Below, piece after piece: positions 1 to 64,000 of a stretch of DNA of 64,000 bases. Under the pieces are notes generated by a model. It searched no databases, was not told the origin of the DNA, and saw only the letters and a list, made by a program, of their open reading frames with translations. The stretch covers positions 2,232,001 through 2,296,000 of the forward strand of contig NZ_AP025739.1 of assembly GCF_003574315.2 (NCBI RefSeq), written 5' to 3'. Source of the stretch: Capsulimonas corticalis (GTDB lineage: Bacteria > Armatimonadota > Armatimonadia > Armatimonadales > Capsulimonadaceae). The translations under genes were made by a program, and so were the position numbers. Each line of letters begins with the position of its first letter. The first letter of the stretch is position 1.

Positions 1-149
1 TCCTCCGCCGTCGCGCGGCCGGCGATTTCCTCCAGCGCAAACCCCGCGATCGTCAGCCGCCCCGCTTCGCCATCCACATCGCTGATCCGGGTGCGCGCCG
101 CGACGACGCCTTCCAGTCCTTCGGCGACCGTTTGTGTTGTCTCTCTCAT
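1..149 (-). CDS. Citrate synthase family protein, N-terminal fragment (runs off window)
   Basis: Only the first 49 codons lie in the window; the ATG is at 149 on the minus strand. The translation contains the segments ARTRISDVDGEAGRL and IAGFALEEIAG, which match the N-terminal part of citrate/2-methylcitrate synthases (the 'I-s-ID-g-GkL-YRG' region). The enzyme family condenses acetyl-CoA or propionyl-CoA with oxaloacetate in the cytosol. It is divergent from the HTH-citrate synthase that starts at 258, and such two-gene arrangements are common, which supports the call. Substrate (citrate or methylcitrate) cannot be decided from this fragment. Confidence 0.7.
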   Translation of the reverse strand, partial: MRETTQTVAEGLEGVVAARTRISDVDGEAGRLTIAGFALEEIAGRATAE

Positions 150-257
150 CGGATGTTCGACCTCCCAGCAGGAATGATTCGTGTTCATGGCTAATATGCA
201 TGAGTTCAATACACATTGTCAATATTGATTTGCGAATCGATCTATTGTGAGGGATGG

Positions 258-1502
258 ATGCCGTCGAAAGATTTCCTGACCGCCGCCGAAGCCGCCGCCG
301 CTCTGGGGGTAAGTGTCCCAACACTGTATTCTTATGTCAGCCGGGGTATGCTGCGTTCAGAAGAAGAGGATGGCGCGAGGCGCTCCCGCCGGTATCCGGC
401 GGCGGACGTGCTGCGTCTGCGCCAGCGCCGGGAGATGCGTCACGACCCGGATCAAGGCGTGAGCGACGCGCTGCACTGGGGTCTGCCGGTGCTGGAGTCG
501 GCCCTGACGCTCGTCGAAGGCGGGCGCTGCTATTACCGGGGGCGTGAGGTCGCCGCGCTGGCGCGCGAGTGTTCTCTGGAGAGCGTCGCCGCCCTGTTCT
601 GGACGGGCGACGGTGCGGCCGAAACGGAGCTGTTCGGATTCCCAAAGACGGCGCTGCCGTCGAGCTTCACGGCGCTGCGCGGCGCGATGCCCCGCGCCGC
701 GCCGACGGAGCTGTTTCTTGGCCTTCTCCCGGCGGCGGGCGCGGAGGATGCGGCGGCGTGGGACCTGCGTCCGGCGCAGGTGGCGCGAACGGGAGCCAGG
801 ATCGTTTCGCTGATGGCGGCGCTGGCGGCGGGGCGCGATACGCTGGGCGGGGAGGGGATCGCTCGCACGCTCGCCCAGGCGTGGGGATTGCCCCCGGAGG
901 CGGAGACGCGGCTTGGCGCCGCCATGGTGTTATGCGTCGATCATGAGCTGAGCGTGTCGTCGTTCACCGCGCGCTGCGTGGCGTCGGCGGGCGCGACGGC
1001 GTATCACGCCGTTCTCGGCGGGCTCGCGGCCTTTCAGGGGACAAAACACGGCGGCGCGACGCGCCGGGTGGAGGCGCTGCTGCGCGAGTGCGCGGCGCCG
1101 GAGCAAGCGCGGGAGATGCTGGCGGCCCGGCTCCGGCGCGGCGAAGCCATCCCGGGCTTCGGCCACCATCTTTACCCGGAGGGCGACCCGCGCGGCCGAT
1201 TGCTGCTGGAGATGGCGAAAGAAGCCGCGCCGGGATCGAGCGCCAACGCGCTCGTCGACGCCGTCGTGCAGGAAGCGCGCGCCATGCTTGGCGAACATCC
1301 CACCATCGATCTCGGCCTGGTCGCGCTTTGCGGCGCGCTGGGCCTGCCGCCCGGCTCCGCGCTCACGCTGTTTGAATTGGGCCGATCCGTCGGCTGGATC
1401 GGCCATGCGATCGAAGAATACCAAACGGACAAACTGATCCGCCCGCGCGCCCGGTATCACGGGCCGCGTCCGGAATCCCGAGAATCTCAGGAGACACAAT
1501 GA
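258..1502 (+). CDS. Citrate synthase family protein with N-terminal MerR-like helix-turn-helix
   Basis: A 414-residue protein. Residues about 5-60 look like a MerR/excisionase-type HTH (FLTAAEAAAALGVSVPTLYSYV, then an R-rich wing), and the rest is a citrate synthase fold. The active-site block GFGHHLYPEGDPR puts the catalytic histidine near residue 303, and a late SVGWIGHAIEEY block is the usual C-terminal CoA/oxaloacetate region. I chose the ATG at 258 because it directly precedes the HTH and a GAGGG-like ribosome site lies just upstream; longer forms begin upstream at 216. The divergent neighbour is another citrate synthase. The pair may act as a heteromer or one may regulate the other; that is inference. 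The downstream gene overlaps by 4 bases (ATGA). Confidence 0.88.
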   Translation: MPSKDFLTAAEAAAALGVSVPTLYSYVSRGMLRSEEEDGARRSRRYPAADVLRLRQRREMRHDPDQGVSDALHWGLPVLESALTLVEGGRCYYRGREVAALARECSLESVAALFWTGDGAAETELFGFPKTALPSSFTALRGAMPRAAPTELFLGLLPAAGAEDAAAWDLRPAQVARTGARIVSLMAALAAGRDTLGGEGIARTLAQAWGLPPEAETRLGAAMVLCVDHELSVSSFTARCVASAGATAYHAVLGGLAAFQGTKHGGATRRVEALLRECAAPEQAREMLAARLRRGEAIPGFGHHLYPEGDPRGRLLLEMAKEAAPGSSANALVDAVVQEARAMLGEHPTIDLGLVALCGALGLPPGSALTLFELGRSVGWIGHAIEEYQTDKLIRPRARYHGPRPESRESQETQ

Positions 1503-1861
1503 CATACAAAGAAGCCGACGCGCTGGCGCTCGACTGGATCGACGGCTGGAACGCGCACGATCTGGACCGGATACTCGCCCACTACGCCGAAGACGTGGTC
1601 TACGCCTCGCCATTAGCGGTCCAGATACTCAACGATCCAACAGGGGAGATGCGCGGCAAAGCCGCCGTGCGCGACTACTTCACCCGCGCACTCGCCGCGT
1701 TTCCCGATCTGCATTTTGAACTTTATCACGCCTTCGCCGGCGTGAACAGTCTGGTGATTTCTTACAAAAGCGTGCGGGATCTGATAGCGGCGGAGTACTT
1801 TGAAATCGGGGATGACGGCAAATTCACGCGCGTGCAATGCCACTATCGGGAAAGCGCGTGA
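1499..1861 (+). CDS. SnoaL-like / NTF2-fold protein
   Basis: A 120-residue single-domain protein. It opens with an ALDWIDGWNAHDLDRILAHYAEDV block and has a later GKAAVRDYFTRALAAFPDL segment, both typical of SnoaL-like and polyketide-cyclase-like NTF2-fold proteins. These form a cone-shaped barrel that may bind or isomerise small molecules; no catalytic residue can be assigned. The start overlaps the stop of the preceding citrate synthase gene by 4 bases (ATGA), so the two are translationally coupled in one operon. The physiological substrate is unknown. Confidence 0.75.
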   Translation: MTYKEADALALDWIDGWNAHDLDRILAHYAEDVVYASPLAVQILNDPTGEMRGKAAVRDYFTRALAAFPDLHFELYHAFAGVNSLVISYKSVRDLIAAEYFEIGDDGKFTRVQCHYRESA

Positions 1862-1911
1862 GGCGCCCAGGGGAAGCCGATGAATGACATGCGCTTTGCG
1901 TCCGTCGAACC

Positions 1912-3858
1912 CTAACGGGCGATGGAGAACCAGCACGTTCGCGGGTGGATGGACGCAGACGGCGCGGCTCCTGTTTGAATCGCTGCGTCCGGGAACTCGA
2001 TGTACTCTTTTCCGAGCAGGTTCGTGGCGGAGATCCCCAGGCGCCAACCGTCCGCGCCGGAACCCACGCGCAGCGATGCGGCGGCGTCGATGCTGGTGTG
2101 TCCGCCCATCCGGCCGCTTTTGCTGGCGGCGGCGTCATAATCCATCGCGCCGACGATATGCGCCATCAAAGCCCCGTTCCAGCGTCCCGGTCCTCCCAGG
2201 ACAATCCCGATATTGCCTTTGTGTTTGGGCGCGAAGTAGATCGGCATCCCGTTGTCGCGATGAATGTCCTGATAGGAGTAATTGAGCAGCGCCTTGACGC
2301 CCGGTCCAATGGCGATTTCCGTTTCCAGCTCCGCGCCCTGCGCGTGCGCGCCGCCGCCGTTTCGGGTCTCCACCAGGACGGGGATGACCGCGGGCAGGCC
2401 CGGGGCCGGCGACGCGTATTGCGTGACCTGGTATTCCAGCAGGCGGGAGATGTCGTAATGGAATACGCTCAGGCCGGCGAACCCGCCGTGCTTCAGATCG
2501 ATCCGATATCCCGCTTCCAAATTGGTGAGCTCTTCGGGCTTGGAATTGGGATTTCCAAGCGTGCGCAGCGACAGCTCCGGCGTGGTGGGGAACGACACGT
2601 CCAGATACATCTCCAGCAGGGTTGGCGCGCGGAACGCGGAGCCGTAAGAAATTCGCGCTGTCTGGGTGGGCGTAAGATGGCGCACCAGACTCAGCCGCGG
2701 CGAAAGATTGGTTCCGTAGCTGGAGTTGGTGTCGACGCGCAGGCCGCCGAACAGCGTCGTTTGGGACGCAAGCTGGTATTCGTCCTGAACGTACAGCGCC
2801 CAGAGATTCTGCCCATGGCCGGATGCGCCCAAAATGGACGAATTGGATTGGATCCGCCGCAGATCTGCGCCGTAAACGAAGCTGTGATGCGCGCCGATCT
2901 GCCGCTGCTGCTGCGCCTCCAGATCGTATGTTTCATCGCGTCCCGCTCCGGATCCATCGATGTGCGATCCGTTGAAGAACCCGCGTATGGAATAGGGAGC
3001 CGCTCCATCGTTACGGTAACTCGCGCTCAAAAATCCGGAGCGCCAGCGTCCATACGATTCACTGAAGTAAGGGGTGGATAGCTCGGTTTTCCCATCGGTC
3101 AGCCCGCCCGTGAATCGCCATGTCCCCAGGCCGTGGCCGCGCTGCACGTCGAAGTTGGCGGTCGCGAGCGCATGGTCGTCGCGCTGATAGCCGGAATTGC
3201 CCGCATTATATCCGGCGGTTCGCCGGTACGCCGCGCCGACGGTGATTCCATCGCCTGCGTTCACAAGAGCCTCGGAGAACAGGCTGTTCTGCTCGCCTGC
3301 CGCCTGCCGTGTCTGTGTCTTCACTTTATCCGGCGTCTGCGTGATAATGTTGATGACGCCCGCCAGGGCGTTGGCGCCGTAAAGCGTCGCGCCCGGTCCT
3401 CGCACGATCTCGATCCGGTCGATCTGCGAGATCAGGATCGGCTGCATATTCCAGAAGACGCCGCCGAAAGAGTCCTGGTAGATCGAGCGCCCGTCCACCA
3501 TGACGAGGATCTTGTTCGAGAAGATATTATTGGTCCCGCGCAGGGAAATATCCGTATTGGAGCGATTGAGTTCGATTACGTCGACGCCCGGCGCGCCGCG
3601 CAGCAGCTCGGGAAGCGTGGTCGCTTCAGACGCCTGGATCTGGTCGCGCGTGATGACCGTGACGGCCGAGGGAGTGTCGGAAATGCGCTGCGCCTTCTTG
3701 GAGGCCGTGAAGACCATCGGCTCGTCGCTCAGGAGCAGCTCTGCGGACGACGAGTCCCGGCTCTGGGCGTGCGCCGGCAGAACAATGGCGGCGAAGGCGC
3801 AGCACGATGCGCAGAGGAGCGCGGCGCGGCGAATGAAACTCGCGATGATAAACTTCAT
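1912..3858 (-). CDS. TonB-dependent outer-membrane receptor
   Basis: A 648-residue protein with a signal peptide (hydrophobic run around residues 10-29, ending AHA), then a plug domain: VFTASKKAQRISDTPSAVTV, LPELLRGAPGVDV, SLRGTNN, VMVDGRSIYQD and IDRIEIVRGPGATLYGANALAGVINI. The remainder is a beta-barrel rich in alternating aromatic strands with a FRAPTLLEMY segment. The family imports siderophores, cobalamin or glycans across the outer membrane with TonB-ExbBD, none of which is in the window. The barrel ends SIAR rather than in the usual terminal Phe or Trp. No clear Shine-Dalgarno precedes the ATG; the start codon lies inside an inverted repeat (3853-3885). The ligand cannot be told from sequence. 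Confidence 0.93.
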   Translation of the reverse strand: MKFIIASFIRRAALLCASCCAFAAIVLPAHAQSRDSSSAELLLSDEPMVFTASKKAQRISDTPSAVTVITRDQIQASEATTLPELLRGAPGVDVIELNRSNTDISLRGTNNIFSNKILVMVDGRSIYQDSFGGVFWNMQPILISQIDRIEIVRGPGATLYGANALAGVINIITQTPDKVKTQTRQAAGEQNSLFSEALVNAGDGITVGAAYRRTAGYNAGNSGYQRDDHALATANFDVQRGHGLGTWRFTGGLTDGKTELSTPYFSESYGRWRSGFLSASYRNDGAAPYSIRGFFNGSHIDGSGAGRDETYDLEAQQQRQIGAHHSFVYGADLRRIQSNSSILGASGHGQNLWALYVQDEYQLASQTTLFGGLRVDTNSSYGTNLSPRLSLVRHLTPTQTARISYGSAFRAPTLLEMYLDVSFPTTPELSLRTLGNPNSKPEELTNLEAGYRIDLKHGGFAGLSVFHYDISRLLEYQVTQYASPAPGLPAVIPVLVETRNGGGAHAQGAELETEIAIGPGVKALLNYSYQDIHRDNGMPIYFAPKHKGNIGIVLGGPGRWNGALMAHIVGAMDYDAAASKSGRMGGHTSIDAAASLRVGSGADGWRLGISATNLLGKEYIEFPDAAIQTGAAPSASIHPRTCWFSIAR

Positions 3859-3885
3859 ACTGCCAGTATTATTGGCGGTATGAAG
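3853..3885 (-). promoter_or_regulatory. Inverted repeat covering the TonB receptor start codon
   Basis: Two 13-base arms (3853-3865 and 3873-3885) match at 12 of 13 positions when one is reverse-complemented, separated by 7 bases. The ATG of the receptor (3858-3856) is inside one arm. The element could be a DNA operator for a dimeric repressor, or an mRNA hairpin that hides the start codon. The structure is seen directly; the function is inference. Confidence 0.6.
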
Positions 3886-3922
3886 CGAAAAACAGAGGGC
3901 GAAGTAAGCGAGGGGCGCGCAG

Positions 3923-4531
3923 TTACGGGGATACTTGAGGCGTGTTGACCGTCGCCGTGACGAAGATCACTTGTTTCCATGGCTCATGAACGCGCGCCTG
4001 CGCGCCCGCGCCGGAGCGCCATTTGGTGCTCGTATCGCCATCGATCAACGTCGTCCGCCCATCGCGGAAGGTCGCGGTCGTTAGAACGATATCCTGAAGC
4101 GGCTTTTCCTTTTCGGGCGTCTGCGCGGTGTCGATCTTGGCAAGCTTTAAGTGTACGGACAGCGATCCGTCGCCGAGAAAGCGCGGCGTGGCTTCCGTCG
4201 TGTAAATCGTCTGCAAAAACACATGCTGCGCTTTGCCCTCATAGATCACGGTGCCATGGCCCATGGCTTTGGTCTCCGCCCGCCCGGTTTGCCCGTCGGA
4301 CGTCGTGACTTCCGCTCCCTTCACATCGGTCCCGCCGGCGTCCATGAGCGCCGCCATTAGCTGCGCATCGTGGTCTTTGCCTTTAGGGACTCGATTCCAG
4401 GCCGTGTTAAACTCCACGCTCCCGATGTTGACATAATCAACCACAACCGTCACCGTTTTCGGGGACTTCTTCACCGCCTGCGGCCTGGGAGCCGCGAGAC
4501 CGGCGGCCAATATCAATACTTCATATAGCAT
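3923..4531 (-). CDS. Small protein resembling a secretin C-terminal domain
   Basis: About 202 residues from the ATG at 4531. The reading frame is open further upstream to 4690, but that part collides with the divergent HEAT gene and is compositionally poor. A short hydrophobic N-terminus (MLYEVLILAAGLA) may be a signal or anchor. Later segments VTTSDGQTGRAE, GSLSVHLKLAKID and TATFRDGRTTLIDG resemble the beta-strand and 'v-dGqt' pattern of type II/III secretin C-terminal domains. The protein is far too short to be a complete secretin, so it may be a stand-alone domain or an unrelated beta protein. No ribosome site is obvious. The family call is tentative. Confidence 0.55.
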   Translation of the reverse strand: MLYEVLILAAGLAAPRPQAVKKSPKTVTVVVDYVNIGSVEFNTAWNRVPKGKDHDAQLMAALMDAGGTDVKGAEVTTSDGQTGRAETKAMGHGTVIYEGKAQHVFLQTIYTTEATPRFLGDGSLSVHLKLAKIDTAQTPEKEKPLQDIVLTTATFRDGRTTLIDGDTSTKWRSGAGAQARVHEPWKQVIFVTATVNTPQVSP

Positions 4532-4635
4532 TCGAGGGTTAAATCCAAAGTTCGTGTTATTGCTTGTTAATTGTTCACCGGTGTCGTAACGGTTTCCTTC
4601 ACAATTCGGGAGCGGGAAGCCAAGTATAATGGGAT

Positions 4636-5163
4636 ATGACCACCACCCAATCCCGGATTCGCAGTCACATCGCCAACCTGGGCAATGCAAATAACGAAGT
4701 CGCGCAGCGTGCGGAGCGGCTTTTGATCCGTCATTATGGCGCGCGGGCGCTGGGGCTCTTGATCGACGCCTGCAAAAGTCCCAATCCCAGTGTGCGCTTT
4801 CGAGCCGTCTGGGTGCTTGGGTATACGCGTGCCCCAGGAGCCTTTGAGGCGATCATGGAGTTGACGAATGATTTGGCGGGAACTGTGCGGTACGACGCAG
4901 TGATGGCGCTGGGAGTTCTCGGCGACGCCCGCGCGATCCCGCCGCTTCTTGCGCTCGCGGCTCAAGACGCCGACGAGATCCAGATCCCCTCGGCGGCCTT
5001 TAGCGCGTTGATGCGCCTGAACGAATTGGCGCTGCCCGCCCTGCAAACGGCGTCCCAATCCGATCCTGACGACCGTATTCGCCGCGCCGCGACGGAGATT
5101 TTAGCGCATATCGCCGAAGTGGCGGAGATTTATCACACGATTCCCTATCCACGCGCCTTGTAG
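4636..5163 (+). CDS. HEAT-repeat protein
   Basis: A 175-residue protein composed of helical HEAT-like repeats. Paired helices with the VRFRAVWVLGYTRAPGAFEAI and VRYDAVMALGVLGDARAIPPL pattern recur with about 35-residue spacing. Such solenoids usually mediate protein-protein contacts or act as phycobilin-lyase-like scaffolds; no catalytic motif is visible. A TATAAT box at 4625-4630 sits only five bases before the ATG and no Shine-Dalgarno is present, so the transcript may be leaderless. The 3' end overlaps the convergent membrane-protein gene by 19 bases. Confidence 0.8.
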   Translation: MTTTQSRIRSHIANLGNANNEVAQRAERLLIRHYGARALGLLIDACKSPNPSVRFRAVWVLGYTRAPGAFEAIMELTNDLAGTVRYDAVMALGVLGDARAIPPLLALAAQDADEIQIPSAAFSALMRLNELALPALQTASQSDPDDRIRRAATEILAHIAEVAEIYHTIPYPRAL

Positions 5164-5366
5164 AAGATGAACCCCGCCACCGCCGCCACGGCGATCATCG
5201 CGGCAAGCTCCCCCGCCGGGAACTGCGCGTTCATGGTGTGGACGATGGTTCCATCGGGGAGCGTCTGCGTCGCGCCGTTTTGCAGGTTCATGCGCCACGG
5301 GAAGCGCGTCACGCCAAAGCACGCCGCGACGCCGACGACTAAGGCGGCGATCTGTTTCTTGTTCAT
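5145..5366 (-). CDS. Small membrane protein with two predicted transmembrane helices
   Basis: A 73-residue protein starting at the ATG at 5366 (MNKKQIAALVVGVAA). It has a hydrophobic N-terminal helix, a short polar loop and a second hydrophobic segment (LAAMIAVAAVAGFIFY) ending in a basic KARG tail. No family is recognised. It resembles the many small two-helix inner-membrane proteins of unknown role. The ATG at 5366 was preferred to the upstream start at 5429 because the extra residues are hydrophilic. It lies just downstream of, and in the same direction as, the metallophosphoesterase gene (stop at 5399). Confidence 0.65.
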   Translation of the reverse strand: MNKKQIAALVVGVAACFGVTRFPWRMNLQNGATQTLPDGTIVHTMNAQFPAGELAAMIAVAAVAGFIFYKARG

Positions 5367-5398
5367 GCGTGGGTTATACCCGCCGATCGTGACTTTCC

Positions 5399-6649
5399 CT
5401 AAAACTCCGCGTTCGCCGCGGTTTCCCATTGGAAGGGGCCTCGGACGGCGCCGTCGGGGTCGATGACGCAGTAGGCGCAGTGCTGCGTGTGGCCGGACCA
5501 GTCACCGGTGTTGACGTAGACTTGGCCGCCTCGGAAGACGTAGCGGTCAGGGTGGTGGGTGTGGCCGACGACGATGGTCTGGATGTTCTTCTGGCCCTCG
5601 CGATGGAACTCCCGGAAGGTTCGGCGCGCGGCCTGGCGGTAGCGCAGGAGGGTGAGTTTGGCGTCAAGTCCGCTTGCCATGCCGGCGAAGTGGTTGGCGC
5701 TTGTCCCGCGCGGCGAAGCGGGCAGCAGGTGTTCGTCCGGCACGATCGTCTGTTTGCCCATCCCGATCTTGCCGCCGCGCTGCATTCCCGAGACCAGCTG
5801 CGCCTCGCGCCGCTTGTGCCCGAAGCGCAGAATGTCCATCATGGCGTAGCGCATGTAAAGCCACAGGAAGGGATCCCAGTGGTGGCCGTGTTCGATGTAA
5901 GTCCAGTACGGGTAGTCCGCGCCTTCGGCGTCGGTGCAGAGCAGGATCGAGGGGTTCCACGCGGCTTGAAAGCCGGGCAGATAGTCCGGCATGTCCGGCT
6001 GGACATAGCGCAGGCCGCTGACGCCGATATCGTGGTTGCCGGTTTGGAAGATCGCCCGGCGGACCGGCGCTTGGCCGGGTTCGGGCTGCGTGAGATGGAG
6101 CAGGGGTTTCAGAAGGGCGTCGTATTGCTTGAGCAGCACGCCCTGCTCGTTCGCGAGCGATTCGCTCAGGCGCAGCATCAGCGATTCGGGCTTGTTGTCG
6201 TTGGGGTGCAGCGGCGCGTCCATCAGATCGCCGTTCAGATAAAAGCTGTCGATGCGCGGGTTCGACTTAACCGTGGCGAGCAGGTCCAGGAAGCGCGTCT
6301 GCCGCTCCGAGACGGGGCCGCTTTTGGCGTAGTCCCAGGTGTCGATATGCAGATCCGAGACGATCACGCCCAGGGGGCCGGAGGCGGGCGCGGCCGGGAT
6401 CGCGGCCGGCTGCGGCGGGTCCCAGAACCGCTCCATCAGCCACTCCTGCGCCGGTCCCGCGAAGTATACCCACGCCGTTCCCAGCGCGACCGCGACGGCG
6501 AAGCCGCACAGCGCGCCGAACCCGTAGATCACCACGGAGAAAAAGTGCTCGGCGCCCACGCGCCACGGTCCGGTCAGCAGACGCCAGACCAGGGCTAAGA
6601 CGGCGATGTATGCGACAAGAGGGCCGAGGCGGCGCGAAAGGCGCGCCAT
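5399..6649 (-). CDS. Membrane-anchored calcineurin-like metallophosphoesterase
   Basis: A 416-residue protein with two or three N-terminal hydrophobic helices (residues about 10-70) followed by a calcineurin-like phosphoesterase domain. Metal-binding motifs appear in canonical order: SDLHID (D and H), NGDLMD, GNHDIG, then a histidine block HGHHWD and GHTHHPD. This set is expected to bind two divalent metals and hydrolyse phosphoester bonds. Family members include UDP-2,3-diacylglucosamine hydrolase (LpxH) and broad phosphodiesterases, but the long insert between GNHD and GHTH does not single out one of them. The catalytic domain probably faces the cytoplasm; this is inferred only. Confidence 0.88.
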   Translation of the reverse strand: MARLSRRLGPLVAYIAVLALVWRLLTGPWRVGAEHFFSVVIYGFGALCGFAVAVALGTAWVYFAGPAQEWLMERFWDPPQPAAIPAAPASGPLGVIVSDLHIDTWDYAKSGPVSERQTRFLDLLATVKSNPRIDSFYLNGDLMDAPLHPNDNKPESLMLRLSESLANEQGVLLKQYDALLKPLLHLTQPEPGQAPVRRAIFQTGNHDIGVSGLRYVQPDMPDYLPGFQAAWNPSILLCTDAEGADYPYWTYIEHGHHWDPFLWLYMRYAMMDILRFGHKRREAQLVSGMQRGGKIGMGKQTIVPDEHLLPASPRGTSANHFAGMASGLDAKLTLLRYRQAARRTFREFHREGQKNIQTIVVGHTHHPDRYVFRGGQVYVNTGDWSGHTQHCAYCVIDPDGAVRGPFQWETAANAEF

Positions 6650-6683
6650 GGGCGAAGAGGATGAGGATGATGGAGACAGGATG

Positions 6684-6926
6684 CTACCCTCCCGCGATAT
6701 CGTTCTTGGTCTGGTCGAACAGGCCGACGATGATGTTGAGAATTGTCCCGCCGATCACGATTCCGATCCCGATGGTCAGGCCGACGACCGCGCCCTGACG
6801 GAACAGAGAGATGCTTTCCCGGTAGAAATAACCCACGACCGTCACGAGCAAAAGCGCGGCGGCGATCCCGGTCACAAGCCCGCGCTTCGCGGCGCGCCCG
6901 ATGAGGGCGGCGGTTTCACGATCCAT
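6684..6926 (-). CDS. Small membrane protein, two predicted transmembrane helices
   Basis: An 80-residue protein. I chose the ATG at 6926 because a GGAGG ribosome site lies at normal spacing upstream, while longer forms lack one. Two hydrophobic segments are visible (LVTGIAAALLLVTVVGYFY and a Gly/Ile-rich GLTIGIGIVIGGTILNIIVGLF), separated by a short RESISLFRQG loop. No family is recognised. It sits upstream of the metallophosphoesterase in the same direction with a gap of about 35 bases, so the two may be cotranscribed. Confidence 0.7.
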   Translation of the reverse strand: MDRETAALIGRAAKRGLVTGIAAALLLVTVVGYFYRESISLFRQGAVVGLTIGIGIVIGGTILNIIVGLFDQTKNDIAGG

Positions 6927-7141
6927 TGGCGCCTCCGATTGCTGCAAGGAAGATGGCGTCATTATAGCGGACAAGCTCACAGGCGTCAATGGAAAATCCG
7001 TTCGAGCGCGCAGAAATTGTTATCAATAATTAACCTGGAAGCGCGTAAAAATAGGAATTCTTGGCAAGACTGGCTTGATTGTCCGATTCCGCTCGGCTCC
7101 GAAAATTCGATCTGCGGGATTGGACGGAAGGTAAATTGCTC

Positions 7142-8113
7142 ATGAGAACGCCCTCCCTGCTTGTTTCGTCCCTGCTGCTCGCGGCTGCTGTTTCCTCCGC
7201 ATCCGCCGCCAATTTGGGCGTCGCCGGCGACTATAATCTCTTCGCGCTGGGCAGCGCCAGCCTTTACAATTCTCAAACACAGGGGCGAATAGCCGCCTAT
7301 ACCGACCTTAAGCTGGTAAATTACGGCGCCGGGACCGCTCTGGCGGACGATGCCGCGTATCCCTCGACACTTGTCGCCGGCGAGCATATCACCGGCGTCA
7401 ATGGATCTATTCTTCATGGGGGCGTTTCCGCCGGCGGAAACGTCACCTTCACGCGCATTGCAATGCCGGCGGGGCAGGTCAACGCCGGCGGCAGAATTGT
7501 GTTGAATAGCTGCTACACTCCCGGCGGCGTGTACCATGCGCCTGAGATCCCGTTTAACTTCGACAAAGTGCGGCAGTCGTGCCTGGGGACATCCGCGCGG
7601 CTTGGCGCGCTCGGAGCAAACGGCGTTCTTCATAACGCCGGCGGCGTTCTTACGCTGACAGGAACGAAGCCGGGATTGAATGTTTTCCGCCTCAGCTCTG
7701 CTGTTCTTGCGCGGACGAACGTTTTGGATATCTCGGCTCCGCCCGGCGCCACGGTGGTGGTGAATGTCGATGGCCGTATCGATCGCCTGGCGGCCTTGGA
7801 CATGAAACTGCACGGCGTCGATTCCGCGCATGTGCTGCTGAACTTTCCCAAGGCGAGCGCGCTCGCCATTGGGCGCATCGATGTGGAAGGAAGCGTTCTC
7901 GCCCCCAACGCCGATGTCAGCTTCTCGAACGGTGATATCGACGGCACGCTGATCGGAGATAATCTGCGCGGTAATGGTTTCGGCCGGCTCAACACGTTCC
8001 AGGGATCGCTCCCCGCCCCGACTCCCGAGCCGGGAACACTCCTCACCCTGCTGCTCGGCGGCGCAGCGGTTTTCGGGATGATCGGCCGGCGGCGATTGGC
8101 TCGCTCTGCTTGA
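7142..8113 (+). CDS. Choice-of-anchor A / PEP-CTERM exported protein
   Basis: A 323-residue protein with a classic signal peptide (MRTPSLLVSSLLLAAAVSSASA). The middle matches the choice-of-anchor A domain: it begins with the NLGVAGDYNLFALGSASLYN segment and has repeated 'G-v-aGGnvt' motifs. The C-terminus is a PEP-CTERM sorting signal: PTPEPGT, a hydrophobic helix and the basic RRRLARS tail. In the known pathway an exosortase (EpsH-like) cleaves this signal and the protein is delivered to the cell surface or matrix; no exosortase gene is in the window. The ATG at 7142 was chosen for its signal peptide and an upstream GGAAGG. Confidence 0.87.
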   Translation: MRTPSLLVSSLLLAAAVSSASAANLGVAGDYNLFALGSASLYNSQTQGRIAAYTDLKLVNYGAGTALADDAAYPSTLVAGEHITGVNGSILHGGVSAGGNVTFTRIAMPAGQVNAGGRIVLNSCYTPGGVYHAPEIPFNFDKVRQSCLGTSARLGALGANGVLHNAGGVLTLTGTKPGLNVFRLSSAVLARTNVLDISAPPGATVVVNVDGRIDRLAALDMKLHGVDSAHVLLNFPKASALAIGRIDVEGSVLAPNADVSFSNGDIDGTLIGDNLRGNGFGRLNTFQGSLPAPTPEPGTLLTLLLGGAAVFGMIGRRRLARSA

Positions 8114-8174
8114 AGCCAAGTAAGCCTAAATTCACAGAGCCGGCCGCGAACCGAAACCGGGTGATGGCGCGTTC

Positions 8175-9485
8175 ATGACTCTCATGGACACACCTATCAC
8201 CCGTCACTCGCCGCCCTCCCACCGCCGTAAGATCTTTCTCGGAACGGTGATCGTGTTCGGCTGCCTTGCCGTGGCCGCCGTTCTTGTCGTCGCCAATCTG
8301 GAGGCCGATCCACGCATCTCCATTCCGACCCCCGTACTTCCCTCGCCGAACGCCTACGACGACTACGCCCGCGCCACGGCGCTGATCAAAGATCCGGATA
8401 AGATTGACGACTGGGCAAAACAAAACGCTGGGAAGACGACCCTGACGCCGACTGAGGCGCAGCAGCAAATCCTGCGCGACAACGCGCTGGCGCTCGCGGC
8501 GTTTCAGGAGGGCCTGGCGCATTCATACCTTACTCCTCCCATCCGGTCCTTCAAAACGGAATATTCGGGTTTGGCCCTGGACCGGCGCTTCGCGCGTCTG
8601 CTATTGCTTGACGCGCGGATGCAGGCGGCCCAGGGCGATTGGGGCGCGTCGGCGCGGATCAGCCTGGACGGCTTGAAGCTGGGGAGTGACCTTCCGCGCG
8701 GCGCTCCGATGCTCCCTCTGCTTGTGGGGATTGCCGTGAACGCCATTTCCCGAAGGCCGCTGCGGACTGCTATTGGCCATCTGAGCCTTCCAGAAACGCG
8801 GGCCGCCTTAGCTCGCCTGCAAGCGATCGACGCCAATTCGACGCCGCTCGCGCAAACGTTCCGAGAGGAGAAATGGACAGGGCAGGCGGGTCTGATGGAA
8901 ACCTACCGCCAGAAGAATTGGCGCACGCAGTTTTTCACTCTTGCCGGCGGCGGCGATGAGGGGGAGCAGAAGCCGCCCTTGGCCGCCCGGATGTCCGCAT
9001 ACTTAACGAGCAAACGCCGTATCATGGACGATTACACATATTACATGGATTCCATCGTCGCCGATGTCGACGCCCGCCGGCCGATCGGGCCTTTGTCTCC
9101 CGCGCACAGCGACCTTTATCTAGAGATCCTGGCGCCCGTATTCTCCAGCGTGGACATCAAATACAACCAGGATCGCACGCAAAACGCCTTTCTCGAAGTC
9201 GAGCTCGCCTTGCGCGCCTACCAATTGCAGCATCACGCCTATCCCGAAAGCCTCGCAGCTTTGACTCCAACCCTGATCCCAAACGTCCCCGCCGATCCGT
9301 TTGCGCCGACCCATTCGCTGAATTACCGAAAGGAAGGCGCTTCCTACCGGCTCTACAGCGTTGGTCCCGACGGCGTGGACGACGGCGGCAAAGCGATTGA
9401 AGATCCCACACGGTCGGATGAACACTTCCGACATATCGTTCAGGCCGACAGCAAAGGCGACATCGTTGCGGGCGTGAATCTTTGA
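8175..9485 (+). CDS. Membrane-anchored protein with GspG/pilin-like C-terminal segment
   Basis: A 436-residue protein with one N-terminal transmembrane helix (IFLGTVIVFGCLAVAAVLVV) and a long helical extracytoplasmic domain. The C-terminal 100 residues contain ALRAYQLQHHAYPESLAALTP, VPADPF and YSVGPDGVDDGG. This is the pattern at the C-terminus of type II secretion pseudopilins such as GspG, where the Asp-rich loop binds calcium. Similar 'orphan' proteins occur in Planctomycetes and Armatimonadota. There is no N-terminal prepilin cleavage motif, so it is not itself a pseudopilin. Function unknown. Confidence 0.65.
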   Translation: MTLMDTPITRHSPPSHRRKIFLGTVIVFGCLAVAAVLVVANLEADPRISIPTPVLPSPNAYDDYARATALIKDPDKIDDWAKQNAGKTTLTPTEAQQQILRDNALALAAFQEGLAHSYLTPPIRSFKTEYSGLALDRRFARLLLLDARMQAAQGDWGASARISLDGLKLGSDLPRGAPMLPLLVGIAVNAISRRPLRTAIGHLSLPETRAALARLQAIDANSTPLAQTFREEKWTGQAGLMETYRQKNWRTQFFTLAGGGDEGEQKPPLAARMSAYLTSKRRIMDDYTYYMDSIVADVDARRPIGPLSPAHSDLYLEILAPVFSSVDIKYNQDRTQNAFLEVELALRAYQLQHHAYPESLAALTPTLIPNVPADPFAPTHSLNYRKEGASYRLYSVGPDGVDDGGKAIEDPTRSDEHFRHIVQADSKGDIVAGVNL

Positions 9486-9510
9486 GGATCCACGCCCGTC
9501 GCTTGCCCGG

Positions 9511-9870
9511 CTATTCCCAGCAGCTGACTTCGATTAAGACGCCGCCGAGCGCTTCGAGATAGAACCCGAAGCTTCCATGGACGGGGCCAGGCTCGCGCGG
9601 CGCAAAGCCTCCGGTCTGGAGCTTATGATAGAGCTTCCAGACATGCGCCTGATCCGGCTGGAAGAATCCAACATGGAAGCCTTTGGGATAGACCGGCTTC
9701 TCGCTGGTCAGCCTGCTGACGGTGAGGACAAAGTTACCCTCGTCGATCATGACCGTAAGCGGCGGCCGATCCTTCTCCTCCAGCACGCGAAAATCAAAGT
9801 ACGTTTCGAAGAAGTTTTTGGCCTCGGTCACATCGCGGACCGAGAGGTTCAGGTGATTGAGTGTCATCAT
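9511..9870 (-). CDS. VOC (glyoxalase/bleomycin-resistance) family protein
   Basis: A 119-residue single VOC domain. It begins LNHLNLSVRDVTEAKNFFE, has the central EEKDRPPLTVMIDEGNFVLTV strand region, and ends with FYLEALGGVLIEVSCWE, where the final Glu is a usual metal ligand. VOC proteins bind a divalent metal and act on small molecules (glyoxalase I, dioxygenases, resistance proteins). The start region is peculiar: a 25-bp unit carrying the Shine-Dalgarno and double ATG is perfectly duplicated (9854-9903). The downstream copy of the unit, read on the minus strand, gives the in-frame start at 9870. Confidence 0.85.
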   Translation of the reverse strand: MMTLNHLNLSVRDVTEAKNFFETYFDFRVLEEKDRPPLTVMIDEGNFVLTVSRLTSEKPVYPKGFHVGFFQPDQAHVWKLYHKLQTGGFAPREPGPVHGSFGFYLEALGGVLIEVSCWE

Positions 9871-9903
9871 GGCTCCTTTGATTGAGTGTCATCATGGCTC
9901 CTT
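9854..9903 (-). repeat. Perfect 25-bp tandem duplication of a translation start site
   Basis: Units 9854-9878 and 9879-9903 are identical. Read on the minus strand, each contains AAGGAGCC followed by ATGATGACACTC. The gene therefore has two consecutive ribosome sites and start codons, and because 25 is not a multiple of three the upstream copy initiates in a different frame from the VOC protein. Such a change suggests a recent slippage event that could dampen or alter expression. Confidence 0.9.
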
Positions 9904-10054
9904 GGGTATAGGAAACGATGAGGAACTTCGGCGTCAGACGTCCATGGAAATAATGTCCACGCATGCTCGGCGCCAGTCCCTCAGTCGACGGCGGCAGACG
10001 TGAAAACGCCTGCGCGATCGCTGTGGGTACTCACGCTTGCGCATGGAACAAAGA

Positions 10055-10108
10055 CCTCTCGGGAGATCGAGAGGATGACTGGGGCTTACCAAGCCAGTCC
10101 ACCTTTTT
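10055..10108 (+). terminator. Two adjacent hairpins with a T-tract upstream of the AbiE-like operon
   Basis: CCTCTC at 10055-10060 pairs with GAGAGG at 10069-10074. A second stem spans 10077-10099 (GACTGG...CCAGTC with a short loop) and is followed by TTTTT at 10104-10108. This resembles a factor-independent terminator reading rightwards and would insulate the AbiE-like promoter at 10149. The rest of 9904-10148 shows no gene. Confidence 0.5.
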
Positions 10109-10148
10109 CAGCAGGGTTAGAATACTCTCAATCGATTCCTTCTGTCAA

Positions 10149-10177
10149 TTGACAAATAGGATTTTCATTGATATACT
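10149..10177 (+). promoter_or_regulatory. Near-consensus sigma70 promoter for the AbiE-like operon
   Basis: TTGACA at 10149-10154 and TATACT at 10172-10177 are separated by exactly 17 bases. Transcription would start near 10184, inside the palindromic operator and some 15 bases before the ATG at 10201. It is one of the clearest promoters in the window. Confidence 0.85.
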
Positions 10178-10179
10178 GG

Positions 10180-10199
10180 TTTTCACCACGTGGTGAAAA
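10180..10199. promoter_or_regulatory. Perfect 20-bp palindromic operator
   Basis: TTTTCACCAC (10180-10189) is followed directly by its reverse complement GTGGTGAAAA (10190-10199). The palindrome covers the predicted transcription start and abuts the ATG at 10201. AbiEi-type antitoxins are known to bind inverted repeats in their own promoter, so negative autoregulation by the downstream product is the natural reading; that link is inference. Confidence 0.8.
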
Positions 10200-10200
10200 T

Positions 10201-11271
10201 ATGATTGATAATGAAAATTATATGCGTGAAGTCGATGTCATTCCAGACGCTGCTTCCGCCTTGCAAAAATGCCTTCTGCAAATTGCGGAAGGACAGGTGG
10301 AATATCAGATATCCCCTAGACTTCCATCTGGATCGCGTCCTGATATTGTCGCATCGTTTATTCACGATCGGCGTATTACCGTAATTGGCGAAGTGAAAAA
10401 GAGCGGCGAGCCGAAATATGCGCGCGAGGCGTTTTATCAGCTTGAGCGCTATCATAGGGACATGCCGGAAGCTCAGACTGCATTTATCGCTCCTTATATC
10501 TCTCCGCAAACGGCGCGCCTTTGCCGGGACGAGAAGATCAGCTATATGGATCTTGCCGGTAACTGCCATTTCTCATTTCCTGGCGTTTACATTCATGTCG
10601 AAGGACAGACAAACCCTTTTGCACATTCGCGCTCGTTAAAATCGCTATATCAGCCGAAGGCGGAGAGGGTGCTGCGAGCTCTTCTGCATCATCATCCGAA
10701 GACCTGGAGACTACAGCGGTTAGCGGATGAAGTATCAGTAAGTATTGGCCAGACGCATAAGGTTAAGAGCTTTTTGATGGAGAAAGAATGGCTTGAGGAA
10801 ACTTCCGGCGGTGTGATACTGTCGCGTCCGAAGGATCTTCTTCGCGATTGGGCCTCACATTATCGCCTCAATAAGCATTCTCACATATTGAGGCATACCT
10901 TATCTGCTCTCAACTCATTTGAAAGGGACTTTACCAAGATTTGCCGTCAGAACGAAATCTCCGGCGCCGTCACTTCGCTCGCTGCGGCTTCCCACTATGC
11001 TCCTCACGCCTCTTATCAGCGTGTGACGGCCTTTGCTTTGGGAGATCTGACCGTCCTCGATTCTGCTTTGGAGCTTGAACCTGTGGAGTCTGGAGCGAAT
11101 ATCGCGCTTCTTATCCCTTATGACGAGGGCGTGTTTTATGGAGCGCGCGATGTTGACGGGGTGAAAATTACTTCACCGATACAAACTTATCTCGATCTTC
11201 AGGGCTTGGGCGGGCGCGCGGATGAGGCGGCGGAAATTCTTTACGAGCGGGAGATTGTCAATCGATGGTGA
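10201..11271 (+). CDS. AbiEi-like antitoxin/regulator: PD-(D/E)XK-like domain fused to winged helix
   Basis: A 356-residue protein. The first 140 residues carry a PD-(D/E)XK-like signature (RPDIVA with Asp48, then VIGEVKK with Glu64 and Lys66) and a conserved-looking DLAGNCHFSFPGVYIH strand pair. Residues about 153-200 form a winged helix (RVLRALLHHHPKTWRLQRLA). The C-terminal half is an alpha/beta domain as in AbiEi-type antitoxins of type IV toxin-antitoxin systems. The ATG at 10201 follows the 20-bp palindrome; no strong Shine-Dalgarno is present. The next gene overlaps by 7 bases. Base composition is clearly more AT-rich than the neighbours, suggesting horizontal transfer. Whether the PD-(D/E)XK residues cut DNA is unknown. 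Confidence 0.75.
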   Translation: MIDNENYMREVDVIPDAASALQKCLLQIAEGQVEYQISPRLPSGSRPDIVASFIHDRRITVIGEVKKSGEPKYAREAFYQLERYHRDMPEAQTAFIAPYISPQTARLCRDEKISYMDLAGNCHFSFPGVYIHVEGQTNPFAHSRSLKSLYQPKAERVLRALLHHHPKTWRLQRLADEVSVSIGQTHKVKSFLMEKEWLEETSGGVILSRPKDLLRDWASHYRLNKHSHILRHTLSALNSFERDFTKICRQNEISGAVTSLAAASHYAPHASYQRVTAFALGDLTVLDSALELEPVESGANIALLIPYDEGVFYGARDVDGVKITSPIQTYLDLQGLGGRADEAAEILYEREIVNRW

Positions 11272-12104
11272 ACACACGTTCTGACTATGAGCCGGAAGCT
11301 ATCCAAGCAGCTAAGCGTGTGCTATTGGAGATTGCATCTGTTTTTGAGAATGAACTCGATCATATCGTATTTGTCGGCGGGACAGCATGCTCATTACTGT
11401 TTTCACAGGATATAGAACCCCATGAGGGGACGATCGATGTTGATATGGCCTTAGATCCAGAGGCTTTAGCAGATTACGAGGATGATACGCTAGAGGAAAA
11501 GTTAATCTACGCAAATTACCAGCAGGTCGAAGGAAAGAAATTCCGATGGGATCGTCGTGTTCGCATCGATGGGCGTGTCATTTCGGTGATGGTCGAATTT
11601 CTCTCCGGAGAATATGATGGCGCTCGACGCTACTCAGAGGCTCGATCCGTTTAGGGGATATACGCGAGTGTACTGCGTGGCATGGATATTGCGTTTATTG
11701 ACCCGCGTAAAGTGAAGATCAGAGGACAGCTTCCCAGTGGCGCTTTGCATGAGGCCGATATCCAGGTTTGCTCTCCCGTCAGCTTGCTGGCGATGAAAGG
11801 CATTTCGATTCATGACAGGATTAAGGGCGCTGATAAAGACGCTGTAGACATTGACTATATACTGCGCCGCTATCCTGATGGTCTTACAGCGCTAGGGCGT
11901 GTGTTTAAGATGGATGCTTACTCTTCGGATGGACTGGTGCGGGAAGGACTTCAAGGTGTTGCGAAAGCATTTGAAACGTTGGAATCGATTGGCCCTGTGT
12001 CAGTGGCTTCACCAGATAGATATCCTAACTCCGAGGAGCGAGCGATTGTTCAGCAAGGAGCTTTTCTGCGGGCGCAGAGATTTCTTCGGTTGCTCAATTC
12101 ATAG
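11265..12104 (+). pseudogene. AbiEii-like nucleotidyltransferase toxin interrupted by an in-frame amber codon
   Basis: Two open segments, 11265-11654 (129 codons) and 11682-12104 (140 codons), lie in the same frame and are separated only by a TAG at 11652-11654 and nine codons. Reading through the TAG gives a 279-residue protein, a normal size for AbiEii/MNT-type toxins. The first part has the VGGTACSLL and GTIDVDM motifs (Gly-rich loop and Asp pair of the nucleotidyltransferase fold). The second has VCSPVSLLAMKGISIHDR and KDAVDIDYILRRYPDG, typical of the C-terminal half. No ribosome site precedes 11682. The simplest explanation is a single base change (for example CAG to TAG) that inactivates the toxin; suppression or separate translation cannot be excluded. 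Confidence 0.72.
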
Positions 12105-12129
12105 GCGTCGGCGCGCCTGTGAATTGAGC
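12092..12129. terminator. Hairpin between convergent genes after the AbiE-like operon
   Basis: GCTCAATTCA at 12092-12101 pairs perfectly with TGAATTGAGC at 12120-12129, and the inner AGGCG pairs with CGCCT. The stem includes the last codons and stop of the toxin gene. No T-tract follows, so termination is plausible but not certain; it could serve both convergent genes. Confidence 0.55.
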
Positions 12130-12136
12130 GCTTAAC

Positions 12137-12967
12137 CTAATTCGCCCGTTTGTGCGACAGGAGCCAGGGGAGCAGGCCGGGCTCGGCGTAGGCGTTGTCC
12201 CAGCTGTTGTGGCCGACGCCGGGGTATTCGCTGTAGCGGATATCGGCCTTGCGGGCGAGCAGGCTGGCGACGATCTGGCGTGATTCGGAGACGGGGACGG
12301 TCGGGTCGGCTTCGCCGTGGAAGTCCCAGATCGGGATGGCGGGGAGCGACTGAGCCAGCGCGGCATACGGGTCCTTTTCGGAAGCGGTGGTTTCCTCGGG
12401 GGCCGCGCCGACCCAGGCGGGGAAGACGACGCCGCCGCAGACCGGCGCGATGGCGGCCCAGCGGCTGGGGAATTTGCGCGCCATCTCCCATGAGCCGTAG
12501 CCGCCCAGGGATAAGCCCGTCAGATACACGCGGCGGGTATCGCCGTGAAACTCCGCGATGCACTGATCGAGCATCTTGAGCGTCAGCTCCTCGACCGCCG
12601 GCTGCGTCCAGCGCGTTTCCGGCTGCAATTGGGGACAGACGACAACGGCGGGAAAGTTGTCCACATCCTGCGCGATCAGCAGGCGCACGCCGTTCTTGGT
12701 CTGCTGCGCGCCGTCGGTCCCGCGCTCGCCGATGCCGTGCAGAAAGAGAATAACCGGCGGATTCGTTTTCCTGCTGAGATGCTTTGGAATAAAGACCTGA
12801 AACTTATAAGTGTTCGCGCCCATCGTGAGCGTGCGGCTGGCGAAAGGCACTTGATCGGGCGCCGCTGAGGCCGCGTGCGCCGATGGGGCCGCCTGGGCGG
12901 CGAGTGCGAGAACAACGATCGGCGCGAAGAGAAACGTTCGGACAAAACGACGGATCTTCATGGGCAA
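12137..12967 (-). CDS. Secreted alpha/beta-hydrolase (esterase / prolyl-oligopeptidase-like)
   Basis: A 276-residue protein with a signal peptide (about residues 1-32, ending AHAASA) and an alpha/beta-hydrolase fold. The nucleophile elbow is GLSLGGYGSWEMA, the oxyanion region is VILFLHGIGERGTDG, the acidic residue is in FHGEADPTVPV, and the catalytic His is in GVGHNSWDNAY. The family includes phospholipase/carboxylesterase and feruloyl-esterase-like exported enzymes (LpqC/PhaC-depolymerase-like). A TTG at 12967 has GGGAG at good spacing; an ATG two codons later (12961) is an alternative. It likely acts outside the cytoplasmic membrane on plant- or polymer-derived esters; the substrate is inference. 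Confidence 0.85.
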   Translation of the reverse strand: MPMKIRRFVRTFLFAPIVVLALAAQAAPSAHAASAAPDQVPFASRTLTMGANTYKFQVFIPKHLSRKTNPPVILFLHGIGERGTDGAQQTKNGVRLLIAQDVDNFPAVVVCPQLQPETRWTQPAVEELTLKMLDQCIAEFHGDTRRVYLTGLSLGGYGSWEMARKFPSRWAAIAPVCGGVVFPAWVGAAPEETTASEKDPYAALAQSLPAIPIWDFHGEADPTVPVSESRQIVASLLARKADIRYSEYPGVGHNSWDNAYAEPGLLPWLLSHKRAN

Positions 12968-13054
12968 GTGACGTGCTCCCTCGCAGAATGTGATTGGCGC
13001 CGCTTTGGACAGTACGGCTGCTGCTGCTTTTTCATTATACGCTCTTGACCGCGG

Positions 13055-13873
13055 CTATTCTCCGGTCTTAGACGCCAGCAATTTTAGGCGCCGCCGCGCG
13101 GCGGGGATATCCACGGCGAAGCCCTGCGTGAGCTCGCTGGAAAATTCTTCCGTCAGCACTGAGAGCGAGGCGAGGGGATTCGGCGCGTTCATGTTTTTGG
13201 CGGCGTCCGGAGTTAACAAGGGGCTTGGCGTCGGCGCCGTGTGTGGACGAGCGGGAGCGGCGCCGATCGCTCGCAGGGTTTCGGCGGTGATTTGGGCAAA
13301 GTTCCAGCGGGTGGCGACGCCGCCCCGGCTGAGAAACAGCGAATCCGGCGCGTCTTTGAGCACGCCGCAGTCATGCAGATCGCGAAGACATTCGTAGGCG
13401 CGGTCCGATTTCGGGACATCGGTAAACGCCTTGGGCGTCTTATCGACGGCCGGCGCGATCCCCGGCGTGCGGACTAACTCGTCCACGACGCAGTAGCAGC
13501 GATATATTTTCGCCGGCTGAGCGATCCAAGAAAACCTCGGAGGATGGGCGTCGACTTCGAACGGGCCGAAGATTTCCAGCTTCATTCGGCGCACGTCATT
13601 GATCCCGCTGAGACCGTTGAACCATCCCCATGTGCCCTTGACCACCATGAGGCCGCCCTCATTGCTCCACGTTCCCGTGATCTCCCGCCCGCTCATGCTC
13701 AGAGGAACGGAATGGAATGCGCCGCCGCGCTGGAAGACATAGCCTGAGCTGCCATCGGTGAATACGAATTGGCCCTCCGCCTGGATAATCTCCCCGGCGG
13801 ATTGATACTGTGTGGGAGCGACGATTTTGCGCGCCGTAACGGCAAGCAGGGCGCAGGCGGCGATGGCGTACAT
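13055..13873 (-). CDS. Exported protein with a partial S-layer-homology-like segment
   Basis: About 272 residues from the ATG at 13873, with AAAGGA at 10 bases upstream. A short hydrophobic N-terminus (MYAIAACALLAVTA) is probably a signal peptide. The middle is beta-rich with no recognised family. Around two-thirds along is an SLH-like stretch: AFTDVPKSDRAYECLRDL, then DCGVLKDAPDSLF and ATRWNFAQITAETLRA. This matches the 'F-DVP-hwA-eal-L---Gi' and 'TR-efA' pattern of one SLH repeat. A single degenerate repeat would bind weakly, if at all. It is divergent from the DUF692-like gene; a longer frame extends to 14005 but overlaps that gene. Confidence 0.6.
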   Translation of the reverse strand: MYAIAACALLAVTARKIVAPTQYQSAGEIIQAEGQFVFTDGSSGYVFQRGGAFHSVPLSMSGREITGTWSNEGGLMVVKGTWGWFNGLSGINDVRRMKLEIFGPFEVDAHPPRFSWIAQPAKIYRCYCVVDELVRTPGIAPAVDKTPKAFTDVPKSDRAYECLRDLHDCGVLKDAPDSLFLSRGGVATRWNFAQITAETLRAIGAAPARPHTAPTPSPLLTPDAAKNMNAPNPLASLSVLTEEFSSELTQGFAVDIPAARRRLKLLASKTGE

Positions 13874-13988
13874 GGAGGCGTTATCCTTTCGCGACGACGA
13901 TTTGAAACGATCCGGCGTATACTCACGGTAATAATACCAGCAGCGCGTCGCCGTCCATGAAAAACACCCTGGGCTCGGTCTCAATAAT

Positions 13989-14819
13989 ATGATGAAGCTC
14001 GCCATTAACTATTCGTCCGCCGCCGACGGTCTGGCTCGCGACGGTCTCCTGCCGGTCGATCTTTTCAAATGCCCGTCGCCGTTCGATACGGACGTGTCGG
14101 TGCATATGCCGGATCTGCTGGAGCGAGCGCGCGGGACGCGCCCGGTTTACGTCCATTTCCCGCTGTTCGCTGGAAACGGCAGTTTGCGCGATGTCGATTG
14201 GGATGGGATCGAGTCGGTCCTTGCGGAGACCGCGACGCCCTATGTGAACCTTCATTTGGAAACGAGGTCCGCCGATTTCCCCGGCGTTCCCGTGGATACG
14301 ACGGATCCCGCGCATCAAGAGCAAATCGCTGAGGCGCTGATCGCCGATGTGGCGCTGGCCGTGGCGCGGCTGGGCGCGGAGCGCGTGATTGTGGAGAACG
14401 TGGTGGCGCGGGGCAGCGTTCTGCGGCCGTGCATCGAACCGGGAGTGATCGCCCGGGTCGTGGAGGAAACGCGATGCGGCCTGCTGCTGGACACCGCTCA
14501 TGTGCGGCTAACAGCGGAAGAACTGGGTTTCGACGCGCGCGCATACATCGCCGCCCTGCCGCTGAGACAACTGCGTGAGCTGCATGTCACCGGCGCGCAG
14601 CCGCATGAGGGCGGGCGATTGCGCGACAGTATGCCGATGGGCGCCCAAGACTGGGATCTGCTGGAATATGTCCTGGCCAAGATACAGGGCGGACGCGCGG
14701 CGGAGCCGTGGTGCATGGCGCTGGAGTACGGCGGGGTGGGACCGGGCTTCGATTGGCGGAGCGATCCGCAGATCATCGCGGAGCAAACAAGCCGGCTGCG
14801 TCGCTTTGTGAAGACATAA
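13989..14819 (+). CDS. DUF692-like / xylose-isomerase-like TIM-barrel protein
   Basis: A 276-residue protein with a TIM-barrel pattern. It has VNLHLET, ERVIVENV, then CGLLLDTAHVRLTAEELGF and LPLRQLRELHVTG, and ends with WCMALEYGG. These blocks resemble the DUF692 family (multinuclear iron-dependent oxidases such as MbnB, which modify peptides) and the wider AP endonuclease/xylose isomerase superfamily. Metal ligands would come from the His, Asp and Glu residues of these strands. No precursor peptide or partner (DUF2063/MbnC-like) gene is adjacent, so a role in peptide modification is not supported by context. It ends at a strong terminator. Confidence 0.68.
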   Translation: MMKLAINYSSAADGLARDGLLPVDLFKCPSPFDTDVSVHMPDLLERARGTRPVYVHFPLFAGNGSLRDVDWDGIESVLAETATPYVNLHLETRSADFPGVPVDTTDPAHQEQIAEALIADVALAVARLGAERVIVENVVARGSVLRPCIEPGVIARVVEETRCGLLLDTAHVRLTAEELGFDARAYIAALPLRQLRELHVTGAQPHEGGRLRDSMPMGAQDWDLLEYVLAKIQGGRAAEPWCMALEYGGVGPGFDWRSDPQIIAEQTSRLRRFVKT

Positions 14820-14870
14820 CGGCGGCTCCCGTGATGATTTTACAAGAAATGGTGGAATGGGATGTTAAGA

Positions 14871-14916
14871 CAAATCGCCGTCCTCTCAATGAGAGGACGG
14901 CGATTTGACGTTTTTT
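14871..14916 (+). terminator. Factor-independent terminator
   Basis: A perfect 17-base stem (14871-14887 with 14891-14907) closes a 3-base loop and is followed within three bases by TTTTTT. It ends the DUF692-like transcript and separates it from the convergent S53 peptidase gene. Confidence 0.9.
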
Positions 14917-14933
14917 GTCGTTGCGATACGGAT

Positions 14934-17900
14934 CTAGTATTGAACTGTGAGCATGGGCTGCCCGGTCGCGGCTTCCTTGCTGTTGAAGCAGAAGTAGACG
15001 CCGTCGGTTCCCGGATCGGCGACCTGGAGGGTGACGATCTGTCCGGCCTTGTCGGCCAGGTAGCTGGTCAGGTCCCAGGTGTAGACGCCCGGGGTGCTGG
15101 TCACCTGCGTGGTCGCCGCCAGCGTTCCGGTGCTCAGGTCCGCCGAGGTCAGGCCGCCGGCCGCCAGCGCGCCGTTCCAGGTCAGGCTGCTTTCGGTCCA
15201 GGTGGTGTCGCTGATCCCGTAGACGTTGAGCGGCGCTTTGCCGGCGGTGCCGTTCGAGTTCAGGGTCAAGGCCAGTTTCGCCGAGGTGATCGGACGGGTA
15301 ACGCTGGTCAGGTCGAACTTCAGGTATGCAGTGCGTCGATACGTGCTTGTCGCGGTCGAATCGCGCTTGACGGTGATCTGTGTTTCCGCGCCATGGATGA
15401 CGGTGTTGGCCGCGAGCGAGGTCACATAAGAGTCCGCGACCGGCATCGTGTTGAGGGTCGCCGACTGCGGGGTCGTCGGATTCGTCGGCGTGGTTGGAGT
15501 GGTCGGCGGCGCCACGGTCAGCGTCAGCGCCGGCTTTCCGGTCGCGGCTTCCTTGCTGTTGAAGCAGAAGTAGACGCCGTCGGTTCCCGGGTCGGCGACC
15601 TGGAGGGTGACGATCTGTCCGGCCTTGTCGGCCAGGTAGCTGGTCAGGTCCCAGGTGTAGACGCCCGGGGTGCTGGTCACCTGCGTGGTCGCCGCCAGCG
15701 TTCCGGTGCTCAGGTCCGCCGAGGTCAGGCCGCCGGCCGCCAGCGCGCCGTTCCAGGTCAGGCTGCTTTCGGTCCAGGTGGTGTCGCTGATCCCGTAGAC
15801 GTTGAGCGGCGCTTTGCCGGCGGTGCCGTTCGAGTTCAGGGTCAAGGCCAGTTTCGCCGAGGTGATCGGGCCGGTCACTCCCGTCAGATCGAACTTCAGA
15901 TACGCGGTGCGCCGGTAAGTGCTCGTCGAGCTAGAGTCGCGCTTGACAGTGATCTGCGTTTCCGCGCCATGGATGACGGTGTTGGCCGCGAGCGAGGTCA
16001 CATAGGAGTCCGCGATCGGCGTCAATGTCGTACTGGCGGGAGCCGCGGTCGGGACGGCGCTGACAACGGCGGAAGGCGCGGTTTCTCCGGCGGCGGTCAT
16101 TGCCGTGACTTGATAGTAGTACGTCGTGTCGTTGACAAGACCGGTGTTGCCGAACGCCGTGGCTGTTACGCCGGAGCCGACAGGGGCCAGCGTATCGTTG
16201 GCGGCCGCAGTTTTGCGATACACGGTGTAGCTTGTGGCGCCGCTCACCGGAGCCCAGGTGAGGGATACCTGGCTGTCTCCCGGGACCGCCTGCAAGGAGG
16301 CGGGACCGGCCGGGGGCGCCGGCGGCGTTGTGGAGTTCGCCGGGGCAAGGTCCGCGAGCAGGTTCGCGCCGATGAACGATCCCCATCCGCTGGCCGCGTC
16401 ATACCCGGCGATGGCCGGATAGTAGAGGTTCGTTCCGGTGGCCGTGTCATGGAAGTCCGAAGCGTAACGGCTGTCTTTGCCGATGGAATACAGTGCGGGA
16501 TTGGCGAAGCCCAGCGTTCCCAGGCCGACTGCGGCGCGCTGCTGGTTGACGAGCGCCGTGAAGGCGGCCCACAGAGGCGCGGCGCAACTGGTGCCGCCGT
16601 AGATGTACCACCCCTTTTTGAAATAGATGGAGTATCCCGTGGAGGTGTCCGCGGCCAGCGCGACGTCCGGAACGGTGCGCATCGTCGGGTCGGTAAGCGT
16701 GGCGGTTGCGGCAACGCCGGTTTGATAGGACGGCATCGACCAGTAGGTGCTGACGCCGCCGCCGCCGCCGGAGCCGAGCGGGCTGATCGATTTGTCGGTC
16801 TTGTTCGCCCAGGGCTTTTCCGATTTCCACGCGCCGCCGGCGCCGTTGGTGGCCAGGCTCGTCCCGCCAACGCCGGTGACGTAGGGCTGCGAGGAGGGGT
16901 CGTCGACGCTGAGCGACGAGCCGTCATCGTACGCGCCGGCGTCACCCGACGCGGCGAAGATCGACTGTCCCTGCGCCGCCATCTGCTGGAAAATGGCGTT
17001 CTCGGAGTCCAGTACATTATAAGGGACGTTTCCTTCCGGAGTTCCCCACGATGTGCTGATAGACTTGGCGATGTTGTCGGTCGCGATTTTGCTGTAGCAA
17101 GCCAGAATGCCCGCGCTTGAGTTGGGGGCCTGGTAGATCACGATCTTATCGGCGCCCGGCGCCAGAGCGATCTGAAGCTCGATGTCGAGCGTCACTTCCC
17201 CTTGTCCGCTCGCGCTGCCGGTCGGTCCGGTGGCGCCGTTGACGAATACGTTCTGAAGCGGAACGGCGGGTAGGCTGTACTTTTGCTCGTAGGCCGTGAT
17301 ATCGCTCGGGGTGTAGCCGTCGAGCTCAAACAAACCGAGCGTCTGCCCGGCGCCCGTCTGCGTCACGTTCGTCAGGCCATAAGCGGCGCGGATGTCGGTG
17401 GGCGTCATGCCTCCGCCCGGTCCAGAGCCGGTTTGATTGGGATTGGCCGCAATTGTCGCGGGAGTCACAATCGAGCTGTGCGCTTTCCAAACGACGGAGT
17501 TTTCCAGGCCGACGACGTTCGAGATGACGCCCTTCATATCGATCGGAAGCGACGGCTCGCGGTCTGGAGCGAAGAATACGCGACCATTCGCTTGATGGTA
17601 ACGTCTCAATTGCACTCCAAACGCCGTCTCGGCGCTGGCGGCCGGAGCGCTGACTTCGAGGAGCAGCCGGTTCGCGTGCTGCTGCGTGACGGTGAAGCCG
17701 TTCGCTCGCGCGAACCCGATGGCCGATTGATATTCTTCCGGAGTGGGCGAGAACCGGCTTGCGAATTGCGCCGGGGTCAAGTACTTGCCGTACAGGGGAT
17801 CGGCGGGATTGTGCAGGCGCTGGATCAAGTCGCGCAGCGCCGTCTGGTTCCGCAGGGGAAGGGTGAGCGCGAGATTGACCGGGCTGCTGCTTGGCACCTG

Positions 17901-18140
17901 ACCGACGATGTCCGAATCGGCGACTGCGGGCGGGATATGACCGGCGAGTGAAAATCGGCTTACGGCGCCGTGCGCCGCGTTAGTTATTGTTAAAAGCGCG
18001 AGGACCGCAGTGAATGCGGACACGGGCGCGAGATTTTTATGGTTCAACGGAATTCGATTCCTTTGCGGATTGATTGGCTCGGAAAAGATTTGTGTGGGCG
18101 CCGAAGGCGGAAGCATGGGGACAAACGATAGCTTCCGCAT
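14934..18140 (-). CDS. S53 (sedolisin/kumamolisin-like) serine-carboxyl peptidase with Fn3 and two DNRLRE modules
   Basis: About 1068 residues. After a hydrophobic signal (AVLALLTITNAAHGA) comes a pro-kumamolisin activation domain (about residues 60-200) and the S53 catalytic domain. The catalytic residues are all present: GEVTLDIE (Glu and Asp), ASGDAGAYDD (oxyanion Asp) and GTSCAAP with the nucleophilic Ser near residue 518. A fibronectin type III-like module follows, then two DNRLRE (CBM96-like) domains joined by a Pro/Thr linker. These domains are nearly identical at DNA level. It should be a secreted, acid-active endopeptidase that binds a polysaccharide. The start is uncertain: ATG at 18140 is used, TTG at 18167 is possible, and no Shine-Dalgarno is evident. 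Confidence 0.92.
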   Translation of the reverse strand: MRKLSFVPMLPPSAPTQIFSEPINPQRNRIPLNHKNLAPVSAFTAVLALLTITNAAHGAVSRFSLAGHIPPAVADSDIVGQVPSSSPVNLALTLPLRNQTALRDLIQRLHNPADPLYGKYLTPAQFASRFSPTPEEYQSAIGFARANGFTVTQQHANRLLLEVSAPAASAETAFGVQLRRYHQANGRVFFAPDREPSLPIDMKGVISNVVGLENSVVWKAHSSIVTPATIAANPNQTGSGPGGGMTPTDIRAAYGLTNVTQTGAGQTLGLFELDGYTPSDITAYEQKYSLPAVPLQNVFVNGATGPTGSASGQGEVTLDIELQIALAPGADKIVIYQAPNSSAGILACYSKIATDNIAKSISTSWGTPEGNVPYNVLDSENAIFQQMAAQGQSIFAASGDAGAYDDGSSLSVDDPSSQPYVTGVGGTSLATNGAGGAWKSEKPWANKTDKSISPLGSGGGGGVSTYWSMPSYQTGVAATATLTDPTMRTVPDVALAADTSTGYSIYFKKGWYIYGGTSCAAPLWAAFTALVNQQRAAVGLGTLGFANPALYSIGKDSRYASDFHDTATGTNLYYPAIAGYDAASGWGSFIGANLLADLAPANSTTPPAPPAGPASLQAVPGDSQVSLTWAPVSGATSYTVYRKTAAANDTLAPVGSGVTATAFGNTGLVNDTTYYYQVTAMTAAGETAPSAVVSAVPTAAPASTTLTPIADSYVTSLAANTVIHGAETQITVKRDSSSTSTYRRTAYLKFDLTGVTGPITSAKLALTLNSNGTAGKAPLNVYGISDTTWTESSLTWNGALAAGGLTSADLSTGTLAATTQVTSTPGVYTWDLTSYLADKAGQIVTLQVADPGTDGVYFCFNSKEAATGKPALTLTVAPPTTPTTPTNPTTPQSATLNTMPVADSYVTSLAANTVIHGAETQITVKRDSTATSTYRRTAYLKFDLTSVTRPITSAKLALTLNSNGTAGKAPLNVYGISDTTWTESSLTWNGALAAGGLTSADLSTGTLAATTQVTSTPGVYTWDLTSYLADKAGQIVTLQVADPGTDGVYFCFNSKEAATGQPMLTVQY
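14962..15869. repeat. Near-identical 332-bp direct repeat encoding duplicated DNRLRE domains
   Basis: Segments 14962-15293 and 15538-15869 match with an offset of 576 bases (192 codons); by eye I find one mismatch, near 15015. The sequence on either side of this block (for example 15294-15430 against 15870-16006) is noticeably more diverged. This suggests recent duplication or gene conversion limited to this part of the domain. Confidence 0.88.
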
Positions 18141-18167
18141 TGCGAAAAAATCAATTCTAGCACCCAA

Positions 18168-18682
18168 ACATAATCATAACACGAAAACCGGCAGTTTTGC
18201 GGATAACAAAAATTTATTTTTGTGAAAGCCTGCTTAGTATTTGTAAGCTTGCTTGGTAACCGCAAAAATCCGGATAAGCTTAACGTCCCTCACAGAGTGA
18301 TTGTCGGCAATTTACGAGATTTTTTCGAGTCAGAGGAATCAAAAAAAGCCGAATTAAATAAAATTAAGCTCGCTAGGAACACTCTGTTAATTATTAAAAT
18401 TTAATGTAATATGTAGCTTGCTTTCATAAACCTAAAAAACCGGAAAAATAGCGGGGGTGCTTTAAATTACATTTAATAAATAGCAGGCTAGCTTTATTTA
18501 CTGATCAAAATATTTTAAAAAATTTGCTCAATATTACGTTTAATCGTGGTTACATGGGGTATAAATGGAGTGCGGTTCTGGGGTTACCAGTGTTGTATCG
18601 CGATAACGTTATTCTGTCTCCGAATCAATGAGGCAGGCAGAATACACCTGTTTTCTATTTCGAATCGACAAGGAACATACCC
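18168..18682. other. AT-rich intergenic region with degenerate direct repeats
   Basis: About 500 bases between the divergent S53 and PEP-CTERM genes, far more AT-rich than the flanks. Two related stretches occur, near 18243-18280 and 18411-18450; each has AGCTTGCTT followed by an A-rich run and a CCGGA box. A 60-codon open frame at 18222-18404 has no ribosome site or similarity and is not called. The region probably holds promoters for both neighbours. Confidence 0.4.
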
Positions 18683-19375
18683 GTGAAAACACAGAAACCC
18701 ATTGTTGCTGCACTTACCGCTTCAGTTTTAGCCCTGGCCTCCATCAGCGTGGCGAACGCCGCGATTATTGGAACCGTGGCTAGCCCAACACATCCCGTCG
18801 GCGGAACATTTACCGGCGGCGCCGGCGGCGTCTTCAACACCTCGTCGGTTCCGGTTACGTTTGACGGCGTCAACGCCACCTTCACGTTCTCGCCTTTGAC
18901 CGCTACCTCCGGCTATGACACCACGTTTGGTGTTGAGAACTTGAGCGGCGGCTCCTTCTCAGTCGTGAACGGCTCGGGCACCCTGGTGAGCGGCACGTTC
19001 ACCGGCAGCAGCTTCAGCACGATACCCGGCAGCCAGACCGTTACGTTCCTTTCGAACACCGTTACCTATACCGGCGGATCGAAGCTGGCTCCCGCTGGTT
19101 TGGTTCCGACCGACACCGGCAGCTTTAGCTTCAGCTTCGCGAACTCCAACCACACCGGCAGCAGCGGCGTGAAGGTTACTGGAGGCTATATCGATAGCTT
19201 CACCACCGACGGCGTCGGCGGCACCTTCAGCGGCACCCCGGGTTCGGGAGGCGGCCATGGCCCCGGCAACCCCGTTCCGGAACCGGGATCGGTTGCGGTC
19301 CTGATGATCGGCGGTATGTTCCTCCTCGGCGCGGCGCTACGCCGTCGCCCCGCCGCCTCGACGTTCGCTTCTTAA
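18683..19375 (+). CDS. PEP-CTERM exported protein (first of a tandem pair)
   Basis: A 230-residue protein starting at GTG 18683, with AAGGAA eight bases upstream. Signal peptide MKTQKPIVAALTASVLALAS...ANA, a Thr/Ser/Gly-rich beta domain, then a PEP-CTERM signal (NPVPEPGSVAVLMIGGMFLL followed by an R-rich tail). The exosortase system is expected to sort it to the surface or matrix. It is clearly paralogous to the next gene: both contain TFGVENLSGGSFSV, SQTVTFLSNTVTY and FSFSFANSNHTGS. The function of this beta domain is unknown. The preceding AT-rich region probably carries its promoter. Confidence 0.85.
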   Translation: MKTQKPIVAALTASVLALASISVANAAIIGTVASPTHPVGGTFTGGAGGVFNTSSVPVTFDGVNATFTFSPLTATSGYDTTFGVENLSGGSFSVVNGSGTLVSGTFTGSSFSTIPGSQTVTFLSNTVTYTGGSKLAPAGLVPTDTGSFSFSFANSNHTGSSGVKVTGGYIDSFTTDGVGGTFSGTPGSGGGHGPGNPVPEPGSVAVLMIGGMFLLGAALRRRPAASTFAS

Positions 19376-19402
19376 GCGAGCGACCTTTCGGAAGGCAATT
19401 CG

Positions 19403-19439
19403 CCGGAATAAGAGATCTACGGGTTGTCTCTTATTCCGG
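19403..19439 (+). terminator. Hairpin between the PEP-CTERM paralogues
   Basis: A perfect 13-base stem (CCGGAATAAGAGA at 19403-19415 with its complement at 19427-19439) has an 11-base loop. No T-tract follows, so it may act as a weak terminator or as an mRNA-stabilising hairpin that sets the ratio of the two paralogues. Confidence 0.55.
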
Positions 19440-19503
19440 TCGATCTTCTTAGAAGGGTTTTAATATTCCCTATTCTCGCCCTAGAACGACAAGGAACATT
19501 CCC

Positions 19504-20175
19504 GTGAAAACACTGAAACCCATATCTGCTGTACTGACGGCTTCGTTTTTGGCGCTGGCCTCCATTAGCGCGGCGAACGCCGTGACTATCGGAACCGTCG
19601 AGAGCCCGACCCATCCTGCATCCGCCACATTCAGCGGCGGCTCGGCCGGCATCTTTAAGTCCATCGGCGTCCCGATCACTTTTGACGGAACGCACGCCAT
19701 CTTTACCTTTACTCCGCTGACGGTTACCTCGCCCTACAGCACCACGTTCGGCGTGGAGAACCTGAGCGGCGGCTCCTTCTCGGTGACGAACGGCGCAACT
19801 AACTTGCTGAGCGGTTCTTTCGTCGGAAGCAGCCTGAGCGCCGCCAAGGGAAGCCAGACGGTCACGTTCCTCTCGAACACCGTCACCTACTCCGGCGGAA
19901 CGAAACTGACGGCGGCCGGGCTGTTCCCGAACGATCCCGGCAGCTTCAGCTTCAGCTTTGCGAACTCTAATCACACCGGCAGTCAGGGCATCCTGATTTC
20001 CGGCGGGTACATCTCCAGCTTCAAGTCGAAGGGCGTGGGCGGCACCTTTAGCGGCACCCACTTCATTCCCCCCGTCCCGGAACCGGGTTCGGTTGCGATC
20101 TTGATGATCGGCGGTATGTTCCTGCTCGGCGCGGCGCTTCTGCGCCGCACCAGCGTCTCGACATTCGCTGCGTAA
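19504..20175 (+). CDS. PEP-CTERM exported protein (second of a tandem pair)
   Basis: A 223-residue paralogue of the upstream gene with the same layout: signal peptide MKTLKPISAVLTASFLALAS...ANA, the shared TFGVENLSGGSFSV and FSFSFANSNHTGS motifs, and the C-terminal signal PVPEPGSVAILMIGGMFLLG followed by RRT. It also starts with GTG after the same CAAGGAACAT leader, so the ribosome site was duplicated together with the gene. It ends in a strong terminator. Both genes probably encode matrix or surface proteins; no enzymatic motif is visible. Confidence 0.85.
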   Translation: MKTLKPISAVLTASFLALASISAANAVTIGTVESPTHPASATFSGGSAGIFKSIGVPITFDGTHAIFTFTPLTVTSPYSTTFGVENLSGGSFSVTNGATNLLSGSFVGSSLSAAKGSQTVTFLSNTVTYSGGTKLTAAGLFPNDPGSFSFSFANSNHTGSQGILISGGYISSFKSKGVGGTFSGTHFIPPVPEPGSVAILMIGGMFLLGAALLRRTSVSTFAA

Positions 20176-20195
20176 GCAGACGATCTTTCAGAAAT

Positions 20196-20251
20196 AAGCC
20201 GGCCGGAGCACGAGACAATTCACATGTCTCCGCGCTCCGGCCGGCTTTTCT
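20196..20251 (+). terminator. Factor-independent terminator
   Basis: AAGCCGGCCGGAGC (20196-20209) pairs perfectly with GCTCCGGCCGGCTT (20234-20247). An inner GAGAC/GTCTC pair extends the structure, and TTTTCTTT follows. It ends the PEP-CTERM transcript. Confidence 0.88.
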
Positions 20252-20296
20252 TTGCGTCGCTCAGGTATCATAAGTCCATCATAGAGGTGGGGAACG

Positions 20297-21808
20297 ATGG
20301 ATATGGAACACAGCGCTGCGCTCCTTGAGCTCACTTCCGGCATGCCGGTCATTTATGGCGGCGATCGCGTCTCTTATGTCTCCGAGGAACTCGCGGCCGC
20401 TTTTCATCCGGGAGATAAGCTGCTTGTCGTGCAGTCCACTGGCGATCTGCTGCGGATCCCCGGCGATGTTGCGGAAAAGACGCAGTCGGCCGTGGGGCGG
20501 GCGTCCGATGCGTTCGCGGCGATGGCCGCCGTGAGCGACGCCGATGTTTCTCGGTTCTTTGAAGAGTTTGCGTTGCGGCTTGAAGACGCCGGCGCGTGGA
20601 GCGAGATCGCGGCGGCCAATGCGGCGGACGTGGCGCAGGCGCAGGCGCGAGGCCGATCGACGACACGGCTGGCGGCGAATGAGAAGATGCGGCGCGGGAT
20701 GATCGACGGCCTGCGCGCCTGGCGGGACATGCCGGGCCTGAGCGGGCGCGTGGTGGAGCGGGCGGAGCATGAGGGCTGGAGCGCCGAGCAGCTTCTGGCG
20801 CCCCTGGGCGTCGTCGGCTTTGTATTCGAAGGCCGTCCGAACGTTTTCGCCGACGCCGCCGGCGTGCTGCGCAGCGGCAACACCGTGGTGTTTCGGATTG
20901 GCGCGGACGCTCTTGGAACCGCGCGCGCGATTGTCGCCCATGCGCTTGCTCCCGCGCTGGCGGCGGCGGGACTGCCGGCCGGCGCCGCGACTCTGGTGGA
21001 CAGCGCGGACCGGGCGGCGGGGTGGGCCATGTTCTCCGATCCGCGCCTTTCCCTCGCGGTTGCGCGTGGTTCCGGCCGCGCGGTGGAGCAGCTGGGAAGC
21101 GTCGCGCGCCAGGCCGGCGTGCCGGTCAGCCTGCATGGGACCGGAGGCGCCTGGATCGTCGCCGACGACACCGCCGATCCGCATCGGCTGGAGCGCGCCG
21201 TCTTTCATTCTCTCGACCGCAAGGTCTGCAACACCCTCAATACAATTTGTCTTCCTCAGAACCGCCCGGAGCTTGTCGAGGCGTTTCTGCGCGGACTGGA
21301 AGCGGCGGGCGCGCGTCTCGGACACGGAATCAAGCTGCATGTCGCGCGCGGGGACGAGCGGGCCGTGCCCGCCGATTTCTTCATGACCGTGACGCAGGTG
21401 CGGCGCGCCGAAGGCGATGTCGCCGAGCCGATCGCCGAGCCGATAGAGATTGAGGACATGGGGCGCGAATGGGAGTGGGAGCAGACGCCGGAAGTGACGG
21501 TGAAGCTTGTCGAGACGACCGACGAGGCGGTGGCGCTGTTCAACCGCTACAGCCCGCAGTTCGTCGCCAGCCTCATCACATCGGATGACGCGCTGGCCGA
21601 ACGGTTCTATCGATCGGTTAACGCTCCCTTTGTCGGCGACGGTTTTACGCGCTGGGTCGACGGTCAGTACACGCTCGGGCGTCCGGAGCTGGGTCTCTCC
21701 AACTGGCAAAGCGGGCGTTTGTTTGCGCGGGGCGCCATTTTGAGCGGCGACGGCGTCTTTACCGTCCGGACCCGCGTGCGGCAGATCGACCCCGAAGTCG
21801 GACGGTAG
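20297..21808 (+). CDS. Aldehyde dehydrogenase of the glutamate-5-semialdehyde dehydrogenase (ProA-like) type
   Basis: A 503-residue protein. The second half follows the gamma-glutamyl phosphate reductase pattern: GVVGFVFEGRPNVFADAAG, SGNTVVFRIG, the catalytic-cysteine block RKVCNTLNTICL, and the ending FTRWVDGQYTLGRPELGLSN followed by FARGAI. ProA reduces gamma-glutamyl phosphate to glutamate semialdehyde in proline synthesis. This protein is longer than typical ProA (about 415-420 residues) owing to an extra N-terminal segment of about 75 residues, and no proB is adjacent, so it may be a paralogue with another acyl-phosphate or aldehyde substrate. A GAGGTGGGG ribosome site supports the ATG at 20297. 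Confidence 0.78.
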   Translation: MDMEHSAALLELTSGMPVIYGGDRVSYVSEELAAAFHPGDKLLVVQSTGDLLRIPGDVAEKTQSAVGRASDAFAAMAAVSDADVSRFFEEFALRLEDAGAWSEIAAANAADVAQAQARGRSTTRLAANEKMRRGMIDGLRAWRDMPGLSGRVVERAEHEGWSAEQLLAPLGVVGFVFEGRPNVFADAAGVLRSGNTVVFRIGADALGTARAIVAHALAPALAAAGLPAGAATLVDSADRAAGWAMFSDPRLSLAVARGSGRAVEQLGSVARQAGVPVSLHGTGGAWIVADDTADPHRLERAVFHSLDRKVCNTLNTICLPQNRPELVEAFLRGLEAAGARLGHGIKLHVARGDERAVPADFFMTVTQVRRAEGDVAEPIAEPIEIEDMGREWEWEQTPEVTVKLVETTDEAVALFNRYSPQFVASLITSDDALAERFYRSVNAPFVGDGFTRWVDGQYTLGRPELGLSNWQSGRLFARGAILSGDGVFTVRTRVRQIDPEVGR

Positions 21809-21829
21809 ATCAGGAGATCGGAAGCTTTG

Positions 21830-22858
21830 ATGCGTCATCTCTTTGCGCTCTGCGCGCTGGCGGCGGTGGGAGCGCTGGCCTGCGCGGCCGGCGTGTCCGC
21901 GAAACCTCAGACCATTCATCCCGGCGAGCTTTGGCCGGACGACCGGGGCAATCATGTCCAGGCGCATGGCGGCGGCATCCTCAAGCAGGGGAAGACTTAC
22001 TACTGGTTTGGCGAGTATCGTTCGCGGGACAACGATCCGAACCTGCGCTATGTCGGCTGCTACTCCTCCCAAGACCTCGTCCATTGGAAGTTTCACGAGC
22101 CTGCGCTGAAGCTTGCGGATCCAGAGAATCTGGGGGAGCGCTGGGTGCTGGAGCGTCCCAAGGTCTTCTATAACGCCCGGACCAAGATGTACATAATGTA
22201 CTTCCATCTCGACAGCGGCAACTACAGTCTGGCGAGGGTTGGGATCGCGACATCGAAAAAAGCCGACCGAGATTACAAATATCTGAAAAGCTTCCGGCCT
22301 CTCGGCCAGATCAGCCGGGATATCGGGCAGTTCGTGGACGATGACGGCTCGGCTTATTTGATCTTTGAGGACCGGCCCAACGGTTTCCACATCGCCAGGC
22401 TTTCGGATGACTATTTGACCGTGGAGCGCGACGTATGCTTGATCCCGATGCACATGGAGGGCGGCGCCGTCGTCCATTACCAGGGGCTGTACTACGCCAT
22501 TGGATCGGCGCTCACGGGTTGGAATCCCAATCCGAATAAGTACGCGACGGCGACATCGCTCGCCGGCCCCTGGTCGGAGTTCAAAGACATCGCGCCGCCG
22601 GAGGCGAACACCTACGGGGCGCAGTCCACGATGATGCTGAAGGTCGTCGGCCCGAAGGCGACGACCGTGATCTTCATGGGCGATCTTTGGAAGCCAAAGA
22701 CGCAGTGGGATTCGCGCTATCTGTGGATGCCGGTGGAGATCGGAGACGGGAAGCTCACGCTTCCCTCGCCCCACGATTGGACGCTGGATGTGAAAACCGG
22801 CGAGGCGGAGATTGTTTCCGCTACGCCGCCAGCCGCTCCGGCTGCTCCCAGTCCTTAG
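21830..22858 (+). CDS. Secreted glycoside hydrolase family 43-like protein
   Basis: A 342-residue protein with a signal peptide (MRHLFALCALAAVGALACAAGVSA) and a five-bladed beta-propeller of the GH43 type. Blocks include HVQAHGGGILKQGKTYYWFGEY, WVLERPKVFYN, SRDIGQFVDDDGSAYLIFEDR, and MEGGAVVHYQGLYYAIGSALTGW. The N-terminal AHGGG start resembles the exo-beta-1,3-galactanase subgroup, in which the usual catalytic base is replaced; that subgroup call is inference. The enzyme would trim arabinogalactan-like glycans outside the cell. GGAAG precedes the ATG at 21830. Its last 38 bases overlap the convergent GGDEF gene. Confidence 0.85.
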   Translation: MRHLFALCALAAVGALACAAGVSAKPQTIHPGELWPDDRGNHVQAHGGGILKQGKTYYWFGEYRSRDNDPNLRYVGCYSSQDLVHWKFHEPALKLADPENLGERWVLERPKVFYNARTKMYIMYFHLDSGNYSLARVGIATSKKADRDYKYLKSFRPLGQISRDIGQFVDDDGSAYLIFEDRPNGFHIARLSDDYLTVERDVCLIPMHMEGGAVVHYQGLYYAIGSALTGWNPNPNKYATATSLAGPWSEFKDIAPPEANTYGAQSTMMLKVVGPKATTVIFMGDLWKPKTQWDSRYLWMPVEIGDGKLTLPSPHDWTLDVKTGEAEIVSATPPAAPAAPSP

Positions 22859-23708
22859 CGACGCAGTTGCGGCCGCGCGTTTTGGCGACGACGACGGCGC
22901 GGTCGGCCTGCGCGGCGAGCGCGGCGGCGGCCTGCCCGGTGGACATGGCGGCGACGCCGGCGCTGACCACGATCCCGCGCTTTTGCCACTGCCCGCCGGC
23001 GATCACGGCGCGGAAGCGCTCGGCGGCGGCCTCGGCCTGGACGCGCGTGGCTTCCGGCAGGATGATCGCGAATTGCTGGCCGCCGTAGCGGGTGACATAA
23101 TCACAGGCGCGCGCCGCGCGCTGAAGAAGCCGCGCCGCCGTTTTCAAAACATCGTCCCCGGCGGCGACGCCGAAAGTGTCGTTGTAATCCCGGAAGTGAT
23201 CGATGTCGAGAACGACGACGGAGAGCGGCGCTTCGTAGCGCGCCGCCCGCCAGCACTCTTCCGTCAGTTTCAAGTGGAAGGCGCGATGGTTGGGCAGGCT
23301 GGTCAAACTATCGACGGCGGCGGATATTTCGACGCGCGCCTCCAGCGCCGCAATCTCTTTCTCCTGCGCCGCGATCGTTTCCTGAGCTTCACGCAGCTGC
23401 GTTTCGGCCTTGCGCCGCGCGTCCGCATAGGCCTCCGCCTCGCGGCGCGCTTTGGAGATCTGTTCCGACACGCCGGTCCGTCCGAACGCAAGAACCACGA
23501 CGGCCGCGAAGAGCACGCCGATCAGCGCCCAGCTGACGAGAAATCCGGTCAGCCCCAGACTTTGCGTCATCGTCACCAGCACCAAATGCATCCGGAATGC
23601 GGCCACCGCGGTTTGGGTCGGCGCAACCAAATGCGCGAGTTCAAGCATCGCCGCGAAGGCGCCGGCTCCCACGAGTATTTTTCGCGCCCATATCAAGGCG
23701 TTATTCAT
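22821..23708 (-). CDS. Membrane GGDEF-domain protein with degenerate active site (GGQQF)
   Basis: A 295-residue protein with two N-terminal hydrophobic segments (about residues 8-30 and 45-75), a coiled-coil linker (residues about 83-130, Ala/Glu/Arg-rich) and a GGDEF domain beginning DSLTSLPNHRAF. The signature is GGQQF instead of GG(D/E)EF (encoded near 23070-23084), so the metal-binding acidic residues are missing and cyclase activity is doubtful. An RxxD inhibitory-site motif (RACD) lies five residues before the GG, so it could bind c-di-GMP as a receptor. AGGTGA precedes the ATG at 23708. The 3' end overlaps the convergent GH43 gene. Confidence 0.85.
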   Translation of the reverse strand: MNNALIWARKILVGAGAFAAMLELAHLVAPTQTAVAAFRMHLVLVTMTQSLGLTGFLVSWALIGVLFAAVVVLAFGRTGVSEQISKARREAEAYADARRKAETQLREAQETIAAQEKEIAALEARVEISAAVDSLTSLPNHRAFHLKLTEECWRAARYEAPLSVVVLDIDHFRDYNDTFGVAAGDDVLKTAARLLQRAARACDYVTRYGGQQFAIILPEATRVQAEAAAERFRAVIAGGQWQKRGIVVSAGVAAMSTGQAAAALAAQADRAVVVAKTRGRNCVAKDWEQPERLAA

Positions 23709-23899
23709 TGTCGTCACCTATCGGTCATCCTCATCCGCAAACGCGGAATTGCGTGCGGGAGTGAATGATCATCTAGGGGATTCTTCGGCAGGAGCCTGGA
23801 GAATTTACAGGGTAAATTCCCAGGAATACGCCGAGATTCGACGTTTCTGGTATATCTGCGAGGCCGATCGGGGAATGACCTCGGAAAATACCCCATTCG

Positions 23900-24364
23900 C
23901 TAACAATGGTGCGCCAGTTCGCACTTTCTGAGGACGGAATACGGCTCCTCCGTCCGCGAAAGAAACATCGGTTCGTCTTCCCAGTCCAGCTCCCGGCTGT
24001 CCCAGCGGTGCTCGGTCCAAAGCCGCTGCGCCACGGCGGCGCGGTGGCTCCGCCGTGAATCGCGGCAGCCGCATAGCAGGATCATCGGACCATCGATTTG
24101 GCGCAGGAACTCCACGCCGATCTGGAAGTCGATGACGGAGATGGAGCCGAGACGCGCCTCGCATCCGGCGTGGTCGGCGAGCGCGATGCAGCGGACATAA
24201 CGGTCGCCCAAAAGCTCGCGCAGCGCGGCGCCCCGCCAGCGCGATTCCGTCGCCATCAGCGCGCTGTAACGAATATCCACGACCGTCGCATCCAAACGCT
24301 CCGCAATTCGCCGCAAATCCTCGGGAGCGCGACCAGGATAGCCAAAGTGGTAAAGCTCGTCCAT
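23900..24364 (-). CDS. DUF488-like protein
   Basis: A 154-residue protein. The ATG at 24364 has an excellent GGAGGGTGAAA site. It begins YHFGYPGRAPEDLRRIAERL and VVDIRYSALM, and later has ILLCGCRDSRRSHRAAVAQRL. These correspond to the DUF488 pattern ('yTiGhs-r--e-l', 'vDvR--p', 'lLlC-E-d--CHR'), except that the usual Cys-His pair is SH here. The function of DUF488 proteins is not established. A LexA-box-like palindrome (24400-24411) lies 36 bases upstream of the start, hinting at DNA-damage control. Confidence 0.7.
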   Translation of the reverse strand: MDELYHFGYPGRAPEDLRRIAERLDATVVDIRYSALMATESRWRGAALRELLGDRYVRCIALADHAGCEARLGSISVIDFQIGVEFLRQIDGPMILLCGCRDSRRSHRAAVAQRLWTEHRWDSRELDWEDEPMFLSRTEEPYSVLRKCELAHHC

Positions 24365-24399
24365 TTTCACCCTCCAAATCAAAACATCACTCAGTAAAG

Positions 24400-24411
24400 G
24401 AACATATGTTC
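24400..24411. promoter_or_regulatory. LexA-box-like palindrome
   Basis: GAACATATGTTC is a perfect 12-bp palindrome that fits the Gram-positive-type SOS box GAAC-RNRY-GTTC. It is positioned upstream of the DUF488-like gene at 24364. LexA specificity in this phylum is not something I can verify, so this is a candidate site only. Confidence 0.45.
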
Positions 24412-24733
24412 GTAAAAATGTCGCAAGAAAACACTCTCGCCGGATAATAAGATTTTACCAGATCTCCTTAGACCTGTCAAGGATATTTGGTAAAATAGTA
24501 TAGTTTTGTTTCAGTCGGAGTGGTCGTAATTCCGTGGCGATTGGGGCATATGCGTATGACTACGCGAGTTTTTGTCTGCTTGCTTGTTTGAACTCTCAAT
24601 TATTTGGTCAGAATCTAATGGAATCGGTTGTTTCTCTTGTATAATATTGTGACCTAAAGCCGAAATTTGACTTAGTAGTATTATATAATTGACTTTCAGC
24701 GGTGGTTTATTAGAACCTCAGGAGCTCTCATCC
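24412..24733. other. AT-rich intergenic region, probable promoters
   Basis: It separates the divergent DUF488-like and TPR genes. It contains an interrupted inverted repeat (TTTTACCA near 24452 and TGGTAAAA near 24490) and a TATAAT box at 24640-24645 without a good -35 partner. No gene is seen. Confidence 0.4.
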
Positions 24734-25576
24734 ATGCGTAGCCGCAATATCTGTCACTCACTCGTGGGCGCCATTCTGTTCACCGTCATCTTCGCGGGCG
24801 GGTTTGCCTACGGGCAGCCGGAGGGCTCATCCCAGTCCGTCGCAAGCGTCGCCAAAAACGATGACATCGCCAAAGCATTCCAGCAGGGCGTGAAGCTGGA
24901 GGACGCGGGCGATTACGCCGGCGCCGAAAAGGTCTTCTTAGACGGGCTGGACAAGGCGAAGGCCGCGAACGACGACGCCAACGCCGCCGCCTTCCTGGAT
25001 CAGCTTGGCTTTGTCTGCTACAAGACCTCGCGCTGGTCGCAGGCCGTCTACTATGACACCCAGAACCTGAGCCTGTCGGAAAAGGCGGGAGACGACGCCG
25101 CGATCGCCCGCAGCTTGGGCGCGCTGGCGAACGCGACGCTCAAGCAGGGACAGGCGCCGCGCGCCGTCACCCTTCAGATCCGCGCCCTGGATCTGCGCAA
25201 GAAGCTGCGTGAGCCGCACGCCATCGCCGTCACGCAGGCGGACCTGGGAACCGCGTACGCCGTCTCCGGCAACTACGCGAAGGCCGTGGACGCTTACTCG
25301 GACGCATTCATCCAGTTCGACAAAGAGTCCAACAAAGAGTATGCGGCCTATACCGCCAGCAACCTCGGACGCGCGTTCACCCGGCTCCAGCAGTACGATA
25401 AGGCCCTGGAGAGCTTCGGCCGCGCCGCGAGCCTCTACGAGCAGCTAGGCGATAAGTCTGCCCAGTCGCAGACCCAGAAGGACATCGGGGTGGTTTACGA
25501 GCGCTCCGGACGCCAGGCGGAGGCGAAAGCCGCCTACGCGGAAGCGGACCGGATCATCGCTTCCGCCCCGAAATAG
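24734..25576 (+). CDS. Exported tetratricopeptide-repeat protein
   Basis: A 280-residue protein. The ATG at 24734 follows AGGAG at nine bases. A signal peptide or anchor (LVGAILFTVIFAGGFAYG) is followed by five or six TPR units of about 40 residues: FQQGVKLEDAGDYAGAEKVF, FLDQLGFVCYKTSRWSQAVY, ADLGTAYAVSGNYAKAVDAY, SNLGRAFTRLQQYDKALESF and KDIGVVYERSGRQAEAKAAY. The A/G/Y positions of each helix pair are conserved. TPR solenoids bind partner proteins, here probably in the periplasm. No enzymatic domain is attached. It ends at a bidirectional terminator shared with the convergent HxlR gene. Confidence 0.85.
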   Translation: MRSRNICHSLVGAILFTVIFAGGFAYGQPEGSSQSVASVAKNDDIAKAFQQGVKLEDAGDYAGAEKVFLDGLDKAKAANDDANAAAFLDQLGFVCYKTSRWSQAVYYDTQNLSLSEKAGDDAAIARSLGALANATLKQGQAPRAVTLQIRALDLRKKLREPHAIAVTQADLGTAYAVSGNYAKAVDAYSDAFIQFDKESNKEYAAYTASNLGRAFTRLQQYDKALESFGRAASLYEQLGDKSAQSQTQKDIGVVYERSGRQAEAKAAYAEADRIIASAPK

Positions 25577-25580
25577 TACT

Positions 25581-25625
25581 TAAACCGCCAATCGCAAAAA
25601 CGATGGTGTTTTGCTTGGCGGTTTA
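25581..25625. terminator. Bidirectional terminator between TPR and HxlR genes
   Basis: TAAACCGCCAA (25581-25591) pairs perfectly with TTGGCGGTTTA (25615-25625), and an inner GCAAAA/TTTTGC extends the stem. It includes the stop codon of the HxlR gene on the minus strand. Confidence 0.75.
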
Positions 25626-25988
25626 GGCGCTGATCTTCTCCTCCTGATGTTGCCGCACGAACTCCTCACCCCAATCGCGCATCTGGCGCAAAATCGATTC
25701 CAGCGTCCAGCCATAATCCGTCAGCGAGTACTCGACCTTCGGTGGGATTTGGCGATACACCTCCCGATGGACCACTCCGTGCTCCTCAAGTTCGCGCAGC
25801 TGTAATGTCAGCATCCGCTGAGTGACGCCCGGAAGCATTCGCCGCAATTCTCCAAACCGCTTCGTTCCGCCGATCAAATGGAAGAGGATCACCGACTTCC
25901 ACTTTCCGCCAATCACATCCAGCGTCGCCTCCACCGGACATCCGTAGGAACAGTCAAATCGTTTGGCGCGCATCTCTGCTTTCTCCAT
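25623..25988 (-). CDS. HxlR-family winged-helix transcription regulator
   Basis: A 121-residue protein with the HxlR hallmark: CSYGCPVEATLDVIGGKWKS, FHLIGGTKRFGELRRMLPGV, TQRMLTLQLRELEEHGVVHR and VEYSLTDYGWTLESIL. HxlR regulators sense electrophiles, often through the N-terminal Cys. This one keeps Cys residues in FDCSYGCP. It is divergent from an MDR-type quinone oxidoreductase with about 100 bases between the starts, the usual arrangement for a regulator and its target. The reading frame is open far upstream (to 26999), but that part is a shadow of the oxidoreductase gene. AAGGA precedes the ATG at 25988. Confidence 0.9.
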   Translation of the reverse strand: MEKAEMRAKRFDCSYGCPVEATLDVIGGKWKSVILFHLIGGTKRFGELRRMLPGVTQRMLTLQLRELEEHGVVHREVYRQIPPKVEYSLTDYGWTLESILRQMRDWGEEFVRQHQEEKISA

Positions 25989-26087
25989 TAGTTCCTTTTT
26001 TGATAGTATAACACAAATAAATGCGTACTTGCGGTCTTCGCATGCGGTCGCCATAATCAGCTCTATCCAATGATGGGGAGAAGATCC

Positions 26088-27104
26088 ATGAAAGTCTATG
26101 AACTGAAAAACGCACAGGGCCTGGAGGCGCTCACGCGCACGGAGCGCGAAACGCCGCAGCCGGGATACGGCCAGGTTCTGGTGAAGATGCGCGCCGCTTC
26201 CCTCAATTATCGCGACATTCTCGTCGCCGAGGGCAACTATGGGCCTGGGGCGAGCGACGGGCTTGTTCCGCTTTCCGACGGAGCCGGAGAAGTGGTCGCG
26301 GTCGGCGAGGGCGTCACGCGGGCGCGGGTTGGCGACCGCGTCGCCGGCATCTTCATGCAGACATATCTCGACGGCGGGATGACCCGTGAGAAATCTCGGT
26401 CGGCGCTGGGCGGCGCGATCCCGGGCGTCCTGGCCGAGTACGTGGCGTTCTCCGAGGACGGCGTGGTTCAGATCCCTGACTATCTGTCGTACGAGGAAGC
26501 GGCGACCCTGCCGTGCGCCGCCGTCACGGCGTGGCAGGCGCTGGTTTACGTGGGCGGCGTCAAGCCTGGGGACACCATTCTCCTTCAGGGAACCGGAGGC
26601 GTTTCGCTGTTCGCGCTGCAATTCGCGAAGCTGTCCGGCGCGCGTGTCATTATCACTTCCAGCAGCGATGAAAAGCTGGAGCGGGCGAAGACCTTCGGCG
26701 CGGACCTCACGATCAACTACCGCACGGAGCCCGATTGGGACAAGCGCGTTCTGGAGCTGACCCACGGATATGGTGTGGATAACATTGTCGAAGTCGGCGG
26801 GGCGGGCACACTGAATCGCTCTTTGAACGCCGTGCGTTACGGCGGCGTGGTGACGCTCGTGGGTGTGCTTTCCGGGGCCGCCGGAGAGATCAAAACCGGA
26901 TTGATGCTGGGCAAAAACATCCGCGTGCAGGGCATCTATGTCGGGTCGCGTTTGATGTTCGAATCGATGAACGCCGCGATGGCGCAAAGCGCGGTGCATC
27001 CCGTGATCGATAAAATTTTCGAATTTCGTGAAGTTCGCGAAGCTTACGAGTATCTAAAGACTGCGAGACACTTCGGTAAAGTCGTCATTCGTATCGGCGA
27101 TTGA
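26088..27104 (+). CDS. MDR-family NAD(P)-dependent alcohol dehydrogenase / quinone oxidoreductase
   Basis: A 338-residue medium-chain dehydrogenase. The N-terminal GroES-like domain has SLNYRDILVAEGNYG, PLSDGAGEVVAVGEGV and VGDRVAG. The Rossmann part has AATLPCAAVTAWQALV, the NAD(P) loop LLQGTGGVSLFALQFAKL, and YGVDNIVEVGGAGTL. The catalytic-zinc cysteine is absent at the usual place (NYRD instead of the GiCHTD type), so it belongs with the zinc-independent quinone-reductase-like enzymes. It is probably controlled by the divergent HxlR regulator in response to reactive electrophiles. GGGGAGAAG precedes the ATG at 26088. Confidence 0.88.
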   Translation: MKVYELKNAQGLEALTRTERETPQPGYGQVLVKMRAASLNYRDILVAEGNYGPGASDGLVPLSDGAGEVVAVGEGVTRARVGDRVAGIFMQTYLDGGMTREKSRSALGGAIPGVLAEYVAFSEDGVVQIPDYLSYEEAATLPCAAVTAWQALVYVGGVKPGDTILLQGTGGVSLFALQFAKLSGARVIITSSSDEKLERAKTFGADLTINYRTEPDWDKRVLELTHGYGVDNIVEVGGAGTLNRSLNAVRYGGVVTLVGVLSGAAGEIKTGLMLGKNIRVQGIYVGSRLMFESMNAAMAQSAVHPVIDKIFEFREVREAYEYLKTARHFGKVVIRIGD

Positions 27105-27179
27105 GCCGGGATGTCTTACGGCAAAACCGTGCTTGGATCTTTTAATTGTGATTTAGCATGCAAGCAGATGCTAAGTGGT

Positions 27180-27755
27180 TCATCTCGTAATTGCTACGGC
27201 AGTCGGTGTTTGCGCTATGCCTGGCTGCCTGTGATGTAAATGCCGCCGTCGATGTCCCCACTGAAATGGGTGTCGATGATGGTTCCAGTAATCGGTCGCC
27301 GCTTCGACCGCTGTGCATATTTGCTCAAAGGTTTCGAAGCGGCGTCCTTTGAGCGCCAGCGAGCGTAGGATTTTCCACCAGGGCTCGATCAGGTTCAGGT
27401 ACGGCGCGTATTTTGGCGTGAAAACAAATTCCCAGTGCGCGTGTTCCGCAGAAAAGAGCTGGGCATCCGTGCCCAAATGCGAACCAAGATTGTCCGTAAT
27501 GGCGAGGACGCGCTTGCCCTGGCAAGGCTCCCATTGATCAACCTGTTCGAGAAAACAGACCCAGTTCTCGCCTGTACGCCGTTCGTAGGGTGCGGTGAAC
27601 GCCTGGCCTGTGGCAGGGATGAAGGCTCCAAAGAAGTAGCCCTTCCCGCGACGGCCATAATCAGCTTCGTATTTGGCGCGAATGGCCGCGTCGCCGACCT
27701 GTGGCGTTCGAACCAGTTGTTTGCCAGGATAAGTTTTGGCGGCTTCGGGACCCAT
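27180..27755 (-). CDS. IS630 transposase, DDE catalytic part (second frame)
   Basis: The catalytic half of the transposase. The open frame extends upstream beyond the first ATG (27755) to about 27840, where VVVCLDEMG supplies the first Asp. The second Asp is in VLAITDNLGSH and the Glu in YLNLIEPWW, making a complete DDE triad. Joining it to the HTH half requires a net -1 shift near the C-AAAAA-GGGGG run (minus strand), where the zero frame reads GCA AAA AGG. Programmed frameshifting is known in IS630 elements, but a simple indel is also possible. The C-terminus is His/Arg-rich, as usual. Confidence 0.8.
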   Translation of the reverse strand: MGPEAAKTYPGKQLVRTPQVGDAAIRAKYEADYGRRGKGYFFGAFIPATGQAFTAPYERRTGENWVCFLEQVDQWEPCQGKRVLAITDNLGSHLGTDAQLFSAEHAHWEFVFTPKYAPYLNLIEPWWKILRSLALKGRRFETFEQICTAVEAATDYWNHHRHPFQWGHRRRHLHHRQPGIAQTPTAVAITR

Positions 27756-27760
27756 CTCGT

Positions 27761-28330
27761 CTAAACAGACGACAACGGCATCTTCAGGGACTTGCTGGTA
27801 GAGTGCTTCGAGCGCCCCCTTTTTGCCTTAAAATCGGGATCGGTCTTGACACTAAACCAGCTTTCCTGAGTTTGCCAGCGCAGTCCTTCGGCAATCAAAA
27901 GCAGTCCTTCGGCAATCAAAATCTGATCGATACGGTTACGCCCCATCGCAATGTTCTTTTGCTCTTTGAGATAGGCCGCCAAGCGGTCTAACGTCCAACT
28001 GGCAAAGGGCAGATGTAACTCTTGTGGACTGGTCAGAGCAGTTCCAATGACTTCGGCATACTGATCAGGCGTGTAAATGCGTGGCCGCCCACTGCGCCGC
28101 TTGTCCTGCAGCCCATCCAGTCCTTGATCGTAAAACCGATGGACCCAGCGATAGACTTTATCGGCGTCACAGCCGAATTGCCGTGCGATTTCGGGACCAC
28201 TCTGACCCTCATTTATCGCCAAGATCATTTTGGCGCGTTCCACTAAGCGAACGGCTTCGGTGCGCGAGCGAGCGATCCGATCCAGTGTCGTTCGTTCTTC
28301 GGCGGTAAGGTCACGCAGTTTTAGGTACAT
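27761..28330 (-). CDS. IS630 transposase, helix-turn-helix part (first frame)
   Basis: The 189-codon N-terminal part: an HTH unit (AKMILAINEGQSGPEIARQF, VYRWVHRFYDQGLDGLQDK) and a second winged-helix segment (WTLDRLAAYLKEQKNIAM). It contains an in-frame 21-bp tandem duplication (27880-27900 and 27901-27921) that repeats seven residues in ILIAEGLLLIAEGLRW. After the A-rich run the zero frame runs out of family-like sequence and stops at 27761, whereas the -1 frame continues into the DDE domain. Confidence 0.8.
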   Translation of the reverse strand: MYLKLRDLTAEERTTLDRIARSRTEAVRLVERAKMILAINEGQSGPEIARQFGCDADKVYRWVHRFYDQGLDGLQDKRRSGRPRIYTPDQYAEVIGTALTSPQELHLPFASWTLDRLAAYLKEQKNIAMGRNRIDQILIAEGLLLIAEGLRWQTQESWFSVKTDPDFKAKRGRSKHSTSKSLKMPLSSV

Positions 28331-28502
28331 GGGGCACCTCCAGCAATGGCTAGAGATTTCCTACCCCATCAGTTACGAGATGAACCACTAAGTTAGAATT
28401 CAAATATCCTCGGGTTTTGCTGGAATGCATGCTCGTCACTCCCACGTGGCCTGCTGTGGCGGAATAGGCCGCCAGACAGAACAACCAACGAGGAAAGAAA
28501 AC

Positions 28503-28826
28503 ATGACCGACCGCAAGAAGATCGCCCTCTGGGGCGCCGCCGTGCTCACCGCCGGAATTCTCTTCACCAGCGCGCCTGCTTCGCGCGCCGAGGACCCAAC
28601 TCCCGTCGTCTCGACGACTCCGGCGGCGCCCGTCGCGCCCACGGACCCCGCGCCGACGCCTCCGGCTCCGACCACTCCCGCGCCGCCGGTGATCCCCGTG
28701 ACGCCGCCGACCACGCCGGGAACGCCCCCGGCGGTTCCCACTCCGCCGGCGCCTCCCGCCGCCCCGCCGGTTCCGGCTCCTCCCGCGGCGCCCGCGCCTC
28801 CGCCGGCGACGCCCGCCGCTCCGTAA
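28503..28826 (+). CDS. Small exported Pro/Ala/Thr-rich protein
   Basis: A 107-residue protein with a signal peptide (MTDRKKIALWGAAVLTAGIL...SRA). Everything after it is a low-complexity Pro/Ala/Thr/Val sequence, largely in repeated PAPP-like units. GAGGAAAG precedes the ATG at 28503. Such chains are extended wall- or periplasm-spanning linkers in other proteins, but here no folded domain is attached, so the role is unknown. It is followed by a good terminator. Confidence 0.7.
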   Translation: MTDRKKIALWGAAVLTAGILFTSAPASRAEDPTPVVSTTPAAPVAPTDPAPTPPAPTTPAPPVIPVTPPTTPGTPPAVPTPPAPPAAPPVPAPPAAPAPPPATPAAP

Positions 28827-28880
28827 CGGACAACCGTAAGAAGCCAATGACCTTTGCCCGGCGAAGGCGGAAATAACGGC

Positions 28881-28917
28881 GGCCCCGTGTGCTTTGCACG
28901 CGGGGCCGTTTTACGTT
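28881..28917 (+). terminator. Factor-independent terminator
   Basis: GGCCCCGTGTGC pairs with GCACGCGGGGCC (one G-T pair) around a TTT loop, and GTTTTACGTTT follows. It ends the Pro-rich protein transcript, ahead of the convergent propeller gene. Confidence 0.8.
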
Positions 28918-28925
28918 TGGATTTC

Positions 28926-30527
28926 TTAAGCCGCGCGCAGGACATAGAGAACGCCGTTGGTTGCGGCGCAGGCGAGGGTGTCGCCGTAGAGCGCGGGGCC
29001 GGCGGAGGCGATGCGCGCGCCCGGAGTGGTTTCGTAGATGCGATGGACGGTGTAGTCGGCGTCCAGGGCGTACAGATTCCCGTCGTCGGAGCCGGCGTAT
29101 ACGGTGGTTCCGCTGCACACGGGCGCGGTGCGCAGCGGGGCGGCGCTGACGCGGCGCGAGCGGATCAAATTGCCGGCGTCGGCGGAGATCATGTGCAGGA
29201 AGCCGTCGTTGCCGGCGACGAACAGCAGGCCGTCGGGGGAGAGCGCCGGCGAGGCGGTGACGCCCTTGGGAGTGACCAGGGTGCGCCAGCGCACGGCGCC
29301 GGTGGCGGCGTCGAAGGCGTAAACCGTTCCGGCCATGGTCGCGGCGTAGACCGATCCGTTGTGATAGATTGGAGCGGCGTTGAACGGTCCGTCGGCCGCG
29401 GTCCGCCATGTCTCGGTCAGATGATCCAGATCGAAGGCGTAGACATGGGAATCGTCGCAGGCGGCGAACGCGGCGCTATTCTCCACCGTCGGGGCCGTGT
29501 CCAGGCGACCGCCAAGGCGGAAGACATGGCGCACGGCGCCGTCCGTTCGGTCGAGGACAAAGAGCGAATCGTCGGCGGGAACGAGCAGCGCGCCGGGCGT
29601 CGTCAGCACTCCGCCATAAACGGCGCCCTGCACCCGGCTCGTCCAGCGGATCGCGCCCCGGATGGCGTCGATCGCCGTGACGCTCCCGCCGAGCGTCGCC
29701 GCGTAAAGCATGCCGTCCGTGGGATCGATGGACATCGCGCCCCGGTCGGGATAAAGACCGCGCGCGTCGGAGAGTTCGTGCTCCCAGAGGGCCGCGCCGG
29801 TCGTCAGTTCAAACGACTGGATGAACGCGCGTCCCGCCACGGAGTCGATCGCGGCCGCGATGACCATGCCAAACGTCAGCAGCGGCGCGCTCCACTCCAG
29901 CGCATCGGCGGCGTTCGTGACGGGGAAGGCGGGGGAGGACCAGCGCCGCGCCAGTTGAATTCCCAGGGGCAGCGTTTCGCCGCCGTCGCGCGCGGGCCGG
30001 CCGCCGGGACTGGTGGTCCAGTCTCGTTCCGTCCGGAGGATATGTGTGGCGTTGACGCGGCAGGTGTGCGCGATCCAGGTGTTGGGCGCGCCGCAGACCG
30101 GGCAGAGCCGGATCCGCTCGCCGCACCGCCGGCATTCGCGGGTGCCCTCCGGCAGCGCGGCGGCGCAGTTCGGGCAGGAGGCGACGGGCGGTACGATGGA
30201 CAGCTCAATCGCGACATCCGGCGGCAGCGCGGCGGCGTCTTGCGCTCCGACCGCCAGATACTGCGCGTGCAGCGCCGCCTTCACCGGCGCCAGCGAACTG
30301 TTGCGCGCCCGCTCGGGCCGCAGCTCCGCGACCAGCGTCTGCACGGATAGCGGCGCCAGCGCGAACTCCTGCGGGTAGATCTCCACCCATGGCGCGGGCG
30401 ACCGCACCCCGACATGCAGAACGGCGTGCGCATCGTCATTACGCACTGTCGCCGCCCGTCGCGGCGACGCGCCGTCGCCGGGGAGGTCCTGGGAGAAATC
30501 GAAGGTGGTGAGGTCGATGAGGGGCAT
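28926..30527 (-). CDS. PQQ-like beta-propeller protein with zinc ribbon
   Basis: About 533 residues from the ATG at 30527. The first 110 residues are a beta-rich domain of unknown type. Next comes a double zinc ribbon: CPNC, CRRCG and CPVCG with later His/Cys. The C-terminal 330 residues are PQQ/Kelch-like propeller repeats with the recurring pattern 'vYa---dG-lyAlDa-tG-vrW' (for example SVYAATMAGTVYAFDAATGA). No signal peptide is present, so the protein is cytoplasmic; residues for PQQ binding cannot be assigned and it may be a scaffold. No ribosome site is clear before 30527, and a start at 30554 is possible. Confidence 0.78.
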   Translation of the reverse strand: MPLIDLTTFDFSQDLPGDGASPRRAATVRNDDAHAVLHVGVRSPAPWVEIYPQEFALAPLSVQTLVAELRPERARNSSLAPVKAALHAQYLAVGAQDAAALPPDVAIELSIVPPVASCPNCAAALPEGTRECRRCGERIRLCPVCGAPNTWIAHTCRVNATHILRTERDWTTSPGGRPARDGGETLPLGIQLARRWSSPAFPVTNAADALEWSAPLLTFGMVIAAAIDSVAGRAFIQSFELTTGAALWEHELSDARGLYPDRGAMSIDPTDGMLYAATLGGSVTAIDAIRGAIRWTSRVQGAVYGGVLTTPGALLVPADDSLFVLDRTDGAVRHVFRLGGRLDTAPTVENSAAFAACDDSHVYAFDLDHLTETWRTAADGPFNAAPIYHNGSVYAATMAGTVYAFDAATGAVRWRTLVTPKGVTASPALSPDGLLFVAGNDGFLHMISADAGNLIRSRRVSAAPLRTAPVCSGTTVYAGSDDGNLYALDADYTVHRIYETTPGARIASAGPALYGDTLACAATNGVLYVLRAA

Positions 30528-30602
30528 GAGATTGCGTCGATCAGCTGAGTGCAAATGAAAACGTATGAATGCCGTCCGGTGAAGGCAGCCGGCGAATTAG
30601 GA

Positions 30603-30749
30603 GCCGGCGAATGAATTCGCTCCTGCAAGTACGGTCACCCGCCTTCGCGGGTTCAGATCTTGCGCCGCAGGCGCTTCTTTAAGCGCCGTAGGCTCCGAAG
30701 TCCGCGAAGGCGGACGGCCGTACTTTTAGGCGCGAATTTATTCGCCGGC
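30603..30749. repeat. Palindromic repeat element (MITE/REP-like)
   Basis: About 147 bp forming a nested imperfect palindrome. The outer arms (30603-30636 and about 30716-30749) agree at roughly 30 of 34 positions after reverse-complementing. Inside are CCGCCTTCGCGG-type arms and a central GGCGCTT-CTTT-AAGCGCC hairpin. A partial extra copy of AGCCGGCGAAT precedes it at 30587-30597. It lies downstream of smpB and upstream of the propeller gene. The remaining intergenic sequence (30555-30791) holds no gene. Confidence 0.75.
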
Positions 30750-30791
30750 CTTCTTTTTGTCTTGGACGATTGATTGCATGATCGCCAACCC

Positions 30792-31277
30792 CTAATCCCG
30801 CCCAAACGCCTCGCGGCGGGCGTCGCGGTCGCTGTCGCGGGCGGCGATGCTGTCGCGTTTGTCCCAGAGCTTTTTGCCGCGTCCGATTCCGATCTCGAGC
30901 TTGACGTAGCCGCGCTCGAAGAACAGCTTGGTGGGGACGATCGCCAGGCCCCGCTCGTTGACGCGGTTGGAGATCTTGATGATCTGCCATTTGTGCAGCA
31001 GGAGCTTGCGCGTGCGCCGGGATTCGACGTTGTATCGGTTGCCCTGGTCGTAGGGAGCGATGTAAAAGTTATTCACCCACATCTCGCCGTTCTGCACGCG
31101 GCAGAACGAATCCTGGAGGTTCGCCAGCCCAAGACGAATCGATTTGATCTCGGTCCCGGTCAGCGCGATGCCGCAGACGTAGGTCTCCTCAATTTCGTAT
31201 TCGTGACGCGCTTTTCGGTTAAGAATGGAGACGTTGCGCTTTTTGGCGTCGTCCTTCCCTTTAGTCCCAGTAGCCAT
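30792..31277 (-). CDS. smpB: SsrA-binding protein SmpB
   Basis: A 161-residue protein with the family blocks NRKARHEYEIEETYVCGIAL, GTEIKSIRLGLANLQDSF, VNNFYIAPYDQGNRYN, RTRKLLLHKWQI and GLAIVPTKLFFERGYVKLEI. The tail carries the basic GRGKKLWDKRDSIAARD helix that enters the ribosomal A site. SmpB binds tmRNA and brings it to stalled ribosomes for trans-translation. No ssrA gene is visible in this window. A TATAAT box (31286-31291, minus strand) ends eight bases before the ATG, leaving almost no leader. Confidence 0.97.
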   Translation of the reverse strand: MATGTKGKDDAKKRNVSILNRKARHEYEIEETYVCGIALTGTEIKSIRLGLANLQDSFCRVQNGEMWVNNFYIAPYDQGNRYNVESRRTRKLLLHKWQIIKISNRVNERGLAIVPTKLFFERGYVKLEIGIGRGKKLWDKRDSIAARDSDRDARREAFGRD

Positions 31278-31334
31278 ATCTCTCTATTATAGCAGATTCG
31301 GGCCGCTGGGCGGGAGTCGACAAAAGCCGCGCGG

Positions 31335-34300
31335 TTAGCGCGCGGCTTCCTGGTGTTTGGTGGAGGTGGACATCGTCGTGCGGTTGCGCCCGCGATGCTT
31401 GGATTCGTAGAGCGCCGCGTCGGCGCGCGTCACCAGATCGACCGGGGCGTAGATGTCCATGCGCACGGCGGAGACGCCCAGGCTAATCGTGATCGGCCGC
31501 AGCGGCCACTCCTGCTTTTCGATCGCCTCCCGGATGCGCTCCGCCATATGGAAGGCGGCCAGCTGATCGGTTTCGGGCAGGATGAGCGCGAACTCTTCGC
31601 CGCCGTAACGGGCGACTGTATCCGTCGAGCGTCCCTGCGATCGAAGGACTTCGGCGACCGTTTTCAGAACGACATCGCCTTCCGGGTGCCCGAAGACATC
31701 GTTGTACTGCTTGAAGTGATCGACGTCCAGCAGGATCATCGCCAGCGGGGCGCCGTGGCGTCCCGCGCGTCGCCACTCCAGCTCCAGACGCTCCTGGAAG
31801 GTGCGGTGGTTGGTCAGTCCCGTCAGGCCATCGGTGGTGGCGAGCGTTTCCAGGCGCGCGTTTTGCTTTTCCAGCAGGATCTGGGCGCGAACGAGCTCCT
31901 CGTTTTGCGCCTCCATCTCCGTCTGCACGTTCTGCATCGCCTCGTTTTTCGCCACGACTTCCGCATGCATAGCGCGCAGTTCTTGATGCACTTGCTCCAC
32001 GGCCCGCGTGCGTTCGGCGACTTTCGCCTCAAGGATCTGGTTTGCGCGCCGCAGGCGGCGGCTGCGCATCGCCATGCCCGCCACCGGCAGGCAGATGATC
32101 AGCAGTCCCGTCACGATCCGGAACCAGAGCGCTTCGTAAAAGTGCGGCTGCAGCGTGAATGTGAACGCCGCCGAGCCGATAATCGGCGGGTTGGCGCCTT
32201 CGCGCACGATCACGCGGAATGTGTAGCGCCCCGGCGGCAGATTTGTATAGCGGACCCCGTGGTCGTCCACGGCTTCGGTCCAATTTTTGTCGAAGCCGTC
32301 CAGCCGGTACCAGTAACGGAATCCGCCCGAATGCATATACGAAAGACAGGCGAAGCGGAACTTCGCCGAGCCTTCGCCCGGACTCTTGGCGGCCGATTGA
32401 TTGGTCGGCGTGGGCGCTCCGTTCAGCAGCGCGTCTTCGATCACCAGAGGCTGCTGGACGAGAGACGCCTGCTGCGGAATGACATGCGCCAGGCCGTGTT
32501 CGCCGGGGAAGAGATAGCCGCCGTCGGGAGCGCGGACGCCGGCGGGGCTGGTCGCCGCCGCTCCCGCGCCGGCGTCCACGCCGTCCGCCGCGCCGATGGG
32601 CGTGCAGATGAACGTGCGGCCCAGTCCGTCCGCGTAGCGGCGCATCTCCTCGTCGTTGACCGTGAAGACGCCCTTGCTGCTGTTGATGTAAAGCGTGCCG
32701 TCGGGATCCTTGAGGATCTTGTGGATCGAATCGGCGTACAGCCCGTCCGTGGCGTTGATGGTGCGGAACTTGCCGTGCGCGTAGCGGACAATGCCCGCGC
32801 CCCACGTTCCCATCCAGAGCGCGCCGTCGTCTTCCCGCAGGATATCGATGATGGGTACGGAGGGCAGGCCGCGATCCGCGCCGAACCATTGCAGGGTTCC
32901 GCCGCTAATATGGCCGACGCCCAGGCCACCGGAGACCCAAACGCCGTCGGCGCCGTCCCCGCAGATGCTGAAGCCGCCGCTGCCGAAGGCGGGGTCCGTC
33001 AGTCCAAAACGCTTGACGTTTCGTCCGTCATAATGGAAGATATCCAGGCCGGCCACCCAGACGCCCCCATGGCCATCCTGCTGGATGGAGCGGACGACGC
33101 CCAGGGAGGCTGTCGCCGGTTTCGCCAGGCACAGCGCGAATTGCGGAGTGACGTCCTGAACCTTGCTGGCGAAGTCCCAGTGGTACAGTCTGCCCGAAAC
33201 TCCTACCCAGAGGCCGCCGCGTCCGTCTTCGCACATCGAGTCGATCGTTCCCTGCCGCAGAAGCGAAGGCGCCGCCGGAGTCCATTTGTCGTGATCGAGC
33301 CGTCCCAATCCCGCGCCGGTGGTGCCCACCCATGTTTCGCCGCGATGGTCGACCAGCACGCAGTTGACCTCGGCGCCTGGAAGCTGGACGCCGGAATACA
33401 GCGTATGATTGAGCAATGGGCGCCGCCGCTGCAATCCGTCGCGCGTTCCGATCCAGACCACTCCCTCGCGGTCCCGCAGGATCGGCGTGGCGCGCCACTC
33501 CGCCGGCGTCGCGCTCTTAGTCGCGCAGAAATCGGGGCCGTTCGGGCCGCACTCCACGACCGTTTTTTTTGCTTGCCACTGTGACCAGCCCCAAACATTG
33601 CCGGATTGGTCCTTGGAAAGATACAGGTTCATTGCGCCGACGGGGTAGCGTCCGATGGTCCGCACGCCGGTTTCCGATGGGCGCAGGCGGCACAGGTCGG
33701 AGCCGATCTGCATCCAAAGATCGCCGTCGAGGGCGGCGACGATCTGGCCGATCGATTGGGAGGCGAACTCTTTCGGCGTGACGTCTATCAGCTTTCCGTC
33801 GTCGGTAATCGTGTACAGGCCTTTGCCGCCAACCCAGATTTTCCCATGGGAATACGCCATGGAGCCGGAGGAGCCGGCGGACAGCGCTTCCAGCTCGCTG
33901 GTTTGATCGCCGCGGACGCGGTAAATGCGGCACATCTGGGAAAGGTACAGGTCGCCGCTGGGAGTCACTTCATATTCGGGCTCGGGCCAGCCGGTGATTC
34001 CCGAATGGTCGGTGAAGTTAATGATCTCAACCAGACGGCCTTGCTCCCAGCGGTAAAAGCGTGTGTCCGTATGGACATACATCCGCCCATCCAGGCCCCG
34101 AAAGATGTTATGGACCCGGTTCATGCTCCCGTCGCCGACCCGGGGCGTGATATCTTGAAAAACGCCGTTGCGCAGGAGGGAGACGCCGAAGCTGGCGTGG
34201 ATCCAGAGGTTGTTGTCCGCGTCCTCTAAGACCTTGTGGATGTTGTTGCTGACAAGCCCGGGATTGCCGCGCGTGGTGAATGTGGTGAAGCGTTCGCCGT

Positions 34301-34559
34301 CATAGCGAACGAGCCCTTCCTGCGTGGCGAGCCAGAGGTAGCCTTCGTGGGTCTGGTAAATGGATTTGATTGACGACTGCGGCAGTCCGTCCGCCGTGGT
34401 GAAGCCCGATTCGACATACTGCGCGAGGGGAAGAGCGGCTTGCGCCAGGCCGGAGCCGCAGAGCAGGAACGCAACGATCGCGATGGTTCGCATCACGAGC
34501 GCCAATCCCCATCCGCCGCCGGACTTTCGCCTCTGAGATGTCCGCATAAATGATTCCAT
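31335..34559 (-). CDS. Reg_prop/Y_Y_Y sensor fused to GGDEF diguanylate cyclase
   Basis: A 1074-residue single-chain sensor. It has a signal anchor near residues 22-45, then some 14 two-component-regulator-propeller blades (YLWLATQEGLVRYDG and WVGTTGAGLGRLD types). A Y_Y_Y domain follows (YRLDGFDKNWTEAVDDHGVRY, NLPPGRYTFRV), then one transmembrane helix (IVTGLLIICLPVAGMAM), a long coiled coil and a GGDEF domain (DGLTGLTNHRTF). The active site is intact (RYGGEEFALILPE) and an RxxD inhibitory motif (RSTD) lies five residues before the GG. It should sense an extracytoplasmic glycan or other ligand and make c-di-GMP. It is divergent from UDP-glucose dehydrogenase. ATG at 34559 was chosen; a TTG is upstream. 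Confidence 0.93.
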   Translation of the reverse strand: MESFMRTSQRRKSGGGWGLALVMRTIAIVAFLLCGSGLAQAALPLAQYVESGFTTADGLPQSSIKSIYQTHEGYLWLATQEGLVRYDGERFTTFTTRGNPGLVSNNIHKVLEDADNNLWIHASFGVSLLRNGVFQDITPRVGDGSMNRVHNIFRGLDGRMYVHTDTRFYRWEQGRLVEIINFTDHSGITGWPEPEYEVTPSGDLYLSQMCRIYRVRGDQTSELEALSAGSSGSMAYSHGKIWVGGKGLYTITDDGKLIDVTPKEFASQSIGQIVAALDGDLWMQIGSDLCRLRPSETGVRTIGRYPVGAMNLYLSKDQSGNVWGWSQWQAKKTVVECGPNGPDFCATKSATPAEWRATPILRDREGVVWIGTRDGLQRRRPLLNHTLYSGVQLPGAEVNCVLVDHRGETWVGTTGAGLGRLDHDKWTPAAPSLLRQGTIDSMCEDGRGGLWVGVSGRLYHWDFASKVQDVTPQFALCLAKPATASLGVVRSIQQDGHGGVWVAGLDIFHYDGRNVKRFGLTDPAFGSGGFSICGDGADGVWVSGGLGVGHISGGTLQWFGADRGLPSVPIIDILREDDGALWMGTWGAGIVRYAHGKFRTINATDGLYADSIHKILKDPDGTLYINSSKGVFTVNDEEMRRYADGLGRTFICTPIGAADGVDAGAGAAATSPAGVRAPDGGYLFPGEHGLAHVIPQQASLVQQPLVIEDALLNGAPTPTNQSAAKSPGEGSAKFRFACLSYMHSGGFRYWYRLDGFDKNWTEAVDDHGVRYTNLPPGRYTFRVIVREGANPPIIGSAAFTFTLQPHFYEALWFRIVTGLLIICLPVAGMAMRSRRLRRANQILEAKVAERTRAVEQVHQELRAMHAEVVAKNEAMQNVQTEMEAQNEELVRAQILLEKQNARLETLATTDGLTGLTNHRTFQERLELEWRRAGRHGAPLAMILLDVDHFKQYNDVFGHPEGDVVLKTVAEVLRSQGRSTDTVARYGGEEFALILPETDQLAAFHMAERIREAIEKQEWPLRPITISLGVSAVRMDIYAPVDLVTRADAALYESKHRGRNRTTMSTSTKHQEAAR

Positions 34560-34663
34560 GGATATCGCCTGCACGTTGTGATTCAATTATCGGCGGATGA
34601 CCCCGATTCATGCATAGTCAATATTTGAGAAAAAGTCGAGCCGATTCAGATTTGGTTTCTCGT

Positions 34664-34692
34664 TTGATTTCTAGCCGAACCCCGTGTATAAT
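34664..34692 (+). promoter_or_regulatory. Sigma70-type promoter of the UDP-glucose dehydrogenase operon
   Basis: TTGATT (34664-34669) and TATAAT (34687-34692) are spaced by 17 bases. The predicted start near 34699 gives an unusually long leader of about 190 bases before the ATG at 34888. The leader has short complementary segments (for example CTGC and GCAG pairs) but matches no riboswitch I recognise. No other gene lies in 34587-34887. Confidence 0.75.
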
Positions 34693-34887
34693 AGAAACGA
34701 TGGGTCTTTGTCGAATGCGGGCGTCGGCGTCGGCTGCTGCGTTTTGAAGCAGAGGGGCGTGATTGGCACGGACTTTGCAGTAGCTGGGAAGTAAGCACCG
34801 AAAATTGTCAATCTCTCCGCTGCTTGATTCCCCGGCCCGGCATGTTATTCCTCAGCCGGCCTCGCGTTTCAAAGAAAGGTACTTCGC

Positions 34888-36261
34888 ATGAATATTTGCG
34901 TCATCGGAACCGGATACGTCGGATTGGTTACGGGCGTCGTCTTTTCGGATCTGGGCAACGACGTGGTTTGCGTCGATAAACTCTCCGCGAAGATCGACGG
35001 TTTGAATAAGGGCGTGATGCCCATCTATGAGCCTGGTCTGGAAGAGATGGTCGCGCGAAACGTCGCCGACGGCCGCCTTCAATTCTCCACCGATCTGGAA
35101 GCCGCGGTCACCAAGGCGGAAGTGGTCTTTATCGCGGTCGGCACGCCGCCGCGCGAGGACGGGTCCACGGACCTTTCTTATGTCGAGGACGCCGCCAAGG
35201 GCGTCGCCCGCGCGCTGAACAGCTACAAAGTCATCGTCAACAAGAGCACCGTTCCCGTCGGCACCGGCGACTTCGTTCGTCAGGTCATCATGACCAACCG
35301 CCGCCGCGCCGTGGACTTCGATGTCGTCTCGAACCCCGAATTCCTGCGTGAAGGCTCGGCCATCACCGACACCCTCGTCCCGGACCGCATCGTCATCGGA
35401 GCCCCGAACCGCGTGGTCGCCATGCGGCTGCTGGAGCTTTACGCGCCGCTGGAGCGCCCGATGATCATCACCGACGTCGCAAGCGCCGAGATGATCAAGT
35501 ACGCCTCCAACGCCTTCCTGGCCACCAAGATCTCCTTCGCCAACGCCGTCGCCAACATCTGCGAGGAAGCGGGCGCGGACGTCACCCAGGTCGTCAAGGG
35601 CATGGGACTCGACAGCCGCATCGGCGCCGCGTTCCTGTCCGCCGGCCTCGGATACGGAGGTTCGTGCTTCCCGAAGGACACCCGGTCCCTGCTGCACACC
35701 GCGCAGACCTTCGGCTACGACTTCCCGCTGCTGAAAGCCACGATCGAGACAAACGAAGAGCAGCCGCGCCGCTTCATCCGCAAGATCCACGACGCCCTCG
35801 GCGGCGACGATCTGAAGGGCCTGACGGTCGGCGTCCTCGGCCTCGCCTTCAAGCCGAACACGGACGATATGCGTGAAGCGAAGAGCCTCGACGTCATTAC
35901 CGACCTGCTCGCCTGCGGCGCGACGGTGAAGGCGTACGATCCGATCGCCATCGAAAACACCCGTTCCGTTTTCCCGCACATCACCTACGGCGCGAACGCC
36001 TACGAAGTGGCGGCCGGCGCGGATGCGCTGGTGGTCGTGACGGAGTGGAATGAGTTCAAGACCTTGAACTTCGAGCGTCTCGCGAGCATCATGAATCGCC
36101 GTCTGATCCTGGATGGCCGCAACATCTACGATCCGGAGACGGTTCGCCGCAACGGTTTCGAGTATCACAGCATCGGCCGCGTCACCCTGGCGCCGGTCAC
36201 GCTGCCGTCGGGCGCCGTCAAGGCCGCCGCTCCCCAGAAAGAAGCCGTTCCTTCCGTATGA
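34888..36261 (+). CDS. UDP-glucose 6-dehydrogenase
   Basis: A 457-residue protein of the UDP-glucose/GDP-mannose dehydrogenase family. The NAD-binding start is ICVIGTGYVGLVTGVVFSD. The catalytic block GYGGSCFPKDTRSL places the nucleophilic Cys at residue 260. Other family blocks are NPEFLREGSAITD, KYASNAFLATKISFANAVAN and GLAFKPNTDDMREAKS. It oxidises UDP-glucose to UDP-glucuronate with two NAD+, feeding exopolysaccharide or other glycan synthesis in the cytosol. AAAGAAAGG precedes the ATG. The next gene (GtrA) overlaps by 4 bases. A trailing Pro/Ala extension of about 20 residues is longer than usual. Confidence 0.96.
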   Translation: MNICVIGTGYVGLVTGVVFSDLGNDVVCVDKLSAKIDGLNKGVMPIYEPGLEEMVARNVADGRLQFSTDLEAAVTKAEVVFIAVGTPPREDGSTDLSYVEDAAKGVARALNSYKVIVNKSTVPVGTGDFVRQVIMTNRRRAVDFDVVSNPEFLREGSAITDTLVPDRIVIGAPNRVVAMRLLELYAPLERPMIITDVASAEMIKYASNAFLATKISFANAVANICEEAGADVTQVVKGMGLDSRIGAAFLSAGLGYGGSCFPKDTRSLLHTAQTFGYDFPLLKATIETNEEQPRRFIRKIHDALGGDDLKGLTVGVLGLAFKPNTDDMREAKSLDVITDLLACGATVKAYDPIAIENTRSVFPHITYGANAYEVAAGADALVVVTEWNEFKTLNFERLASIMNRRLILDGRNIYDPETVRRNGFEYHSIGRVTLAPVTLPSGAVKAAAPQKEAVPSV

Positions 36262-36770
36262 TCGCCACCCAAACGCCGGAGCCGCTGCATCAGCGGCCCG
36301 GCGTTCGTCAGTTCGTCAAGTTCGGGATCGTCGGCGCCAGCAGCTCGGTGATCAACTTCGGGTTCTTCAACCTGCTTTATCATAAGGCGGGACTTCCGCT
36401 CGTGCCCGCCCTCACGATCGCCTTTCTCCTATCCGTCTGCAACGGCTTCTTCTGGAACCGCCGCTGGACGTTCAAGGAGACACGGCATCAGCCCGCCCAC
36501 ACCCAATCCATGCGGTTCTTCGCCGTCAACATCGTCGGCTGGCTTCTCAACACCTCCATCGTCGTCCTGCTCGTCGCCCACTTCACCAGTTCCGGCGAAG
36601 GACTTCTTGGCGACCGCTCCCACTTCCTCCAGGTCCTCAGCGACATCGTCATCGGCCAGGGCAAAGCCCACTACGGCTTCTGGCTCGTCAACGGCGCCCT
36701 CGTCGCCGCCACCGGCGTCGTCGTCTTCTGGAACTACTTCGCCAACCGGCTGTGGACGTTTAAGCAGTAA
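36258..36770 (+). CDS. GtrA-like membrane protein
   Basis: A 170-residue protein with four hydrophobic helices and the GtrA family pattern: FVKFGIVGASSSVINFGFFNLL near the start, NGFFWNRRWTFKE between helices 2 and 3, and the ending FWNYFANRLWTFKQ. GtrA proteins are thought to help move undecaprenyl-linked sugars across the membrane. The ATG overlaps the stop of the UDP-glucose dehydrogenase gene, so the two are translationally coupled and likely contribute to the same surface polysaccharide or glycosylated lipid. Confidence 0.9.
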   Translation: MIATQTPEPLHQRPGVRQFVKFGIVGASSSVINFGFFNLLYHKAGLPLVPALTIAFLLSVCNGFFWNRRWTFKETRHQPAHTQSMRFFAVNIVGWLLNTSIVVLLVAHFTSSGEGLLGDRSHFLQVLSDIVIGQGKAHYGFWLVNGALVAATGVVVFWNYFANRLWTFKQ

Positions 36771-36773
36771 CGG

Positions 36774-37250
36774 TTACGGCTGAATATCCGTCCAAAGCGT
36801 CACCGGCACAAACTGGCTCAAATGTCCGACATTCGTGGTTGCCACGACAATTTCGGTGTTTAGGGTAGCAATGGAAAGAACCTGGGTTGCAAGTATCACA
36901 TCTCCATCAAGAGCTTCGGGACTGGATGTCGGAAGTCCTGCGTTTCTTGACTGAGCCCACAACTTAGCAGCAAGGTTGAGATGAGCGTCGCTGAGAGGTA
37001 AATATCGGTCTGGCGTTGCATTGCAAAATGCGCGCAGGCGAGCGATCTGACTCGTGGCGTTTAGCCTTTCCAGTTCGCGCAGAGTTTCATAATACGTGAT
37101 TGCCGGCGCCGCCACCTCACTTCCCGCACGAATACAGTCTTTTATCCATTGCTGGCATTGGTCAAGAAGAGTGGGAGCAGCATCGCGCTGCGGCTCGCGT
37201 TTGGCGACGCTGCTCAGTGGAAATGTGTCCAGAACAATCAGCCTGGGCAT
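36774..37250 (-). CDS. PIN-domain toxin (VapC-like)
   Basis: A 158-residue PIN-domain protein. It has an N-terminal Asp in LIVLDTFPLSSVAK, a Glu in ITYYETLRELER, and later acidic residues in SPEALDGDVILATQVL and ATTNVGHLSQF, the usual acidic set for a metal-dependent RNase. VapC-like toxins cleave tRNA or rRNA. The start codon overlaps the stop of the upstream antitoxin-like gene (TAATG), a typical coupled arrangement. The 'ttN-gHl--f' ending is the normal PIN C-terminus. It converges on the GtrA gene with only 3 bases between stops. Confidence 0.85.
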   Translation of the reverse strand: MPRLIVLDTFPLSSVAKREPQRDAAPTLLDQCQQWIKDCIRAGSEVAAPAITYYETLRELERLNATSQIARLRAFCNATPDRYLPLSDAHLNLAAKLWAQSRNAGLPTSSPEALDGDVILATQVLSIATLNTEIVVATTNVGHLSQFVPVTLWTDIQP

Positions 37251-37531
37251 TATAATTGCCTCATCCCTAATTGCTCTCGTGTTTCGTTCGTATTACGCTC
37301 AAATTCACTCCAGAGCTTCTGCTCTTGTGCTATCTCTTCCGAAGTCATCTGAGCATCTTCTTTCTCCCATTGCGCGAATAGCTGCAAGGTTGGATCTTGG
37401 TCCCCAGCAATAGGCGCAAGATGCTGTGTGACGAGTTGTTTCACAAGACCAGCGGTATCTAGCCCGGCGCGTTCTGCTTCCTGTGTTAGCTGTGCTTCCT
37501 CCGTTGGCGAGAGATCAATGGTTACTGTCAT
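37250..37531 (-). CDS. Antitoxin-like partner of the PIN toxin
   Basis: A 93-residue protein from the ATG at 37531. The N-terminus MTVTIDLSPTEEAQLTQEAE followed by GLDTAGLVKQLVTQHL looks like a ribbon-helix-helix-type DNA-binding start. The C-terminal half is acidic and polar (EKEDAQMTSEEIAQEQKLW), consistent with wrapping around a PIN toxin. AAGGGGG lies at suitable spacing upstream; a GTG at 37540 is an alternative. It is coupled to the toxin gene through TAATG. RHH-type antitoxins usually repress their own promoter. Confidence 0.75.
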   Translation of the reverse strand: MTVTIDLSPTEEAQLTQEAERAGLDTAGLVKQLVTQHLAPIAGDQDPTLQLFAQWEKEDAQMTSEEIAQEQKLWSEFERNTNETREQLGMRQL

Positions 37532-37602
37532 CAAAAACACCCCCTTCCTTTCTATTATACCAAGCTTGCTGAGTGAGGCATAGCGAAGATTTCCATACCC
37601 GA

Positions 37603-37631
37603 TTGACAGACGGGAAAAGTTCTGTTACAAT
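37603..37631 (+). promoter_or_regulatory. Strong sigma70-type promoter of the sialidase-like gene
   Basis: TTGACA (37603-37608) and TACAAT (37626-37631) are separated by 17 bases. Transcription near 37638 would give a leader of about 200 bases before the ATG at 37839. The rest of 37532-37838 shows no gene. Confidence 0.8.
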
Positions 37632-37838
37632 GCTCACGCGATTAATAAAACAAAGTTTCCATTTGTAAAATCGAAATTCGGGTTATTTGCTTTCGTTGCG
37701 ATCTTCTCTCTTGCTCATTGGCGGCGCCTTGCTGGGCCAATGTCGCGGTGAGTGGCGATGTGTGACGGTGAAACGATTATCTGATTGTTAATGCTCTTAT
37801 AGCAATATAGGGGAATCCTCGGCAATAAGGAGACTCTC

Positions 37839-39989
37839 ATGAAAGCCTGTAACAGAAAACGCACAATGGCTGCGCTTGCCGCCCTAGGGGCGGTGGCGCT
37901 GACGATTCCGGCGGCGCCGCCAGCGTCGGCAAACTCTCAGGGCGCAATCCTGTACCAACGCGGGGGAGGGGATAATGTTGGATATGGTCGGTCGATACAA
38001 TTGCAGCACAGTGGCGCGTGGAATGGGACGATCTTATCGACATTTGAGCACTGGCATTACGGCGCGGGGGCGCAGCCGTGCATTATTCGGCAAAGCACCG
38101 ATGAAGGCCGGAGCTGGACGACGCTCGCCAATGTTTTTGACCCGCAAGGCTCCGACACCATCTGGCAGCCAGCGCTCTTTGAGATGCCCCAGCAGATGGG
38201 GAATTATCCTGCGGGGACCCTCGTGCTCGTGTTCGACGCCGTAGAGCCGGGGAATCCCAATCTTTCGGAATTGAAGCTATTCCATAGCACGGATCACGGC
38301 GCGAGCTGGACATACTCCAACACCTTTGAAGTCGGGCGCAACGATCAGCACGGCGTCTGGGAGCCGGCGCTCGTCATGGACGGCCTGGGACGGCTGGTTT
38401 GTTACTTCTCAGATGAGCGCCAGGCGCCCAACTACAGTCAGTTCCTCAACGCGATCCCCTCGACGGACGGCGGCGATCACTGGGGAGCCGAATTTCCGGT
38501 GGTCTACCATCAGGGATCGAATGTGCGGCCCGGCATGGCGACGGTGGTGAAGCTTCCGAACGGGCAGTATATGCTTGCCTACGAAAACGGCGGCGATCAA
38601 GGATATACGATCTGGTGCAAGACCTCGCCGGATGGGATCAACTGGGGGAATGTCGCCGATTATGGGTCGCAGATCAGCACTCCTGATGGGCGCTATCCCA
38701 CCGGCAGCCCGCAGATGGTATGGGATCCGCTGGGCGGACCGAATGGGACGCTGGTGCTGGATGCGCAGGTCGGGCACGTTGCCGGCGGCGGAATCGGCAT
38801 GGAGAACAATCAGATCCTCTACACGAGCACCAATCTGGGACAGGGACAGTGGAACTGGATGCCGACGCCGTTCTGGGCGAGCGCGCCGAACGATCCCGAC
38901 GCCACCACGAATTACAGCCCCAATCTGATGCTTTCCGGCGATGGGCGCACAGTGCGCGTCACCACGAAGTCCGGCGACGAGCGTACGGACGCCAGCAATG
39001 CGGGCGTCCTGCCGTACTATTCGCCGTTTGTCTTCGGCAACGACGCGGGATGGATGAACTACGGCGGCGCGTGGTCCGTGTCGGGGAGCGCTTACCACGA
39101 TTCCGATAATGGCGGCGGCAACAAGGCGATTTCGGGATCGACCGGCTGGACCAACTACACACTCAGCGGCGACGTTCAGGTCAACGCGGGCGGGCAGGCA
39201 GGCTTCCTTGTGCGCGCGTCCAATCCGGGAGTGGGTTACGACGCCTTGAACGGCTACTACGTTGGCTTGAGCACGAACGGCGCGGTGTTTTCGGGACGAG
39301 AGAACGGCGGCTGGACGCCGCTGGCGAGCGCTTCTGTCACCGGCGGCGTCGCCGCCAACACCTGGTATCACGTGACGATCTCCGCGCAGGGCGCCAACTT
39401 CTCCGTGACCGTGCAGCCCTCTGGCTCAGGAACGGTGATCGGATCGCTGAACTTCACCGACGCCACATTCCCCAGCGGCGCGATCGGCGTGCGGGATTTC
39501 CTTACCCCGGCCTCGTGGCGCGCCATCTCGGTGACGAACGCCGTGGACAACGGTCCATTGGTCAACGGTCACGCTTATCATCTGATCAACATGAACAGCG
39601 GCCTGTTTTTAGACAACCCCAACGGAACCAACGTCCACGGGACCTACTTACAGCAGTTCGTGGACACCTTCGCCACCGCGCAGCAATGGACCGCCACCAA
39701 CGCCGGCGGCAATAGCTGGGTCTTCGCGAATGTCGCCGGCGGCCTCGCCATCGACGATTATAATTGGAGTACGACGGCGGGAACGCTGATCGACGAGTGG
39801 GACAACTGGGGCGGCGCCGTCCAGCAATGGCAAGTCGTTCCGGTCAGCGCGAACACCTATCGGCTCATCAGCAACGTGAGCGGCATGAACATGGAAATCC
39901 AGAACGCCAGCCTCGCCCCCGGCGGCGCGGTCGGCCAGTTCCCCAACAACGGCGCCGCCTGCCAATACTGGTACTTACAGCCGCTGTAA
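37839..39989 (+). CDS. Secreted sialidase-fold (BNR) glycosidase with concanavalin-like and ricin-type lectin modules
   Basis: A 716-residue protein with a signal peptide (about residues 1-31, ending ASA). Residues about 35-390 form a BNR/Asp-box six-bladed propeller with boxes STDEGRSWTTL, STDHGASWTYS, STDGGDHWGAE and SPDGINWG. The next 170 residues (YGGAWSVSGSAYHDSDNGGG and onwards) form a LamG/DUF1080-like beta-sandwich. The C-terminal 140 residues are a ricin B-type lectin (YHLINMNSGLFLD, QQWQVVPV, YRLISNVSGMNMEI, CQYWYLQP). The fold suits GH33 sialidases or GH93 exo-arabinanases; the substrate cannot be decided from sequence. AAGGAG precedes the ATG at about ten bases. It acts outside the cell. 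Confidence 0.85.
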   Translation: MKACNRKRTMAALAALGAVALTIPAAPPASANSQGAILYQRGGGDNVGYGRSIQLQHSGAWNGTILSTFEHWHYGAGAQPCIIRQSTDEGRSWTTLANVFDPQGSDTIWQPALFEMPQQMGNYPAGTLVLVFDAVEPGNPNLSELKLFHSTDHGASWTYSNTFEVGRNDQHGVWEPALVMDGLGRLVCYFSDERQAPNYSQFLNAIPSTDGGDHWGAEFPVVYHQGSNVRPGMATVVKLPNGQYMLAYENGGDQGYTIWCKTSPDGINWGNVADYGSQISTPDGRYPTGSPQMVWDPLGGPNGTLVLDAQVGHVAGGGIGMENNQILYTSTNLGQGQWNWMPTPFWASAPNDPDATTNYSPNLMLSGDGRTVRVTTKSGDERTDASNAGVLPYYSPFVFGNDAGWMNYGGAWSVSGSAYHDSDNGGGNKAISGSTGWTNYTLSGDVQVNAGGQAGFLVRASNPGVGYDALNGYYVGLSTNGAVFSGRENGGWTPLASASVTGGVAANTWYHVTISAQGANFSVTVQPSGSGTVIGSLNFTDATFPSGAIGVRDFLTPASWRAISVTNAVDNGPLVNGHAYHLINMNSGLFLDNPNGTNVHGTYLQQFVDTFATAQQWTATNAGGNSWVFANVAGGLAIDDYNWSTTAGTLIDEWDNWGGAVQQWQVVPVSANTYRLISNVSGMNMEIQNASLAPGGAVGQFPNNGAACQYWYLQPL

Positions 39990-40034
39990 ACTGACGGAGC
40001 CGTGAAGAAGAAATCGTGCGGACGCTGATTTTGT

Positions 40035-40075
40035 GATCGTCTTTCCCACAGCTTCAACTGTGGGAAAAGACGATC
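40035..40075. terminator. Long hairpin between convergent genes
   Basis: GATCGTCTTTCCCACAG (40035-40051) pairs with CTGTGGGAAAAGACGATC (40058-40075) with one bulged base. It lies between the sialidase-like gene and the convergent DUF6941-like gene. It has no T-tract, so intrinsic termination is likely but weaker than the other sites. Confidence 0.6.
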
Positions 40076-40088
40076 GCGGCGGGACGGA

Positions 40089-40493
40089 TTACGATGTCCG
40101 CGTCTGGCTCAGCGTCAGCGGCACTTCCTTCAGCAAGTCGCCGTTCAAATAGAGATCGAAGCGATAATTCCCAAACTTCTCGAATTTCAAATTTGTGAGA
40201 TGGATGATCATCGGGATATTGATCGCCCGCGCGGACGGGGGAATGACGGCCTCGAATGGCAGCGGGCCGACGTAGTTGACGGTGTGTCCGTCGGCGTCGA
40301 TCAGTTTCACCTCCAGCATATGCTTCATCCCCTGCTCCTGCATCTCCGCGCGCATGGAGACGGCCAGCACCATAATCGGGTGCACCGCCGGCAGGGTGGG
40401 GGCGTAGAGGTCCTCAAAGATCCCCAGAATATTGAGCTTGCCTTCCCCCGAAACGTTCGCCGCGTCCGCGACCACCGCCAAATTGAGATCCAT
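40089..40493 (-). CDS. DUF6941-like protein
   Basis: A 134-residue protein from the ATG at 40493 (MDLNLAVVADAANVSGEGKL, followed by NILGIFEDLYAPTLP). Together with the later INIPMIIHLTNLKFEKFGNYRFDLYLNG this matches the pattern of small proteins grouped as DUF6941, which look like beta-sandwich domains and are often found in actinobacteria and Chloroflexi. No signal peptide, no catalytic motif. No partner gene is evident, so no function is assigned. GGGAG is 14 bases upstream of the start. Confidence 0.65.
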   Translation of the reverse strand: MDLNLAVVADAANVSGEGKLNILGIFEDLYAPTLPAVHPIMVLAVSMRAEMQEQGMKHMLEVKLIDADGHTVNYVGPLPFEAVIPPSARAINIPMIIHLTNLKFEKFGNYRFDLYLNGDLLKEVPLTLSQTRTS

Positions 40494-40619
40494 AATTTTT
40501 GATTCACTCCCGCGCACCGATAATTTCTCTTGTCGTTTGTGGATTATACCGGGCGGCGCGCACTATAATGAGTCGAAGACCACAGTGTTTCGCCGCAGGG
40601 GCGGTAACGAAAACGAAGA

Positions 40620-41552
40620 GTGTGTATCCCGCTGGCCGGTCGTTGGGTATTTCGGCGCGCCCTGGCCCTTTGCCTCGCGCTCTGGGGAGCGCCACTTTGC
40701 GTGTGGGCTCAGGGCAACCCCGCCAATTTGTTTCACGACCTCCCCGGCCAGCCCGTGGCGCAGCGGCGGCTTTGGTCGAACAAATCGACCTCCAAATATC
40801 TCGTTCGCCTTTTCTGGGGCCGATTCCAAATTGTCATCAAGCCCCTGGAAACGAACGGCGATGACGCCTCACACTTATCCATCCTGGATGCCCACGGTCA
40901 CACAGTCAAGCAAATCACAGCGGATTTCTTGGACGAAGTCGGCCTGATCCAAATCACGGGGCGAAGCCCGAGCGAACTCTACGTTCGAGCGTCTCCCATG
41001 TCGAATACGCAATCGCTGGCTCGAACCTACTATTTCACGCAATCGCCCGCAGTTCACACACTGATGATTGCCGCAGGAGGCTTGGACGCCGTGCATCGCC
41101 TTGCGGGAGGACATATCGTCATAACCTCGGTGAACTGCGCGCCCATGGAGTGGCTGGAGGATCTTTCGCACGCGCAAGATCCCGCTGTCGTGATTGTGGG
41201 AGAAATGCAGGACGGCCGCTTCCATCTCAACTACTGTCGCTATCCGCAGGCATCCGTGCGGGTGGCGCTGGCTTACCGAAAAGAGCTTTTGACGAAGCCG
41301 CGCATGGGAGCGACGACCATTGGGCTGGGAGAAGCGATCGGTTATTATGCGAACTTCTGGACGATTGGACGCGGCGCGGAGGCGAGCGCTTGGCTGCGCC
41401 GGAATCTGCCGTCGGAGCGCTGGGAGAATTTTGCAGATGATTTGCCGGAAATCAATCAACGTCTGAAGCGTCTCTCGCAGCTCATTTGGAGAAATGACCG
41501 CCGCGATTACACGGTGAAGTCTCATGACCAGCCCTGGTGGCCGGACCGATAG
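40620..41552 (+). CDS. Exported protein of unknown function
   Basis: A 310-residue protein. The start is a GTG at 40620, followed by a signal peptide (MCIPLAGRWVFRRALALCLALWGAPLCVWA). The mature part has no family I recognise. It contains a mixed alpha/beta region with the segments FWGRFQIVIKPLETNGDDA, SQSLARTYYFTQSP-like aromatic stretches and a hydrophilic C-terminus rich in Arg and Trp. No clear ribosome site is visible, so the exact start is uncertain. It converges on the M56 protease gene with 12 bases between stops, so context gives no clue to its job. Confidence 0.55.
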   Translation: MCIPLAGRWVFRRALALCLALWGAPLCVWAQGNPANLFHDLPGQPVAQRRLWSNKSTSKYLVRLFWGRFQIVIKPLETNGDDASHLSILDAHGHTVKQITADFLDEVGLIQITGRSPSELYVRASPMSNTQSLARTYYFTQSPAVHTLMIAAGGLDAVHRLAGGHIVITSVNCAPMEWLEDLSHAQDPAVVIVGEMQDGRFHLNYCRYPQASVRVALAYRKELLTKPRMGATTIGLGEAIGYYANFWTIGRGAEASAWLRRNLPSERWENFADDLPEINQRLKRLSQLIWRNDRRDYTVKSHDQPWWPDR

Positions 41553-41564
41553 GAGGCGCTGGAG

Positions 41565-44006
41565 CTAACGAGAGCTGGATGCGATTTGCGTGGGCCGATA
41601 AATAATCTCCAACTGCTGCCCCTGACCGGCAATAGGCCAGGACTTCATGTTGAAAGTCTGCATCTGTAAGCCGAAGCTCGCGCCGCTTTCGCGAAGTTTC
41701 TCCATGACGTCGTGCGGCTCAGCAGCGCACATGGCTTCCACTGTCACTTTGTCGCCCTGAATTTGCATGGACGTTATCGTGATATCCGGAGCCAGCACCT
41801 GGGCCAGCGCCTCTTTCGTGAGAGAGTGCGGAGCAAAAGCCGCATTTGGCCGGAAGTTGTATTCGTCTGACTGGGATAACATCTCTCCATGAGAATCGAA
41901 GGCGGCGACGGAGATGCTGTAAAGATACCTTCGGTCGAATGGTGGGTTGGCGCCTGCAAGGTCGATCGTTTTATGAGTGTCCGAGGTGGGCTCGGTCAAT
42001 GAAGGGATAGAAACCGCTCGCCCGGTCTCCGAAGAAAACTGCCCCTCTTTAGAAAACTGTTGGAGCCATCCCATGATGATCATCTGATAGGTTGCCGCGC
42101 GGGGGTAAGCATCCCAGCGGACTTCCAGACGCTTGCCAATGAATAGCACCGGGGAAGGAGAATAAGACGACTGAAGTTTGAACGGCATGTGAAGGGCGAC
42201 GCGCGGCCGCACGATCGCTGCCGGCAGCACTCCGACGCGGCTCTCGCAAACGAAGCCGTATTGCAGTCGCGTTCCTCGGTCGTCCGAAATGGAGCCTGAG
42301 GTTGGTGGCCCAGGCGTTTGGAGCGTCGCTGGGGAGTGCAGCTTGGAAGATGTCAGCGTATTGAGTTCCTCAGGACTGTATCCCCGCGATACCTGGCTGC
42401 AGATTCCGCGATAGGCAGGAAGATAGTAGCATCCATCCTTGTCTGTCGTGATATAGGAATAATTGAGCTCCGTGGCGTCCTGCTGTCGCAGGTGACCTGT
42501 GGAGTAACAGGTGACGCCTGTGATGATACGCAGACCTGCGACAGGCGTTCCGTCCTCGTATTCGACCCGTCCCCCTATGATGACGGGCGCATCATGCAGC
42601 GCTCGTGTGGTGAGTTCATCGCCATGGCGGGTATCTCCATGCTGCTGGAGCCAGGAGCCAAGAAGATATTCGGCATAGAAAAAGCGGGGATGTTGGGCGA
42701 GTATTTGCTCCAGCTGTTTTCTTTGGGAAAGCGGCGGCCCTTGTTTGCCGTACGTCGTTTCGCGGAACGGAATGCTTTTTACGAGCGCTTGATCCGAATC
42801 CGGAATCTGGACGTTTGGAGCGGGGCGCTGAAATGGCGAGGGATGTTCAAGCTGTAGGACTCGGACCGGCCGCACCGACCAGCCTTGCTGCTTGGCCCAC
42901 TCAAAATGGGAAGCGTCCACACCGGAGCCCAGCAGAAGCACGCTGAACGCGGCTGCCGTAAGGACCCCGGCGGTGACGCCGAGGCGCAGCCGGCGTGTGA
43001 GCGCCTGGGCCGGCTGTAAAGATGTCGATAGAATGCGCTGGATGCGTCGGCCGACGGCGGATCGGAAGGGGACGACGCCCGCGCTAAGGGTCTGCTGGAC
43101 GAGGGATGGCTGACGCCGCTCGGCCAGGGTCAGCAGGACGTTGGCGTATTCACGGGATGGGCAGTCATGCTCCAAGACGGCGAGATCGCAGGCGTCTTCA
43201 CTGATATGCTCTATTTGGCGGCGCAGAATCCAGAGCAATGGCTGTGGCCAGAGAAGAACGCAGAGCAAATGTGCGGCGAGATTCCAGGCGCAGTCGCGCC
43301 GGCTGAGATGGGCCAGCTCGTGCGCGAGCACGGCGCGCTGCTCGGTGGCGCTGGAGTTCTGCACGAATTCTTGCGGCAGAAAGATCGCGGGGCGCAGCGC
43401 GCCTGCGAGGAATGGGCTCGCGACGGACTTGTGGGTATAGAGTTGGGGCGGATGCGGAGTGAGCGCGCTGAGAGTTTCCCTAATCGGCCCGGAGGTGATT
43501 GCCGTGGCCCCACGGCGTAGGCGCAGGAGAGATATCTGACAGAGCGCGATCCAGATCATTCGCAGCACGCCTCCGATCACCCAGACCAAGGCCAGGGTTT
43601 CCAGAACAATGCTCGTTGGGGAGAGCGGCAAAGGGATGAGAGGAGTCTGGTCGGCAGGGGAAATCGGACCCGATGCTGCCGAAGCGTCCAGAGGGATCGT
43701 GATGGAGTGCGTGGGAATGGGATAAGAAGCCGGCGATGGAGGCGCTGCCTGTGTTTCGCTTATGGCGGGAGTTGAGGGGAGCGGCACGGTCCAGAATGGC
43801 GGCAGGAAACTGATGACCGGCGCGGCGAGTGCGACTGCCGCCACGCCTGCCAGGAAGCAGCGCCCCATCAACGTTCGTAGGACGGGACTCTGTCGGCGCG
43901 CGCCCCAGAGCGTCGCCAGAGACAGAAGGAGCAGGACGCCCGATTGCAGCCATACGACAATGGCGCTCTGGGCGAAAGCGGTCAGCGTGTGTGTGAAGGC
44001 GATCAT
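41565..44006 (-). CDS. M56 (BlaR1/MecR1-like) membrane metalloprotease with C-terminal extension
   Basis: An 813-residue protein. Hydrophobic helices (residues about 12-35, 50-70, 130-160 and 245-262) surround a zinc-protease motif HELAH at 229-233 with the third ligand in HISED (Glu270). A further transmembrane helix (about 355-375) is followed by a long extracytoplasmic part: a carboxypeptidase-regulatory-like beta domain (VIIGGRVEYEDGTPVAGLRI) and beta-rich repeats without a penicillin-binding SxxK/SxN motif. BlaR1-type proteins sense a signal outside and cleave a BlaI repressor inside. No blaI-like gene is adjacent. GAGGTAG just upstream of the ATG lies inside an inverted repeat (44010-44047). 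Confidence 0.87.
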   Translation of the reverse strand: MIAFTHTLTAFAQSAIVVWLQSGVLLLLSLATLWGARRQSPVLRTLMGRCFLAGVAAVALAAPVISFLPPFWTVPLPSTPAISETQAAPPSPASYPIPTHSITIPLDASAASGPISPADQTPLIPLPLSPTSIVLETLALVWVIGGVLRMIWIALCQISLLRLRRGATAITSGPIRETLSALTPHPPQLYTHKSVASPFLAGALRPAIFLPQEFVQNSSATEQRAVLAHELAHLSRRDCAWNLAAHLLCVLLWPQPLLWILRRQIEHISEDACDLAVLEHDCPSREYANVLLTLAERRQPSLVQQTLSAGVVPFRSAVGRRIQRILSTSLQPAQALTRRLRLGVTAGVLTAAAFSVLLLGSGVDASHFEWAKQQGWSVRPVRVLQLEHPSPFQRPAPNVQIPDSDQALVKSIPFRETTYGKQGPPLSQRKQLEQILAQHPRFFYAEYLLGSWLQQHGDTRHGDELTTRALHDAPVIIGGRVEYEDGTPVAGLRIITGVTCYSTGHLRQQDATELNYSYITTDKDGCYYLPAYRGICSQVSRGYSPEELNTLTSSKLHSPATLQTPGPPTSGSISDDRGTRLQYGFVCESRVGVLPAAIVRPRVALHMPFKLQSSYSPSPVLFIGKRLEVRWDAYPRAATYQMIIMGWLQQFSKEGQFSSETGRAVSIPSLTEPTSDTHKTIDLAGANPPFDRRYLYSISVAAFDSHGEMLSQSDEYNFRPNAAFAPHSLTKEALAQVLAPDITITSMQIQGDKVTVEAMCAAEPHDVMEKLRESGASFGLQMQTFNMKSWPIAGQGQQLEIIYRPTQIASSSR

Positions 44007-44009
44007 GAT

Positions 44010-44047
44010 CTACCTCGGTAAACGTTGACTTGAGTTTACCAAGGTAG
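44010..44047. promoter_or_regulatory. Inverted repeat overlapping the ribosome site of the M56 protease gene
   Basis: CTACCTCGGTAAAC (44010-44023) and GTTTACCAAGGTAG (44034-44047) match at 13 of 14 positions after reverse-complementing, separated by 10 bases. On the minus strand the inner copy contains GAGGTAG three bases before the ATG. A BlaI/MecI-type repressor site or a translational hairpin are both possible. Confidence 0.65.
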
Positions 44048-44217
44048 ACGATAAATGTCAAGCGCCGTTTTCACAATCTCTGAAGCTCATTAGCCTTTCC
44101 TTGCTCACATCGGTTAAATGCCATAGAAACATTTCACGGATTCCCACGTCTATAAAATTAGGAGAGCATGGAAATCGTCGCTCTGCTTTCTCACGCCTTC
44201 TGCAAGGAAAAACATTT

Positions 44218-44925
44218 ATGAAACACAGCCGTCCAACGTTGCGAGGGTTTACGCTGATCGAGCTCCTCGTCGTCATAGCCATCATTGCGATTCTCGCCGC
44301 GATTTTGTTTCCGGTCTTCGCCAAAGCGCGGGAAAAGGCGCGGCAGACGGCGTGCATCAGCAACACCAAACAACTGGGGCTGGCGTTTGTCCAGTATGTT
44401 CAAGACAACGACGAGGCGCTGCCGGCGTCCGGTGGCGGCACGGACCCCGCCGCGCCGGCGTGTACGATCGTTGCCTCGCCAAGCTGGGTGCTGGCTGAGC
44501 ATATCCTGAATACGACATCCGCCTGTCCGTCCAATCAACTACCTGTGCAAAACGGAGCGCTCTATCCCTATGTCAAGAGCGCGCAGGTGTACAAATGCCC
44601 GTCGGACTCGAACGCCGACGGCGATACGATCAGCTACACGATGAACTCCCGCCTGAGCGGAATGACCGACGCGTCCGTACAGGCTCCCTCGGGATGTATT
44701 CTTCTGGTGGATGAAAATACGGTCACGGGGCTGGGACACGTGCTGGACAACGGCAACTTCGCCGCGCCGACGACCGATCTTGCAAGCGGCGCCCCGAACT
44801 GGAACGATCTGCCGACTAACCGCCATACCGACGGCGCGGTGTTTTCGTTTTATGACGGGCATAGCAAGTGGATGCGGCCGGAGCGTCTAAAGTCGGCGAA
44901 CTTTGACCCGGCGGCGAACCCGTAG
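44218..44925 (+). CDS. DUF1559-type prepilin-like protein (type II/IV pseudopilin)
   Basis: A 235-residue protein with a class III prepilin signal: [20 protein letters not shown], cut after the Gly and followed by a long hydrophobic helix ([22 protein letters not shown]). The C-terminal H-X9-DG-type motif is present ([18 protein letters not shown]). This is the DUF1559 family, very abundant in Planctomycetes and Armatimonadota. Assembly would need a PilD-like peptidase and type II or IV machinery, none of which is in the window. AAGGAAAA precedes the ATG at 44218. It converges on the 905-aa paralogue gene. Confidence 0.92.
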
Positions 44926-44949
44926 CGATGTGCGCCGCTTACGAGTGGG

Positions 44950-47667
44950 TCAGGGCGTTTTTGCGGGGAGGGCGCTCTTTTCCGATCGTTTGCGCTTGGC
45001 AAGGGCGCTGAACGGATCGCCGTGGCTGTCGATGGTGAAATCCAGGACGAATCCATCCCAGCCCGGCTCCAGGGCGTTGACGGCGGCGATGAGCTGTTCG
45101 CGGGATTGATCCGACCAGAATACTGGAATGACGATATTCGTGCGCCAGCGCCGATGCGCGTACTGCGCCGGCGGCGTTGGCTTCTCGCTCAGCGTCGTTC
45201 TGGGCTTTGGTCTGTGCGGATCCAGCGACCGGGGATCGCTCCAGAGGCCATACCAGGTTGGCGTCTGGAACGGCGGCTCGGTTCGCAGGAACAGATTCGG
45301 CGGCGGCGATCCGGTTTCTCTTACCGATGACAGCAGTGTTTGCAGGAACGCCGAGCGCGTATTCACCAGAAGCGCGGTCCAGTCGTCATGGACGGAGCTG
45401 AGGGACGCCTGATTCGCGAATTCGGGGACGGATTGATTCATGGGCTCCTGGGCATAGTAGGACATCGTCTCGAAATCCACCGGATCAACATGGTCGCGCC
45501 GCAGCAGCGCGAGCCGCAATGTCGGGGTATATCCCATCCCTGCGCCGCGCTGATCGGCTTCGTAGTCCGGCGCCGATGCGTTGGAGAGGGCGATGTCGGT
45601 CACCCCGGGAGTAGCCGCCAGCCGCCGCAGCAGAGTCGTCAGAGTATCCTGAACTATCGGCGACGCCGGTGAGACGCGCAGGTTCGTATTCGGAGAAGCG
45701 GCGATGTCCGGCAGCAGATATTGGTAGAACTCGTCCGGCGCGATTTTGTTGTTCCACGCCGTTTCCTGAATGGAGTTCTCGCCGAGAATGGTCAGGTCCT
45801 GCGCGTCCAGAGGCGCATCCGCGCCCCAGTTCAGCGCGTTCACGTGCGGGATGATCGCGATCCCGCTTCCCTTGGTTTTGGCGATCGCGGCTTCCAGGAG
45901 ATTGGGCTTGCCGTCGAGATGGCTTTTCCCGCCGGAGAACACATCCAGCCAAAGCTGGTTGAGGCCGATCCGCTTCATGACGGCGATTATCCTGTCCAGA
46001 GATTTGACGCTGTCGGGGCGGACGAGCACGGCGCGGCGAGCGAAAGAAACGGCGGCCTCCGCGAGAACGGGCTTGGGCGCGCGGCTCGCGGGAGCGCCGA
46101 TCTCCGGGTCTTCCTCGAACGCTTCCTGCGCTTTCTTCATCGCCGCCGCGAACGTGATCGTGTCGGCGTGGTATTTCTTGAGCATCTCCGCCCGGCCGGA
46201 CGCTTGCAGCAGACCGTTCGGCTGAAGGTAACCGTCTAAAACGACAACGCCGTCGATGGATGGGGAGGTCAGCGAAATCGAGGGAGAGAGCGATAGGTCG
46301 ATCGGAAGATCCGTCGTCAGCCGGGTTCCATTTCCGGGCGTGATGGCGTTGTTGTTTTTCTGAACCGCCTTGCGAACAAAATCCTGCTGCTCGGGCGACA
46401 TCTTCTCCAGGGGTGTGGTGATCGACTGGGCCGATCCATTCAGCGCGGAGAACTCGGTCTGCTGGGAGCCGGTCAGGGCGAAGTCGCTGATGGCGGGCGG
46501 CTGGTCGGCGAGATGATGCGTTTCGGACATTCGATCGTTGGCGTCCACGATCGCCTGCCGGCGGCCCATATCCGTCTCCAGCAGGAAACGTGTGATGATT
46601 GACTGGCGCGTTCCGAGCCCCAGCCGGTCGTTGGTGAGGACATAGGCCGGCCCGACCTGGCGATACGTTCCTCGGACACAGAGCGCGACGGCCTTCAGGA
46701 AATCCCGGGCGCGTCCGGATCGTGGTCCGAGGATCGTGACGCTTTGCGTTTCATAGCGCCGGTCCGCGTAAAGCTCGATCCGTGTCGCAAGTCCGATTCG
46801 CGTGATCAGGTCCTGCACGGTCTTGACGCCGCTCAAATCCACGACCGCGCCAAGTTCGTCGCGGTCGTAATCGAGATCCGAATCCTTCAGAACGTTCGGC
46901 GCGGCGCTGCGCAGCGTCACTCCGTAGATCGTGTCTGGGGCCGGCTGCCATGGCGGGACTTGGCTTGCCTGATAGTACCTGCCGCCGGCCGGCGGCGATA
47001 TTCCGTATTTTGCGTTTGGCTGCCCCGCCACCGAGATCGCGTAATTGGTGCGGTGCGACAGCCGCAGACGCGCCGACGCGGCGTTCTCGCGCGACAGCGT
47101 CGGATCTTTCTCCTCCTCCGCGCCGCTTCCCTGAGGAAACAATGTGATCGGCGTGATGGGAAAGATATCGGTAAAGAGCTGGCGCTGCTCGTCCGTCGTC
47201 AGATCGGAAAGCCCAATTCCTTCCGGGCCGCCGAGCATTCGCCACTGACTATCGTCGAGCATAGACACCAGCAGCTGGAATGCGTCGGAGGCGGGCGTGT
47301 CGGCGAAAGGATCCTGCGCTTTGGGGCTTGTGTTGAGCACGGTCATCGTCGCCGGAGCGATCGCCGTGACATCGTGGAAGTCACGAACAATGCAGCCGAA
47401 CTCCTCGCCGATGCGCCGGACCCGGTCTTCGGGAGCGGGCGGAGCCGCGTCCTTCGGCAGCGATATCTGCTCCGCGCCGACAATGAGATAGATGTCCGAC
47501 CTCGGCGGCTCGGACGCCGCCAGCGCCTGCGCCAGCGTCAAATGGCGTTCGCCAATGGTAAATCCTCCCTCTTCGTCGATACTGATAGCGTCTGCGTGAA
47601 CGGGAATGGACGGAAACGTGAGCAAGAGGAGCGCGGCGCCGAGATGGAGCGCAGATCGTGGACGCAT
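44950..47667 (-). CDS. Large exported protein, third of three tandem paralogues (STN-like plus GHL10-like)
   Basis: A 905-residue protein with a signal peptide (MRPRSALHLGAALLLLTFPSIPVHA). The layout is as in its two upstream paralogues: an N-terminal region with the LSDLTTDEQRQLFTDIFP motif, and an STN-like segment (DLSGVKTVQDLITRIGLAT, ELYADRRYE, GTYRQVGPAYVLTND). A C-terminal TIM-barrel-like part begins AVLVRPDSVKSLDRIIAVMK, then has IGLNQLWLDVFSGG, GYTPTLRLALLRRDHVDPVD and PGWDGFVLDF. The last two blocks resemble GHL10/COG1649 proteins. No similarity to a characterised enzyme is evident. The gap after the second paralogue is 24 bases, so all three are one operon. It is the most diverged copy in its central linker. 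Confidence 0.7.
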   Translation of the reverse strand: MRPRSALHLGAALLLLTFPSIPVHADAISIDEEGGFTIGERHLTLAQALAASEPPRSDIYLIVGAEQISLPKDAAPPAPEDRVRRIGEEFGCIVRDFHDVTAIAPATMTVLNTSPKAQDPFADTPASDAFQLLVSMLDDSQWRMLGGPEGIGLSDLTTDEQRQLFTDIFPITPITLFPQGSGAEEEKDPTLSRENAASARLRLSHRTNYAISVAGQPNAKYGISPPAGGRYYQASQVPPWQPAPDTIYGVTLRSAAPNVLKDSDLDYDRDELGAVVDLSGVKTVQDLITRIGLATRIELYADRRYETQSVTILGPRSGRARDFLKAVALCVRGTYRQVGPAYVLTNDRLGLGTRQSIITRFLLETDMGRRQAIVDANDRMSETHHLADQPPAISDFALTGSQQTEFSALNGSAQSITTPLEKMSPEQQDFVRKAVQKNNNAITPGNGTRLTTDLPIDLSLSPSISLTSPSIDGVVVLDGYLQPNGLLQASGRAEMLKKYHADTITFAAAMKKAQEAFEEDPEIGAPASRAPKPVLAEAAVSFARRAVLVRPDSVKSLDRIIAVMKRIGLNQLWLDVFSGGKSHLDGKPNLLEAAIAKTKGSGIAIIPHVNALNWGADAPLDAQDLTILGENSIQETAWNNKIAPDEFYQYLLPDIAASPNTNLRVSPASPIVQDTLTTLLRRLAATPGVTDIALSNASAPDYEADQRGAGMGYTPTLRLALLRRDHVDPVDFETMSYYAQEPMNQSVPEFANQASLSSVHDDWTALLVNTRSAFLQTLLSSVRETGSPPPNLFLRTEPPFQTPTWYGLWSDPRSLDPHRPKPRTTLSEKPTPPAQYAHRRWRTNIVIPVFWSDQSREQLIAAVNALEPGWDGFVLDFTIDSHGDPFSALAKRKRSEKSALPAKTP

Positions 47668-47691
47668 GGCTGTCTTTCTGTATGGGCGACG

Positions 47692-50430
47692 CTAATCCTT
47701 CGCCGTCAAGCTTTTCTCAAGATGATCGAGAGCGTCCACATCGCTCTCCGGGCTGTTCAGGTCGATCACAAACCCATTCCAGCCGGCTCCAATGTTCTTG
47801 ATCGTATCGGCCATGGCCTGCCGTGTTTGGAAACCCCATATCGGCAGGATGGCGATCGCGGTCGTGGTTTGCGCCCGGGCCTCCTGCTCGACGGCGGCTG
47901 GGGTTCCTTCTTCCCAGGAATGCTTTGTGGCGTGAGGAATCGGCGCCGCCGGATTCCGCCAGAGGCCGTACCATCCCTGGACCCAGGATGCTCCCTGAGA
48001 GCAAACCATCAGCCCCGTGGACTGCCCCGCGCTGGACTGGGCGGCGGCAAGCAGATTCTTCAGAAAGTTCGTCGCGATTTGCGTTCGGTATTCGTTCCAC
48101 TTGACTGAGACGGCGCTTTGGACCTCCCAATCATGGAACTCGGGAATGCGCCACTGGTTGACGGGCGAATTGATGTAAACCTCACCATCCAAATCGATCG
48201 GATCGACATGATTGGCTCGCAGGAAGGCCAGCCTCGCCGCCTCGGTATATCCCAGTATGTACCCCGAGCCAGTGTCGTTATCGCCAGAAGCGAGAGAATA
48301 ACCCGGCGGCATCTGCCCTGATACGACGATCGTGGGGATGTTTGGGGTGGAGGCGAGGCGCGAAACGAAGGATACGAGCGTTCGAGACACGGCGGAACTC
48401 GCGGGATCGACGTATAAATCCGTCGGCTGCGGCTGCTTGTCGGCTTCCTCCGGCGACATCCCCTGATAGGCGACCTTCTCAAATCTCTGCCGCCAGGCAG
48501 CGGCCTGCGCGGAGTTTTCGCCGGACATCGTCAAATCTTGCAGATCCGCAGGCGCGTTGGATCCCCAGTTCAGCGGCGTGATCATCGGCAGCACCGTGAT
48601 TCCCATTCCCTTCGCCTTCGCGCGCGCCGCGGCGAAGAGATTGGGTTTGTCGTCCAGATGACTTTGGCCGCTGGAGAAAACATCGAGCCAGAGCTGATTG
48701 AAGCCGATCGCGTGCATTTGATCGATCATCTTGTTCAAGTCCGCGACGGTTTGCGGCCGGGCGATCACCCCGCGCACGGGGAACGGAGCAAAGATCGCCG
48801 CGAAATTTGGTTTGGGCGGCGCCGGCGAGGGCGGCGGCTTCACATCTGTCGCGGGAGTGGCTTCGGGCGTCTCGGCGCTGCGCTTCTGGTTCAATTCGTT
48901 GATCAGCTTGGTGGAGGGCTTCAGCAGACCGGTTCGGCCCAGGTAATCGTCCAAAACGATCGGTCCCGGGATGGCCGGCGTGGACATCACAACCGTCGTG
49001 TTGAGCCAGAGTGATAAGGGACGGGAAGCCGTAAGCCGCATCGGAGTGGAATTCCCTCCATTGATTTGAACATTGGCGTTCCACTTCTGAATCAAATCCT
49101 TCGCGAGCGCCTGCTGGCTTGGCGTCAATTGATCCAGCGGGGCCGTGAACGTGATGTCGTTTCCGGGATAATCTCCGCTTTGCTTACGCGCCTGCGTCTT
49201 TTGGTCGTCGGTCATGGAAAGACCTTCGTCAAACTGATTGTTGTCCAGTCCCTTCTGTGTCTGATACGCCCGATCGCCCGCCGCGTCGATGGCGTTCTTT
49301 CGCGCCATTTCGGCTGTCTGCGCGAAGCGAATCAGGGTGACTTGACTGGCTCCCGCGCCAATCCGCGCATTTGTGAGCACATACGCCGGGCCGATTTTGC
49401 GGTATGTCCCGCGAACGCAGAGCGCCAGGGCTTGCAGCAAATCCCGGGCGCGGGCGGTGGACGGGCCGCGCAGCAGTACATTTTGCTTCTCATAGCGCCG
49501 GTCGGCGTAAAGCTCGATGTGCGTGGCGACTCCGATTCGCGTGACGAGATCGCCGACGGTTTTGATTCCCGTCAGATCGATTGCCGCTGTCAGCGGCGCG
49601 GCGTCGTAATCCAGGTCCGATTCCTTGGGGGTGTTGGGAACGGTGGCGCGCAGCGGTACGCCGTAGAGCTTGGTGACCCCGTCGTCGTTCCCAGTGATAT
49701 TCATGGCGGTGTAATTCAATTCGCCATTCGACGGCGCGTCCGCGATCAGCGAGGAATTGTCCTTGCCTTCGATCGGCAGCCCCATCCGAACGCGCTGCCC
49801 GATCCGCAGTTTCGCGCGCTGGAGATCGTCGGCCGTCAGCTTCGGGGAAGAGGACGTGTCGCCGCCGGTCAATCCGCCGGTTCGAGGCGCGAGGAGCACA
49901 GAGTCGATGGGGAAGATGGCGAGGAAAAGGTTCTTCTGATCGTCGGTCGTCAAATCCGACACCCCTATGCCGACTTTTCCTGTGATCAGCTTCCACTGTC
50001 CTTCGTCCAGGCTTCCCAGCAGCATTTTGAACGAATCGGTCGGCGGCATTCCATCAAAGGGGTTGGGTTTGCCGGGATCGGCGTTAAACACCGTCATGGT
50101 CGGCGGCGCAATGGCCGTCACGCCATGAAAGTCCTGCGCAAGATAGCCATAAGCCGCCGCGACCAATGGCGCTCGGGTGTCGGGATCCAGAAGCGGCGTA
50201 CTCGCGGAGCCTGGAACGGCGTCGGCGCCGACAGCGAGCGCCACATCCGTGTCGGACGGCGACGCTTGCAGCAGCGCCTGCGCCAGCGTGGGCGGGCCGG
50301 ACGGCGCGGCCTGGCCGGCGACTGCGGCTTGGGTCTGCTCCGTCGCGGGGGGCGGGGCGTCCGCGTAAGCCATGGAATTCCAACCGAGCAGGGCCGCGCA
50401 CGCGATGAGCCAGGTGTGTCGATCGATCAT
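47692..50430 (-). CDS. Large exported protein, second of three tandem paralogues (STN-like plus GHL10-like)
   Basis: A 912-residue paralogue. After a signal peptide (MIDRHTWLIACAALLGWNSMAYA) it shares VGADAV, the QDFHGVTAIAPPTMTVFN block, the GIGVSDLTTDDQKNLFLAIFP motif and an STN-like segment (IDLTGIKTVGDLVTRIGVAT, ELYADRRYEKQNVLL, GTYRKIGPAYVLTN). The C-terminal part has GFNQLWLDVFSSGQSHLDD, GYTEAARLAFLRANHVDPID and GWNGFVIDL. Its ATG overlaps the stop of the first paralogue by 4 bases (ATGA), so translation is coupled. A Pro-rich linker separates the two halves. Which residues would be catalytic, if any, is unclear: HVDP(V/I)D and the final GW(D/N)GF-(L/I)D are invariant among the three copies. 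Confidence 0.7.
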   Translation of the reverse strand: MIDRHTWLIACAALLGWNSMAYADAPPPATEQTQAAVAGQAAPSGPPTLAQALLQASPSDTDVALAVGADAVPGSASTPLLDPDTRAPLVAAAYGYLAQDFHGVTAIAPPTMTVFNADPGKPNPFDGMPPTDSFKMLLGSLDEGQWKLITGKVGIGVSDLTTDDQKNLFLAIFPIDSVLLAPRTGGLTGGDTSSSPKLTADDLQRAKLRIGQRVRMGLPIEGKDNSSLIADAPSNGELNYTAMNITGNDDGVTKLYGVPLRATVPNTPKESDLDYDAAPLTAAIDLTGIKTVGDLVTRIGVATHIELYADRRYEKQNVLLRGPSTARARDLLQALALCVRGTYRKIGPAYVLTNARIGAGASQVTLIRFAQTAEMARKNAIDAAGDRAYQTQKGLDNNQFDEGLSMTDDQKTQARKQSGDYPGNDITFTAPLDQLTPSQQALAKDLIQKWNANVQINGGNSTPMRLTASRPLSLWLNTTVVMSTPAIPGPIVLDDYLGRTGLLKPSTKLINELNQKRSAETPEATPATDVKPPPSPAPPKPNFAAIFAPFPVRGVIARPQTVADLNKMIDQMHAIGFNQLWLDVFSSGQSHLDDKPNLFAAARAKAKGMGITVLPMITPLNWGSNAPADLQDLTMSGENSAQAAAWRQRFEKVAYQGMSPEEADKQPQPTDLYVDPASSAVSRTLVSFVSRLASTPNIPTIVVSGQMPPGYSLASGDNDTGSGYILGYTEAARLAFLRANHVDPIDLDGEVYINSPVNQWRIPEFHDWEVQSAVSVKWNEYRTQIATNFLKNLLAAAQSSAGQSTGLMVCSQGASWVQGWYGLWRNPAAPIPHATKHSWEEGTPAAVEQEARAQTTTAIAILPIWGFQTRQAMADTIKNIGAGWNGFVIDLNSPESDVDALDHLEKSLTAKD

Positions 50431-53159
50431 GGATTCCCTTCCGTCGTCGATGCGGATTTCGTGGCGGCTTTGGTTTTGATGAGTGGGGCGAGCGGGTCAT
50501 TTTCCGCGCTGGTGATGTCGAGCGCGAAGCCGTCCCAGCCAGGCGCGATATTGGCGATTGACCAGGCGAGTTCGTTTGGCTCCAGTGCTCCGTTGGCGAT
50601 CAGATTATAGATGTTCGCGCGCCATCGGGCGTGCGCGTACTTGGAAAAGTCTTGATCCCCATCCACGCCGCGACTCTGCTGTTCGGTGAGCGTGGGAAGC
50701 GGGGCGCCGGGATCGTCCCAGCGTCCATACCAGTCCGCGCGCCACTCCAGAGTGCGCTGCGCTTTGACGAATACGTCCATCGGGTGAGCGCCGCTGCTCC
50801 GCGCCGTTCGCCAGAGGCGCGTTAGGAAGGCGTGCAGGAGGTCCGCGCGGTAGTCGCTCCAGTCGTGCTGTGCATTGATTTCGATGCCCCAGTCATCAAA
50901 TTCCGGCACGGATGTATCCACGTCGACGGCTGCTTCAAAGGTATCGGGGGCGAGGTCGACCGGGTCGACATGGTCCCTGCGCAGAAAATCGAGACGCAGG
51001 GCGGGGGTATATCCGAGCGAGTAATCGCCTGCTTGAGACTGGGAGCGAAATGGACGATCGTAGCCATGCACGCTCGTTTCTCGCAAAGCGATCCCCGTAA
51101 CCCCGGGCGTCGCGGCGATACGCTGGACGATGCCGGTGAGGGTTTCCGTGGTGGAGGAAGCGCCGGGGCTGACGTAGGTCTTCAGCGGGGTCGGCTGCCG
51201 ATCGGCCTCGTCCGGCGACATCCCTAAATCGAGGATGCGCATTCGGCGCTGCCCCGAGACGCTTGCCTCGGCGGAGGTTTCGCCGAGCATCGTGAGGTCC
51301 TGGGAATCTTTGGGCGCCGACGCGCCCCAGTTCAGGATATCCATGCGTACGCTGACGGAAATGCCGGCGTTCTTCGCCTTCGCCAGCGATTCCTTCAAAA
51401 TCGCGTCGTTTTCGCCCAGGTGATTTTGGCCTTCGGAAAATGCGTCCAGCCACAATTCATTGAAGCCCAGCGTCTTCATATCGGCGACGATGTCGTCCAC
51501 ATCTTTTACCGTGCGGGGGCGCGCAATGACGGCGCGACGGGAAAAGGGGCGAAACGCCTCGGCGAGCTGCGGGGGCTTTGGCGCGGCGTGCTCCGGCTGA
51601 GGATGAGCCTTCGCTTCCTCAATCGCTTTGCGCTGCTCGTCTTCCTGTCGTTTTTTCTCCATCTCGTCACGCAGTTTTGCCGATGGCTCCATCAATCGGT
51701 CCGTCTGCAAGTAGCTGTCCAGAACGATGGGCGTCGGGAACGCGGGAGTTTCGAGGCTCACGGCAGTCGCCGCCATCAAGAGGATGGGGTACTCCCCGGT
51801 GGGAACCGTCACCTGGCCGAAGCTGTCCTGAGGGTCCGGCGTGGGGGGATTGGCTTTGTTCCAATCCTGAACGATCTTGGTGATGGCGGTCTGCTGCGCC
51901 GGCGTCAGTTTGCGGAACGGGACCTCCGTGCTGTGACCCGAATTGGATGGCGCAAAAAGCGTCTCTTTTTCCGCATCGTTCAGGGAGAACACATTGTCCT
52001 GTGTGGATAAGTCGGTGAACGATCGGCCGAGGTAGATTTTGTCGCCGGAGGCGGCGATTGTCGCCTGACGCATCATATTTGCTTCCTGCACGAACCGCGT
52101 CAGGATCATGCCGCGTGTTCCCTCGCCCATGAGGTCGTTCGTGAGGATATATGCGGCTCCGACTTTGCGATAGGTTCCGGCGACACACAGCGCCAGCGCC
52201 GCCAGCAGGTCTTTCGCCCGGGCGGACGGGGCGCCGAGCGCGGTGACCGGACGCTTTTCCAGTCGCCGGTCGGCGTAGAACTCCATCTGCGTTGCGTAGC
52301 CAATGCGCGCGATCAAATCGCCGACCGTCGTGACGTGTGTCAGATCGATGGGCGCTGAGAAAATACTCGCGTCATAATCCAGATCCGCCGCCTTCAATGT
52401 GTTCGGGACAACCGCGCGCAGCTTCACTCCATAGATCGTATCGCGCGTATTTGACCCAAAGTCTCCGTTATACATTTGATAGACGCCCGAGGCTGTCTCG
52501 GGAGCGTCGGCCGTAATGCCCGATTCCGGTCGATCGCCGCCGTTGACGGAGATCTGAACGCGGCGTCGTACATGCAGTTTGCCCTTGAGCGCATCCGCCT
52601 GCGGCAGTTTCAAGAGCGTCTTTTCATCCTCACCGCCATAAACCAGCACGCCGCCTTTTCTGGGATAAAGCGTCGCCTCTTTGCCCGGAAACAGCGCCGT
52701 GAAGAGCTGCCGCTGCGCATCCGTGGTCAGATCGGATAACCCAAGCCCTTGGTCTCCCGTCAGCATCTTCCACTGTCCATCCTCCAGGCTCGCCGCCAGC
52801 AATTTGAACGCGTCGGGCGGCGGCATCCCATCATAAGGATTAGGCTTGCCGGGATTGGTGTTGAGCAGCGTCATAGTCGGCGGCGCGATGGCCGTGACCC
52901 CGTGAAAGTCCCGGACAATCTCCCCGTAGGCCGCCGCCACCTGCGGAACGCGCGCGTCGGGATCGGGAGGCGTCGCGTCCTTGAGCAGTTTGACCACATC
53001 CGCGCCGACCGCAAGATAAACATCCTCACGCGGTTGCTGTGCGCGCTGAAGCGCCTGCGCGAGCGTCAGAGGCGCCGGGGGCGCATCGGCGGCGATCGCG
53101 GCGGCGGGATGACTGAGCAGAACGGCGGCATAGGCGGCGAAGAAGTAGTTTCTGGTCAT
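50427..53159 (-). CDS. Large exported protein, first of three tandem paralogues (STN-like plus GHL10-like)
   Basis: A 910-residue protein, first in the operon. Signal peptide residues 1-24. Residues 85-160 contain DFHGVTAIAPPTMTLLN and LGLSDLTTDAQRQLFTALFP, shared by all three copies. Residues about 268-342 look like an STN domain (IDLTHVTTVGDLIARIGYAT, FYADRRLEKRPVTALG, GTYRKVGAAYILTND), the short domain that precedes secretins and TonB receptors. A charged linker (495-520) leads to a TIM-barrel-like region (about 540-885) with FNELWLDAFSEGQNHL, NAGISVSVRMDILNWG, GYTPALRLDFLRRDHVDPVD (716-735) and APGWDGFALD. No transmembrane helix follows the signal, so it is periplasmic or secreted. Function unknown. 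Confidence 0.7.
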   Translation of the reverse strand: MTRNYFFAAYAAVLLSHPAAAIAADAPPAPLTLAQALQRAQQPREDVYLAVGADVVKLLKDATPPDPDARVPQVAAAYGEIVRDFHGVTAIAPPTMTLLNTNPGKPNPYDGMPPPDAFKLLAASLEDGQWKMLTGDQGLGLSDLTTDAQRQLFTALFPGKEATLYPRKGGVLVYGGEDEKTLLKLPQADALKGKLHVRRRVQISVNGGDRPESGITADAPETASGVYQMYNGDFGSNTRDTIYGVKLRAVVPNTLKAADLDYDASIFSAPIDLTHVTTVGDLIARIGYATQMEFYADRRLEKRPVTALGAPSARAKDLLAALALCVAGTYRKVGAAYILTNDLMGEGTRGMILTRFVQEANMMRQATIAASGDKIYLGRSFTDLSTQDNVFSLNDAEKETLFAPSNSGHSTEVPFRKLTPAQQTAITKIVQDWNKANPPTPDPQDSFGQVTVPTGEYPILLMAATAVSLETPAFPTPIVLDSYLQTDRLMEPSAKLRDEMEKKRQEDEQRKAIEEAKAHPQPEHAAPKPPQLAEAFRPFSRRAVIARPRTVKDVDDIVADMKTLGFNELWLDAFSEGQNHLGENDAILKESLAKAKNAGISVSVRMDILNWGASAPKDSQDLTMLGETSAEASVSGQRRMRILDLGMSPDEADRQPTPLKTYVSPGASSTTETLTGIVQRIAATPGVTGIALRETSVHGYDRPFRSQSQAGDYSLGYTPALRLDFLRRDHVDPVDLAPDTFEAAVDVDTSVPEFDDWGIEINAQHDWSDYRADLLHAFLTRLWRTARSSGAHPMDVFVKAQRTLEWRADWYGRWDDPGAPLPTLTEQQSRGVDGDQDFSKYAHARWRANIYNLIANGALEPNELAWSIANIAPGWDGFALDITSAENDPLAPLIKTKAATKSASTTEGNP

Positions 53160-53312
53160 GAATCGTCCCGTCAGGAGAGTTTTGGCAGGGCGCGAAGGTG
53201 GCTGCCAACTGTGAATGTCCGGTCAGCCGTGGAAATGGACACAACGCCGCCGGAAATGCGCCGCGTTTTGCCTTCGCCCTTATTTCCGGAATCCGCGCGC
53301 CGATTCCTTCCC

Positions 53313-53342
53313 TTGCACAATTTTTGCAAGGCTGCGTATAAT
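53313..53342 (+). promoter_or_regulatory. Promoter of the small coiled-coil protein gene
   Basis: TTGCAC (53313-53318) and TATAAT (53337-53342) are spaced by 18 bases, and the gene starts about 105 bases downstream. The divergent 910-aa operon starts at 53159, so its own promoter probably lies in the same 300-base interval. Confidence 0.65.
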
Positions 53343-53448
53343 AGAAATGAAGGAAATCGGATTCCAAGCCTCTCTGATTAACAGAAGAACGTCGCCGGCG
53401 CGATTTTTGGGCGGCGCTCAACCCGTGGAACAAGGAGATTAATCGATC

Positions 53449-53760
53449 ATGAACCTGAAAATGTCCATTCCCATCATCGTCGCCGCCGCCGTCGGAACCA
53501 CCTGCGGCGCCGGCCTGCCGCGCACCCAGGCGGACACCGTCAAACCCGTCGTTGCCAGCGCCGCGCCTCAGGACACCTCCAACGCCGCCCTGCTCAAGCG
53601 GCTGGACACTCTCGAAAAACGCGTTCAGCAGTTGGAAGCCCAGCAGGGAAAGCACTACGTGACATTCACTCCCAACAGCAATTCGCTCGTCCTGCCGAAC
53701 GAACCCGGCTCGCAGTGGCGCGTCACGCTTTTGAGTAACGAGAATAAACTGGCGAAGTAA
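53449..53760 (+). CDS. Small exported coiled-coil protein
   Basis: A 103-residue protein with a signal peptide (MNLKMSIPIIVAAAVGTTCGAG; cleavage after TQA is also possible). It has a short heptad-like coiled coil (ALLKRLDTLEKRVQQLEAQQ) and a beta-rich tail (HYVTFTPNSNSLVLPN and WRVTLLSN). AAGGAG lies eleven bases before the ATG. A coiled coil of about 20 residues suggests trimeric or dimeric assembly, as in small periplasmic adaptor proteins. It is divergent from the three-paralogue operon and might be an accessory to it, which is inference from position only. Confidence 0.75.
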   Translation: MNLKMSIPIIVAAAVGTTCGAGLPRTQADTVKPVVASAAPQDTSNAALLKRLDTLEKRVQQLEAQQGKHYVTFTPNSNSLVLPNEPGSQWRVTLLSNENKLAK

Positions 53761-53783
53761 ATCCCAGGAACCCACACGTCACT

Positions 53784-53831
53784 ACGGCCGCTGAGGACAT
53801 TCATTGTGTCCACAGCGGCCGTGTTGTTTTG
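53784..53831 (+). terminator. Factor-independent terminator
   Basis: ACGGCCGCTG (53784-53793) pairs with CAGCGGCCGT, with an inner GGACA/TGTCC pair, and GTTGTTTTGTC follows. It ends the coiled-coil protein transcript. Confidence 0.8.
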
Positions 53832-53841
53832 TCTGAAGTTC

Positions 53842-53950
53842 CGATTGAAAAAGCGTTACAGCTTGAGCGCCTTGATCCGGTTGACCGCCTCGACCACGTT
53901 CTCGCGTACGCCGAAGGCGCTGAGGCGGAAGTAGCCTTCGCCGCTGGAGC
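53842..53950 (-). pseudogene. Fragment of dapL 3' end (direct repeat of 54677-54785)
   Basis: This 109-bp stretch matches 54677-54785 (the last 95 bases of dapL plus 14 downstream bases) at 106 positions; the differences I see are at two sites in CTCGCGTACGCC and one in CTGAGGCGG. It is cut off abruptly at GGAGC, after which sequence is AT-rich and unrelated. The two copies bracket the inserted gene at 54072-54569. Confidence 0.85.
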
Positions 53951-54071
53951 TTACGTCCAAAATGAATATGTTATCAAAACTTAGAAAATGTAACATATTG
54001 TTATCAACATTTTACTGACAGTAACGTATTTGCCGACAGAGACTGGAAGCTACTCCCGTTCTTCCTATTCA

Positions 54072-54569
54072 TCATTTCGCAGAAAGCCTCAGTTCGTGAA
54101 CGTGGGGCACTATCTCTTCTTCTGAACAGATGTCACTCATAAACCAAGCCAACTCTTCATGTGCTACGCTTGCCAGAAAATTGGAGCCGTCTGGCAGATA
54201 AAACGCCAAATCTTCCGGTCTGTCTGGACGAAGCCAAGCATAAAGTCGGCCCGCAGTCTGAAGGACGTCGATAGAACGGGGCGTTACTCGGTAAGTTCGA
54301 AGAAGTATTCCTTTGGGACGCGCAATTCGATAGCGCCGATGTATTGGATCTGGCTGCTGGTCAGTCACATTCCATTGTATCGTACCGGGCCAATTGTCGG
54401 TTATCTTTTGTGATACGCGGAATGGAGTCAATTCTTTTTCGATCTGATGCGCGGTGGACTTGTAACGACACATATGCCATGTCAGCGAAAAAGTGGCGCA
54501 ATTTGTCGCGGCGAACTTCAGCAGTGCTTCATAGACTTGCCCTTGCGGCTCTTCACGAATTCTTATCAT
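54072..54569 (-). CDS. Protein of unknown function inserted next to dapL
   Basis: A 165-residue protein with an excellent AGGAG ribosome site seven bases before the ATG at 54569. No family is recognised. It begins MIRIREEPQGQVYEALLKFA with a Cys-rich stretch (CATFSLTWHMC), a mixed central part (PFRVSQKITDNWPGTIQWNV) and a C-terminal half with YRVTPRSIDVLQTAGRLYAWL and LAFYLPDGSNFL. No signal peptide. The composition is AT-richer than the neighbours and the gene lies between a dapL fragment and intact dapL, so it was probably acquired. An AT-rich hairpin (53965-53999) lies downstream and could be its terminator. Confidence 0.65.
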   Translation of the reverse strand: MIRIREEPQGQVYEALLKFAATNCATFSLTWHMCRYKSTAHQIEKELTPFRVSQKITDNWPGTIQWNVTDQQPDPIHRRYRIARPKGILLRTYRVTPRSIDVLQTAGRLYAWLRPDRPEDLAFYLPDGSNFLASVAHEELAWFMSDICSEEEIVPHVHELRLSAK

Positions 54570-54619
54570 AATCCTGCTCCTAATTTCTTATCGCCGCTGC
54601 AAGGAGCATCGCAAAATAC

Positions 54620-54662
54620 AGCGCCTGCCTGCGGCGTACAAAATACATCGCAGGCAGGCGCT
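54620..54662 (-). terminator. Probable terminator of dapL
   Basis: AGCGCCTGCCTGCG (54620-54633) pairs perfectly with CGCAGGCAGGCGCT (54649-54662). Read on the minus strand it is followed by TGTATTTTGCG. It sits 28 bases past the dapL stop and upstream of the inserted gene. Confidence 0.7.
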
Positions 54663-54690
54663 ATCTCGTGATCAGTCGATTGAAAAAGCG

Positions 54691-55920
54691 TTACAGCTTG
54701 AGCGCCTTGATCCGGTTGACCGCCTCGACCACGTTCTCACGCACGCCGAAGGCGCTGAGACGGAAGTAGCCTTCGCCGCTGGAGCCGAAGCCGGAGCCGG
54801 GGGTACCGACGACGTGGGCTTTGCTGAGCAGCAAGTCGAAGAACTCCCAGGAGGTGATGTTGCCCGGGGCCCTGAGCCAGATGTACGGCGCGTGGACGCC
54901 GCCGTAGACGGCGATGCCGGCTTCGGCGAGGCCTTCGCGGATCAGGCGGGCGTTTTCCATGTAGTAGGCGATCGTTTCTTTAATCGCGGCCTGGCCTTCG
55001 GGGGTGAAGACGGCGGCGGCGCCCTTCTGGATCGGGTAGGAGACGCCGTTGAACTTGGTGGTCTGGCGGCGCGACCACAGGGTGTGCAGCGAGACGAGCT
55101 CGCCGCTTTCGTTGCGGCCCATGACGGTCTTGGGAACGACCGTGTAGGCGCAGCGCACGCCGGTGAAGCCGGCGGTCTTGGAGAAGCTGCGGAACTCGAT
55201 GGCGACGTCGCGCGCGCCGGGGATCTCGTAGATCGAGCGCACGAGCGAAGGATCGCTGATGTAGGCTTCGTAGGCGGAATCGAAGAGGATGATCGCCTCG
55301 TTCGCCTTGGCGTAATCGACCCACTTTTGCAGGGCTTCACGGGACAGCACGGCGCCGGTCGGATTGTTCGGGGAGCAGAGATAGATCAGGTCCACGTGCT
55401 CCGAGGGCAGCTCGGGATCGAAGCCGTTCTCGACGGTGCAGGGCATGTAGACCAGGCCCTCGTAGCGGCCCGACGCGTCGGCGGCTCCGGTGCGGCCAGC
55501 CATGACGTTGGTGTCCACATAGACGGGGTAGACGGGATCGGTCACCGCGACGGCGGCGTCGGTGGAGAAGATCTCCTGGATGTTGCCGGTATCGCACTTG
55601 GAGCCGTCGGAGACGAACACTTCGTCGGCGGCGACATCCGCGCCCTGGCTCTGGAAGTGGTCCGCGATGGCTTGCCGCAGGAACTCATAGCCCTGCTCCG
55701 GGCCGTAGCCTTTGAAGGTGGAAATCTGTCCCAACTCCTCGACGCCCGCGTCGATGGCCTTGCGGATCACTTCAGGGAGCGGCAGCACCACGTCGCCGAT
55801 GCCCAGGCGAATGACCTTCGCGTCCGGGTTCGCCGCCGTGAACGCGCTCACGCGCCGGCCGATCTCCGGGAACAGATATCCCGCCGCCAGTTTCTGATAA
55901 TTGCTGTTGATTTTTGCCAT
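54691..55920 (-). CDS. dapL: LL-diaminopimelate aminotransferase
   Basis: A 409-residue class I/II PLP aminotransferase. It begins [20 protein letters not shown], with [15 protein letters not shown] and [19 protein letters not shown], then [30 protein letters not shown] and the PLP lysine in [15 protein letters not shown]. This is the DapL pattern: it converts tetrahydrodipicolinate straight to LL-diaminopimelate, giving lysine and peptidoglycan precursors without the acetylase or succinylase branches. No other lysine gene is in the window. The 3' end is duplicated at 53842-53950, apparently through an insertion event. DapL is common in Chloroflexi, Cyanobacteria and related groups. Confidence 0.95.
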
Positions 55921-56066
55921 ATCGCCGTTTACTCATTCACATCGGTTCGTACGCCGCCGCCCGCGCAATTGGGGGCCGCAGCATTCCGGCGGCAAGTCGT
56001 TTGGGGATTGACGCCGCGCTAAGATTATAGCAGAAATGGGGATGAGACGAGCGGTATACTTTCCTC

Positions 56067-56627
56067 ATGTCCATACATAAGCCAAGCGCGATTACAACGG
56101 CGCGTCTGCAACTGCGTCCCTTTCAGGCCGAGGATTGGCGAGAGGCGCATGCCTACGCCTCCGATCCCGAGGTCATGCAATTTATGAACTTCGGGCCGCT
56201 GTCTGAAGATCAATCCCGGGATCTGACACGGAACTTGGCGGCTTCTGCGGATCAATATCCGCAAACGGCTTACTCGTTCGCCATTACGCTTCTCTCAGAT
56301 AGCGTCTTAATCGGCGGATGCAGTCTCTACCGGGTCGGCGCGCCTGAAGGGAAGGCCGAGATGCTTTATCTGCTCAACCGGCGCTTCTGGGGCTGCGGCT
56401 ACATGTCGGAAGCCATCCGCGCTCTCCTCCGATTTGGGTTTGACGAATTGGAGCTTCAGCGAATCTTTGGACATTGCGATCTGGATAATCCAGCGTCCGC
56501 CCGCGTCATGGAGAAGGCGGGAATGGCGCGGGAGGGCGTGCTGCGCCAGGAGCGCTGGATTAAGGACCAGTGGCGGGACGTGATTGTCTATGCAGCCATT
56601 GCAAGCGATGGAACCGCTGGGCTGTAA
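56067..56627 (+). CDS. GNAT-family N-acetyltransferase (RimJ/RimL-like)
   Basis: A 186-residue protein of the RimJ/RimL type. It begins ITTARLQLRPFQAEDWREAH, with a later LIGGCSLYRVG strand, a GCGYMSEAIRALLRFGF acetyl-CoA loop and helix, and the ending LQRIFGHCDLDNPASARVMEKAGMAREG. The family transfers acetyl from acetyl-CoA to protein N-termini or small amines; the acceptor is unknown. A TATACT box (56055-56060) ends only six bases before the ATG, so the transcript may be leaderless. It is divergent from dapL. Confidence 0.9.
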   Translation: MSIHKPSAITTARLQLRPFQAEDWREAHAYASDPEVMQFMNFGPLSEDQSRDLTRNLAASADQYPQTAYSFAITLLSDSVLIGGCSLYRVGAPEGKAEMLYLLNRRFWGCGYMSEAIRALLRFGFDELELQRIFGHCDLDNPASARVMEKAGMAREGVLRQERWIKDQWRDVIVYAAIASDGTAGL

Positions 56628-56637
56628 TCGGCCAGGG

Positions 56638-56940
56638 TTACTGCGGCTCGTCCGTCCCCACCGAGATGGCGACGAGATGGTGGCGCGACAAAACGGAGTG
56701 GTAACACTCCACGCAAACGATTTTCCAGTCCGCCACGCCGCACGCGCGATCCGTCCACCCCTGCTCCGCGCACAATACCTCATCGCAAAGCGCGCACCAC
56801 GCCTGCGGCGCCTCTCCCTCGACATCCGCGCAGGCGTAGTAATCTTTTCCCGATTCCAGCAGCAGATGCCGACACATCAATCCGCTGTCTGAAAGGCCAT
56901 GTCTGGCGCACTGGGTTTTCGGAGGAGCTTGAGATTCCAT
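56638..56940 (-). CDS. Small Cys/His-rich probable zinc-binding protein
   Basis: A 100-residue protein with several metal-binding pairs: CARHG, MCRHLL, YACADVEG, CALCDEVLC and CVECYH. This spacing suggests one or two zinc-binding modules. There is no signal peptide. I do not recognise a family with a known role. It lies in the same direction as the next gene upstream (56952), eleven bases apart, so they probably form an operon. Confidence 0.65.
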   Translation of the reverse strand: MESQAPPKTQCARHGLSDSGLMCRHLLLESGKDYYACADVEGEAPQAWCALCDEVLCAEQGWTDRACGVADWKIVCVECYHSVLSRHHLVAISVGTDEPQ

Positions 56941-56951
56941 GATGATCTTTT

Positions 56952-57683
56952 CTATAACGGGAGAAGTCCCTCGGTCAAGTATGCGATATGCTGATTCGAG
57001 CCTACTCCGTCAATACGAGGGTCTAGGCCGGGAAAGCCACCCCATTGAAAACAAATACGCAAATAGTTGACGAAAGTAGTTTCATGCAGTTCACCATCCA
57101 GCGGAGCGTCTGCGGCTAAACAAGGCAGCGAGACACTGTAGGGATTTCCGCTTTGATGGGCTTTGCCATAACAATCCGGCGAGATGAGATAAAGGAATGG
57201 AGGGTTTTTATCGACTACGCCATCTCGCCATTCGTCGAACATTGATAAGCCGCAGCCGTGTTCTAGACTGACCACGAAAAGCGGATCTAGATAATCGATA
57301 TCCCAATTGGGGTGAGCGCCTATGAGATTGACATTGCCGACTGTTTCATACCAAGCGCGCAGTGAGAGAGGAAACTTCCCGATGATCTCTTCGACTGCAT
57401 CAAGATGGGCGGCGATTGTTGCTGGAGCCGGAGTTATCGGGTTCGAGTACCCGGAGAGGAAGTATTCGTCTCCGTCTGTTTGCGATTCGAGGTGATACCC
57501 AATCGTCTCCAGGCGTGGAATTATCAGTTCAATATTCTGGCGCGCTCGCGCCATCGTCTCCCGCGCCACGGCCATGGCGTCCGAGAATAGCGGCTCCGTG
57601 CGGACGGCGGCGCCGAGCGCGGTTAGCTCTGACCAGACTTGTTCACGTTCGCCGCTTTGGTATCGCTCAAGGTAGGAAGGCAT
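56952..57683 (-). CDS. Protein of unknown function, possibly SUKH-like
   Basis: A 243-residue protein. The central part IGKFPLSLRAWYETVGNVNLIG followed by AHPNWDIDYLDPLFVVSL resembles the 'lP-sl--fY--vG-v-l-G' core of SMI1/KNR4 (SUKH) proteins, which serve as immunity proteins to polymorphic toxins; the similarity is weak. The C-terminus has TTFVNYLRICFQWGGFPGL, a pattern seen in related hypothetical proteins of Planctomycetes. No toxin gene is adjacent. It is directly upstream of the Cys/His-rich gene and downstream of the MBL-fold hydrolase gene in the same direction, with 5 bases between coding regions. Confidence 0.55.
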   Translation of the reverse strand: MPSYLERYQSGEREQVWSELTALGAAVRTEPLFSDAMAVARETMARARQNIELIIPRLETIGYHLESQTDGDEYFLSGYSNPITPAPATIAAHLDAVEEIIGKFPLSLRAWYETVGNVNLIGAHPNWDIDYLDPLFVVSLEHGCGLSMFDEWRDGVVDKNPPFLYLISPDCYGKAHQSGNPYSVSLPCLAADAPLDGELHETTFVNYLRICFQWGGFPGLDPRIDGVGSNQHIAYLTEGLLPL

Positions 57684-57688
57684 GCGCG

Positions 57689-58480
57689 TTATCCTGCGTT
57701 CTGAGGAATGACGGTCGGTGCGCCGGGCTTTAGCCAGAGGAGGCGGTCGCCGACGCCGGCGGCGCCGAAGGAGGTTTGGATCACTTCGTGGGATTCGGAG
57801 AAGTGAGCCCAGCCTTCGAAGTGCAGCGGGATGATCTTGGCGTTTGGGAAGGCGTGGGCGGCTTGGATTCCGTCTTCGGCGGTCATGGTGAGGTGGTCGG
57901 GGCCGACGGCGGCGACGCGGGCGGCGCCCATGAATAGGACGGCGGTCGTGATGGGGAAGCGACGGGCGACTTCTTCGACGCCTTCGTACCAGACGGTGTC
58001 GCCCGAGATGTATATGGCGTCATTCGGCGTGTCCGTGAAGGCGAGGACGAACCCCGTAACCGGCCCGCGGTCGCCGCCGATGGGGCCGTGCCGGCCCGGC
58101 GTTCCCGTAACGCGCAGCGTGCGGCCGCTGGGAGTGGCGACATCGACGCTTTGCCAGTGATCGAGGCCGATGGCGTTACCGCCCAGACGCTCCGCGCCGA
58201 TGGGGGTGGTGTAGACGCGATCGACTGCCGGCAGGAGTGCGCGGCCGGCGTTATCCAGGTTGTCGGAGTGGTGATCGTGACTGAGCAGAACGACGTCGAT
58301 ATGTCCGAGAGCTTCCGGGGCGACGGCGGGGCCTCCCGTCTTCGTGAGAGTGACGGGGCCGGTAGTGTAGTCGCCGCCGGCGGGATCAAACGCAGGATCC
58401 GTGAGGAGGCGAAGGCCACCAATTTCCATGAGAGCCGTCGGGCCTCCAATATATGTCATTGTGATCTGGTTCTGCGGCAT
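57689..58480 (-). CDS. MBL-fold metal-dependent hydrolase (UlaG/YtnP-like)
   Basis: About 263 residues. The ATG at 58480 has AAAGGAG upstream; the longer frame to 58618 adds only low-quality sequence. The domain begins MPQNQITMTYIGGPTALMEI and RLLTDPAFDP, with the metal motif LLSHDHHSDNLD, a glycine-rich TGTPGRHGPIG block, DAIYISGDTVWYEGV and the late LTMTAEDGI and PLHFEGWAH. This is a metallo-beta-lactamase fold of the UlaG-like group, whose members hydrolyse phosphoesters or lactones using one or two metals. Substrate unknown. It starts 200 bases from the divergent rsbQ-like gene. Confidence 0.87.
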   Translation of the reverse strand: MPQNQITMTYIGGPTALMEIGGLRLLTDPAFDPAGGDYTTGPVTLTKTGGPAVAPEALGHIDVVLLSHDHHSDNLDNAGRALLPAVDRVYTTPIGAERLGGNAIGLDHWQSVDVATPSGRTLRVTGTPGRHGPIGGDRGPVTGFVLAFTDTPNDAIYISGDTVWYEGVEEVARRFPITTAVLFMGAARVAAVGPDHLTMTAEDGIQAAHAFPNAKIIPLHFEGWAHFSESHEVIQTSFGAAGVGDRLLWLKPGAPTVIPQNAG

Positions 58481-58619
58481 TGAAAGGCGCTCCTTTGCGT
58501 TTGCGGATGCATTGTGGTTCTTCGGAAAGCGGCGACAATCCTTCCGGTCGTTCCCCGCCATTTGTCCGTCTCGGCGTCGGCGCTCAATCCTAGGAGAACC
58601 ATCCGTCAGCGGGTACAAT

Positions 58620-58645
58620 AAAGGGTGACTTTAAAGGGTGACTTT
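58620..58645 (+). repeat. Perfect 13-bp tandem duplication upstream of the RsbQ-like gene
   Basis: AAAGGGTGACTTT occurs twice in a row (58620-58632 and 58633-58645), just after a TACAAT box at 58614-58619. It lies in the leader before the likely TTG start at 58683. Each unit is itself near-palindromic (AAAG...CTTT). Confidence 0.75.
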
Positions 58646-58682
58646 CTCGGCGAGCGATCCGGCGGATTTCAGGGAGAACGTT

Positions 58683-59519
58683 TTGACTGAAAACATCTTG
58701 GCTCGGAACAATGTGCGCGTCTTTGGCGAGGGCTCGCGGACGATGGTCTTCGCGCATGGCTTTGGCTGCGATCAGCACATGTGGCGCTGGGTGTCGTCCG
58801 CCTTTGAGAACGACTTCCGAGTCGTGCTGTTCGATTATGTTGGCTCGGGCAAGTCCGACCGGCGCGCCTACAGCGCGGAGCGGTACGGTTCTCTGGGCGG
58901 CTACGCGCAGGATCTGCTCGATGTCTGCGCGGCGCTGGAGGTGAAGGACGCCGTGTTTGTCGGGCATTCGGTCAGCGGGATGATCGGCGCGCTGGCGTCG
59001 ATCCGTGAGCCGGAGCGGTTCTCGGATTTGATCATGGTGTGCCCGTCGCCGCGTTATATCAACGATGCGCCCAATTATGTCGGCGGCTTCGAGCGCGCGG
59101 AGATCGAGGGACTGCTCGATATGATGGAGCAGAACTATTTGGGATGGGCGAGCTTTCTGGCGCCGGTGGTGATGAAGAACGCGGACCGTCCGGAGCTGGC
59201 GCAGGAATTGGAGGACAGCTTTTGTTCGACCGATCCGAAGACGGCGCGCCTGTTCGCCGAGGTGACGTTCTTTTCCGATAACCGCGCGGACCTGCCCAGA
59301 GTCAAGACGCCGTCGCTGATCATTCAATGCTCTGACGATGCGATCGCGCCGGTCGATGTGGGCGAGTATCTGTTCCAGCATCTTGCCGGGAGCTCTCTGC
59401 GAATCATTGCCGCCACGGGGCACTGTCCGCATCTCAGTCATCCCGAAGAAACGGTTGCCGTCATCCAGGAATATCTCGCGGCGCGCCCGCAAGTGGAAAT
59501 TGAGAAACCCTTCTGGTAA
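58683..59519 (+). CDS. rsbQ: RsbQ-like alpha/beta-hydrolase
   Basis: About 278 residues from a TTG at 58683, which has GGGAG at eight bases and gives the typical RsbQ start TENILARNNVRVFGEG; a GTG at 58638 would add 15 residues. The fold contains VFAHGFGCDQHMWRWV, FDYVGSGKSDRRAYS, the nucleophile elbow VGHSVSGMIG, the acid CSDDAIAPVDVGEYL and the His in TGHCPHLSHPE. RsbQ is required by the RsbP phosphatase to turn on the general stress response under energy stress, probably by making or releasing a small ligand. The RsbP-like gene follows after 5 bases, matching the Bacillus order. Confidence 0.9.
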   Translation: MTENILARNNVRVFGEGSRTMVFAHGFGCDQHMWRWVSSAFENDFRVVLFDYVGSGKSDRRAYSAERYGSLGGYAQDLLDVCAALEVKDAVFVGHSVSGMIGALASIREPERFSDLIMVCPSPRYINDAPNYVGGFERAEIEGLLDMMEQNYLGWASFLAPVVMKNADRPELAQELEDSFCSTDPKTARLFAEVTFFSDNRADLPRVKTPSLIIQCSDDAIAPVDVGEYLFQHLAGSSLRIIAATGHCPHLSHPEETVAVIQEYLAARPQVEIEKPFW

Positions 59520-59524
59520 ACGGA

Positions 59525-60946
59525 ATGACAGATCTTCTGAACGCCGCTCCCTGCGGGTTCCTGACATTTTCCAGCGAAAGCGTCATCGATTTCGCCAATA
59601 TCTCCCTGCTGGACCTTCTGGAGTACGACGCGGATGAGCTGCGCGGGCGGCGTTTCGACTCCATCCTCTCCCCGGGCGGCCGTGTTTTTTACCAGACGCA
59701 CCTTTCTCCCATGCTGCAAATGCACGGCCGCGTGGATGAGATTTCGCTGTCGCTGCGCGCCAAGAGCGGCGCGGATATTCCCGTGCTGCTGAACGCCGCG
59801 CGCCAGGAGCGAGACGGCGCCGTGTTTTTCTCCGCCATCTTGGTCCCCATGCGTCAGCGGCGGCGTTTTGAAGAGGAACTGATCCAGGCGCGCCGCGCGG
59901 CGGAAGAAGCGACCGAGGGGCAGCGGGCGTCCAACGCGGCGCTGGAGGAGGCCCGCGCGACGCTGGAGAAGCAGCACGCGGAGCTGCTGACGCTCAACGC
60001 CGTAATCCAGGCGCAGGCGGACCATGAGCGCAACATCGCCGAGCGCTTGCAGGAGGCCCTGTGCCCGTCACTGGATGACACGGTGCCCGGCCTCGATCTC
60101 GATTACTACTACCAGCCGGCGCTGGAGGAAGCCAGCGTCGGCGGCGACTTCTTCGACGTGTTTCCCCTGAACAACGGCCGCTACGCCCTCGTGGTGGGAG
60201 ACCTGGCGGGGAAGGGGCTGGCCGCCGCCGCCCAGACCGCCACGGTCCGGCATATGCTGCGCGTGCTGCTGTACCTGGGCGAGGAGCCCGCCGTCGCGAT
60301 CACCAAGCTCAACGACATCCTCGCCTCTCAGGCGCTGCTCACCGGGTTCGCCACGCTCTTCGCCGGCGTTTACGACCCCCAGCGCTGCGCTCTGGTTTAT
60401 GTGTCCTGCGGACAGGAGCCCGGCTTGCTGCTGCGCGCCGCCACGCCGCGTACGGAAAGCCTGGGGCCGACCGGTCCCGTGCTTGGCGCGTTCGCCGGGT
60501 CCGAATTTCGCCAGCGGCAGGTCGCGCTGGCGCAGGGCGATGTGCTCGTCCTGTTCACCGACGGCCTGACGGAAGCGGGGATGGATCGGCGCAACATGCT
60601 CGGCGTCGACGGCATCACCGATCTTCTCACCGAAGAAACCGCCGCGCCGCGCACGGCGTCCACGGTGGCCCAGCGGCTGATGGCGGGTGTGGAAGCCTTC
60701 GCGACCTCCGCCGGGATTCGGGACGACGTTTGCCTGCTCGTCGCCCGCGTGGAGGATTGCCGGGAGCCCCATACTCCGTCCGCCAACGACGCCCACGCCC
60801 ATGGCGCCGCGCCGGCGTACGAAAGCGGCCATTCCGCCCCAAATCCCGCGAATATCGAATCGCCCGCGCCGCTTCCCGCCGGCCGGCCGCGGGGTCGCCG
60901 CCTCGCACGCGCGCCAAAAACTCTCGTTCGCCTCGTTTCCTCGTGA
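59525..60946 (+). CDS. rsbP: RsbP-like PAS-SpoIIE (PP2C) phosphatase
   Basis: A 473-residue protein. A PAS domain (residues about 1-115; FANISLLDLLEYDADELRGR) is followed by a coiled-coil linker (about 118-175, Ala/Glu/Arg-rich) and a SpoIIE-type PP2C phosphatase: EEASVGGDFFDVF, VVGDLAGKGLAAAA, LVLFTDGLTEA and the ending GIRDDVCLLVARV, which supply the acidic metal ligands. RsbP dephosphorylates an anti-anti-sigma factor of the RsbV type. No RsbV, RsbW or sigma factor gene is present here. A low-complexity Pro/Ala tail of about 60 residues is unusual. It begins 5 bases after the RsbQ-like stop. Confidence 0.9.
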   Translation: MTDLLNAAPCGFLTFSSESVIDFANISLLDLLEYDADELRGRRFDSILSPGGRVFYQTHLSPMLQMHGRVDEISLSLRAKSGADIPVLLNAARQERDGAVFFSAILVPMRQRRRFEEELIQARRAAEEATEGQRASNAALEEARATLEKQHAELLTLNAVIQAQADHERNIAERLQEALCPSLDDTVPGLDLDYYYQPALEEASVGGDFFDVFPLNNGRYALVVGDLAGKGLAAAAQTATVRHMLRVLLYLGEEPAVAITKLNDILASQALLTGFATLFAGVYDPQRCALVYVSCGQEPGLLLRAATPRTESLGPTGPVLGAFAGSEFRQRQVALAQGDVLVLFTDGLTEAGMDRRNMLGVDGITDLLTEETAAPRTASTVAQRLMAGVEAFATSAGIRDDVCLLVARVEDCREPHTPSANDAHAHGAAPAYESGHSAPNPANIESPAPLPAGRPRGRRLARAPKTLVRLVSS

Positions 60947-61028
60947 TCGCCGCACTTTTCGATGTTATCGCCAGCTATTGAGGCGTGACCCGTCCGGAGC
61001 CCGCGCGACAAGCGCCGTGGAGAAAATC

Positions 61029-61541
61029 ATGAGCAACAGCGCGCCGCCGTATCCGCGCGCCACGCCCGATTCGAACGGACCGCCGCCCTCGTTCGGGGGC
61101 TTGCGGGCGATATGGCGTGGGATCAAGCGCTTCGCCGCCATCTTCATGATGGCGTGCGTCGGCGGCTGGATCTGCGGCGCGGGCGCAGGCGCGGCGACAT
61201 TCTATTGTTATGGAATCGGGGGGTGGCTGGGGCTGCCGCTCGGCATGGTCGGCGGCGCGTTTTTGGGAGCGAAGACGCCTGCCCGGCGCGCGACGCTGAC
61301 CTTCACGACCGGAGCATATACCGCCTGGGCGCTATACCATGCCGCTCAGCGTCTGAACTGGGATAACATTCTGGTGGCGGCGCTCAGTCTCATCGGCGCG
61401 TCGCTGGCTATGCTGGTGGTTTACGCCCTCGAGCGCCTCCTGCCGGAGCGTGTGAGCTTCTGGGCGGCGGTGACGTCCGCCGTCATCTTTAGTATCTGGA
61501 TGATGGTTGACTTCGCCCACTGGCTCACGACCACACAGTAA
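61029..61541 (+). CDS. Membrane protein of unknown function
   Basis: A 170-residue protein from the ATG at 61029 (GGAG seven bases upstream). A polar N-terminus (MSNSAPPYPRATPDSNG) is followed by four predicted helices, the first Gly/Ala-rich (MMACVGGWICGAGAGAATFYCY). No domain family is recognised. It lies 82 bases after the RsbP-like gene in the same direction and may be cotranscribed with it. The longer reading frame from 60687 is not real: it is a shadow of the phosphatase gene. Confidence 0.68.
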   Translation: MSNSAPPYPRATPDSNGPPPSFGGLRAIWRGIKRFAAIFMMACVGGWICGAGAGAATFYCYGIGGWLGLPLGMVGGAFLGAKTPARRATLTFTTGAYTAWALYHAAQRLNWDNILVAALSLIGASLAMLVVYALERLLPERVSFWAAVTSAVIFSIWMMVDFAHWLTTTQ

Positions 61542-61601
61542 GTGTGGGAGCGGAATTCTCGCACGAAGCGGCGCGGAGCGTGCGGGGAAACGCGGCCGCC
61601 T

Positions 61602-62555
61602 TCATCGCATCTGAGTGGACGCCGGATCCGCTGGTTTGGGCGCGGTGACCATCAAGACGACGCCGAGCAGTATTACGGCGCTGGCGAGGATCGTGCGCGG
61701 AGTCAGCGGTTCATGGAGGAACGCCCAGCCGAGCAGCACCGCGACGACCGGGCTGACAAAAGAAAAAGTGTTGGCGAGCGCGGCGGAGGTGGCGCGCAGG
61801 AGCCAGCCGAAGGTCGTGAAGCCGATCAGTGCGACGGCGATCGTGATATAGATGACGGCGGCGACCGGCCCAAACGTCAGGTGTGCGGGATGGATCCGTC
61901 CCCACTCTCCCGTCGCGCCGCTGGCGAGGACGACAAGCGCGCCGCCGGCGAGCATCTGCATCGCCGTTGCCGTGATCGGCTGGACCGAAGGCTCACGCCG
62001 TTTGGACAGAAGCGCCCCGGTCGCCCACGCCAGCGCGCTCACCGTCAGGGAAACGACTCCGGTCAGACTGAGACGTATCTCGCCGCCCGATGGCGCCACC
62101 AGCAGCGCCATCCCGCCAAACCCGGCGAACAAACCCAATATGGCGCGAGGGCTGAGGCGCTCACGAAAGAACACAGTCCCCAGCAAAGCGACCCAGAGCG
62201 GCGCCGACGCCGAAAGCAGCGCCGCCGCGCTCGACGACACAAACTGCGACCCCCAAACCACCATCGCGCGCCCTAAGAAGAACATCAGCGCGCCCAGCAG
62301 CAGCGCGGACCGCCATTCCCCCCACGAGAGCTTCTCCCGAACTTGCGTCCGCCGCCACGCCAGCAGCGCCGCTCCCGCCCCAACCAGATTAACACTGGCG
62401 ATCATCAGCGGCGGAACTTCCCGCAGCGCGATCTTGATCGCAAAGTACGTTGAGCCGAACGCCAGCCACGTCACCAAAAGCGCGACGATAATTCGCAGCC
62501 GCGACGCCTGCGTATCCGGTGGATGGGCTTCCGGCGTCATCACGCGAATCTCCAT
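61602..62555 (-). CDS. EamA-family drug/metabolite exporter
   Basis: A 317-residue protein with ten hydrophobic helices arranged as two EamA repeats. The first begins VTWLAFGSTYFAIKIALREV; the second, after a RREPSVQPITATAMQ junction, ends WAFLHEPLTPRTILASAVILLG. This is the YedA/RhaT-like DMT superfamily, whose members export amino acids, nucleotides or drugs. The substrate is unknown. Its ATG overlaps the stop of the upstream NTF2-like gene (TAATG), so they are translationally coupled. Confidence 0.9.
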   Translation of the reverse strand: MEIRVMTPEAHPPDTQASRLRIIVALLVTWLAFGSTYFAIKIALREVPPLMIASVNLVGAGAALLAWRRTQVREKLSWGEWRSALLLGALMFFLGRAMVVWGSQFVSSSAAALLSASAPLWVALLGTVFFRERLSPRAILGLFAGFGGMALLVAPSGGEIRLSLTGVVSLTVSALAWATGALLSKRREPSVQPITATAMQMLAGGALVVLASGATGEWGRIHPAHLTFGPVAAVIYITIAVALIGFTTFGWLLRATSAALANTFSFVSPVVAVLLGWAFLHEPLTPRTILASAVILLGVVLMVTAPKPADPASTQMR

Positions 62556-63106
62556 TACTGCTGGGGCGTCTGCACCGGCTCCCCGTTCATCGTCGTGGAG
62601 CTATGCCCATCGAGAGTCCGAGTCTGCTTCAGCAAATATTGCGATCCCGAGCGCACCCAATAATCACGTGACCGGCCCAGACTATGGTAGAGAAGGACGT
62701 TCCCATTGGATGAGACGAGGCGCCCGGTGAACTCTCCCTTATCGATAATCACGACTCCTCCAGCGACGACTTTCACGGAGACGACCGTGTCGCGCGCTTT
62801 GAGCGTCGCTTTCAATCCATAGCTGTTTGCATCCGCCAGTTTCTTATAGAGATCCCTCATTTCCTCGCGGCCGCCAGGGTTGTAATCGCCATGACTATCG
62901 ATTCCGATATAATCTGGATCGTAAAACGACGCCACCGTATTGAAATCAAGATGCGCCATGGCGTTATCCATCGTGCTGTAGTTATGCTGAATCGTCTTGT
63001 GCAACTGTGCGGGGGTGGGTGTGTTGGCAGTGTTGGGATTCGCGGACGTGATGATTGGGAGGGCGATCACGGTGAACGAAACCGTGAGGATCGAGGCGAA
63101 GCGCAT
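62555..63106 (-). CDS. Exported NTF2/DUF4440-like protein, first of two paralogues
   Basis: A 183-residue protein with a signal peptide (MRFASILTVSFTVIALPIITSA) and a DUF4440-like NTF2-fold domain: TMDNAMAHLDFNTVASFYDPDYIGI, GREEMRDLYKKLADAN, VVAGGVVIIDKGEFTGRL and SRDYWVRSGSQYLL. It closely resembles the next upstream gene in the same direction (63246-63782), including the TTMNGEPVQTPQ ending. NTF2-fold exported proteins bind small ligands; nothing specific can be said. The stop overlaps the EamA start. Confidence 0.75.
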   Translation of the reverse strand: MRFASILTVSFTVIALPIITSANPNTANTPTPAQLHKTIQHNYSTMDNAMAHLDFNTVASFYDPDYIGIDSHGDYNPGGREEMRDLYKKLADANSYGLKATLKARDTVVSVKVVAGGVVIIDKGEFTGRLVSSNGNVLLYHSLGRSRDYWVRSGSQYLLKQTRTLDGHSSTTMNGEPVQTPQQ

Positions 63107-63245
63107 GAGGCCGGTTTCCTTGTCTGAGATACGAAGGCTGGGATGAGTTTACCTTATCGCGCGTTGCCGGCGGCCACAATACGCCATGGGATGAGGGGCT
63201 ATTTTGCGGCGCTCATCCGAGTGATTTCGTTTTCGTCTGCGTTTG

Positions 63246-63782
63246 TTACAATGGCTGAGGCGACTGCACGGGCTGCCCGTTCATTGTCGTGGAGGTGTGA
63301 TAGTCCAGAATCCGTGACTGTGTCAGGATATACTGCGACTCCTTTTTCGCCCAGTAATCGCGCGACCGGCCGGCGCTGCGGAATTGGAAGACGTTGCCGT
63401 TTTGCGCGACGAGTCGCGCGGTGAACTCGCCTTTGTCGATGACCACCACGCCGCCCGCGACGACCTTCAGCGAGAGCACGTTGTCGTGCCCGCTGAGCGA
63501 TCCCTTCAGGCCATAGCCCTCGGCGTCGGCCATCTGCTTGTAAAGATCGCGCAGTTCTTCGCGCCCGGACGGGTTATAATCTCCGCTCTTGTCGATCGTC
63601 ACGAAATCCGGGTCGTAGTACGACGCCAGCGTATCGAAATCCCGATGCGCCAGCGCAGTGTTCATGATGTTGTAATTGCGCTGAATCGTCTTGCGAAGCG
63701 CCGCGTTCGGATCCGCGTGCGCGGCGAGTGGCAGCGCGATGGCCGCGAGTGATAACGCCAATAAAGAAGGAGTAGTGCGCAT
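63246..63782 (-). CDS. Exported NTF2/DUF4440-like protein, second of two paralogues
   Basis: A 178-residue protein from the ATG at 63782 (AAGGAAC nine bases upstream; longer frames are poor). Signal peptide MRTTPSLLALSLAAIALPLAAHA, then ALAHRDFDTLASYYDPDFVTI, GREELRDLYKQMADAE, VVAGGVVVIDKGEFTARL and SRDYWAKKESQYIL. The pair arose by duplication, since the shared blocks run through the whole length. No partner is evident. The roughly 140-base gap to the next copy shows no terminator. Confidence 0.78.
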   Translation of the reverse strand: MRTTPSLLALSLAAIALPLAAHADPNAALRKTIQRNYNIMNTALAHRDFDTLASYYDPDFVTIDKSGDYNPSGREELRDLYKQMADAEGYGLKGSLSGHDNVLSLKVVAGGVVVIDKGEFTARLVAQNGNVFQFRSAGRSRDYWAKKESQYILTQSRILDYHTSTTMNGQPVQSPQPL

Positions 63783-63968
63783 GCGACCGAGGTTCCTTAT
63801 GTTAAGAATTGAACTGCTGGATGAGTTTACCTTACGAAACGAATAGCGCGACAGATGTTCATTGCAAATCATCGCCGATAAAACTGACAATTTTACGGGG
63901 CCAATTCACGCAGCGAAATGCCTTGGCCGGTGTCTTTATTACTACGATCGCTTAAGGGAGACCCGCCA

Positions 63969-64000
63969 ATGTATCGCATGACCGTACAATCGAAAGCGCA
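63969..64000 (+). CDS. Start of a gene running off the window
   Basis: GGGAGA lies seven bases before an ATG at 63969; the frame begins MYRMTVQSKA and leaves the window. An alternative ATG is at 63978. Too short to identify. Confidence 0.4.
   Translation, partial: MYRMTVQSKA

Follow-up and report, generated by a model that had tools for sequence, protein, structure and literature searches.

Three adjacent genes of Capsulimonas corticalis raise the question of what kind of exported protein they encode and why such a protein should be present in several divergent copies. In the window, which denotes the whole stretch of 64,000 nucleotides analysed here, they follow one another in the same orientation on the minus strand, to which all coordinates of parts of the three genes given below also refer. 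Gene A (50427..53159, ORF 53159-50427) encodes a protein of 910 aa and is followed by gene B (47692..50430; 912 aa), whose start overlaps the stop of A in an ATGA, and by gene C (44950..47667; 905 aa), which begins 24 bases after B. The open reading frames confirmed this arrangement as it had been given in a preliminary description. The operon proposed there stands as far as the tandem coupling on one strand is concerned, while co-transcription, deduced from gene spacing, is putative. Promoter and terminator scans of the locus yielded no excess over shuffles, and neither RNA families nor tRNAs were found at the locus. The products are clearly paralogous, as B and C share 43% and 41% identity with A in an alignment of the three proteins, and a genome search with A retrieved B at E 2e-203 and C at E 5e-182, far beyond chance. 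Each protein starts with a Sec-type signal peptide recognised by eye (in A 53088..53159, with an AIA-AD site), and none contains a second strongly hydrophobic stretch beyond it. Together with the common motifs SDLTTDxQxxLFxxxFP, LWLDxFSxG, LRxxHVDP(V/I)D and GW(D/N)GF, these signal peptides bear out the earlier account of both protein ends.

The order of domains is well supported and identical in the three proteins: a module with the motif QW-GL-DLTTD-Q is followed by an STN/N0-like domain, which a helical linker connects to the TIM barrel at the C-terminus. The N-terminal module covers residues 80-160 of A (52680..52922) and was placed by alignment in B (49903..50145) and C (47152..47394). 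The STN/N0-like domain extends over residues about 256-345 of A (52125..52394), and the barrel, which is related to GHL10 proteins, over residues about 538-905 (50445..51548); both were assigned by profile-profile comparison and fold, and were transferred by alignment to A to B (49357..49626 and 47701..48786, respectively) and C (46618..46887 and 44965..46047). An AlphaFold model of A, based on an alignment of 10 sequences (pLDDT 75, pTM 0.70), places the barrel at about 533-907, and the N-terminal part modelled alone reached a pLDDT of 76. A limited examination of residues about 40-250 and 346-530 identified no fold. While the architecture is well supported, the function is what we infer further below. 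In addition, the N-terminal module recurs in other proteins of Armatimonadota (L083:445-1776, L084:1857-3131, L085:856-2916, L086:343-2502, L087:858-1511 and L088:696-1487). These proteins have the module in common with the A/B/C family but, unlike the latter, gave no barrel match and are linked by weak profile matches only. In L083 the module sits, as judged by eye, behind an STN-like stretch.

The preliminary description had suggested that the chain unites an STN-like part with a GHL10-like barrel. Searched separately by profile and fold, both halves are supported, and no family of Pfam or NCBIfam spans the full length. With respect to the first half, three STN regions from elsewhere in the genome matched in profile-profile comparison with a probability of 79 and an E of 1.6e-5 over 61 columns, as compared to an E of 0.035 for the best of 50 column shuffles. 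Moreover, the top folds for residues 260-345 in the N-terminal model of A were secretin N0, STN, PupR and DotD domains, led by EscC (3gr5; Z 6.7 over 83 residues) and the N0 domain of PilQ (Z 6.3), followed by PupR, MxiD and InvG, with FpvA lower in the list. On the other hand, Foldseek found no match under E 0.001 for the N-terminal model, and with E values up to 1 admitted, PF07660 (STN) matched neither A, B and C nor 37 members. Profile and fold are each modest lines of evidence (Z 6.7, pLDDT 75), yet taken together they are convincing for a predicted domain that resembles, in both respects, the STN and secretin N0 domains of PF07660, EscC, PilQ, DotD and the signalling domain of FpvA. Secretins and TonB receptors carry a channel or a receptor barrel after this domain, whereas the present family, in which no such Pfam domain was found behind STN, carries the TIM barrel in that place. 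Elsewhere in the genome, at about 2.156 Mb, an 810-aa BlaR1-type M56 peptidase-like protein (L073:31-2460) bears an STN domain that scores above the Pfam cut-off, an unusual fusion.

The second half was compared with GHL10 proteins. Profile-profile comparison yielded a probability of 97.3 and an E of 2.7e-11 against 31 GHL10 proteins of relatives, and 97.5 and 5e-12 against four of the same genome, while reversed and shuffled barrel profiles remained above an E of 0.7. The model of the A barrel aligns with Cwp19 (5oq3) at Z 16.4 and an rmsd of 3.5 over 248 residues. GH20 enzymes are tied with Cwp19 (Z up to 16.6), but the likeness to GH20 hexosaminidases is one of fold, since neither Pfam nor the PDB yielded a match by sequence. 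The family hence shares both the TIM barrel fold and profile-profile homology with GHL10 (PF02638; Cwp19, DUF187/COG1649), but differs from it in the fusion to an STN domain and in lacking a direct Pfam match: even with E values up to 1 admitted, PF02638 was detected neither in A, B and C nor in 37 members. The DUF4434 family (NF007404) was rejected as a candidate with 12.8 bits against a curated cut-off of 344. Within the same phylum, one genome of 3.7 Mb (G023) contains 21 GHL10 matches, several of which belong to open frames that span about 900-1400 codons.

Homology of the barrel does not extend to the active site. Six residues are nearly invariant among the 31 GHL10 proteins from relatives, namely W38, Q68, R70, H113, W115 and D193 (numbered as in the L075 protein; for comparison, the active site of Cwp19 includes Asp196, PMC5765458). 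At the aligned columns of 48 family sequences these residues are almost completely replaced, with W38, R70 and W115 kept in none, H113 in one, Q68 in three and D193 in five. With its active-site residues lost to this extent, the barrel cannot be classed by sequence as a standard GHL10 enzyme; of the earlier reading as a GHL10-like, glycosidase-like barrel, the relationship stands while the glycosidase is not supported. What has been kept from GHL10 is an Arg at strand 1 (40/48), a Pro before strand 4 (39/48) and, in the helix that follows this strand, a Trp (40/48) and an Arg (36/48), all of them probably structural residues.

In place of the former site, the family displays invariant residues of its own. 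An alignment of the family, wider than the comparison of the three copies that had been suggested for finding invariant acidic residues, revealed D621 (D or E), D732 and D735 in 48 of 48 sequences, besides the invariant G716 and R722, and D881 in 40. According to the predicted strands, D621, R722, D732 and D735 are located in loops of the face that usually bears the active site. Position 694 of A, beside the GHL10 Asp, is D or E in 26 of the 48 sequences; A has Glu here, whereas B has Gly and C has Asn, the alignment being uncertain by one residue at this point; at the matching place, Cwp19 has two Asp in succession (PMC5765458). The 22 barrel sites with the highest conservation include 15 in loops after strands (15 of 122 sites versus 7 of 212 elsewhere; Fisher p 0.002), with the face assigned from predicted strands. 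Such loops form the face that carries active sites or ligands in barrels of this type. This concentration of conserved sites suggests that the barrel has probably retained a functional site, albeit a different one.

Regarding the extent of the family, no entry of Pfam or NCBIfam covers A, B and C, nor does a consistent family emerge over 37 relatives. A sequence search of the PDB gave nothing above chance, plasmid and phage collections contained no match, and the papers and libraries searched hold no earlier description. To our knowledge, the combination of STN domain and barrel belongs to no described family. The C. corticalis genome (7.65 Mb, one contig) encodes 12 members, all with open reading frames, of which five form an array near 6.57 Mb and two others a pair near 6.19 Mb. 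The A-B-C profile matches 33 of 291 Armatimonadota genomes, and 15-18 matching stretches, some of them fragments, occur in each of G007, G015 and G018. A first profile scan of GTDB contigs returned no relatives and a second one seven loci, all from Armatimonadota and three of them from Armatimonadaceae. Profile A2 gave weak matches in 83 of the 291 genomes, including short ones to the STN or barrel part alone; weak A2 matches were left out of the family counts, and the short ones are probably ordinary secretins and GHL10 proteins. As to gene order in other genomes, arrays recur, but the number of copies varies from one to five. No recurrent neighbour or partner gene was found over about 20 loci, and the neighbouring genes provided no lead to function. 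The DUF1559 prepilin-like protein that adjoins gene C (window 44101-44925) was dropped as a functional link because the genome harbours at least 150 such proteins. The window also encodes a 716-aa protein (37839-39989), apparently exported, that combines ricin-type lectin with 3-keto-disaccharide-hydrolase-like domains, and a carboxypeptidase-regulatory-like repeat protein is encoded inside the five-copy array (L045:6205-7479).

Phylogeny explains how the arrays arose. A, B and C form one clade (support 100/98), the sister of which is the single copy of genome G004, and the five-copy array and the 6.19-Mb pair likewise constitute one clade each (both 100/100). The triplet is a lineage-specific duplication. 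In several other genomes, too, adjacent copies group together, and these array-wise clades imply that tandem duplication took place many times independently in Armatimonadota. One close pair of members (L023 and L024) resides on a very long branch (2.95), and its placement in the family is unsure. The domains diverge at unequal rates: the STN domain is the best-conserved part, its identity amounting to 60-69% among A, B and C and to 0.39 across all pairs, while the barrel varies, the corresponding values being 37-39% and 0.22. Between two close members, a dN of 0.07 and a dS of 0.73 point to purifying selection.

This constancy of the dock and variability of the barrel form the main ground for the functional reading that we prefer, although we rate it somewhat below an even chance: A, B and C, tandem paralogues of an undescribed exported family, would combine a constant STN dock with divergent glycan-binding barrels, each copy a variant. 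The protein would be exported to the envelope, where its STN/N0 domain may dock either on other copies or on one shared partner. The divergent barrels, whether periplasmic or exposed at the cell surface, might bind different glycans, and each copy would represent a variant with its own ligand. Binding of glycans by the barrels is probable, and a barrel could bind, or with its rebuilt site cleave, a glycan that differs between copies. What the analysis shows are export signals, homology, predicted fold and evolution, whereas docking and glycan binding are inferred. The fast divergence of the barrel could stem from relaxed constraint instead, against which the invariant barrel sites argue. In its extreme form, such relaxation would make the genes decaying duplicates without a common function, in keeping with the deep divergence between copies and the loss of the GHL10 active-site residues; given that all 12 genome copies are open, that invariant sites persist across the phylum and that dN is well below dS in the close pair, decay is scarcely credible.

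The invariant acids may also be read as those of a working enzyme. The barrel would then be an active glycoside hydrolase, its site rewired from D621, D732, D735 and D881, with the copies as substrate variants and the STN domain as envelope anchor. The near-universal presence of these residues in loops or at strand ends of the active-site face, as well as the frequent acid at position 694 next to the GHL10 Asp, speak for this explanation, but it has to accommodate the loss of almost all GHL10 active-site residues (0-5 of 48 kept) and the Gly of B and Asn of C at 694, owing to which an acid there is not common to all three. We regard it as rather unlikely. The preliminary description had further considered subunits with divided roles or substrate variants. 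Secretin N0 domains sit in rings, and this, the tight gene coupling and the superior conservation of the STN domain would suit a single hetero-oligomer in which A, B and C are assembled via their STN domains and play separate roles. However, arrays of one to five copies that originated in independent duplications, and a sister genome with a single copy of the A-B-C clade, render this arrangement improbable; with the triplet being a lineage-specific duplication and one of many arrays, divided-role subunits are not favoured over variants.

Extended to the whole family, the preferred reading of a constant dock with divergent glycan-binding barrels leads to a bolder proposal, which we offer as doubtful speculation: in a system so far seen only in Armatimonadota, a constant N0-type dock might link a single envelope assembly to pseudo-glycosidase barrels that diverge after repeated duplication, and tandem duplication would build up a repertoire of glycan receptors. 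The locus introduces a large unnamed family of a little-studied phylum, with 12 copies in this genome and similar numbers in some relatives, in which an STN/N0 domain is employed in a setting other than secretins or TonB receptors, and in which a glycosidase-type barrel carries a rebuilt site. In this family, the idea of a constant dock combined with variable ligand modules can be put to the test.
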